Assembly: GCA_002796135.1 (NCBI GenBank)
Contig: PCWB01000035.1
Span: 1 to 35,054 of the forward strand
Direction of reading: 5' to 3'
DNA: 35,054 nt
DNA from: Candidatus Omnitrophica bacterium CG11_big_fil_rev_8_21_14_0_20_41_12
Lineage (GTDB): Bacteria; Omnitrophota; Gorgyraeia; Gygaellales; Profunditerraquicolaceae
The stretch's first letter is position 1, and each line of letters begins with the position of its first letter. This document shows, piece by piece, positions 1-35,054 of the stretch. Below the pieces are notes generated by a model that did not search any database, was not told where the DNA came from, and worked only from the letters and a program-made list of their open reading frames with translations. The translations under genes were made by a program, and so were the position numbers.

Positions 1-14
1 CGAGAGGCCTGCTC

Positions 15-239
15 TCATCTTTCGCACAGCACCATACTTGAAAGGTCAAACCTCCTTTCCGTGTATGTTCGTGGCACACAATCTTCCGGAAACCTGTCAA
101 TATTGCGTCTTACTTGACGAGTTAGCTGGCTAGTATCAACTTCATATAGTTTAGCAATATCCCTATCCAGCATCACCCTCTTACCACGTATTAACAGAAT
201 CTTTGCGGCAATTACCTCAACTGAAATAACATTAGACAT
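15..239 (-). CDS. ORF6N-domain protein, short and probably decayed
   Basis: A 74-residue protein whose first 45 residues match the ORF6N domain, a DNA-binding-type domain usual in phage antirepressor-like and mobile-element proteins: the [21 protein letters not shown] stretch is typical, followed by a region with [10 protein letters not shown]. After RFPED the family normally continues through a QLT/E-rich stretch to a P-x-Y/F-TE...LSS.VL..ER block. Here the protein jumps straight to a version of that later block (YTE...LSSMVLCER) and stops, which suggests an internal deletion and then a frameshift. The start chosen is the ATG at 239, which has AAGGAGGG five bases upstream; an in-frame ATG at 290 has no such site. 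It lies at the AT-rich window edge and no partner gene is visible. Confidence 0.6.
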
Positions 240-356
240 CTTACCCTCCTTATACTTATAACAGACGTATAGGAGAACAAAATCTAACATAAAATTTTAT
301 CACTTATCAAAGTTACGGTTCTGCTATCCATATTTATACATAAGCTGCCCGCTAAT

Positions 357-387
357 AAAAAAGACTGAACAGCCAAGTCCAGTCTTT
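357..387 (-). terminator. rho-independent terminator
   Basis: An 8-bp perfect stem (AAAGACTG with CAGTCTTT, loop of 12) is followed on the minus strand by six T residues and TATT-type sequence. It lies about 90 bases after the stop of the small membrane protein gene at 475-846 and so probably ends that transcript before the ORF6N remnant. The plus-strand side has no T run. Confidence 0.65.
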
Positions 388-474
388 GTAAAAACAAATA
401 GTACAAAATTATTAAGCGTAATATCCTATAAAACAGTTACTATTTTAAAATAAGGTGCATATTCTACTTTATTA

Positions 475-846
475 TTATCTTCCCTGAATAAATACTCGAT
501 AAAATGAAATTGTACCGAACACAATCGATAATACACCAGAGGTAACGAGACAAAAGTCCATCCACCGCGAAGCACGCTCACGTCCAAACATATCCCCTTC
601 TATTATTTTCCCCTTAAATACTTTATAATATATTATGAAACTAATGCTTCCAAAAATTGAGAATGGAAGGATAAATAACCCCAAAAGAAAATTAACTTTT
701 TTACTAAAATACAACACTCCTTCAGAAAACTTAATCCTCCCCATGAAATTAGCAATAACTCTTAGAGAGGAATTAGGATGTTCTATGAGGTGGTCATAAA
801 GAACCAACGATAAAACTATTGATAAAAAACAGGAGATTATTAGCAT
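475..846 (-). CDS. small membrane protein of unknown function
   Basis: A 123-residue protein that I do not recognise. Three hydrophobic segments are visible: about residues 2-17, 50-74 and 97-118. They are separated by a charged loop containing the ERASRW stretch, so it is probably an inner-membrane protein with three helices. The ATG at 846 sits directly behind a GGGGAAAGG purine run, which is rather close for a ribosome binding site. The gene is AT-rich, like its neighbours at this edge, and unlike the conserved block further right. It has a terminator downstream (357-387) and about 90 bases of untranslated sequence upstream. No function can be assigned. Confidence 0.5.
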   Translation of the reverse strand: MLIISCFLSIVLSLVLYDHLIEHPNSSLRVIANFMGRIKFSEGVLYFSKKVNFLLGLFILPFSIFGSISFIIYYKVFKGKIIEGDMFGRERASRWMDFCLVTSGVLSIVFGTISFYRVFIQGR

Positions 847-936
847 CCTTTCCCCAATACTTCCAGCAACCGTTTTTAAAATATCGTGCCGTTACTTAAA
901 CTGCTCCTTTACTCATGGGACGACGAGATAATAAAT

Positions 937-1290
937 TTAACCGTTTACTTTCTTCAACTTAGCAAGAAAACGCCATGAAAGATAACCTGTTAGGAATATA
1001 ATAGTCGCCATAGGTAAACCAGAATTCCAAGGATTAAGAATAATATTAAAATATTGAAAAATATAAAAAATCGTTAAAAAGGTTACAAGGGATGCAATGG
1101 CAATTACTAATACAATTTTAAAACAACTACTAAGAGTTAAATTTAGCTCTTCTCCACAGCTTATACAAATAAAAATAAACTCGTTTGGTAATGCAAAAAG
1201 ATTTCTCCAAAATAAAAATGGTTCCTTAAAATAGTTTATTATTTGGTAAAAATAAGGGATTTCTTTGTTGCACGATGGACATTTAGCCAT
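937..1290 (-). CDS. zinc-ribbon membrane protein
   Basis: A 117-residue protein with a CPSC pair at residues 4-7 and a CISC pair at 42-45, which together look like a zinc ribbon with a long knuckle spacing. Two hydrophobic helices follow, at about 58-80 and 90-108. The arrangement resembles the small cxxc_20_cxxc type of bacterial membrane proteins, whose role is not known. The ATG at 1290 has a strong AGGAGG six bases upstream. The gene is AT-rich and stands alone, ninety bases before the other small membrane protein gene on the same strand. That it binds zinc is an inference from the cysteine pairs only. Confidence 0.6.
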   Translation of the reverse strand: MAKCPSCNKEIPYFYQIINYFKEPFLFWRNLFALPNEFIFICISCGEELNLTLSSCFKIVLVIAIASLVTFLTIFYIFQYFNIILNPWNSGLPMATIIFLTGYLSWRFLAKLKKVNG

Positions 1291-1411
1291 ACTTTCCTCC
1301 TATCTCTTCGTCCTTATTCACTTTTCCCAGAACCATAGAAGCAAACTACTTAATAATATTTTATCACAAATCCCCGAATTTTAAACATTCATATGTTTTC
1401 GTTTTAAAAAC
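1291..1411. other. AT-rich intergenic stretch without a gene
   Basis: This is the first part of the 390-base gap between the divergent zinc-ribbon gene and the helicase. On the minus strand it must hold the promoter of the zinc-ribbon gene; a TGATAAAAT sequence near 1360 could serve as an extended -10 box, but no convincing -35 box is visible. The remainder of the gap is taken up by the two repeats and the promoter listed separately. Confidence 0.4.
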
Positions 1412-1452
1412 TAAGGGACAGCCCCTCGCTTCGCTCGGGATCCGTCCCCTTA
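1412..1452. repeat. imperfect hairpin, TAAGGGAC / GTCCCCTTA
   Basis: An outer stem TAAGGGAC (1412-1419) pairs with GTCCCCTTA (1444-1452) with one bulged C. The inside holds a GC-rich CTCGCTTCGCTCGGG core. No T run follows on either strand, so it is not a normal terminator. The GGGGACG...GTCCC pattern resembles the hairpin at 22520-22544, which suggests a dispersed family. Confidence 0.5.
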
Positions 1453-1456
1453 TTAG

Positions 1457-1630
1457 CGGCTGGCTTGGCTGTGTTTTCGAGGGACGTGTCGGCAAGGAGC
1501 GGGCACGGCTCACCCGCTATTAATACTAGCGAGAGCGACGCCAGCCGACCTCCGGAGCAAAACGGAGGACGCAGTTTTGCCACGCAGGGGCAAACCAGCG
1601 TTCCCGAGAAAATACAGACAAGACAGACGC
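1457..1630 (+). repeat. diverged long-form intergenic repeat
   Basis: A structured GC-rich stretch just before the helicase. An 8-bp perfect inverted repeat, CGGCTGGC (1457-1464) with GCCAGCCG (1540-1547), encloses its first half, and CCTCCG/CGGAGG forms a smaller hairpin after it. It shares with the element at 21461-21620, in the same order: GGCTTGG, the 12-mer GAGCGGGCACGG (1497-1508), a CTAT(A/T)AA block, an 18-of-22 match around GCCACGC.GGGGC, and GACAAGAC near the end. It is open in frame with the helicase, so a long start at 1465 would wrongly translate it. Confidence 0.6.
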
Positions 1631-1645
1631 TAAAATATTATTATA

Positions 1646-1673
1646 TTGCGGTTGGCGGAATTTCGCTTATAAT
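1646..1673 (+). promoter_or_regulatory. sigma70-type promoter of the helicase gene
   Basis: TTGCGG (1646-1651), a 16-base spacer and a perfect TATAAT (1668-1673). The expected transcription start is at about 1680-1681, which is the start codon itself, so the mRNA would be leaderless; indeed no ribosome binding site precedes the ATG at 1681. The spacer (TTGGCG...TTT.GCT) nearly repeats that of the promoter at 31605-31632. Confidence 0.6.
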
Positions 1674-1680
1674 AGAAATA

Positions 1681-3561
1681 ATGATTTACGATCGTTTCCA
1701 GCAAGAGGCAATTGACCATATCAATAGCGGCCACTCGGTAATTGTTTCGGCCCCCACCGGCGCCGGAAAAACTGCGATTGCCGAACACATCATTAACGAA
1801 GCTATCCGCACCAATCTAGGAGTCATCTACACTGCTCCGATCAAGGCTCTATCCAACCAGAAATTCCGTGACTTTCAAGGACAATTTAATGATAATATCG
1901 GAATTCTTACTGGCGACGTTTCCATTAATCCGCATGCTCCGATTTTAATCATGACTACCGAGATCTTCCGTAACAAATTATTAGATGAGCCGCAGAGCCT
2001 GGATAAGTATTCATGGATCATCTTTGATGAGATCCATTACATTGATAACCCCGAGCGCGGGACGGTATGGGAAGAATCACTGATCTTTTTGCCCAAGCAT
2101 ATGCATCTCTTAGGGCTATCAGCAACTATTCCTAATATCGAACAATTTGCTAAATGGATCGAATCTATTCATGACAAAACCGTAAAGGTAGTCATCGAAG
2201 ATAACCGCCCGGTTCCTCTGCATTTTCTTTTTCAATGCCAAAATGAGATCGTCAATAAGATAGAGCACCTTCGGCGCATACGCTCAAGTAAACCCAACCG
2301 CCTAAGTACGCTGATCGATTATCTACGTAATAATGACGGGCTACCGGCAATTTATTTTGTCTTTTCCCGCAAGCGCGCCGAAGAGCTTGCTCACGACCTT
2401 TATGGATTCAAATTTCTGGATGCCAAAGAATCCCGCGCCATCACTCAATTATATGAAGATCTTCTGGAAAGATTTAATTTAAAAAATGAACAATCTGCCC
2501 AAATTCTCTATCCTCTGGTGCAGCGCGGTATTGCTTATCATCACGCCGGGATGCTTCCGACATTAAAAGAGGTAATTGAGCGGCTTTTTACCAGCCGCCT
2601 GCTAAAAGTCATTTTTACCACCGAAACATTTGCCTTAGGCATAAACATGCCCAGCCGCTCGGTAATGTTCGACGGATTGCGTAAATTTTACGGCACTTAT
2701 GTACGCAATTTAAAAACTCGCGATTTTTATCAGATGGCCGGACGCGCCGGAAGGCGGGGTATAGATAAAGAAGGATTTGTTTACACACGGGTTAACTCCC
2801 AAAGAATGACCTTTGATGAAGTTCGCCGGATTATTTACGGCAAACCCGAAGAGGTGAAAAGCCAGTTTAATACATCTTATGCCACCCTCCTTAATCTCTA
2901 TGAAAAATACCAGGAGGATCTATTTAAAATCTATCCCCTCTCTCTGCATTATTATCAGTCGCGTAAAAATGAACAGAAACAAGCATTAAATCTTTTAGAT
3001 GCGAAACTAAGGCTGCTTAAAGATTCAGGCTATATTCACGACAATAAACTTACGGAAAAAGGAAAATTCGCTAAAACAATTTACGGTTATGAATTAGTTT
3101 TGGCAGAACTATACGAACAGAATATCCTTGAGCAGCTGGATGAATTCGGATTAGGGGTAATCGCTGCGGCAATTGTCTTTGATCCGCGCAAAAACCAGTG
3201 CATGCCGTTATCCGTATCAAAATCAAGCCGCGCGATCAAAAGAACCTGCGAAGAAATTTATGATGCGGTCAAAGTTAAAGAACGCCGCTATAAAATTTAC
3301 CCTTTTAGCAAGCTTCCTTATTTTCATTTATGCTCTGCTATGGAAGCCTGGCTGCGCGGAACAAACTTTGATAAAACTTTAGAGATGACTGATTGCGACG
3401 AAGGTGAAGTGGTAAGATATTTCCGGATGAGCGTGCAGGTTTTAAGGGAAATCTCCCAGGCCCCGGTTGCCTCTTATTTGTTGAAAGACAAGATCAAAGA
3501 AACCATCCGCGTAATTAACCGCGATATTGTCGACGCTGAGAAACAGCTGCGCGAAAGCTAA
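1681..3561 (+). CDS. Ski2/Mtr4-like DEVH-box helicase
   Basis: A 626-residue superfamily 2 helicase of the Ski2/Mtr4/HelY type (COG4581-like), an ATP-driven RNA or DNA unwinding enzyme in the cytoplasm. Visible motifs: Walker A APTGAGKT (24-31), DEIH (116-119), LSAT (146-149), and further on [20 protein letters not shown] and [10 protein letters not shown] (motifs V and VI). The C-terminal part, after about residue 400, is the helical region that follows the helicase core in this family. The frame is open back to an ATG at 1465, but those 72 residues are low-complexity translation of a repeat, and the helicase fold begins at [11 protein letters not shown]. The start at 1681 is therefore preferred; it is probably leaderless. 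The gene converges on the macro-Nudix gene and overlaps its end by 4 bases. Confidence 0.88.
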
Positions 3562-4493
3562 TCCTTCTTTGTTTTGAGATAGTCTTCGAGAATCTTCTTG
3601 TGGTCAAAAGCAAAATCGATATTCTTAATTTCGCTTAATTTAACGACTTTTAAGCCGGCGGCATCATCGCCTGCTTTAGGAGTTCCTTTAGCCTTAGCAA
3701 TAAATACCGTGCCCACAGTATGAAATCTTGGATCACGTGCAGGATCAGAATAGGTATGAAATTGCTTAATTTCAGTCAAATCTAAATTAGTCTCTTCCTT
3801 GGCTTCTCTAGTTACCGCATCTTCCAGACTTTCACCATAATCCACAAAACCTCCTGGCAGTGCCCAGCCAAAAGGCGGATTACTGCGTTGAATAACTACA
3901 ATTCCTTCGGACAGTTCAATAATCGCATCCACTGTAACATAAGGGCCGTTAGATAATTTAGTTGTCACATATTCCAAATACCCTAATACTCCTTGATTAA
4001 AAACAGTGGACGCCTTTTCATCCGTTACACAAAAAATTATTTCTTTAAGCGGCGTCTCCCCTTGGCGTATGTGCCTTAAAGCTTCCTGAGCCATAATCTT
4101 AGCTGAAGCCAATAAAGGGAAACCTCCGGTGCCACAACCTAAGGCCGGAAAAACAATGGAGCTGATTTTTAATTTTCTGGCTAAATCCAGCGAGTTTCTG
4201 CAGGAATTACGGATTTTAATCTCATCAGTTTTAAAATCCATACTCATCGTAGCAGTATGAATTACATATTTTGCTGACAATTTTCCTGCGCCGGTTTCAA
4301 CCGCCTGGCCGACTTCAATCGGACCTTTTCCTATTGCCTCATCTTCAATCTCCTGGCCGCCTTTTCTTTTAATTGCTCCGGCAACTCCGCCACCCATTAC
4401 TAATTTATTATTGGCAGCATTCACAATCGCATCAGCATTTATTACGGTGATATCCCCGACAACCACTTTAATTTCCGTATTTTTAATTTTCAT
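3558..4493 (-). CDS. macro domain-Nudix hydrolase fusion protein
   Basis: A 311-residue fusion of two ADP-ribose-handling domains. Residues 1-175 are a macro domain of the ADP-ribose/O-acetyl-ADP-ribose type: GDIT (13-16), NAAN (25-28), GGGVAGAI (34-41) and GCGTGGFP (119-126). Residues 183-311 are a Nudix hydrolase with the box starting at G215: GFVDYGE, then REAKEET (229-235). Only the usual glycine near the box end is replaced, by N236. The domain pair suggests that ADP-ribose or an ADP-ribosyl product is released by the first domain and cleaved to AMP and ribose phosphate by the second; this is inference from the families. It is the last gene of the long minus-strand run, 9 bases after the spermidine-synthase-like gene. 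Confidence 0.88.
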
Positions 4494-4502
4494 AATCTAA
4501 TC

Positions 4503-6701
4503 TTACCAATAAAATGGCCTAAAATTTTTAATTGACCAAAGCAGATTATCCAGCCTCAAGATCGAAAGCATATCCGAATATTTATCAGTCCAGGGCCGCC
4601 CAAGCTTACCCAATCCAGGATCATATTGGGTCCATTTCAGCTTCCCGGTTAATTTATTAAAAGCTTTAATATCCCAGCTCAAAGCAAACCAGCTTGAAGC
4701 AAAAAGATCCTCATCTTTTCCGGCTTTATTATTCTTAAAACATCCGTAGGCATCCAGGTAATTGGCGTTGCTGAATAAAACAGGGATAAAATCAAGATAG
4801 CGGTTTGAAATATGAAATAAGATTATTCCTGCATTCTTTAAATGCTTCCGGTATTCTCTAATAGCATCGGTAGTTAAAAGATGCACAGGGATAGAATCTC
4901 CATTAAAAGCATCGACAACCAAAATATCATATTTATTGCTTTCTGTTTCCTTAATCCTAATCCTGGCATCCCCGAAAATATAACTTATTTTGCCTTTTGA
5001 ATTTTTAAGATAGCTAAATAAATTTTTCGCGATAAAATATGCATCCGGATCAATCTCAAAATAATCTATATTTTGATCGGCTTTAGCATAGGCAGTCAAG
5101 CTGCCCGTACCTAAACCTATCAAACCGATATTTTTTAAACTTATTTCCGGCGGTCCTAATAATTCTCCAACAGGGGTAAGCTTATGGTAATAACTAAGCG
5201 GCTGCCTCTCTCTATCTTTATCTCTAAATTGAACTCCGTGAATAGTTGTTCCATTCATCAAAACATATTTGTCTTTATCCTTATAAACTTTATATATGCC
5301 ATAATAATTACGATGTTTATAAACATAGTTGCTGTGGCTCCATTCTGAATCAATAGCAGGCGCTATGATTAATACCGCTAAAACACTGCTTAGCAATGCG
5401 CGCGGATAACTGATCAGGCGAGAATAGCAGATTTTAGAGCTAAGGAGTATGATGATCATCCCGAATAAATTATAATACGGGAAAAATACCGGCCAAAACA
5501 TCAGCATTATACAAATATAAGAGATAAAAAATATGTTAACTGTCCCGAGTCTCTGCGGTTTACTTCCGATGACTAAAGCCAGCGCCAGAACAGCCAGGCC
5601 CAAAAGGTATTCCAAGACTAAAGCCGAAACAAGCGGCATTACCCAGGTAGTCAGAACTCCTCCGATAAATCCTCCTAAGCCTATAATTAAATAAAATAAA
5701 GGTAGGCTATCCGGGTTAGCCGGTTTAGATTTATATAAATTGTGCTGGCAAAACATACAAAGATGAAACAAAAATAAGCAGGTGAGAACTAACTCCAGAA
5801 TAAACGGCAATGCCCTCGTTGAGGCTATGAAAAATAAAACTACGCTCCAGGCAAAGGTCAAATAAAATTTATTCGTAATCCATAACGGCACCCAGGGCTT
5901 ACGTTTAAAATTTAAAACAAAGGATAGCAAATAAATACATAAAGGTACCACCCATAACAGCGGGATCGGGGCGATCTCATAGGTAATAATATTAGTCACG
6001 GAAAGGAACATAATCACTCCGGCAGCGCTAAAAAGAAACCAGTGTAAGCAATCTACCCGGGAGATCTCTCCCATGCTCCAAATCTTACCAAGCTTATTTT
6101 CACGAATAATCTTAATCGAAAATACCGCATAAATAATCAATCCCAAAAGTAAAAAATACGTCACTCTCCATAATAAAAGCTGGATATCCAATCCAAGGAA
6201 TAATTCGAATAAGAACGGATAGCTGATTAGGGCGGCAAAAGAACCCAGGTTAGATACAGCATAAAGTGTATAAGGATTGATCTTCTCAGCTAGATCCGAA
6301 TCCGCCAGCCAGGCCTGTAATATTACGGCAACCGTGGATAAAACAAAGAAAACCGGCCCGATCGTGCGGATAAGATGCCAAAAGACATTTAAAACAAGCG
6401 GTATATTTAAATTAACAAAACTGATCACCGGAAGACTCTTTCCGGGGAAGCATAATAACGGCAACAAAAACAAGCCCAGATAATACGGCAAAAAAACTTT
6501 GATTCCAATTTTCCTTAAGATAGCATAGGCAAAAAAATAGCCTAAAAATAATACTGCCTGAAAAAATACAACGCAAGATCCCCAGACCAAATAACTACCT
6601 CCAAAATTAGGAAGCAGTGTTTTGGATATAATCAGCTCAACCTGAAATAGAAGAAACGCAGCCAGGAAAGTTATAAGATTTAATACCGATATTTTTCTCA
6701 T
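4503..6701 (-). CDS. membrane protein with spermidine-synthase-like domain
   Basis: A 732-residue protein. About residues 5-450 hold a large set of hydrophobic helices (more than ten), and 460-732 a cytoplasmic methyltransferase-fold domain of the spermidine synthase type. In that domain IGLGTGSLTAYA (528-538) is the nucleotide-binding glycine loop, YFEIDP (547-552) carries the acidic residue, and GDARI (577-581) and VVDAFNGDSIP (595-605) complete the pocket. Such proteins are usually annotated as fused MFS/spermidine synthase; their substrate is unknown, and the usual polyamine genes are not nearby. It follows yjbQ after 3 bases and precedes the macro-Nudix gene by 9, so all three are likely on one transcript. 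Confidence 0.85.
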   Translation of the reverse strand: MRKISVLNLITFLAAFLLFQVELIISKTLLPNFGGSYLVWGSCVVFFQAVLFLGYFFAYAILRKIGIKVFLPYYLGLFLLPLLCFPGKSLPVISFVNLNIPLVLNVFWHLIRTIGPVFFVLSTVAVILQAWLADSDLAEKINPYTLYAVSNLGSFAALISYPFLFELFLGLDIQLLLWRVTYFLLLGLIIYAVFSIKIIRENKLGKIWSMGEISRVDCLHWFLFSAAGVIMFLSVTNIITYEIAPIPLLWVVPLCIYLLSFVLNFKRKPWVPLWITNKFYLTFAWSVVLFFIASTRALPFILELVLTCLFLFHLCMFCQHNLYKSKPANPDSLPLFYLIIGLGGFIGGVLTTWVMPLVSALVLEYLLGLAVLALALVIGSKPQRLGTVNIFFISYICIMLMFWPVFFPYYNLFGMIIILLSSKICYSRLISYPRALLSSVLAVLIIAPAIDSEWSHSNYVYKHRNYYGIYKVYKDKDKYVLMNGTTIHGVQFRDKDRERQPLSYYHKLTPVGELLGPPEISLKNIGLIGLGTGSLTAYAKADQNIDYFEIDPDAYFIAKNLFSYLKNSKGKISYIFGDARIRIKETESNKYDILVVDAFNGDSIPVHLLTTDAIREYRKHLKNAGIILFHISNRYLDFIPVLFSNANYLDAYGCFKNNKAGKDEDLFASSWFALSWDIKAFNKLTGKLKWTQYDPGLGKLGRPWTDKYSDMLSILRLDNLLWSIKNFRPFYW

Positions 6702-6704
6702 TGA

Positions 6705-7121
6705 TTATTCGCCGATTATTTTCACTAGGACGCGCTTCCTTCTTTGGCCGTCAAATTCACCGTAGAAGATCTGCTCCCATGGCCCCAAGTGAAATTTTCC
6801 TGCGGTTACTGCCACCACTACCTCCCTGCCCATAATCGTGCGCTTCAGGTGCGCATCCGCGTTATCTTCTCCGGTAAGATTATGCTGGTATTTATCTTTA
6901 CCGAACGGAGCCAGTTTTTCAAGCCAAACTGAAAAATCTTTATGTAAGCCGCTTTCATCATCATTGATAAAAATGCTGGCGGTAATATGCATAGTATTTA
7001 CCAGGCATAACCCTTCTTTAATCGTGCTTTTAGCTAATACTTCTTCTACCTGATCGGTAATATTAATAAACTCCTGGCGGTTCTTAGTGTTAAAAAATAA
7101 TTCCTGGGTATGAACTTTCAT
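6705..7121 (-). CDS. yjbQ: YjbQ family protein (UPF0047)
   Basis: A 138-residue member of the YjbQ/UPF0047 family, a full-length single domain. Family members can show weak thiamine-phosphate-synthase side activity, but their true role is not settled. Conserved features are visible: [13 protein letters not shown] (44-56), [14 protein letters not shown] (80-93) and [15 protein letters not shown] (111-125). Histidines 45, 80, 91 and 111 and acidic residues E56, D87 and E122 are the likely metal and active-site set. It begins 10 bases after the AsmA-like gene and ends 3 bases before the spermidine-synthase-like gene. Confidence 0.9.
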
Positions 7122-7131
7122 TTTAAGCTCC

Positions 7132-9567
7132 TCATTGTTTCCCGAAAATTATATCGGTTAAACCCTTGATAATATTGGTTACCGCCGGTTTAAAATTATA
7201 TTTTGGCTCGCTAAGCGTACCGCTTAATTTAAATGTGCCGAATTTTCCTGATTGGCCGATAATCGCCGTAGTGATGTCCTTAAAAGTTCCGCTTACCGGA
7301 ACCATCTCACTTAAAATCTCCACATCTAAAGCCCCATCTAAAGAACCGTCAAAACCTATTTTTAACGGACCGGTAAAATTAGCGATCGTGCTTCTTAATT
7401 TTAAATTGTCCAGATAAACAAATTTATCTTTTATGATTAAATCAGAAGTACATTCGGAAAATTTAATATTACCCAGATCTTTGGTAAATAACATCTTACC
7501 TAATCCCTGAAGCAGGCTAAATTCCCACAGCTTTCCTTCGAGGATAGAAAAGTTTCCGGCTCCGCTGAGTTTATTTAAGTCGGTCGAATATCCATTAAGT
7601 TTAAGCTCACCGGATATGGTCCCGGAAATATCTTTATCCTTATGCGGAGTATCCAGTTTAAGTTTCTCTAATTTAATCCCATCGGCTTTTAACTCCAATT
7701 GATAGGGGAGATTTGCAGCATCAAGGTTCAAAGTAGCCGACCCCTGGACTGAACCATCATAAAAGGCAATTTTAATATCAGGCAGTTTGGCTATTCTCTG
7801 ATCAAGCAAAAAGCCCATGAATAAACTCTGCGCTCTTAAACCATAAAGAGAAAAATTAACGCTATTGATATTGGCGTGTAAATAACAATTCTTAAAATCC
7901 GACGGAGTGCCGCTTAAATTAAATTGTGCGTCAAGTTGGCCTGCCGGTTGCATTGATTTTAGCTGCGGGTACGGTTTATCCAATACTTTAATTAAGTTGC
8001 TCAGCTCCAGATTAAGAGTGCCGCTTAAATCAGCCTGTAAATTAGCAGGGTCAGTATTATCAAGATCGCCGCTGATTGAAAATTTTGAATCAAGGTATTT
8101 TCCGCTAAGCTGAGAGATTTTAATTTTTTTGCCTGCCAGCCCGAAATCCGCAGCTAACGACAACTCCTGTGAAAAAAGCTTTAACCTAATACTAGGTGCC
8201 TTAAAATCAGAAAATGTCCCGCTGCTTTGATAATCCTGCCCCTGATATTTAAATTCAGTGTCTTTCCAGCTAAACCCCTGCTGGCTGAAATTGACAGCCG
8301 CTGTAATATCTTCAATAGAATTATCCAACTTATCTAATTTCAAACTCGCCCCGGTTATATCCAGGTCTCCCTGTACTACCCAAATACCTTCTGTATCCGG
8401 ATTTGCTTTTATCGTTAGAGCCGCTTTACCCTGAGCCTGATTAATCAGATTAAAATTAAACTTTTCTTTGGCAATCGAGGGCAGGATACTTAAGTCCAAA
8501 TCAGTTATTATGTTTAATACCGGATTTTTAAAATCCTTGATCCCCACTTTAACTTCAAAAGGCACGCCTAATAACTGAGCCTTCAGGCCCTCTGCCACCA
8601 AGGAGCGCTGATTAAAAGAAAACTTTCCGTGAAGATTTTTAATTTCACCCAATAATTCTATGCCTGCAATATCTGCCTGCCAAATATTGCAGAAACCGTT
8701 AAAGGCGGACTTTTTAGTTTGCAGGTTATATTCAACCTCAACTTGCAGCGCGGAGTTTAATTTAACTTTTAATTTATCCTGCTCTAAGATCAGATCCTCG
8801 CCTTTGGCAATGATCTTAGCCTGCCATATCTGATCTTTAAGATTAATCTGAGCCTGTAAATCAATCAAACCCTTAACCAAATCACTTAGATTATAATAAG
8901 CGCTGAACTCCGTCGGAGGTAAATTTTTAATTGCAATATTTCCCAAAAATTGCCGGTTTAAAATTTGGTACTTCCCTGAGGCGCTGATAAAAACAGCGGG
9001 AACCAGCGGCATCTCCCCTTTGAAATTAAACTTTACGCTTGCCGGAAGACCTAGATGCAGATTAAGCTGGATATTTTTAATCTCTTTTTTAAATTTGGTT
9101 GCCAGCGTATCATCCTGAAAAACAATATTTCCCGATAAAACACTTATTTTAAGAACAGAAACACTGTAATCCTGTTTCTTGGCAGGCGAGCCGGCAGCAG
9201 GAAAAAGATCCTGTAAATTAAAACTCCCGTCTGTCCTTCGCTCCAAGAAGATATATGGGCTCTTGAGAGTTATCCCAGGGATAATTATTTGTTTCTTCAA
9301 AAACGGCCAGACAAACACAGAGCAGGTTGCCCGCCGTGTACTTAAGATTACGTTCTGAGTATCGGAAATAACTAAATCGGTCAAAATCAACCCTTTAAGC
9401 AAACTAAACTCCACAGATTTCAAGCTTACATCTTTACTGGTCTGTTGTTTTAAGGCTGAAATGATAAGTGATTTTATTTTTACGGGAAAGACAACTTTAT
9501 TCAAATAGATTATTCCGCCGGTAAGAATCAGAAACAAGATCAACGTAATGATAATGAATTTTTTCAT
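7132..9567 (-). CDS. AsmA-like envelope protein
   Basis: An 811-residue protein with one N-terminal membrane anchor (about 3-24) and a long, mostly beta-strand periplasmic region. It resembles the AsmA/DUF748 superfamily, whose members span the periplasm and are linked to lipid movement and outer-membrane upkeep. Supporting features: the anchor is followed by [15 protein letters not shown] and a repeated pattern of short amphipathic strands (for example SGNIVFQDD and [12 protein letters not shown]), and the C-terminal segment ends in the [15 protein letters not shown] motif usual for AsmA C-termini. The start overlaps the stop of cca by 4 bases (ATGA). Its presence supports a two-membrane envelope. 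The exact role cannot be told from sequence. Confidence 0.8.
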
Positions 9568-11009
9568 TTATCTTTTTTAATTATTTTGGCAGCTAATTTC
9601 AAGGCCTCTTTTTTATTCTTAATTTTACCGATCGCCTGGGCTTCCTCCAGGGCATTAAGTACCGTCCCAATTAGCACAGATGCCGGCAATTTGAATTTTT
9701 TCATAATATCATTGCCATTAAAAAAGCGGACGGTTTTCTTCTGTCTTTGCTTTTCCAATAACTTACGGATTAATGACTTAACTAATTTTTCATGACGCAG
9801 CCGGGAAAGCGCCGTAGTCAACGGGCCTTTAGTAGCGCGCTGGTCAGCCAACGATAAAAGAAGCACAGCCAATGCCTCGCTACCTGTATCACGAAAATAA
9901 CGGAAGATTGCCCGTTGAGTAGGATGATCATAATCTGCCAGATACCCTGGCCTTAAATGACAAAACACAATCCTCTCTAAAGCACGGCCTTCCTCGTTAG
10001 ATAATTTTAATCTGCGCCAGATTACGCGGGTCAAGCCTAAACCCACTCCTTCGTGGCCGTGAAAAATAATTTTTCCTTTTTGGCGGCGTAAAGCTCCGGG
10101 TTTACCCACATCATGCAATATACAAGCGAACTTCAAAAGGCTTGATCGCTTACGTAAAGAAGAAATCTCCTGGTCAAGATAATCATTGATCTGCGGATTC
10201 TGCTTAACTGACTTTAAAATCAATTCAAACTGTCTTAATGTCTCTAAGGTATGCTGCCAGACATCCAGATGATGATACGGCCCCTGTCCAATCCCGCGCA
10301 TCGGCTTGATTTCCGGAAAAATTATCTCAAAGATCTTGATTCTATCCAAAACAACTAAAGAATCATAAGCTGTCGAACTGTCAAAAATTTTAAATAATTC
10401 TTCGCGGATACGCTCGCTGGATACGGCAATAATCCTGTTTTTTTCTTTTTTTACCAGGTGTAGCGTTTCTTTATCTAAGCTAAAATTGAGCATACAGCTA
10501 AAACTAAAAGCACGTAAAATCCTCAGCGGATCCTCTCTAAATGAATTTTTACCGGTGACTTTGATTATCTTGCGTTTAAGGTCGGCTCCTCCGGAATACG
10601 GATCAACGATCAATGCGTTGAGATCTTTGTCTGAGAAAACATCTTTAAACTCTAAAGCCATGGCATTGATCGTAAAATCCCGGTGCAGGAGGTCTTTTTC
10701 CAAAGTTGGCGCACGGAACTCCGTAAAGTCAAAGGTGTAGAGCTTGCCTTCTATTCTTTTTACCATCCGACATGCCGCATGCTCCTCATCTAAAACCACA
10801 AAAGCGGCTTTTAATTGCCGGGCAAGTTTGCGTCCAAAATTTAGGGACCCTTTTTTAAGACAGAAATCAAAATCCGGGTTGTCTTTTTTTCTTTTCAAGA
10901 TTAGATCACGCAAAGCCCCGCCGACTAAATATAATTTTACCTTTCTTGATTTAGCAAAATTATAAACCGGTTTTAAAATACTTTTATCTTTTTCGCTGAA
11001 TTGCAACAT
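9564..11009 (-). CDS. cca: CCA tRNA nucleotidyltransferase / poly(A) polymerase family, with HD domain
   Basis: A class II nucleotidyltransferase that adds or repairs the CCA end of tRNA, with a C-terminal HD domain; about 481 residues. Visible motifs: LVGGALRD (28-35), the metal-binding DFD (46-48), HRDFTINAMAL (109-119), REDPLRILRA (158-167), then the HD region with HHLDVWQHTLE, ILHDVGKP (297-304) and HGHEGVG (317-323). A longer frame opens at 11057 but would overlap the preceding gene by 29 bases with no ribosome site. The ATG at 11009, 19 bases after that gene's stop, leaves the domain intact and is preferred, although its ribosome site is also weak. Family members include CCA-adding, A-adding and poly(A) enzymes; CCA-adding is the default call. 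Confidence 0.85.
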   Translation of the reverse strand: MLQFSEKDKSILKPVYNFAKSRKVKLYLVGGALRDLILKRKKDNPDFDFCLKKGSLNFGRKLARQLKAAFVVLDEEHAACRMVKRIEGKLYTFDFTEFRAPTLEKDLLHRDFTINAMALEFKDVFSDKDLNALIVDPYSGGADLKRKIIKVTGKNSFREDPLRILRAFSFSCMLNFSLDKETLHLVKKEKNRIIAVSSERIREELFKIFDSSTAYDSLVVLDRIKIFEIIFPEIKPMRGIGQGPYHHLDVWQHTLETLRQFELILKSVKQNPQINDYLDQEISSLRKRSSLLKFACILHDVGKPGALRRQKGKIIFHGHEGVGLGLTRVIWRRLKLSNEEGRALERIVFCHLRPGYLADYDHPTQRAIFRYFRDTGSEALAVLLLSLADQRATKGPLTTALSRLRHEKLVKSLIRKLLEKQRQKKTVRFFNGNDIMKKFKLPASVLIGTVLNALEEAQAIGKIKNKKEALKLAAKIIKKDK

Positions 11010-11028
11010 AGATTTTATGGTGGGACTC

Positions 11029-11442
11029 TTATGGCTTATCTTTATTGAACATCTCATAATGCTGGAGAATCGAATCCTCTACAAATATCGGCGCATGGCT
11101 CCTGACTGCCAAAGCAATACTATCGCTTGGCCGGGCATCGATACTTTTCGACTGGCCATCAAAAGTTTTAATCACGATTTTGGCATGAAAGGTAGTCTCC
11201 TCTAATTTATCGATGATAACCTTTTCAATGGTTGCCCCCAGATCATTAAGCAGGGTAAAAATTAAATCGTGCGTTAGCGGACGCGGAGGATTAAAGCCAC
11301 TGATTTTAAATTTTATTGCCGATGCCTCATTTAAACCGATGACAATCGGTAGAACTCGGGTGCCGTTTTTTTCCTTTAAGGCAATCAGTTGATCATGCCT
11401 TTTCTCATCAATGACTATTTTATTTAACTCCATCTCAACCAT
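11029..11442 (-). CDS. bifunctional nuclease (DUF151) family protein
   Basis: A 137-residue DUF151/BFN-domain protein. The family includes plant proteins with DNase and RNase activity, and bacterial members of unknown role. Visible landmarks are LPIVIGLNEASAI (31-43), PRPLTHDL (53-60) and DARPSDSIALAVR (101-113), the most conserved block of this family. The ATG at 11442 has AAAGG five bases upstream. It sits 10 bases after nrdR and just before cca in a compact run that also carries dCMP deaminase and glyA. Confidence 0.88.
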   Translation of the reverse strand: MVEMELNKIVIDEKRHDQLIALKEKNGTRVLPIVIGLNEASAIKFKISGFNPPRPLTHDLIFTLLNDLGATIEKVIIDKLEETTFHAKIVIKTFDGQSKSIDARPSDSIALAVRSHAPIFVEDSILQHYEMFNKDKP

Positions 11443-11452
11443 AGCAACCTTT

Positions 11453-11920
11453 CTATTTTTTCTTTTTATCTTTACCTAAAATGTCTTTTAATTCTACCAT
11501 GAATTGGCCGACATCCTTAAACTGCCGGTACACCGAAGCAAAACGCACGTAAGCAACATCATCAATAAGTTTAAGTTTCTCCATAACCAACTCGCCGATC
11601 TTGCTGGCTAATACCTCGCGGTCATTTTTCTTCTGGATCAGGCGCTCAACCTGAGTAATGACATCCTCCATCTTCTCAACGCTTACCGGCCTTTTCTCAC
11701 AAGCCCGGATTATCCCGGATAAAATTTTCTTCCGGTCAAAGGCTTCGCGACGGCCATCTTTCTTAATTACCAATAATGAATTTTCTTCAACATATTCATA
11801 AGTAGTAAAGCGCTTGCCGCACTTTAAGCATTCCCTGCGGCGTCTGACCGCTGACTCTTCTGCGGTAGACCGGGAATCCACGACTTTATCTTCTTTGTAT
11901 CCGCAAAAAGGACATTTCAC
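11453..11920 (-). CDS. nrdR: transcriptional repressor NrdR
   Basis: A 155-residue NrdR, the zinc-ribbon and ATP-cone repressor that senses ATP/dATP and controls ribonucleotide reductase genes. The zinc ribbon uses C3, C6, C31 and C34 (CPFC and CLKC), with the VVDSR and [17 protein letters not shown] blocks intact. The ATP-cone runs from about 46 to 136 with [16 protein letters not shown]. Length is that of the family, with a lysine-rich tail. No ribonucleotide reductase gene or clear NrdR box is present in the window; it lies 4 bases behind dCMP deaminase, another deoxynucleotide gene. Confidence 0.96.
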
Positions 11921-11924
11921 TGCG

Positions 11925-12401
11925 CTATCCCTTCTTTCCGATCTTCCTAATTTTTATTTTAGCCTGCTTTAAAAATTCCATCGCCATCTTATCCGGATAA
12001 CCCTGGGTAATTACGATCTCTTTGATCCCGGCATTAATCAGCATCTTTGCGCAGATAACACAAGGCTGAGTAGTGGAATATAATGTAGCGCCTTTAACGC
12101 TTATTCCGTGTAATGATGCCTGGATAAGCGCATTCTGCTCCGCATGCAGTGCGCGGCATAATTCATGACGTTGCCCCGAAGGTATCTTCAATTTCAAACG
12201 TATACAGCCTATTTCAATACAGTGTTTCAGGCCGCTGGGAGCCCCATTATAACCGGTAGCCAGGATTCTTTTATCTCTTACCAAAACTGCCCCCACGCTA
12301 CGCCGCAGGCAAGTAGACCTTTTAGAAACGAGTTTGGCCATCTCTAAAAAATATTCATCCCAAGTTGGCCGCTGACTTTTAGTAATAATTTTCTTTTTCA
12401 T
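11925..12401 (-). CDS. dCMP deaminase
   Basis: A 158-residue zinc-dependent deoxycytidylate deaminase that turns dCMP into dUMP for dTMP synthesis. The zinc and catalytic site is HAE (86-88) with PCVIC (113-117), in the usual order for the family. The N-terminal [21 protein letters not shown] (11-31) and GYNGAPSG (50-57) are typical of dCMP deaminases, including the ComEB type of Firmicutes. It begins 2 bases after glyA and ends 4 bases before nrdR, so it is surely co-transcribed with both. A C31/H60/C61/C66 set could hold a second, structural zinc, as in some dCMP deaminases; this is inference. Confidence 0.93.
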
Positions 12402-12403
12402 TT

Positions 12404-13648
12404 TTATAATAACTCCGGATATAATGGAAATTTCTTAGTTAAAGCAAGTGTCTCTTTTTTAATCTGCGCTAATTTTTGCAGGTCTGACTGATTCTCCAAC
12501 GCCTCATTGATTAAAGAGGCGATCTTTTGCATTTGGGCTTCTTTCATTTTACGCGTGGTGATTGCCGCAGTCCCCAGGCGAATCCCGCTGGTTACCATCG
12601 GGCCTTTTTCATCAAAAGGAATCAGATTTTTATTCACGGTAATATTTACTTCTCCTAAAATCCTTGAAGCATCCGCACCGGTAGTATTCTTGGCATTTAA
12701 ATCAACCAGCATCAAATGCGTATCCGTGCCTCCTGAAACAATGCGAAAGCCTTTTTTCTCTAATGCCGCAGCCAGCTCAACGGCATTTTTCATTAACTGG
12801 GCCTGATACTTTTTAAATTCCGGAGTCAGCGCCTCGGCAAATGCCACAGCTTTTGCCGCAACCACATGCATCAACGGCCCACCCTGAATTCCCGGAAAGA
12901 TCTGGCTGTCGATTTTTTTAGCAAATTCTTTTTTACATAAAATGAAGCCTCCGCGCGGACCGCGCAGAGTTTTATGCGTAGTGGAAGTAACAAACTCAGC
13001 GTATGGAACAGGCGAAGGATGAAGGCCGGCGGCAATTAAGCCGGCGATATGAGCCATATCCACGAATAAATATGCCCCGACGCTATCGGCGATCTGGCGG
13101 AATTTTTTAAAATCAATTGTTCTGGGATATGCCGAGGCACCTGCTAGAATCATCCTTGGTTTATGTATTTTAGCCAGCTCCTGAATTGCATCATAATCCA
13201 GACATTCAGTTTTTCTGTCTACGCCGTAGCCGACCATTTTAAAAAATCTTCCGGAAAAATTATGCGGATGGCCGTGCGTAAGATGGCCTCCGGCAGCTAA
13301 ATCCATCGCCAAAACAGTATCTCCCTGATTTATCGCTGCAAAATAAACCGCCATATTTGCCTGAGAACCTGAATGCGCCTGGACATTAACATGCTCTGCG
13401 CCGAAAATTGTTTTTGCCCTTTCTATCGCCAGAGTTTCGACAATATCAACGTATTCGCATCCGCCGTACCAGCGCTTGCCAGGATATCCTTCGGCATATT
13501 TATTGGTCAATACCGAGCCCTGCGCCTCTAAAACTGCTAGAGACGTAAAATTTTCCGAAGCAATCATCTCTAAATTATCATTCTGCCGTCTCACTTCTTT
13601 TTTAATTGCTGCATAAACTTCCGGATCCGTCTTTTTTAAATGTTTCAC
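12404..13648 (-). CDS. glyA: serine hydroxymethyltransferase
   Basis: A 414-residue PLP enzyme that interconverts serine and glycine with transfer of a one-carbon unit to tetrahydrofolate, feeding purine and dTMP synthesis. The Schiff-base lysine is K226 in [22 protein letters not shown] (196-204), the N-terminal [10 protein letters not shown] block and the [11 protein letters not shown] block are all present. Length is normal. The start chosen is GTG at 13648, with AAGGAG nine bases upstream; a TTG at 13657 touches that site and is unlikely. The GTG overlaps the rpiB stop as GTGA, so translation is probably coupled. Confidence 0.96.
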
Positions 13649-14106
13649 TTTGCACAACTCCTTATGTTTTTATCAATACGATTAATTAATTTTACCCTCT
13701 TTAGATGCCTGCCTCCTAAAAATTTAGTATTTAGCCATGCCGTAACAATCCTTTTGGCCATATCTGCTTTTACAAAACCTGAGCCCAGAACTAAAACATT
13801 GCTGTCGTTATGCTGGCGGCTTAATTTAGCGATTACGATATTATGGCAGAGCGCAGCGCGCACTCGCGGCAAGCGATTCGCAACAATAGAATTACCGATT
13901 CCGCTTTTACAAATAAGTATTCCGCGCTTATACTTACCTGAAGAGATATCACCGGCTAAACTATAAGCCAATAACGGATAGTCGCAACGCTCTTGGGAAT
14001 AAGTTCCCAGATCTTTTACACCAATTCCTTTTTGCTCAAGGAAACTCCTTAATTTATCTTTTAAAATAAACCCGGCATGATCGGAAGCAATCAATATTTT
14101 ACTCAT
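13645..14106 (-). CDS. rpiB: ribose-5-phosphate isomerase B
   Basis: A 153-residue RpiB/LacAB-family sugar-phosphate isomerase, interconverting ribose 5-phosphate and ribulose 5-phosphate. ASDHAGF (7-13), DYPLLA (42-47), [12 protein letters not shown] (75-86) and [11 protein letters not shown] (97-107) are typical. In the phosphate and active-site loop the cysteine is kept, but the usual C-G-(T/S)-G is C-K-S-G here ([10 protein letters not shown]). It overlaps the TsaC-phosphatase fusion upstream and glyA downstream by 4 bases each. It likely supplies ribose phosphate for PRPP, which fits the purine genes around it. LacA/LacB-type activity is the main alternative. Confidence 0.9.
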
Positions 14107-15164
14107 ATGATTTTACTTATCCTTTCTACAGCGTCTTTTATGGTAATGAAGACCTCTTGGTAAAACTTAAAAGATCCTCCTATGGGGTCGGCAATATTCA
14201 GATTACTGTCATTTATTCTAGCAAATTCCTTTAATAAAAAAAGTCTATTTTTTGCTTCCGGTGCAAGCTGCAAGATCCTTTCCTCATGTATTTTTTCCAT
14301 AACCAAAATAATATCCGATCCATCGATTAACTTTTTAGTTACTTTTTGAGTACGGTGGCCGGCAACATTCATGTCCTCAGCCGCCATTACCTCGCGCGTC
14401 TCAAAACTAGCGCCCATACCCTCAAGCGCCATCATACCGGCTGAATCTACCTCTATATCGCTTCTACTCTGATTTTTCAGAAACTTATTTAAATATGCCG
14501 CAGCCATTACCGAACGGCAGGAGTTTCCGGTGCAAACGAATAAAACTTTCTTTGTTTTAACGGCTTCCCATATCGCTTCGTCCTTAATTGCCCCGCTCCT
14601 GACTATCTTTAGCGGCTCAACTGTTAAATCAACAATCGTAGATTCTACTCCTATTTTTGCCACCCCTGCATCAAGTGCTAAATCTACCAGGCCATCTAAA
14701 TTTTTAATTGCCTGCGCAAAATCAACCGGCGCAGGAGCATCGCTTATATTTGCCGAAGGGCAAGCTAAAGCAACGTTAGCCTGATAAATAATTTCTAAAG
14801 CAACCTGGTTATCCGGAACGCGTAAGCCAATCTTTGCGCCATTTTTTGTTTTTAATAAAAGCGTCAGCGGCCCGGGCCAAAATTTACGCATAAGCTTATA
14901 ACCGGCTATCGGGATGTCGCTGGCAAACCCCTCCGCCTGCCCATTATCTGCAATAAGCATGGCAAAAGGTTTATCTTTGGGACGCTTTTTAATTTCATAA
15001 AGTTTATCCAACGCTTTTTTGTTGGAGGCAGAAACTGCAATGCCATAGACAGTATCCGTAGGAATAATCACTAATCCGCCGTTAGAGATAATCTTGGCAG
15101 CCTCTTGAATAGGCGCCTTATCCGGGACAACCGGATTAATCTTTATGATTTTAGTTAAACTCAT
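14103..15164 (-). CDS. TsaC threonylcarbamoyl-AMP synthase fused to low-molecular-weight phosphatase
   Basis: A 353-residue two-domain protein. Residues 10-200 are a YrdC/TsaC domain that makes threonylcarbamoyl-AMP for the t6A modification of tRNA: PTDTVYG (35-41), KKRPKDKP (59-66), FWPGPLTL (95-102) and SANIS (137-141). Residues 205-353 are a low-molecular-weight protein phosphatase: the P-loop is VLFVCTGNSCRS with C211 and R217, and the acid is D326 in DPIGGS. The fifth loop residue is serine (S215), where tyrosine phosphatases usually have isoleucine and the arginine phosphatase YwlE has threonine. No stop or frameshift separates the domains. It overlaps purE and rpiB by 4 bases each. In Bacillus the two functions are separate genes, ywlC and ywlE, in front of rpiB (ywlF) and glyA. 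Confidence 0.9.
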   Translation of the reverse strand: MSLTKIIKINPVVPDKAPIQEAAKIISNGGLVIIPTDTVYGIAVSASNKKALDKLYEIKKRPKDKPFAMLIADNGQAEGFASDIPIAGYKLMRKFWPGPLTLLLKTKNGAKIGLRVPDNQVALEIIYQANVALACPSANISDAPAPVDFAQAIKNLDGLVDLALDAGVAKIGVESTIVDLTVEPLKIVRSGAIKDEAIWEAVKTKKVLFVCTGNSCRSVMAAAYLNKFLKNQSRSDIEVDSAGMMALEGMGASFETREVMAAEDMNVAGHRTQKVTKKLIDGSDIILVMEKIHEERILQLAPEAKNRLFLLKEFARINDSNLNIADPIGGSFKFYQEVFITIKDAVERISKII

Positions 15165-15643
15165 AGTTTGATTTTGGTCTTTTTTACTTTAAGGCGCATT
15201 TGCTTTTTATAATTTAGTAGCTTGACTTTAATTTTTACATCGCTTACACCAAGTATTTCCAGAACAAAAAGCGCGGCATTCTTGGCTCCGCTTTTTCCAA
15301 TCGCCATACAAGCTACTGGAATTCCCGGAGGCATCTGCACGGTAGATAAGAGCGAGTCCAGGCCTTTTAGATTTTTAGTCTCAATCGGAATCCCGATCAC
15401 CGGTAAAATTGTATGCGCAGCCACCACTCCGGCTAAAGCCGCAGACATTCCCGCAGCAGCAATAAAAACTTTTGTACCTTTTCTAGGTGCTGCCTCCACA
15501 TATTTAGCCACTTCTTTCGGAGTTCTGTGCGCAGATAAAACCTTAACCTCAAAATCAACTTTAAATTCTTTTAAAACATTAATTGCTTCGTTTACTGTTT
15601 CTAAATCCGACTGACTGCCCATGATTATACTGATTTTTGCCAT
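15161..15643 (-). CDS. purE: 5-(carboxyamino)imidazole ribonucleotide mutase (PurE)
   Basis: A 160-residue PurE that forms CAIR in de novo purine synthesis. MGSQSDLETV (8-17), the catalytic SAHRTP (37-42), DSLLSTVQMPPGIPV (96-110) and AIGKSGAKNA (114-123) follow the class I pattern. The glycine loop reads AAAGMSAALAGVVAAHT (62-78), without the histidine of the usual AAHLPG. No purK is in the window, so whether it uses N5-CAIR or AIR plus CO2 is open. The start is the ATG at 15643 with AGGAGG six bases upstream; an in-frame ATG at 15703 would run into purD and is rejected. The 3' end overlaps the TsaC fusion by 4 bases and the C-terminus is lysine-rich. Confidence 0.93.
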   Translation of the reverse strand: MAKISIIMGSQSDLETVNEAINVLKEFKVDFEVKVLSAHRTPKEVAKYVEAAPRKGTKVFIAAAGMSAALAGVVAAHTILPVIGIPIETKNLKGLDSLLSTVQMPPGIPVACMAIGKSGAKNAALFVLEILGVSDVKIKVKLLNYKKQMRLKVKKTKIKL

Positions 15644-15653
15644 GATGTTCCTC

Positions 15654-16925
15654 CTATAATAAAGCCTTATTACCAATATCTTTCCGATAATGTATTCCTT
15701 CAAAATTTATTTTCCCTACTGCTTCATATGTTTTATTCATCGCTTCTTTAATTGTCGCGCCCAATCCTGTTACCCCTAAAACCCTGCCGCCGCTGGTTAA
15801 AGTTTTATCTCCCACTCTCCTGGTGCCGGCATGAAAAACCACCACATCATCTAATTTTGCAACCTGATCAAGCCCGCTGATTTCTTTATCTTTAGGGTAA
15901 CTTCCCGGATAACCTGCAGAAGCGCAAACCACACAAATACAAGCGCGGCTGTCCCATTCAAGAGTTTTTACTTTAGAAAGTTTTGCTTCAGTAGCCGCCA
16001 GCATTACCTCAACCAAATCCGATTTTAATCTGGGTAATATTACTTGTGTTTCAGGATCGCCAAAGCGCACATTAAATTCTAAAGTTTTTGGCCCCTCCTT
16101 AGTCAACATTACTCCGGCATACAATACACCCCGGTAATCTATCCCCTCTTTAACCAGTCCATCGATTGTGCGGTAAACAATTTTTTGCATAATCTCTTTT
16201 AGGAGTTCGGCGGTAACTACCAGAGCAGGCGAATAAGCACCCATGCCACCGGTATTAGGCCCTTGATCATTATCAAATACTCTTTTGTGATCCTGAGCTG
16301 AAGCCAAAGCCACAACTTCTTTAGAATCAGTAATTACCAGAATTGATGCTTCCTGGCCGATAAGGCATTCTTCAATAATTATTTTTTTACCGGCATCGCC
16401 AAAAATCTTATCCTCCATCATGGAGGTTACGGCATACTTGGCTTCATCGACATATTTGGCTACCACCACACCTTTTCCCGCAGCCAAACCATCAGCTTTA
16501 ACTACACAGGGTGCGCCAATTTTCTCAATATATTTTTTTGCTTCATCGGCATTATCAAAGATCTTAAAACCCGCCGTGGGAACTTTATATTTTGCCATCA
16601 GCTCCTTAGAAAAAACCTTGCTTGCCTCTAAGTTCGCAGCTAATTTATTCGGTCCAAAAATTTTGAGGCCCGCTTTTTCAAACTCATCAACAATCCCTAA
16701 TGATAAAGCAACCTCCGGACCGACTACAGTTAAATCAATTTTTTCTTTTCTGGCAAATTCTAATAAACCAAAAACATCTTCTGCTTTTATATCAATACAT
16801 TCAGCAATTTGACCGATTCCGCCGTTACCAGGAGCACAAAAGATTTTATCTACCAATTTAGATTGAGCGATCTTCCAAACTAAAGCATGTTCTCTTGCGC
16901 CTGAACCGATAACTAAGATCCGCAT
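15654..16925 (-). CDS. purD: phosphoribosylamine-glycine ligase
   Basis: A 423-residue GARS, an ATP-grasp enzyme that joins glycine to phosphoribosylamine, the step after PurF. The N-terminal VIGSGAREHALVWK is the phosphate-binding start, VVKADGLAAGKGVVVA (about 141-156) the ATP-grasp loop, GGMGAYSPA and FNVRFGDPETQ the conserved later blocks. Full length. It is followed by purE after 10 bases; the gap to yggT upstream is 38 bases. Glycine for this reaction could come from GlyA encoded a few genes downstream. Confidence 0.96.
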   Translation of the reverse strand: MRILVIGSGAREHALVWKIAQSKLVDKIFCAPGNGGIGQIAECIDIKAEDVFGLLEFARKEKIDLTVVGPEVALSLGIVDEFEKAGLKIFGPNKLAANLEASKVFSKELMAKYKVPTAGFKIFDNADEAKKYIEKIGAPCVVKADGLAAGKGVVVAKYVDEAKYAVTSMMEDKIFGDAGKKIIIEECLIGQEASILVITDSKEVVALASAQDHKRVFDNDQGPNTGGMGAYSPALVVTAELLKEIMQKIVYRTIDGLVKEGIDYRGVLYAGVMLTKEGPKTLEFNVRFGDPETQVILPRLKSDLVEVMLAATEAKLSKVKTLEWDSRACICVVCASAGYPGSYPKDKEISGLDQVAKLDDVVVFHAGTRRVGDKTLTSGGRVLGVTGLGATIKEAMNKTYEAVGKINFEGIHYRKDIGNKALL

Positions 16926-16963
16926 CTACTCCCTTTCATAAATTTTTCTTCGGCCGCTTACCA

Positions 16964-17275
16964 TCATCCTAATCTCAGCCGCATACTAAGATCAAAAAAT
17001 GACCTTACTAAAAATGATTTCAAGAACATAATTAGAAAAAACGCAATTATCGGAGAAATATCAATCCCGAATCGGAAGCTCAAAGGCAGCAGCCTTCTTA
17101 TCGGCGCTAAAATCGGTTCAGTTGCCTTATTCAAAAACTGCACAATCAGATTATAAGGATCAGGATTTACCCAGCTGACTAATGCCCGGACAAGTACAAG
17201 CCAGTAAATTATCGTTAACAAGATATCCAAGATCTGCGCAACCGCAGATATGAGATTAGCCGGAATAAACATCAT
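16964..17275 (-). CDS. YggT family membrane protein
   Basis: A 103-residue YggT-domain inner-membrane protein, with one copy of the domain. Two hydrophobic segments (about 8-34 and 74-93) flank the family signature around residues 35-65: SWVNPDPYN followed by TEPILAPIRRLLP. The role is not firmly known; members are linked to osmotic stress or to cell division neighbourhoods. Its start overlaps the stop of the GDYXXLXY gene by 4 bases (ATGA). Confidence 0.88.
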   Translation of the reverse strand: MMFIPANLISAVAQILDILLTIIYWLVLVRALVSWVNPDPYNLIVQFLNKATEPILAPIRRLLPLSFRFGIDISPIIAFFLIMFLKSFLVRSFFDLSMRLRLG

Positions 17276-17862
17276 CTGATCCCCCGTAAACCAAGTCTAT
17301 TGGGATTCTTCATTCCCTGCTTAACCATGTCTTCAATTTTCTGCCCCCCGACATAAAGACTTTCTATAACCACAAACCCATCTTTTATTCTAACAACAAC
17401 ATATGCATCCTTTTTATCGCGCTGGGAATACCGCTGATAAATTTTTTCTGCCAGAGGAGCGGATTTTTCTTCCATATAGTAGCGATCAATTGGTAAATCT
17501 AAATATATCTTATCGTTATAAACATTTGATACATTAGCTCGAATATATGATCCCCTGCGAGGCCTGCCTGTAGTTACTTCGCTAAGCCTTGCAAACCCCT
17601 GGGCATCTAAATTAATAACTACAAATACAGCTTGCCCACGCTTTATCTTTTCGTTTTTTATTGCCGGGACATAATTTTCATCAATTCTAAGAGCAACATA
17701 TCTTCCACGAAAAGCATCGTAAGAATCAACGGGGGCAACCTTAAATTTAAATTGTGCGCCGTCTCTAAGGACAAACTCGCGCCTTGCTATCATAGACAGA
17801 GGCACAACAAGCTGAATCAATGCTAAACATAAAAATAATCTAATCATTAACCTATTTTTCAT
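17272..17862 (-). CDS. GDYXXLXY-domain protein
   Basis: A 196-residue protein with an N-terminal membrane anchor or signal (about 6-25) and a periplasmic domain. The DSYDAFRGRYVALR segment (46-59) corresponds to the core motif of the GDYXXLXY family. That family is nearly always encoded beside DUF2157 membrane proteins, which is the case here, with a 4-base overlap. The function is unknown; a complex of the two products is an inference from gene order. Confidence 0.82.
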   Translation of the reverse strand: MKNRLMIRLFLCLALIQLVVPLSMIARREFVLRDGAQFKFKVAPVDSYDAFRGRYVALRIDENYVPAIKNEKIKRGQAVFVVINLDAQGFARLSEVTTGRPRRGSYIRANVSNVYNDKIYLDLPIDRYYMEEKSAPLAEKIYQRYSQRDKKDAYVVVRIKDGFVVIESLYVGGQKIEDMVKQGMKNPNRLGLRGIR

Positions 17863-19166
17863 TTTGCACCTCCCAGACTACGGGCAAGTTTTAAATTAAC
17901 AGCTAAAAACCCAATCCCTACAATAATAAATGCCAATCCTTTCATTATAAAACTTATATCGCTGTCAAAAAATCTTGCGATAATAAGCAATGCTAACATT
18001 AACATGCCCACATTAACAACAGCTAAATTACTACTGCGAATTCCGGTTATAATGCGGCTAATGCTTAAAATAAATAAATAGACGTTGAAAATCAATAGCG
18101 GGAAAACCACTGATTGCTCTTTAACTAAATAAGCAATCATCGCTAATAACGGAACCGCCCCAAACAAAGCAATATCTAAATGCTTACGTTTAATATTGCT
18201 ATAAAATAACAATGCCGCTGTAGATACTACGGCTATTGTTATAATATGATCGGGCAAGGCGCTAATACCAGAGAAATCTCGGAGCCCATAAGAATACGCG
18301 CCGAGATACTGCCAGACATAACGAAAAGTAAATTGGAATGCAAATATAAATAATCCAACCGCCCCTACCAAGCGTAATGGCCGTTGCCAATTAGTAGTCG
18401 TTTTGTTAATCTTTAACCAACCAAGAAAATAGAATATCGAATATATGCTGGGGAAAATAATAATCCAGGAACCGGGCCAGGTCTTTCCTAAGCTAAAGCT
18501 TGCTGCAAAAGAAATACATATAATCATAATAAAAGAAAGCACAGCTGTACGTAAAACATAAATCTCCTGGCGTAATGTCCAGATAAAATGAGGTATAATT
18601 ATTGCTGCTAAAGGCCAGAATAGAACCGCTTTAAGCGGATTGTCCCAATAGATACCTGACCAGATGGTAATACCTATTAAATAAATCGCTGCAGGTAAAG
18701 ATGCCTGCATAAGATACGTAATAGGTATAATCAGGAACATCCAGGTTAAAATGAAAGTACCTGCATCCGCAGAAATATTATATGTCTGACTAATTAAGGA
18801 TATGGAAGCTCCAACCATAAGGCTCAAAAATGTTGCCGAGCCTTCCTTAAATGCTCCTGATTGAGGCCTATTTTTTAAAACCCATAATGCTATACATTGC
18901 CCTAGAACTAAAGGCATAAAAGAAAGAACGGCTCTTGTAAACCGAGAGAACTGATCCCAATTATGGGCAAGCAGTAAAATTATCCCTAACCCAATCAAAA
19001 GAGATCCTAGTATCCCCAAAATAATCAGCGTAGCTGTTGTTTTAGTGACATTTTTTACCTCACCATAGTGTTGCTGTATTTTATCAGCAGCCTCTTTAGT
19101 TAAAATACCTTTCGCTATTAAATCCGGCAACTCCTGGTAAAGCCATCTGATACTTGCTTTATTCAT
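17859..19166 (-). CDS. DUF2157 multi-helix membrane protein
   Basis: A 435-residue protein. A soluble N-terminal segment (1-45, MNKASIRWLYQELPDLIAKG, then TKEAADKI) is typical of DUF2157, and about a dozen hydrophobic helices follow. LLLAHNWDQFSRFTRAVLSF at 63-82 is the conserved family stretch. No enzymatic residues can be pointed out and the function is unknown. AGGAGGAGAT stands directly before the ATG at 19166. It is translationally coupled to the GDYXXLXY gene. Confidence 0.85.
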   Translation of the reverse strand: MNKASIRWLYQELPDLIAKGILTKEAADKIQQHYGEVKNVTKTTATLIILGILGSLLIGLGIILLLAHNWDQFSRFTRAVLSFMPLVLGQCIALWVLKNRPQSGAFKEGSATFLSLMVGASISLISQTYNISADAGTFILTWMFLIIPITYLMQASLPAAIYLIGITIWSGIYWDNPLKAVLFWPLAAIIIPHFIWTLRQEIYVLRTAVLSFIMIICISFAASFSLGKTWPGSWIIIFPSIYSIFYFLGWLKINKTTTNWQRPLRLVGAVGLFIFAFQFTFRYVWQYLGAYSYGLRDFSGISALPDHIITIAVVSTAALLFYSNIKRKHLDIALFGAVPLLAMIAYLVKEQSVVFPLLIFNVYLFILSISRIITGIRSSNLAVVNVGMLMLALLIIARFFDSDISFIMKGLAFIIVGIGFLAVNLKLARSLGGAK

Positions 19167-19189
19167 ATCTCCTCCTGGTATAACGCAGA

Positions 19190-19486
19190 CTACATTAACC
19201 CCGGTAGATTAAGGCCGGTAATATGTTTCATTTTTTGCGCCGCGACCTCCTGCGAATGCTTGATCGCGCGGTTAAAGGAATCTTTTAATGAGCTGCTTAA
19301 GCTTGCCTTTTCTGATTCTCCGAAATTATCCTTAATCTTAATCTCTTTTACCTCCTGAGAACCATTCATCGTAATTTTTACCAGGCCGTCAAAGCTTTGG
19401 ATATCAAAGTTCGTATTATCCAATTCCTGCTTTATCTCCTTCATCTGTTTCTGCATTTCAAATAAGGCCTTCATTTTATCGAGCAT
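19190..19486 (-). CDS. YbaB/EbfC family nucleoid-associated protein
   Basis: A 98-residue YbaB/EbfC-family protein, a small DNA-binding dimer. The helix with MQKQMKEIKQEL is followed by VKITMNGSQEVKEIKI and a second helix ending in MKHITGLNLPGLM, the typical layout and C-terminus. Usually the gene sits with dnaX and recR; here it does not. Two starts are possible: the ATG at 19492 lies on top of the AAAGGA purine run, while the ATG at 19486 has it five bases upstream and is preferred. It overlaps the end of the VanZ-like gene by 16 bases. Confidence 0.88.
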   Translation of the reverse strand: MLDKMKALFEMQKQMKEIKQELDNTNFDIQSFDGLVKITMNGSQEVKEIKIKDNFGESEKASLSSSLKDSFNRAIKHSQEVAAQKMKHITGLNLPGLM

Positions 19487-19845
19487 GGGCATCCTTTCTT
19501 AATTCTGATAAGAATACAAAAACCGATAATTCCGATACCATCAATCAAAACATCCTGAATCGAACAAGACCTTCCCAAAACAAAATACTGATGAATCTCA
19601 TCCGATACAGCATAAAGCAGCGCCAAAACCGCCGGATACATAAACAACCTAAGCGAGTTCATCTTAAACGAACCGCTAAATGCCCTATACAGAAGAAAAG
19701 TAAAAACAAAATATTCCGTAATATGAGCTATCTTTCTCAAAAGAAAATCATATTCAAGGCCTGACTTTAAATCAGGAATGCTCGAGAAGAAAAAAATCCC
19801 TCCCGCCCAAGCTGCTACCGGTACCCACAACTTAATAAACTTCAC
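19471..19845 (-). CDS. VanZ-like membrane protein
   Basis: A 124-residue VanZ-family membrane protein with about four helices. Family landmarks are FFSSIPD (19-25), RKIAHITEYFVFTFLLYRAF (37-56) and SDEIHQYFVLGRSCSIQDVLID (81-102). The role of most VanZ homologues is unknown. A GTG at 19845 with GGAGGT about six bases upstream is the start. A longer frame from 19899 would translate the palindrome at 19870-19893 into a CLPAGRL-type tail and is rejected. Confidence 0.83.
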   Translation of the reverse strand: MKFIKLWVPVAAWAGGIFFFSSIPDLKSGLEYDFLLRKIAHITEYFVFTFLLYRAFSGSFKMNSLRLFMYPAVLALLYAVSDEIHQYFVLGRSCSIQDVLIDGIGIIGFCILIRIKKGCPCSIK

Positions 19846-19869
19846 AAAATACCTCCGTTTCCCGATTAG

Positions 19870-19893
19870 CCTGCCTGCCGGTAGGCAGGCAGG
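19870..19893. repeat. palindrome CCTGCCTGCC-GGTA-GGCAGGCAGG
   Basis: A perfect 10-bp inverted repeat (19870-19879 with 19884-19893) around a GGTA loop, between the VanZ-like gene and an orphan membrane protein gene. This type of CCTGCC palindrome is dispersed in many uncultivated bacterial genomes. No T run follows, so it is not a standard terminator. Confidence 0.75.
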
Positions 19894-19910
19894 AAACAAT
19901 TTCCCTTTTA

Positions 19911-20495
19911 TTAATGAGGTTCGTCCGGATTTGTCGGAAGTTGCGCACTCCTAGAATTACCTCTAATGTTTACATTATCATTATACTTCAAGAAATAATA
20001 GACTAACGAACCTATACAAGAATAGATAAGAATAAATCCAAGGCTCGGACACCAATACCCAAAGGAACCAAAACCAGTAACTACTCCAGCTTCTGATCTC
20101 TGTACCGCAAATAGAGTAGTTATAAAAGAGTTTAGAAAAAACTTATAATAAAAATAATTTGTATTAGCCCATACCTCTAATGAAGATACTAATTTAATAT
20201 GAAACGCAGTACCAAAAATCGCTAAAGAAATCCACCATACCGGAGCTTCGAAATAAAGAGCGATGAGGATAAATATAATTATGAGGGCAACAATACCCAA
20301 AATGAAATTTTTTGAAACGGGAGGAACGGTTTTTCCTATCTCCAGGCCTTCCCGGTATTTTGCTTTTACATACAAAAAATCTTCATATGAAGCCGTTTTG
20401 ATAGAAGAGGATCGCTCATATGCTAAACTAGGTTTAATAACTACTGGACTAAACATAGCCATAGCCAGAATTATTGTCAATAACCACTTCTGCAC
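19911..20495 (-). CDS. membrane protein of unknown function with signal peptide
   Basis: A 194-residue protein that I do not recognise. An N-terminal signal-like segment (1-25, ending SLAYE), a short soluble part, hydrophobic helices at about 63-83, 87-105 and 149-169, and a polar C-terminal tail with NIRGNSRSAQLPTNPDEPH. The start is GTG at 20495 with AAGGAG six bases upstream. It is AT-rich compared with the enzyme genes around it. The position between a cupin gene and a VanZ-like gene gives no hint of function. Confidence 0.55.
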   Translation of the reverse strand: MQKWLLTIILAMAMFSPVVIKPSLAYERSSSIKTASYEDFLYVKAKYREGLEIGKTVPPVSKNFILGIVALIIIFILIALYFEAPVWWISLAIFGTAFHIKLVSSLEVWANTNYFYYKFFLNSFITTLFAVQRSEAGVVTGFGSFGYWCPSLGFILIYSCIGSLVYYFLKYNDNVNIRGNSRSAQLPTNPDEPH

Positions 20496-20536
20496 GTAAA
20501 TCTCCTTACCCTATTAGCTCGAAAACAGTTTCCTCT

Positions 20537-20857
20537 TTAAGCCTTGATCATTACCAAAAGCATCTTGAAACGCTCAATCGCTTTCAAGGAATGCGGCTTG
20601 TTTGCCGGCATAATCATCGTTTCGCCGGCTTTTAAAGAATGCTGCTTTCCGGCAATGCTAATCTCTGCCTCGCCATCCAAAATATAAACAAAGGCATCAA
20701 ACGGCGCAGTATGCTCGCTTAGCCCCTGTCCTTTATCAAAAGCAAACAGCGTCACCGTTCCGGTGTCTTTCTTAATAATCTCCTTACTGACAACCGAGCT
20801 GTCTTGATAATCTACTAAATTATTCAGGCTCCCTACTTCTCCACCAATATTCATCAT
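20537..20857 (-). CDS. small cupin-domain protein
   Basis: A 106-residue single-domain cupin. The first cupin motif is EHTAPFDAFVYILDGEAEI (48-66) and the second is LKAGETMIMPANKPHSLKA (75-93). H49, H88 and an acidic residue are the likely metal ligands, with H49 standing in a reduced motif. Such small cupins are metal-binding sensors or enzymes of unknown substrate. The ATG at 20857 and a second ATG at 20854 share the AAGGA site; the second has better spacing. A short-form repeat lies directly upstream at 20868-20928. Confidence 0.8.
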   Translation of the reverse strand: MMNIGGEVGSLNNLVDYQDSSVVSKEIIKKDTGTVTLFAFDKGQGLSEHTAPFDAFVYILDGEAEISIAGKQHSLKAGETMIMPANKPHSLKAIERFKMLLVMIKA

Positions 20858-20867
20858 TATTCCTTAC

Positions 20868-20928
20868 GCGGGTCCTGTCGCGGTGCGCTTCTCGCCAAAT
20901 TTGGCTCGAAGCATCTCCGCGCCACCGC
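20868..20928 (-). repeat. short-form GGTGG...ACAGGACCC hairpin repeat, copy B
   Basis: On the minus strand it opens GCGGTGGCGCGG and closes CCGCGACAGGACCCGC. Nested stems: CGCGG with CCGCG, GCTTC with GAAGC, and a central palindrome CCAAATTTGG (20895-20904). The opening and closing match the copy at 23578-23648, while the stem sequences differ but still pair, the mark of a conserved fold. Confidence 0.72.
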
Positions 20929-20956
20929 TAAAATAATTTCAACCTGCCTCTTCAAA

Positions 20957-21361
20957 TCATCTTTTTCTTATAACACTACAATAAACTTGCTGTAGAATCC
21001 GCCCTTTATGCGATTCTGAAGACGACATGTTAATTAAATTTTCAATTTTAATAATCTTTAAGATATATTTTTGAAATTCAAATTCTTTTTCTATGTTCAA
21101 ACTGTTACTATATTCTAACTGATCGAAATACATTCCATTGCTTTCTTCTCTAAAACTGAGATTCTTAACTCGGGCTACAATGCTATCATTCTGATATATA
21201 GCGTTTTTCTCCCTTTGAGGTATTTGTGAGATCAACTCTTCTGTTTTACTCTTAAAAAATTTGTCTGGTCTAAATTTCGTTACATCGATATCTACTTCCC
21301 ATATTCGATAAGTCACATAAACTAAGAATATTGTTAACAATATTTTAATGAAAATTTGCAT
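20957..21361 (-). CDS. membrane-anchored protein of unknown function
   Basis: A 134-residue protein that I do not recognise. One N-terminal hydrophobic segment (3-19) is followed by a charged soluble part with alternating hydrophobic residues and one cysteine near the end. The ATG at 21361 has AAAGGA five bases upstream. The gene is AT-rich and sits between two structured repeats (20868-20928 and 21461-21620), so it may have been brought in together with them; that is only a guess. Confidence 0.5.
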   Translation of the reverse strand: MQIFIKILLTIFLVYVTYRIWEVDIDVTKFRPDKFFKSKTEELISQIPQREKNAIYQNDSIVARVKNLSFREESNGMYFDQLEYSNSLNIEKEFEFQKYILKIIKIENLINMSSSESHKGRILQQVYCSVIRKR

Positions 21362-21460
21362 TATTTCCTTTCACTATTCCCTAAATATAAATTCTTAATG
21401 ATTCCCAAAACACAACATAATAGGTAACCCTGAATTAAGTATCTTTTCAAAATTACTATT

Positions 21461-21620
21461 GTGGGTGGTGAGGCTTGGACTCGAGCAGCATCTCAAAATT
21501 TGAGCGGGCACGGTTGCCTCCCTATAAAGTCTTGGCAGAGCGAAAATTTTGCCGAAGCGCCGCGAGCCACGCCGGGGCGAGCAAGCGGTGCTGCGAGAGA
21601 CAAGACTCGACAGGACCCAC
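21461..21620 (+). repeat. long-form GGGTGG...ACAGGACCC structured repeat, copy C
   Basis: A 160-base GC-rich element in an otherwise AT-rich gap. It opens GTGGGTGG and closes ACAGGACCCAC, so GTGGGT pairs with ACCCAC; next to it TGAGGCTTG pairs with CAAGACTCG. The inside holds further small stems (CAAAATTTG, GAAAATTTT region). It has no start with a ribosome site and the open frames across it are translations of structure. It is related to 1457-1630 and could be a mobile repeat or a structured RNA. Confidence 0.65.
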
Positions 21621-21625
21621 AATTA

Positions 21626-22495
21626 TTACTTCTTCTCTTCTTTGTTCTTAATCGGCAAGAACCCTGCCATTTCACCAATAACATTAACTAACTCAGTATT
21701 TGCCGGGACCACAATCTTAGCGTTATTCGCTAATGACTTCTCAACTGCCTCAAGCTTACGCAGTACCTGCGCATTACCCACAAAATAATGCTCCGCTGCC
21801 TCATTAACTAATTTTATCGCTGCTGCCTCTCCTTCTGCTTCTAAGATTCTGGCCTGCTTGATACCTTCAGCTTTCTTAATCTCCGCTCTTTTTTGCCCGT
21901 CAGCCACAGTTTCAGTAGCCGTCGCGTAATCCACTGCGGAAAGTTTTTCATTTTCTGCTTTAACTACTTTATTCATCGTCTCCTGAACATCTTTCGGAGG
22001 ATCAATTTCCTTTAACTCAGTCCTGACGATCTCTAAACCCCAGCTGCCAGTTTCTTCACAAAGAGTCTTATGCAACTCAGCGTTAATCTTGCCTCTTTCG
22101 CTGTTGGCGGATTTTAAAGTTAATGTGCCAATAATATTTCTCAAGGTGGTGCGTGCCAAATTTACGATCTGCCACTGGTAATTGTTTACGCTATACTGGC
22201 AATTCTTAACGTCAGCTTCATCAGCCTTGACTTTAAAATAAACCTGAGCGTCAACTTTAGCATTTAAATTATCATTAGTAATAATTTCCTGCGGCTCGGC
22301 ATCAACCATCTGCTCGGTGATATTGATCTGATAAAGAACCTCGATAATAGGTAATACCCAGTTAAATCCGGGCATGGCAAAACGATTATACTTACCGAAT
22401 CTCTCCACTAACCCGCGGTGCGTAGGCCGCACAATCCTGACTCCCATTAAGAAAATTACAATTGCCGTAATAACGATCGGTGCAAATAAACTCAT
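21626..22495 (-). CDS. slipin / SPFH (band 7) membrane protein
   Basis: A 289-residue SPFH-domain protein with one N-terminal membrane helix (3-20). VRPTHRGLVERFGKY (23-37) opens the SPFH domain, and NLARTTLRNIIGTLTL and GLEIVRTELKEIDPP (153-167) are conserved. An alanine- and glutamate-rich coiled region follows (about 180-255) and a lysine-rich tail. Such proteins form oligomeric scaffolds on the membrane and help protease or transport partners. The usual neighbour, an NfeD-type protein, is not here. AGGAGG stands six bases before the ATG. It follows purM after 51 bases that contain a small hairpin. Confidence 0.9.
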   Translation of the reverse strand: MSLFAPIVITAIVIFLMGVRIVRPTHRGLVERFGKYNRFAMPGFNWVLPIIEVLYQINITEQMVDAEPQEIITNDNLNAKVDAQVYFKVKADEADVKNCQYSVNNYQWQIVNLARTTLRNIIGTLTLKSANSERGKINAELHKTLCEETGSWGLEIVRTELKEIDPPKDVQETMNKVVKAENEKLSAVDYATATETVADGQKRAEIKKAEGIKQARILEAEGEAAAIKLVNEAAEHYFVGNAQVLRKLEAVEKSLANNAKIVVPANTELVNVIGEMAGFLPIKNKEEKK

Positions 22496-22519
22496 CTTTC
22501 CCTCCTTTTTGTTTCTTTA

Positions 22520-22544
22520 GGGTGTCCCTTTTTAGGACGTCCCC
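22520..22544. repeat. small imperfect hairpin GGGTGTCC / GGACGTCCCC
   Basis: GGGTGTCC pairs with GGACGTCCC with a small internal mismatch around a CTTTTTA loop. It fills most of the gap between purM and the slipin gene. No T run follows in the direction of transcription. It shares the GGGGACG start with the hairpin at 1412-1452. Confidence 0.4.
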
Positions 22545-22546
22545 GG

Positions 22547-23551
22547 TTAAATTATTTCTACGGATTTATTTCCCCTAATTGTTTTGCCGATTATCCAGAA
22601 TTTTAATTTCAGTTCAGATAACTTTTTCATGATTGCTGCACAGGATTTCTGCTCAACAATTAAAACCAGCCCAATACCCATGTTTAAAGTGCGATACATT
22701 TCTTTATTCTCGATATTACCTTTGCTTTGAATAAGGCGAAATATCTCCGGCACCTTCCAGGAATTTTTTTCAATGTGCACACTAATATTTTTTGGAAGTA
22801 TCCGGCTGATCTTATCGTAAAAAGCTCCACCGGTAATATGCGCTATCCCGTGTACTAAGGCACCATGTGTACGCAACAGCTCAAGAATGGGCTTAACATA
22901 AATCCGCGTCGGCTTAAGTAATTCGCTAGACATTCTCTTAAGTTCGTTTTCCCCGAAAACTTTTCTGACCAATGAATAACCGTTAGAATGCAGGCCGCTG
23001 GAGGCAATCCCGATCACCGTATCCCCGGCATTAATTTTGTCGCCGTTAATGATCTTGGCTCTTTCGACAACCCCCACACAGAAACCGGCGATATCGTATT
23101 CGCCTTGGCGATACATTCCGGGCATTTGCGCGGTTTCTCCTCCGATTAAAGAGCACCCTGCCTCAACGCAGCCATCATTTATCCCTTTAACTACATCTAC
23201 TAAAACCTCTTCTTTAGCTTTGGTAAAAGCAACATAATCTAAGAAAAATAACGGCTCTGCCCCGGTGCAAAGAATGTCGTTTACATTCATCGCTACGGCA
23301 TCAATACCTACGGTATCATGCTTATTAGCTAATTTTGCAATCACCAGTTTTGTGCCCACGCCGTCGCTTGATGAAACCAAAACCGGATCCTTATATTTAT
23401 TTTTATCGAATTTAAAAAAGCTGCCAAAACCGCCGATATCCGTCAAAACCTCTTTGCGGAATGATTTACGGACTAAAGGTTTAAGTTTAGACTTAAAAAC
23501 GCTTGCACTCTTTATATCAACTCCGGAATCTTTATAGGTAATCTTCTTCAC
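22547..23551 (-). CDS. purM: phosphoribosylformylglycinamidine cyclo-ligase
   Basis: A 334-residue AIR synthetase that closes the imidazole ring with ATP. GGFGSFFKFD (41-50), SSDGVGTKLVIA (61-72), the AMNVNDILCTGAEPLFFLDY block and GGETAQMPGMY are typical, and GIASSGLHSNGYSLVR and HITGGAF come later. Slightly shorter than the usual 345 residues. The start codon is GTG at 23551, with AAGGAG seven bases upstream. It is separated from purF by 103 bases that hold a hairpin repeat, yet no terminator is visible, so it probably still belongs to the purine operon. Confidence 0.96.
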   Translation of the reverse strand: MKKITYKDSGVDIKSASVFKSKLKPLVRKSFRKEVLTDIGGFGSFFKFDKNKYKDPVLVSSSDGVGTKLVIAKLANKHDTVGIDAVAMNVNDILCTGAEPLFFLDYVAFTKAKEEVLVDVVKGINDGCVEAGCSLIGGETAQMPGMYRQGEYDIAGFCVGVVERAKIINGDKINAGDTVIGIASSGLHSNGYSLVRKVFGENELKRMSSELLKPTRIYVKPILELLRTHGALVHGIAHITGGAFYDKISRILPKNISVHIEKNSWKVPEIFRLIQSKGNIENKEMYRTLNMGIGLVLIVEQKSCAAIMKKLSELKLKFWIIGKTIRGNKSVEII

Positions 23552-23577
23552 TTTATCTCCTTTTGTATAAAATTAAT

Positions 23578-23648
23578 TTTTACGGGTGGCTCGGGTGTTT
23601 TCGCAGCGCGTCATGCGCAAGAAAATACCCGAGACAGGACCCGTAAAA
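23578..23648 (-). repeat. short-form GGGTGG...ACAGGACCC hairpin repeat, copy A
   Basis: Written on the plus strand, TTTTACGGGT (23578-23587) pairs with ACCCGTAAAA (23639-23648); inside, CTCGGGT with ACCCGAG, TTTTC with GAAAA, and GCGC with GCGC around a short loop. Only GG on the left and ACAGG on the right stay partly unpaired, the same asymmetric bulge as in the other copies. It lies between purF and purM. Strand is uncertain because the outer stem is symmetrical. Confidence 0.75.
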
Positions 23649-23654
23649 TTTATT

Positions 23655-25103
23655 TTATACCTGCAGCTCCCCCTGTCCGCAGCAGCGTTTCTCTAAAGAA
23701 AACTTACTGTGTCGTTTCTCTGCCCGCACCGCATATTTACTCGTCCAGCAGGCAGTACAATAGTCATTTTTAGGATGCTTAAGGCAACTCAACATGCCTT
23801 CTAAACTTAGATACCCCAAACTATCTACCTCAAAATATTTACTTATCTTCTTCAATGTCTCATATTTATTGGCGATTAGTTCAGTTGAACGGTGGAAATC
23901 AATTCCGTAAAAGCACGGGAAACGGTGTGCCGGACAGGATATCCTCAAATGTACCTCTTTTACTCCGGCCTTACGCAAGTTTCGTACGCGGATCTTAGAA
24001 GTCGTGCCGCGGACAATCGAATCATCAACAATAATGATTCGCTTGCCTTTTAAAATATCTTTTAAGATATTAAATTTTACGCGCACCCCCATATCTCGGG
24101 CATCCTGCGCCGGCTGGATAAATGTCCTGCCAACGTAGTGATTACGAATAATCCCCATCTCAAGCGGAATACCGGATTCCTGCGAATAACCTAACCCAGC
24201 AGAAAATCCTGAATCCGGCACCGGCACCACAAAATCCGCATCTATGGGATGCTCTTTGGCTAATTGCGCCCCTAACTTTCTGCGCACCGTATGTACCACT
24301 TCACCAAAAACAGAAGAATCCGGCCGGGAAAAATAAACATGTTCGAATGTGCAAAACGCAGAGTGGCTGGCAATTAACTCTTTCGGTTTGACCGACTTGA
24401 CTGCCCCTTCTTTGTTAATAAAAACAACTTCTCCGGGCTCAACTTCGCGCACAAATTTTGCTCCAATCAAATCAAAAGCGCAGGTTTCAGAAGCCAAGCA
24501 CCAGCTGTTCCCTAATTTTCCTAAAGAAAGTGGACGATATCCGTGCGGATCACGCATCCCCATCAGGTAATCGCTGTTCATCATCACCAATGAATATGCA
24601 CCTTTAACTCTTTTTAAAGCATAAACTAAACTATCTTCTAAGCTACGCTTGTTGCTGCGCGCCATAAGATGAATGATTAATTCGGAATCGGTTGTTGTCT
24701 GAAAGATCGAGCCGCTCTTTTCTAATTTTTGACGTAGCTCAAATGAGTTCACCAGGTTCCCGTTATGCGCGATACAAATCGAACCATTGGCATAATCAAT
24801 CAGAAGCGGCTGAGAATTTTTTAGGACGCTAGAGCCGGTAGTTGAATAACGCACGTGTCCAACCGCCATATTTCCTTTTAAGCGGCTAAGCACCTGCTCA
24901 CTGAATACATCGCTGACTAACCCCATATCTTTGTGGATAGAAAGCGTACCCTGATTGTTAGCGACAATACCGCAAGCCTCCTGCCCCCGGTGCTGCTGGG
25001 CAAAAAGCCCCAGGTAAGTAAGCCAAACCGCCTGCTTATTATTGGTTATCCCGAATAAACCGCAATGCTCTTTGGGCTCTAAATTATCTTTTCTGATGAA
25101 CAT
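23655..25103 (-). CDS. purF: amidophosphoribosyltransferase (PurF)
   Basis: A 482-residue enzyme that makes phosphoribosylamine from PRPP and glutamine, the first committed step of purine synthesis. It is the propeptide, iron-sulfur type: the N-terminal nucleophile is C14 after MFIRKDNLEPKEH, which must be cleaved off. HRGQEACGI (38-46), VGHVRYSTTG (81-90) and HNGNLVN (113-119) form the glutaminase; RIIIVDDSIVRGTT (355-368) is the PRPP loop; C251, C397, C449 and C452 match the 4Fe-4S ligands. The ATG at 25103 (GGAGC site) overlaps the preceding PurF-like gene by 20 bases; a longer frame from 25172 lacks support and would bury the propeptide. Confidence 0.95.
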   Translation of the reverse strand: MFIRKDNLEPKEHCGLFGITNNKQAVWLTYLGLFAQQHRGQEACGIVANNQGTLSIHKDMGLVSDVFSEQVLSRLKGNMAVGHVRYSTTGSSVLKNSQPLLIDYANGSICIAHNGNLVNSFELRQKLEKSGSIFQTTTDSELIIHLMARSNKRSLEDSLVYALKRVKGAYSLVMMNSDYLMGMRDPHGYRPLSLGKLGNSWCLASETCAFDLIGAKFVREVEPGEVVFINKEGAVKSVKPKELIASHSAFCTFEHVYFSRPDSSVFGEVVHTVRRKLGAQLAKEHPIDADFVVPVPDSGFSAGLGYSQESGIPLEMGIIRNHYVGRTFIQPAQDARDMGVRVKFNILKDILKGKRIIIVDDSIVRGTTSKIRVRNLRKAGVKEVHLRISCPAHRFPCFYGIDFHRSTELIANKYETLKKISKYFEVDSLGYLSLEGMLSCLKHPKNDYCTACWTSKYAVRAEKRHSKFSLEKRCCGQGELQV

Positions 25104-26511
25104 TTTTTGCTCCGTTCTTAGGCTCTTTTCCCGTCCAGCAATATAAACAAAGTTTTTCTTTAGCCAGCCCAATGGCCTTAATCATATTATCTAATTTTTG
25201 GTATTTTAAAGTAGTCGAGCCTAAATCCTTATTGATCCAGGCAACCATCTTTTGATATTCTTTGGAGTTTTCATCTAAATATTTGCATAAACTCTTAGGC
25301 TCCTTGCCTTCAATGCTTTTAATCGCCCTGCGGGCAACTAACTCCGAAGCGGAGCGGGTAGAATAATTAAATTTACAGGGGAACATTAAAGGTGGACAGG
25401 CAATACGCAGATGAATTTCTTTGATCCCGTGTTTTTTTAACTTTTGAATAGTGAAATTCTTAAACTGCGTGCCGCGGACAATCGAATCATCGCAAAATAC
25501 GATCCGCTTGCCTTTAATTATTTCAGGAATCGGGATTAACTTCATCTTCGCGATAAAATCCCGGCGCTCCTGAGTAACCGGAGTATAGCTGCGGTCAAAA
25601 CCCGGAGTATATTTTACCAATGGCCGGCGTAAAGGAAGTCCTGATTGCATACTGTAACCTATAGCATGGGCAGTTCCGGAATCCGGAATTCCGGCAACCA
25701 TATCGGCAACTACATCATCGTCTTTGGCAAGCTGGGCTCCGGTTCTTTCACGTGAAGTTTCTACATTAATCGCCTCATAATTAGAAGCGGGGAATCCAGT
25801 ATAGACCCAAAGAAAAGAACAGATCTGATTAACCTTTGAGCCTTTACGTTTTAATTTTAACCCTGAACGAGTAATTAAAACTATTTCCCCGGGCTCAAGG
25901 TGTTTTACTAATTTATATCCAAGATTAAGAAAAGCGGATGACTCCGTAGAAACGGCCCAATCATTTCCTCTTTTACCGATGACTAAAGGGGTTAAGCCCA
26001 GCCTATCGCGACAGGCATAAATTCCTTCCCTATTTAACAAAAGTAACGAACAAGACCCGGTAATCATTGAAAAAAGCTTATCAACCCCGTCAATAATGCT
26101 CTTACCCGAAATAATAATCTTAGCGGCCATCTCTGCAAAATTTATTTTTCCTTCGGCGACTTCGGCAAAAGACCTGCCTTTTTTAAATAATTCCTTGGCT
26201 ATTTTTTCGGCATTCTCAATAAAACCGTTAGTTACAATCGCAAAAGGACCGAACTTGGAATTCATTACAATCGGTTCTTCATCACGCGCACTGATTACTC
26301 CAATACCCTGATGACCATTCAGTTTAAGATAATCTTCATAAAATTTAGCCTTAAACTGGCTTCCTTTTATATCGTGAATTTTACGGGTTAATTCCTTGCC
26401 AAAAACAGCCAATCCGGCAAACTGCGTACCCAAATGCGAATGGTAATCCGTGCCGTAAAACAAATCTTCCCGGCAATCTTTTTTAGAAACTACTCCGAAT
26501 GTTCCGCTCAT
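25084..26511 (-). CDS. PurF-like protein without the catalytic cysteine
   Basis: A 475-residue paralogue of amidophosphoribosyltransferase that lies directly before purF and overlaps it by 20 bases. The N-terminus is MSGTFGVV where active enzymes have MCGIFG, so the nucleophile cysteine is serine. FYGTDYHSHLGTQFAGLAVF (18-37) replaces the usual QHRGQE block. The C-terminal half keeps a full PRPP loop, RIVFCDDSIVRGT (336-348), and cysteines C231, C379, C455 and C458 at the places of the iron-sulfur ligands. AAAGGAG seven bases before the ATG fixes the start. Similar Cys-less paralogues occur in other anaerobes and are usually called PurF. Real activity is unknown: it could use free ammonia, be a partner of PurF, or be regulatory. 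Confidence 0.88.
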   Translation of the reverse strand: MSGTFGVVSKKDCREDLFYGTDYHSHLGTQFAGLAVFGKELTRKIHDIKGSQFKAKFYEDYLKLNGHQGIGVISARDEEPIVMNSKFGPFAIVTNGFIENAEKIAKELFKKGRSFAEVAEGKINFAEMAAKIIISGKSIIDGVDKLFSMITGSCSLLLLNREGIYACRDRLGLTPLVIGKRGNDWAVSTESSAFLNLGYKLVKHLEPGEIVLITRSGLKLKRKGSKVNQICSFLWVYTGFPASNYEAINVETSRERTGAQLAKDDDVVADMVAGIPDSGTAHAIGYSMQSGLPLRRPLVKYTPGFDRSYTPVTQERRDFIAKMKLIPIPEIIKGKRIVFCDDSIVRGTQFKNFTIQKLKKHGIKEIHLRIACPPLMFPCKFNYSTRSASELVARRAIKSIEGKEPKSLCKYLDENSKEYQKMVAWINKDLGSTTLKYQKLDNMIKAIGLAKEKLCLYCWTGKEPKNGAKNVHQKR

Positions 26512-26521
26512 TTTAACTCCT

Positions 26522-27298
26522 TTAGAAATTATTTTTTATGTAATCTGCGCCGTTTTTAAAGATCTGCAAGCCGTCGCCTGCTTTAGATTTTAAATTCCAG
26601 TTGCGCGGATGCCCTGCTGAAAATAGATGTCGCTCCGGATGCGGCATCAACCCTAAAATCCTACCGGTTTCATCGCAGATACCGGCAATATTTTCCGTTG
26701 AGCCGTTGGGATTATCGGGATAGCCGGATAATTTTCCGCTGGCATCACAATAATGAAAAACAATCTGTTCATTTTTATTTAATCTACTTAAAACGTTTTT
26801 ATCTTTTGTAATAAACTTTCCTTCTCCATGGGCAACCGGTAGATAAATTATTCTTTTAAATTCTTTGGTCCAGACACATCTGCCGCTAGGCATTAGATAC
26901 ACCCAACGGTCCTCGAATTTTCCGGAATCATTAATAATTAAACTGGTATCTTGCTTTAGCTCCGCGCTACCGGGCAATAATCCGCTTTTCACTAAAATCT
27001 GAAAGCCGTTACAAATACCGATAATCAATTTTCCGTCTTTAATGAATTTGCGCAAAGAATCAACAAGTTTAAATCGTAGTTCATTAGCGAATATCTTTCC
27101 TGAGGCAATGTCGTCACCATAGCTAAAGCCGCCGGGTAATGCCAAAATATGAAAATCATTAAGCGCCTTAGCACCACTGACTAAACTGTTAATATGCAAT
27201 AACTGCGTATTTGCACCGGCTAATTTAAACGCCGCGGCAGTTTCTTGATCGCAATTTGTCCCGGCTGTCCTTAAAACACAAACTTTAACTTTTACCAT
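26522..27298 (-). CDS. purQ: phosphoribosylformylglycinamidine synthase, glutaminase subunit
   Basis: A 258-residue class I glutamine amidotransferase that supplies ammonia to PurL. The nucleophile is C96 in GICNGFQILV (94-103), and the H-x-E pair is H220 and E222 in LMPHPERH (217-224). ALPGGFSYGDD (53-63) is the oxyanion-side loop. It is about 30 residues longer than the common 227-residue form. The ATG at 27298 overlaps the purL stop by 7 bases (ATGGTAA) and has a GGAAGAGG purine run upstream; a longer frame from 27352 lies inside purL and is rejected. Confidence 0.93.
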   Translation of the reverse strand: MVKVKVCVLRTAGTNCDQETAAAFKLAGANTQLLHINSLVSGAKALNDFHILALPGGFSYGDDIASGKIFANELRFKLVDSLRKFIKDGKLIIGICNGFQILVKSGLLPGSAELKQDTSLIINDSGKFEDRWVYLMPSGRCVWTKEFKRIIYLPVAHGEGKFITKDKNVLSRLNKNEQIVFHYCDASGKLSGYPDNPNGSTENIAGICDETGRILGLMPHPERHLFSAGHPRNWNLKSKAGDGLQIFKNGADYIKNNF

Positions 27299-30201
27299 CT
27301 TAAGGGCCTCTTCCAGCACTCCTTTAATTTGTTGATATCCGTATCCACGCAAATCTTTCCGTCTAATCCGTAAATCTTAAAATTGTTTTTGGCACTTAAA
27401 CATCCGGCTAAGCCAAAAGATGTGCCTTTAAGAAGTTTTTCAAATTCTTTCTGCTTGGATTTTTCTACCTCCACCACAAAACGGGAGTTAGATTCGGAAA
27501 AAAGCAGTACTTCATTACATTTTGCGTTTGCTTGAGCCACAACTTCAGAGAGAAAAATCTCCATGCCTAAACCACCGGAAAATGCAACCTCAGCCAAAGC
27601 CACAACTAGACCGCCATCAGAACAATCATGCATTGCCCTAATCAAACCTTTTTCAGTTGCGCGGTTTAAGGCGGTAAAAGTTTTTTTAGCTTCTTCATGG
27701 TAAACTTTTGGAACATTATTCCCCACGGCTTTGTATAAATCATAATAATGCGAACCGCCTAATTCATCGCAGGTCTTGCCCACAACATAAATTAAATTAC
27801 CTGCGCCTTTGGCATACATCGACACTGCCTTGTTCACATCATCCATGACGCTAATGGCAGAAATTAGCAATGTGCCCGGAATCGAGGTAGATTTACCATG
27901 CAAATTGAATTCATTATAAAAACTGTCCTTTCCGGAAATAAACGGTACGCCATATGCTTTGGCCGTATCATAACAGCCATAGGCCGCGCGCACCAAGCCG
28001 CCTAAACGGTCAGGCTTATCCGGATTGCCCCAACAAAAATTATCTAATATCGCTACTTGCCTTAATGAGCCGCCCACACTGATAATCTGGCGCAATGCTT
28101 CATCAATGCAACTTGCTGCCATCCAGTAAGGATCAATAAAACCAAAACGGAAATTTATGCCGTTAGAAATAATAATTCCTTGATCAGAATCAAATAGCGG
28201 TTTAGTTACACTGGCATCGCTGGGCCCGTCATTATTAAGCCCGGTCATCGGCTTAATAATTGAGCCGCCTTGAACTTCATGGTCATACTGGCGCACCACC
28301 CACTCTTTAGAGCAGATATCATAATGCGCAAGCAGCTTTAATAAGTCCGCAGTGAAATTTTTCTTTTTCGCTATCTTTGGTTTACGATGTTTGACCTGGA
28401 TATAAACTGCTTTTTTGGCAATCTGCGGTATACCTTCATGCAAAAATTGCATATCCAAATCACAAACCAAATTATCCTGATAATAAAGCTCAAGCCTTTT
28501 GCTGCCGGTAAATTCACCGATTACCGCGGCATTTACATTTTCATTGGCAAATATATTGATTAGCTTATTAATATTCTCCAGTGGAACAGAAATTACCATC
28601 CTCTCCTGCGATTCAGAGATCCAAATCTCCATATAGGAAAGACCGGAATATTTCAAAGGCACTTTATCCAGATCAACGCGTGCACCTAATTCTGCGCCCA
28701 TCTCTCCTACGGCGCTGGATAATCCGCCTGCTCCGCAATCAGTAATTGCCGTATATAAATTCTGATCGCGCGCCTGTAAAATTGTATCCAGAACTTTTTT
28801 CTCTTCAATCGGGTTACCGATCTGTACTGCGCCGCTGGAAACAGTTTCGGATTCATGAGTCAGTTCCCCTGATGAAAAAGTCGCTCCGTGAATTCCGTCA
28901 CGACCGGTTGACCCGCCGACAACAACAATTAAATCACCTTTATTTGTTTGCTTGAAAGATTTATCTTTAGGAATAATCCCCACTGTGCCGCAATAAACCA
29001 GCGGATTGCTTACAAAATGCTCATGGAATAAGATCGCGCCGTTTACCGTAGGGATTCCCATCTTATTTCCGTAATCACCTACCCCGCTGACGACACCTTT
29101 CATCACCCGCTTAGGATGCAGTGAGCCAGGCGGCACCTTGTTAAATGCCAGATCCGGAGGTGCAAAACAAAATACATCGCTGTTTAAAATCGGCTTTGCC
29201 CCCAGGCCGGTGCCCATGGAATCACGGATCACTCCGCCGATACCGGTATTTGCTCCGCCAAACGGCTCTAAAGCTGAAGGATGGTTATGCGTTTCGACTT
29301 TAAAACAAATATTATTTTCTTGATCAAACTTAATTATTCCGGAATTGTCCTTAAACACCGAAACGCACCAATCCTTTTTTAATTCATTGGTGACTTTCAT
29401 GATCGTCGACTTCAGCAGATTTTTAATCTTGCGGTTGCCAAGTTTAGGAGAAGCCTCGGCTTCTTTATAATCAATATTTCCGCGGAAAGTTTTATGATAA
29501 CAATGCTCAGACCAGGTTTGGGCTACAGTTTCTAGTTCACAATCAGTAGGATTGCGCTTAATCTTACGAAAATAATCTTTAATCTGGCGCATTTCATTTA
29601 AATTTAAGAAAAGCTGGCCGCGCTTACTGATCTCTAAGAGCTTAGCATCATTTGCACCAAGTAAATCTACCGTAATCAGATTAAAATTGTAGGCGGGTAA
29701 ATGCTTAATATCGCCTTCAGTAAGGCTGGGGCTAACTACATGCTGAATAAGTTTATTATAGAGAAGTTTTTCGGAGATAGTTTTGAGCTGAACCGGCGAA
29801 AGTTTTCCGAAGATAATATATTTTTTTGCGGTCTTTACCGAATTAACGCTGGTAATCCCTAAATCTTTGATACCTTTTAAGACTGAAGCCTCAACCGGAT
29901 CCATGACCCCCGAATTATAGGTAATTTCAACTATATGCTGCGCAAAGGCGCGCACCGGCCTTTCCGATAAGGCCGGGTATTCGAGTAAAATTTTATAATC
30001 CTGCGCAACTTTATCAGTAAGAAGCTCCTCACAAATGCTGATTATCTGTCCTTCGGCAAGATTACCTTCTAGAGTGTAGGCCTGGATAAACTTTACCTCT
30101 TTGGCACCGCTAATCCTCAGGTCAAAAATATCCTTAGCTACACCCTGGCCAACAGCGTCAAAAATACCGGGCTTATCTACTACTTCAATTTTGCACTGCA
30201 T
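27292..30201 (-). CDS. purL: phosphoribosylformylglycinamidine synthase PurL with two N-terminal PurS-like modules
   Basis: A 969-residue FGAM synthase, longer than small PurL (about 740) and shorter than the full three-domain enzyme (about 1300). Residues 1-75 and 85-158 are two PurS-like modules (KPGIFDAVGQGV and ITYNSGVMDPVEASVLKGI mark their helix starts), so no separate purS is needed. The synthase core follows: QTWSEHCYHKTF (228-239), FKVETHNHPSALEPFGGANT, DCGAGGLSSAVGEMG, ISGKDSFYNE, and MHDCSDGGL near the end. No glutaminase domain is attached; PurQ is separate and overlaps. The start is ATG at 30201; a TTG at 30210 is possible and both lack a good ribosome site. It lies 35 bases behind purB. 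Confidence 0.93.
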   Translation of the reverse strand: MQCKIEVVDKPGIFDAVGQGVAKDIFDLRISGAKEVKFIQAYTLEGNLAEGQIISICEELLTDKVAQDYKILLEYPALSERPVRAFAQHIVEITYNSGVMDPVEASVLKGIKDLGITSVNSVKTAKKYIIFGKLSPVQLKTISEKLLYNKLIQHVVSPSLTEGDIKHLPAYNFNLITVDLLGANDAKLLEISKRGQLFLNLNEMRQIKDYFRKIKRNPTDCELETVAQTWSEHCYHKTFRGNIDYKEAEASPKLGNRKIKNLLKSTIMKVTNELKKDWCVSVFKDNSGIIKFDQENNICFKVETHNHPSALEPFGGANTGIGGVIRDSMGTGLGAKPILNSDVFCFAPPDLAFNKVPPGSLHPKRVMKGVVSGVGDYGNKMGIPTVNGAILFHEHFVSNPLVYCGTVGIIPKDKSFKQTNKGDLIVVVGGSTGRDGIHGATFSSGELTHESETVSSGAVQIGNPIEEKKVLDTILQARDQNLYTAITDCGAGGLSSAVGEMGAELGARVDLDKVPLKYSGLSYMEIWISESQERMVISVPLENINKLINIFANENVNAAVIGEFTGSKRLELYYQDNLVCDLDMQFLHEGIPQIAKKAVYIQVKHRKPKIAKKKNFTADLLKLLAHYDICSKEWVVRQYDHEVQGGSIIKPMTGLNNDGPSDASVTKPLFDSDQGIIISNGINFRFGFIDPYWMAASCIDEALRQIISVGGSLRQVAILDNFCWGNPDKPDRLGGLVRAAYGCYDTAKAYGVPFISGKDSFYNEFNLHGKSTSIPGTLLISAISVMDDVNKAVSMYAKGAGNLIYVVGKTCDELGGSHYYDLYKAVGNNVPKVYHEEAKKTFTALNRATEKGLIRAMHDCSDGGLVVALAEVAFSGGLGMEIFLSEVVAQANAKCNEVLLFSESNSRFVVEVEKSKQKEFEKLLKGTSFGLAGCLSAKNNFKIYGLDGKICVDTDINKLKECWKRPLRW

Positions 30202-30236
30202 ATCTATCAACGAGGTTTAAAAAAGTGAGGGATACG

Positions 30237-31529
30237 TTATAATCCGACCTTCGCAAAGATTTTGTTAACATTGCGCAAGTAAAAATCTAAATCAAATATC
30301 CTATCTAGCTCTTTGGCGCTTAAATATTTAGCTGCTTCGGGTAGGGATAAAAGATTCTCTTTAAAATTACCACTTCCCTTCCAGGTTTGCATCGCTGCCT
30401 TCTGCACTAAATCATAAGCTTTATTTCTGGCCAGGCCTTTATTCATCAAAACAATCAAGACCCGCTGTGAAAAAATCAGGCCGCGTGTTTTAGCAAGATT
30501 AGCCAGCATATTATCCGGATAAACTTTCATACCACTGACTACTTCGATGAATTTATTCAGCATATAATCCAAAGCTAAAGTAGAGTCCGGAAAAATTATC
30601 CGCTCAACTGAAGAGTGGCTAATATCGCGCTCATGCCAAAGAGCGACATTTTCCAAGGCAACTTGAGCATTTGCGCGCAATAGACGGGCTAAACCGCAGA
30701 TACGCTCGCAAATTACCGGGTTACGCTTATGCGGCATGGCGCTTGATCCCTTTTGGCCTTTACCAAAAGGCTCTTCAACTTCTAAAACCTCTGTTCTCTG
30801 CAGATGCCTGATTTCAGTAGCAAACTTTTCTAATGATGCGCCGATTACTGCTAAAACTGCCATATATTGTGCGTATACATCCCGCTGTATTACCTGAGTG
30901 GCAATGTTCACCGCTTTGAGGCCAAGCTTCTTACAAACATAAGCCTCGACATATGGCTCAATGTTTGAATATGTACCGACAGCTCCGGATAATTTTCCAA
31001 AACTTGCCCCATCTTTAGCTGCTTTTAACCTGGCTAAATTACGCCTGGTTTCGTCAAACCAAAGCGCAAGCTTCAAGCCAAAGGTAGTCGGCTCAGCATG
31101 CACTCCATGCGTACGGCCGATACAAGCCATGTCTTTATAGGTCTTGGCCTTTTTAGCTAAAACCTTGAGTAATTTTTCTAAATCTTCAATCAGGATATCG
31201 GAAGCACTCTTGATCTGCACGCCTAGAGTAGTATCCAAGATATCGGAAGAGGTTAAACCCATATGCAGATATTGGGCATCCTTGCCTATATATTGGGCTA
31301 CGTTAGAAACAAACGCCACAACATCATGTTGTGTTTTCTCTTCGATTTTCTGGATCTCTGCTAAGTTAAATCTGGCTTTTTGTTTAATACGTTTCACTGC
31401 TTGGGGCGGAACGACTTTCTTGGTGGAGTAGGCTTCTAGCGTAAGTATCTCAATGGCAAGCATGGTCTTAAACTTAAACTCCTCCTGCCAGATACTCTTC
31501 ATTTTTGGTAAACTGTAACGCTCAATCAT
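30237..31529 (-). CDS. purB: adenylosuccinate lyase
   Basis: A 430-residue fumarase/aspartase-superfamily lyase, acting twice in purine synthesis (SAICAR to AICAR, and adenylosuccinate to AMP). MIERYSLPKM opens the typical sequence; HMGLTSSDILDT, GRTHGVHAEPTTFG and the signature KGSSAMPHKRNPV with the flexible catalytic serine are all there. Length is normal for the bacterial short form. AGAGGAG eight bases upstream supports the ATG at 31529. It is the first gene of the long minus-strand run, with its own promoter at 31562-31590. Confidence 0.96.
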   Translation of the reverse strand: MIERYSLPKMKSIWQEEFKFKTMLAIEILTLEAYSTKKVVPPQAVKRIKQKARFNLAEIQKIEEKTQHDVVAFVSNVAQYIGKDAQYLHMGLTSSDILDTTLGVQIKSASDILIEDLEKLLKVLAKKAKTYKDMACIGRTHGVHAEPTTFGLKLALWFDETRRNLARLKAAKDGASFGKLSGAVGTYSNIEPYVEAYVCKKLGLKAVNIATQVIQRDVYAQYMAVLAVIGASLEKFATEIRHLQRTEVLEVEEPFGKGQKGSSAMPHKRNPVICERICGLARLLRANAQVALENVALWHERDISHSSVERIIFPDSTLALDYMLNKFIEVVSGMKVYPDNMLANLAKTRGLIFSQRVLIVLMNKGLARNKAYDLVQKAAMQTWKGSGNFKENLLSLPEAAKYLSAKELDRIFDLDFYLRNVNKIFAKVGL

Positions 31530-31561
31530 TGCCAGTCTCCTCTTCGTTGTTTGAGAGGTTA

Positions 31562-31590
31562 ATTATAGCAAAATCCGCCCATTTTAGCAA
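31562..31590 (-). promoter_or_regulatory. sigma70-type promoter of the purine operon
   Basis: On the minus strand TTGCTA (31585-31590), a 17-base spacer and TATAAT (31562-31567), preceded by TGC as in an extended -10 box. The expected start near 31555 leaves about 26 untranslated bases before purB, too few for a riboswitch. It is back to back with the promoter at 31605-31632. Confidence 0.65.
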
Positions 31591-31604
31591 ATAAAATAAG
31601 TATG

Positions 31605-31632
31605 TTGCAATTGGCGTATTTTGGCTTATAAT
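31605..31632 (+). promoter_or_regulatory. sigma70-type promoter of the SurA/PpiD-like gene
   Basis: TTGCAA (31605-31610), a 16-base spacer and TATAAT (31627-31632). The start is expected near 31639, followed by a perfect AGGAGG (31646-31651) and the ATG at 31658. The spacer TTGGCG.A.TTT.GCT is almost that of the helicase promoter. Confidence 0.65.
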
Positions 31633-31657
31633 TAATGAATATAATAGGAGGAATAAA

Positions 31658-32779
31658 ATGTTAAGAGTCTTGCGCAATAAGAAAACAACTAAAAAAATCT
31701 GGATCGGCCTGGCCATAATTATTATCCCTGCCTTCGCGCTTTGGGGCTTTGGAGGGGCATTCCGCAGCAAAGAAGAAACTGGCGGAGTGGGAAAAATATT
31801 CGGCCGGAATATCTCAACACTTGAATTTAAAGAATCTGTTTCAGCGGTCAGGACATTCGCCATCATGCGATTCGGGGATAAACTTCCTGAAATTGAAAAA
31901 TACTTAAATTTGGAAGCACAAGCCTGGCAAAGGCTGGTTCTTTTGCATGAAGCAAAAGTGCGCAAAATTAACGTAAGCGACGAGGAAGTTATTGACGCAA
32001 TCCAAAGCGCGCCTTATTTCCAGGATCGAAACGGCTTCAGCAACCGGGCCTACAATGAAGCTTTGCGCTACATCTTCAGGCTCCAACCGCGGATCTTTGA
32101 AGAAATAATGCGGGAGAATTTAATCCTGTCTAAACTTTATGAGCAGATAACCAAAGACGTGAAAATAAACGATGAGCAAATCCGGCAAGATTATCTAAAA
32201 GCGAATCAGGAATTAAATATCCACTATATCGCCAGCTTATCCTCTGACTTTACCGCAAAAATCAAACCCACCGATAAGGAGATCGCTGATTTTTTCTCTA
32301 TAAATAAAGCGATGTTTAAGGAGCCTCCGGCCAAGGATCAACCGCCGCGCATCCCGGAGTTAGCTGAAATTAAAGACAGGGTTAAAGATGCTCTGATCAA
32401 GGAGAATTCCAAGAAAATGGCTGATGACAAGATAAAAGAATGCGCAGAGAAATTAAAAACAAATAATTTCAAGCAGGCAGCTAAGGCCACCGGATTAAAG
32501 ACCGGCCAAACTGTCTTTTTTAAATCAAGCGGTCAGATCGAAACATTGGGGAATATGGAGATCTTCTGGAACGCCGCTAGGAAACTAAAAGATAAGGAAG
32601 TAAGCAGTATACTTGCAAACGAAAAGGGTTATTTTATTATCCAATTGGGCTCGATTAAACCCATCGATGAAAATAAATTTGCTGAAACGAAACAGGAATT
32701 CGGCCAGAATTTATTATTTGAAAAGAAAAATAAGGTTTTCGCTGAATTTGTCGAAGCGTCAATGAAGAAATCCCAATAA
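31658..32779 (+). CDS. membrane-anchored SurA/PpiD-like chaperone
   Basis: A 373-residue protein with a short cytoplasmic start, one membrane helix (about 13-31, KIWIGLAIIIIPAFALWGF) and a periplasmic part. Residues 45-175 look like a SurA/PpiD N-terminal chaperone domain: GRNISTLEFKESV, then AWQRLVLLHEAKVRKINVSD and a run of helices. The C-terminal end (about 315-365) resembles the tail of PpiD. PpiD itself has about 620 residues and a central parvulin domain; here no parvulin signature is visible, so peptidyl-prolyl isomerase activity is doubtful. It would help fold exported proteins at the inner membrane. It has its own promoter and ends at a strong terminator. Confidence 0.78.
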   Translation: MLRVLRNKKTTKKIWIGLAIIIIPAFALWGFGGAFRSKEETGGVGKIFGRNISTLEFKESVSAVRTFAIMRFGDKLPEIEKYLNLEAQAWQRLVLLHEAKVRKINVSDEEVIDAIQSAPYFQDRNGFSNRAYNEALRYIFRLQPRIFEEIMRENLILSKLYEQITKDVKINDEQIRQDYLKANQELNIHYIASLSSDFTAKIKPTDKEIADFFSINKAMFKEPPAKDQPPRIPELAEIKDRVKDALIKENSKKMADDKIKECAEKLKTNNFKQAAKATGLKTGQTVFFKSSGQIETLGNMEIFWNAARKLKDKEVSSILANEKGYFIIQLGSIKPIDENKFAETKQEFGQNLLFEKKNKVFAEFVEASMKKSQ

Positions 32780-32791
32780 TCAGTGGACAGC

Positions 32792-32836
32792 AAAATGGGG
32801 TCAGAATTAATTTAAAATTAATCCTGACCCCATTTT
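32792..32836. terminator. long palindromic terminator, GGGGTCAG / CTGACCCC
   Basis: A 45-base almost perfect palindrome with only one mismatched pair: AAAATGGGGTCAG (32792-32804) with CTGACCCCATTTT (32824-32836), and an AT-rich inner stem. Six T residues follow on the plus strand, four on the minus strand. It lies 13 bases after the SurA/PpiD-like gene and 12 before the end of the ferredoxin gene, so it can stop both transcripts. The TGGGGTCAG arm also resembles REP-type sequences. Confidence 0.85.
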
Positions 32837-32847
32837 TTGATTATTTT

Positions 32848-33030
32848 TTAACTTATTTTAATCGAATTAACCGGGCAGGAATCCGCTACTTCCTGCAAAT
32901 TACAAGCAGCACAAGTAACTGCCTTAATATGAGCAACTCCATCCCCTTGTACTTCAAAAACATCCGGACATGACTGCTCACATAAACCGCATCCTACGCA
33001 AGTTGAAACATCGACTGTAACTTTTGACAT
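32848..33030 (-). CDS. 4Fe-4S ferredoxin
   Basis: A 60-residue single-cluster ferredoxin. The cluster ligands should be C11, C14, C17 and C52 (CVGCGLC and SCPVNSI), as in the Thermotoga maritima ferredoxin. C21 and C43 match the disulfide pair of that protein, and one extra cysteine, C40, is present. It is the last gene of the porA-porB-ferritin-like run and is the natural electron acceptor for pyruvate oxidation there (inference from context). A GGGGGATTAGG purine run precedes the ATG. Confidence 0.92.
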   Translation of the reverse strand: MSKVTVDVSTCVGCGLCEQSCPDVFEVQGDGVAHIKAVTCAACNLQEVADSCPVNSIKIS

Positions 33031-33044
33031 CCTAATCCCCCTCG

Positions 33045-33524
33045 TTATCTCTCTAATAAATTTTCAAATATCTCTTCATGCTCCACTTCTTCGCTTAATA
33101 TATGCGTAACTAATTGATAGGTAACGTGATCTTTACCTAGGGTCTTCTTAGCAATCTTGCTATAAACTTCAATTGCCCCTGCTTCTGCTTCTGCAACAAT
33201 ACGAATAATCCTATTGATATCCGTGGTATTTTTCGGAGGCATCAAATAAGGAGCATTAGCTCCTTTTTCTAAATCCATTGGATTAGCCGGCGGAAGATCG
33301 CCTAACTTGATAATTAGATCTGCTATTTCAGTAGCATGCTCTAATTCATCCTTGGCTAATTTCAGAAGAAACTCCCGGATGTCTTCATAGGCGCGGCCGG
33401 AAACAATCTGAGCCATGTACCAATAAAGATAATAGGCCAGCCACTCATCGCAATACGCCTTATTTAAATCCTTAACCAAATCCTTTAAGCTTAAATCAAC
33501 AATTGCCCTTGCTTGTTTTCCCAT
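33045..33524 (-). CDS. ferritin-like diiron protein
   Basis: A 159-residue four-helix ferritin-like protein. E27 and the E60-x-x-H63 pair (in DELEHATE) give the first half of the diiron site; E112 or E114 and E146-x-x-H149 (in SEEVEHEE) give the second. This fits bacterioferritin- or rubrerythrin-like proteins without a rubredoxin domain. Likely roles are iron storage or peroxide and oxygen defence of the oxygen-sensitive oxidoreductase encoded beside it. GGGAGGG stands five bases before the ATG; porB ends just 2 bases upstream. Confidence 0.85.
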   Translation of the reverse strand: MGKQARAIVDLSLKDLVKDLNKAYCDEWLAYYLYWYMAQIVSGRAYEDIREFLLKLAKDELEHATEIADLIIKLGDLPPANPMDLEKGANAPYLMPPKNTTDINRIIRIVAEAEAGAIEVYSKIAKKTLGKDHVTYQLVTHILSEEVEHEEIFENLLER

Positions 33525-33526
33525 GT

Positions 33527-34420
33527 TTACCCTCCCTCTGCTTGAACTTCTAATTTCAAATTGTACTTCTTTATATTATTATCCGCAATCTCCTGAATTT
33601 TTTTAATCTCTTCAGGATTATTGAGGAGATGTTTAAATCTACCCTGGGTTTTTAAATATTCTTCAACCGGCAGAGGCGTGATCTGTTTTCGACCGATCAA
33701 AACTCCGTTTTCATATTCAAACAAAGGATAAAGTCCGGTTTCTACTGCTAACTTTGAAACCGAAAGCATCTGATTTGATTCATGGCGCCAACCCAGAGGA
33801 CAAGATGAATGTATTTGAATATATTTCGGGCCCTTGATAGAAATTGCCTTCTTTACTTTACGTGATAGATCCTGGGGGAAACCGGCAGAAGCTGTGGCAA
33901 CGTAAGGAATCCCGTGTGCCAGGCAAATCTCAGGTATCGGTTTTTTAGGCCGGATGTTTCCCGAAGATTGCCTACCCGCAGGACTAGTTGTAGTATTTGT
34001 ATCAAAAGGAGTCAGCCCGCTTCTCTGCACTCCGGTATTCATATAAGCTTCATTATCATAACAAACATATAAAATATCATGGCCGCGTTCAAGCATACCA
34101 CTTAATGCCTGCAGGCCGATGTCACTGGTTGAGCCATCTCCGCCCTGAGCAATAACATTAGTCGCATCCTTTTTACCTAAATAAATCAACGCCGCCTCAA
34201 CTCCGGAAGCAACCGCAGCAGAATTTTCAAATAAAGAATGAATCCAGGGAACTCCCCAGGCAGTATCCGGATACTTAGTCGAAAAAACTTCCAGACAACC
34301 GGTATTATTGACGACGATAGTGTTGGCGCCCGCAGCTTCAATAACTAAACGCGCAGCAATCGCCTGCCCGCAGCCGGCGCAAGCGGTATGTCCGGATTTA
34401 AATAGAGGGTTATTCTCCAT
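33527..34420 (-). CDS. porB: pyruvate:ferredoxin oxidoreductase, beta subunit
   Basis: A 297-residue thiamine-diphosphate-binding subunit of a 2-oxoacid:ferredoxin oxidoreductase, most like the pyruvate enzyme. C14 and C17 in HTACAGCGQA (11-20) begin the cluster-binding cysteines, C42 (in NTGCLEVF) and a late cysteine (HSSCPLGW) complete the set of four. GGDGSTSDIG (93-102) and YDNEAYMNTG are the thiamine diphosphate motif. It oxidises pyruvate to acetyl-CoA with electrons passing to ferredoxin. It overlaps porA by 11 bases. Confidence 0.92.
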   Translation of the reverse strand: MENNPLFKSGHTACAGCGQAIAARLVIEAAGANTIVVNNTGCLEVFSTKYPDTAWGVPWIHSLFENSAAVASGVEAALIYLGKKDATNVIAQGGDGSTSDIGLQALSGMLERGHDILYVCYDNEAYMNTGVQRSGLTPFDTNTTTSPAGRQSSGNIRPKKPIPEICLAHGIPYVATASAGFPQDLSRKVKKAISIKGPKYIQIHSSCPLGWRHESNQMLSVSKLAVETGLYPLFEYENGVLIGRKQITPLPVEEYLKTQGRFKHLLNNPEEIKKIQEIADNNIKKYNLKLEVQAEGG

Positions 34421-35054
34421 ATTCTTCCTTGAGTAATTCCGGTTTTAAATCTATAAAATCAGAATTAACTTCCTTAGCCGTAAGCCTTCTAAATACTTCC
34501 TGCACAGATTCTAAAGTTATATCTCTTCCGCCGAGTCCGGCGACAAAACTGCTGATGACCTTAGGGCCCTTCTTCTTACCGTAAAATGCCGCTTTGATCT
34601 CAACGGCAATCGGAGCATAGGCACCCAGAGAAACTGCTTTATCTAAAACCGCCACTTTAGGCACATCTTTTAAAGCCTCACAAACTCTTGCGTATGGGAA
34701 CGGACGGAATGAAATAATCCGTAAGAGCCCGACTTTTTTGCCCTTGGCGCGCTGCTCATCGACAACTTCTTTGATCGTGCCGCAAACCGAGCCCATCGCC
34801 ACAATTACTTTTTCGGCATCTTTAAGCTGATATTCCTCGACCAATAAATCTTTATAATCCCGGCCGAAAACAGCGTTAAACTCTTTGCTGATCTGGGATA
34901 AATACCCGATTGATTCCTTCATTGTTTCATGGATGGCAACACGCGCTTCCATATAATAATCCGGGTCGGCTAAAAGCCCCATGGAAATTGGATGCGCCGT
35001 ATCTAATTTATACAACGGCTTATACGCCGGTAAAAACTTATTTACTTTATCCTG
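34410..35054 (-). CDS. porA: pyruvate:ferredoxin oxidoreductase, alpha subunit (C-terminal part, cut by window end)
   Basis: The last 214 residues of the alpha subunit; the frame stays open to base 35054, so the start lies outside the window. AHPISMG (about 20-26), AEKVIVAMGSVCGTIKEVVD and KVGLLRIISFRPFP are conserved in the C-terminal half of PorA, and VAGLGGRDITLESVQEVF is near the end. The gamma and delta subunits are probably encoded just beyond the window, as in the usual porCDAB order. The TTG at 35015 is not a start, since conserved sequence runs across it. Confidence 0.9.
   Translation of the reverse strand, partial: QDKVNKFLPAYKPLYKLDTAHPISMGLLADPDYYMEARVAIHETMKESIGYLSQISKEFNAVFGRDYKDLLVEEYQLKDAEKVIVAMGSVCGTIKEVVDEQRAKGKKVGLLRIISFRPFPYARVCEALKDVPKVAVLDKAVSLGAYAPIAVEIKAAFYGKKKGPKVISSFVAGLGGRDITLESVQEVFRRLTAKEVNSDFIDLKPELLKEEYGE

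What the first reader, a model, noticed from the sequence alone, without database searches (positions are those of the whole stretch)
23578..23648. Short intergenic hairpin family with fixed ends GGGTGG and ACAGGACCC
Two short copies (23578-23648 and 20868-20928) share the ends and the asymmetric bulge (GG against ACAGG), but their stems differ in sequence while still pairing: CTCGGGT/ACCCGAG in one, CGCGG/CCGCG in the other. Covarying stems with fixed ends suggest selection on structure, such as an RNA or a mobile repeat whose ends are recognised by a protein.
Basis: seen in the sequence. Interest (0 to 1): 0.62.

Follow-up and report, generated by a model that had tools for sequence, protein, structure and literature searches.

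The report
Dispersed hairpin repeat behind stop codons
The two hairpins belong to an apparently undescribed family of repeated foldback DNA elements, found in many bacterial phyla, that sit just behind genes and whose outer arms look like mirror copies of the host's own sequence; this matters because it is a test case for how such repeats spread and keep their two halves matched without a visible transposase.

Summary
The window holds four members: two short (23578-23648 +; 20862-20934 -), one long (21459-21623 +) and one decayed long (1449-1637 +). Relatives of this Omnitrophota genome carry about 70 more short copies. The same tag (CGGGTGGC...GACAGGACCCG) occurs in Actinobacteria, Gemmatimonadetes, Eisenbacteria, a deltaproteobacterium (about 80 copies) and others. 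Stems covary strongly. The 'ends' are not ends: pairing continues into outer arms that differ between copies with near-identical cores. At four orthologous sites many species lack the element; in the clearest cases one arm is host gene sequence (stop codon included) and the other its inverted copy. Copies lie mostly just after stop codons, in both orientations. None of 22 RAYT transposase loci inspected is flanked by the family, and 16 of 24 carrier genomes from other searches have no detectable RAYT. No Rfam family matches; no description was found in the held literature. Best reading: a REP-like, probably non-autonomous foldback element, its arms made or repaired by replication template switching. 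Architecture and dispersal are well supported; the enzyme is unknown and the arm mechanism is inferred.

The parts
23578..23648 (+). Short copy: outer arms plus core (core GGTGG...ACAGGACC 23585-23641), in the purF-purM spacer
20862..20934 (-). Short copy (core 20871-20926) between a cupin gene and an unknown ORF
21459..21623 (+). Long, branched copy (core 21464-21617) with the same tag, 8 nt from the stop of an SPFH/Band 7 gene
1449..1637 (+). Decayed long copy (ends read GGCTGG and ACAGACGC); still folds well
   Evidence: 42.5 bits; z -6.5
22547..23551 (-). purM (AIR synthase) downstream of the short copy, host context
23655..25172 (-). purF-like gene; its stop codon lies 13 nt from the core and its 3' end pairs with the distal arm

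Best explanation
It is a REP-like, dispersed intergenic foldback element. A core of about 53-62 nt (or about 150-160 nt in a long, branched form) is closed by an asymmetric internal loop, GGT-GG / ACAGG-ACC. This is the only constant sequence, so it is the likely recognition site of an enzyme that acts on the folded single DNA strand. Copies sit mostly close behind stop codons, in either orientation. Shown: the dispersed family, stem covariation, occupied and unoccupied orthologous sites, and arms of different sequence around near-identical cores. In the clearest orthologous cases one arm is host sequence and the other its inverted copy. Inferred: the second arm is made by replication template switching (quasi-palindrome extension) at or after insertion, and the same process helps keep stems matched. 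Inferred: the element is non-autonomous and its enzyme is not a resident RAYT.
For: Copies and covariation. Cross-phylum copies; the Omnitrophota model recognises several of them. In G111, 44 copies with 94% identical cores have arms only 43-50% identical, yet each copy's arms pair (median 11 bp with G-T; shuffled mean 2.9). Orthologous purF, pgi, argF/OTC and leuB ends are empty in many species and filled with different forms, in both orientations, in others. leuB in G014: a 22-bp arm contains the gene's last codons and stop codon, and the other arm is its inverted copy. Median 20.5 nt to a facing stop codon; none inside an ORF over 120 aa. Template switching is a documented maker and keeper of perfect hairpin stems (PMC8794818).
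Against: No insertion was observed between near-identical strains; the sites compared are from different species, so ancient presence with gene conversion, core swapping and loss is possible. No mobilising enzyme was identified. G004 and G022 carry bare AT palindromes at the purF-purM site, which could be pre-insertion targets. Some arm sequences recur in unrelated copies (for example TTAGATAAYG / CRTTATCCTAA), so in part the arms may travel with the core.
Confidence: 0.6

Rival explanations
1. A classical REP of the GTRG type moved by a RAYT (TnpA-REP): GTGG is the guide tetranucleotide directly 5' of the hairpin foot.
For: GTGG stands directly before a palindrome, the published REP definition (PMC3686654); position and copy number are REP-like; 35 of 39 relatives carry Y1 transposases.
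Against: The two own RAYT genes are flanked by other repeats; 22 RAYT loci are not flanked by this family; 16 of 24 carriers have no detectable Y1 transposase, including high-copy ones. The 3' string ACAGGACC is as conserved as the GTGG, unlike REPs.
Confidence: 0.15
2. A functional RNA structure in mRNA 3' ends (stabiliser, processing site or terminator) kept by selection on base pairing.
For: Strong covariation; position behind stop codons; in G111 23 of 44 copies have A-left/T-right tracts like bidirectional terminators; G-T exceeds A-C in G111 arms, 22 to 4.
Against: Both orientations between tandem genes, and the majority against transcription in Omnitrophota; no G-T excess in Omnitrophota arms (18 to 19); orthologous genes do without it; no terminator tracts in most Omnitrophota copies.
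Confidence: 0.15
3. The core inserts into pre-existing palindromes (for example terminator loops), so the arms are the target.
For: Arms are palindromic at most copies; bare palindromes exist at the purF-purM site in G004 and G022; terminator-like arms in G111.
Against: Bare palindromes are rare in the surrounding DNA (6 coreless terminator-like hairpins in 138 kb of G111); at leuB and purF-purM most unoccupied orthologues have no palindrome, and one arm is coding sequence shared with them.
Confidence: 0.1

Closest known systems
GTAG/GTGG REP elements and RAYTs (PMC3686654, PMC6006769, PMC8266576)
   Same: GT[A/G]G directly before a foldback, intergenic, many copies, strand-asymmetric hairpin
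   Different: Conserved ACAGGACC on the 3' side, pairing outer arms of variable sequence, no associated RAYT detected, one tag shared across phyla
CGTC-tagged REPs (PMC3733652)
   Same: Tagged palindromes in several phyla without a dedicated transposase
   Different: Different tag, much longer, with outer arms and a long branched form
TIRYT terminal repeats with GGGGWSAS (PMC3733652)
   Same: Palindromic repeats occupying the same gene ends in congeners
   Different: Those resemble the repeats flanking some RAYT genes here; this family does not
Integron attC sites
   Same: Foldback right behind ORFs, similar size range, variable middle between fixed parts, extrahelical bases (general knowledge)
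   Different: No copy carries both RYYYAAC and GTTRRRY boxes (0 of 84)

Membership tests
REP (GTRG type) | GTAG or GTGG tetranucleotide 5' of a palindrome | tested here: met
   GGTGG precedes the stem in all copies used; definition from PMC3686654
REP (GTRG type) | Cognate RAYT gene flanked by the same repeat | tested here: not met
   22 RAYT loci without it; 16 of 24 carriers lack a detectable Y1 transposase
REP (GTRG type) | Cleavage of the folded single strand by the cognate enzyme | not testable with these tools
   needs biochemistry
CGTC-tagged REP | CGTC (TGTC, CCTC) tag and 8-9 bp stem | tested here: not met
   tag is GGTGG/ACAGGACC and cores are 53-62 nt or longer
Integron attC | R'' RYYYAAC and R' GTTRRRY boxes | tested here: not met
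   0 of 84 copies have both
Known Rfam RNA | Match to a curated covariance model | tested here: not met
   no match at the element
Intrinsic terminator | Stem followed by a T-tract in the sense of transcription | tested here: inconclusive
   A-left/T-right in 23 of 44 in G111; in Omnitrophota mostly the reverse polarity, 20 T-left/A-right against 4 of 84

The most novel reading that the evidence does not exclude
A foldback element that is spread across phyla without a dedicated transposase of its own and builds its outer arms by copying the host's flanking DNA in inverted orientation, so that each copy is a self-extending palindrome welded to the 3' end of a gene.
Probability: 0.3. Interest if true: 0.8.

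Novelty: new variant of a known kind. Interest (0 to 1): 0.6.

Why it matters
How REP-like palindromes arise, move and keep both arms matched is open. This family gives natural experiments: near-identical cores with different arms in one genome, and the same gene ends with and without the element in sister species. It would let one separate selection on structure from template-switch repair, and it points to an unidentified enzyme that recognises GGTGG/ACAGGACC foldbacks.

Tried and rejected
RAYT linkage: rejected as the general mobiliser. Autonomous copy with a gene in the loop: of about 80 left halves in G111, the 20 stretches fetched for lacking an exact right half all held full-length copies with a mutated right side. 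Phage carriage: six viral-contig matches, none a convincing paired hairpin. Rfam: none. attC boxes: absent. Literature search for the conserved strings: 446 papers hold one of the short strings; the 20 listed look unrelated by title and abstract, and the rest were not read. Pre-existing palindromes as the target: disfavoured. G-T against A-C counts to tell RNA from DNA: the two lineages disagree.

Full report
What is there. The window comes from a 1.22 Mb genome in 57 contigs; near relatives in the named collection are titled Candidatus Omnitrophota. The reported hairpins exist at the stated coordinates. The genome holds six exact copies of GGTGG-stem-ACAGGACC: three in this window and one each on contigs 24, 47 and 50. 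A covariance model built from 11 long copies (the window's among them) finds it, the two short copies, and a decayed fourth copy at 1449-1637.

Family and covariation. A pattern search of 97 relatives gave about 70 true hairpin copies, mostly in the own genus, up to 13 per genome. In 74 distinct rows, 13 of 15 tested stem positions show two-sided changes, and 89% of cells are paired against 67% in shuffles. The shuffles ignore relatedness, but some stems differ throughout (CTTGGGT/ACCCAAG, CACGGGG/CCCCGTG, CGCGGCAGG/CCTGCCGCG, CGATGGC/GCCATCG), so relatedness alone does not explain the pairing. The internal loops often carry tandem GA steps, most clearly in the long form. Such motifs are stable in RNA and in single-stranded DNA (general knowledge), so they do not decide between the two. 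In the long form only 6 of 49 predicted pairs show two-sided changes and the covariation term is near zero, because its copies are 87% identical; its exact fold is therefore a prediction.

Spread. The 19-base pattern CGGGTGGC-N(25-53)-GACAGGACCCG is present in 24 of 384 genomes of the phylum, nearly all in the own family, with no control hits; one of the 24 (G272) shows no paired stem. Across bacterial genomes the same pattern finds paired hairpins in many other phyla. G111, a deltaproteobacterial MAG, holds about 80 copies. The Omnitrophota model recognises copies from Clostridiales, G111, Eisenbacteria and Gemmatimonadetes (E 4e-8 to 6e-3), and not those from Solirubrobacterales, so homology of the high-GC actinobacterial copies rests on the shared tag.

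The outer arms. Pairing continues beyond the conserved strings. In G111, 44 copies with 94% identical cores have arms only 43-50% identical between copies, yet the two arms of each copy pair (median 11 bp with G-T; shuffled mean 2.9). Arms that travelled with the core would resemble each other; random flanks would not pair. Orthologous sites hint at their origin. In the purF-purM spacer five congeners have purF and purM practically adjoining, seven carry the element with different inner stems, two carry a GGGGACGG-type repeat, and others carry variants or bare AT palindromes. At leuB in G014 a 22-bp arm contains the gene's last codons and stop codon, which species without the element share; the other arm is its inverted copy. 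Shorter cases are seen at argF/OTC. The simplest account is that the second arm was copied from the host flank, and replication template switching is a documented way to do that (PMC8794818). This step is inferred, not observed.

Position and strand. Copies are intergenic, a median of 20.5 nt from a facing stop codon, 46 of 84 within 25 nt, and none lies inside an ORF over 120 aa (genes here are simple ORF calls). Between tandem genes they are in both orientations, 44 against and 24 with transcription, which argues against a function that needs one strand in the transcript. In G111 about half the copies have terminator-like A/T tracts, so a role in termination there is possible.

Mobiliser. 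GTGG before a hairpin foot recalls REPs cut by RAYTs. But the own RAYT genes are flanked by other repeats, 22 RAYT loci are not flanked by this family, and 16 of 24 carriers have no detectable Y1 transposase (these are MAGs, so single absences are weak but the pattern is broad). No gene-carrying copy was found. It works like a REP, but membership in the RAYT-REP system fails its key test.

Verdict. A real, multi-phylum, REP-like foldback family with a conserved tag and host-derived arms. The anatomy and dispersal are well supported, the arm mechanism moderately so, and the enzyme is unknown. I found no earlier description in the open-access library searched, which lacks most subscription journals.

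Noticed in passing
window 22518-22545; L040 about 1770-2480; pgi, OTC and leuB sites: A second family of palindromic repeats (GGGTGTCCC...GGACGTCCCC; GGGGACGGTTCT...AGAACCGTCCCC), of the kind that flanks some RAYT genes here, occupies the same gene ends as the main family in sister species.
   Followed up: partly
L187 1260-1660 (Clostridiales DTU069): Tandem array of the element: copies with short and long middles separated by a nearly identical spacer of about 25 nt (CGGGAATAATGTCGTATAAACAG).
   Followed up: no
G110 (record of L183, Melainabacteria MAG): About 14 near-identical copies of a variant (GGTGGGGTAGGAGTCAAAAAC...GGTGACAGGACC) whose foot does not pair in the usual way; looks like a recent burst.
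   Followed up: no
L315, L316, L320, L331, L332, L338, L342 (G111): In several copies the core sits inside a larger shared palindrome (CTGCGAAAAACGYTT...AAGCGTTTTTCGCA), as if nested in another element that then multiplied.
   Followed up: no
window 23993-24059 and 25458-25524: 78% identical stretches in two adjacent genes suggest a tandem duplication of purF-like genes.
   Followed up: no
G017 L346, 2022-2238; G011 L356, 1330-1499: At the leuB site the long form occurs in different orientation and length in different species, as if cores can be swapped or inverted between fixed arms.
   Followed up: partly
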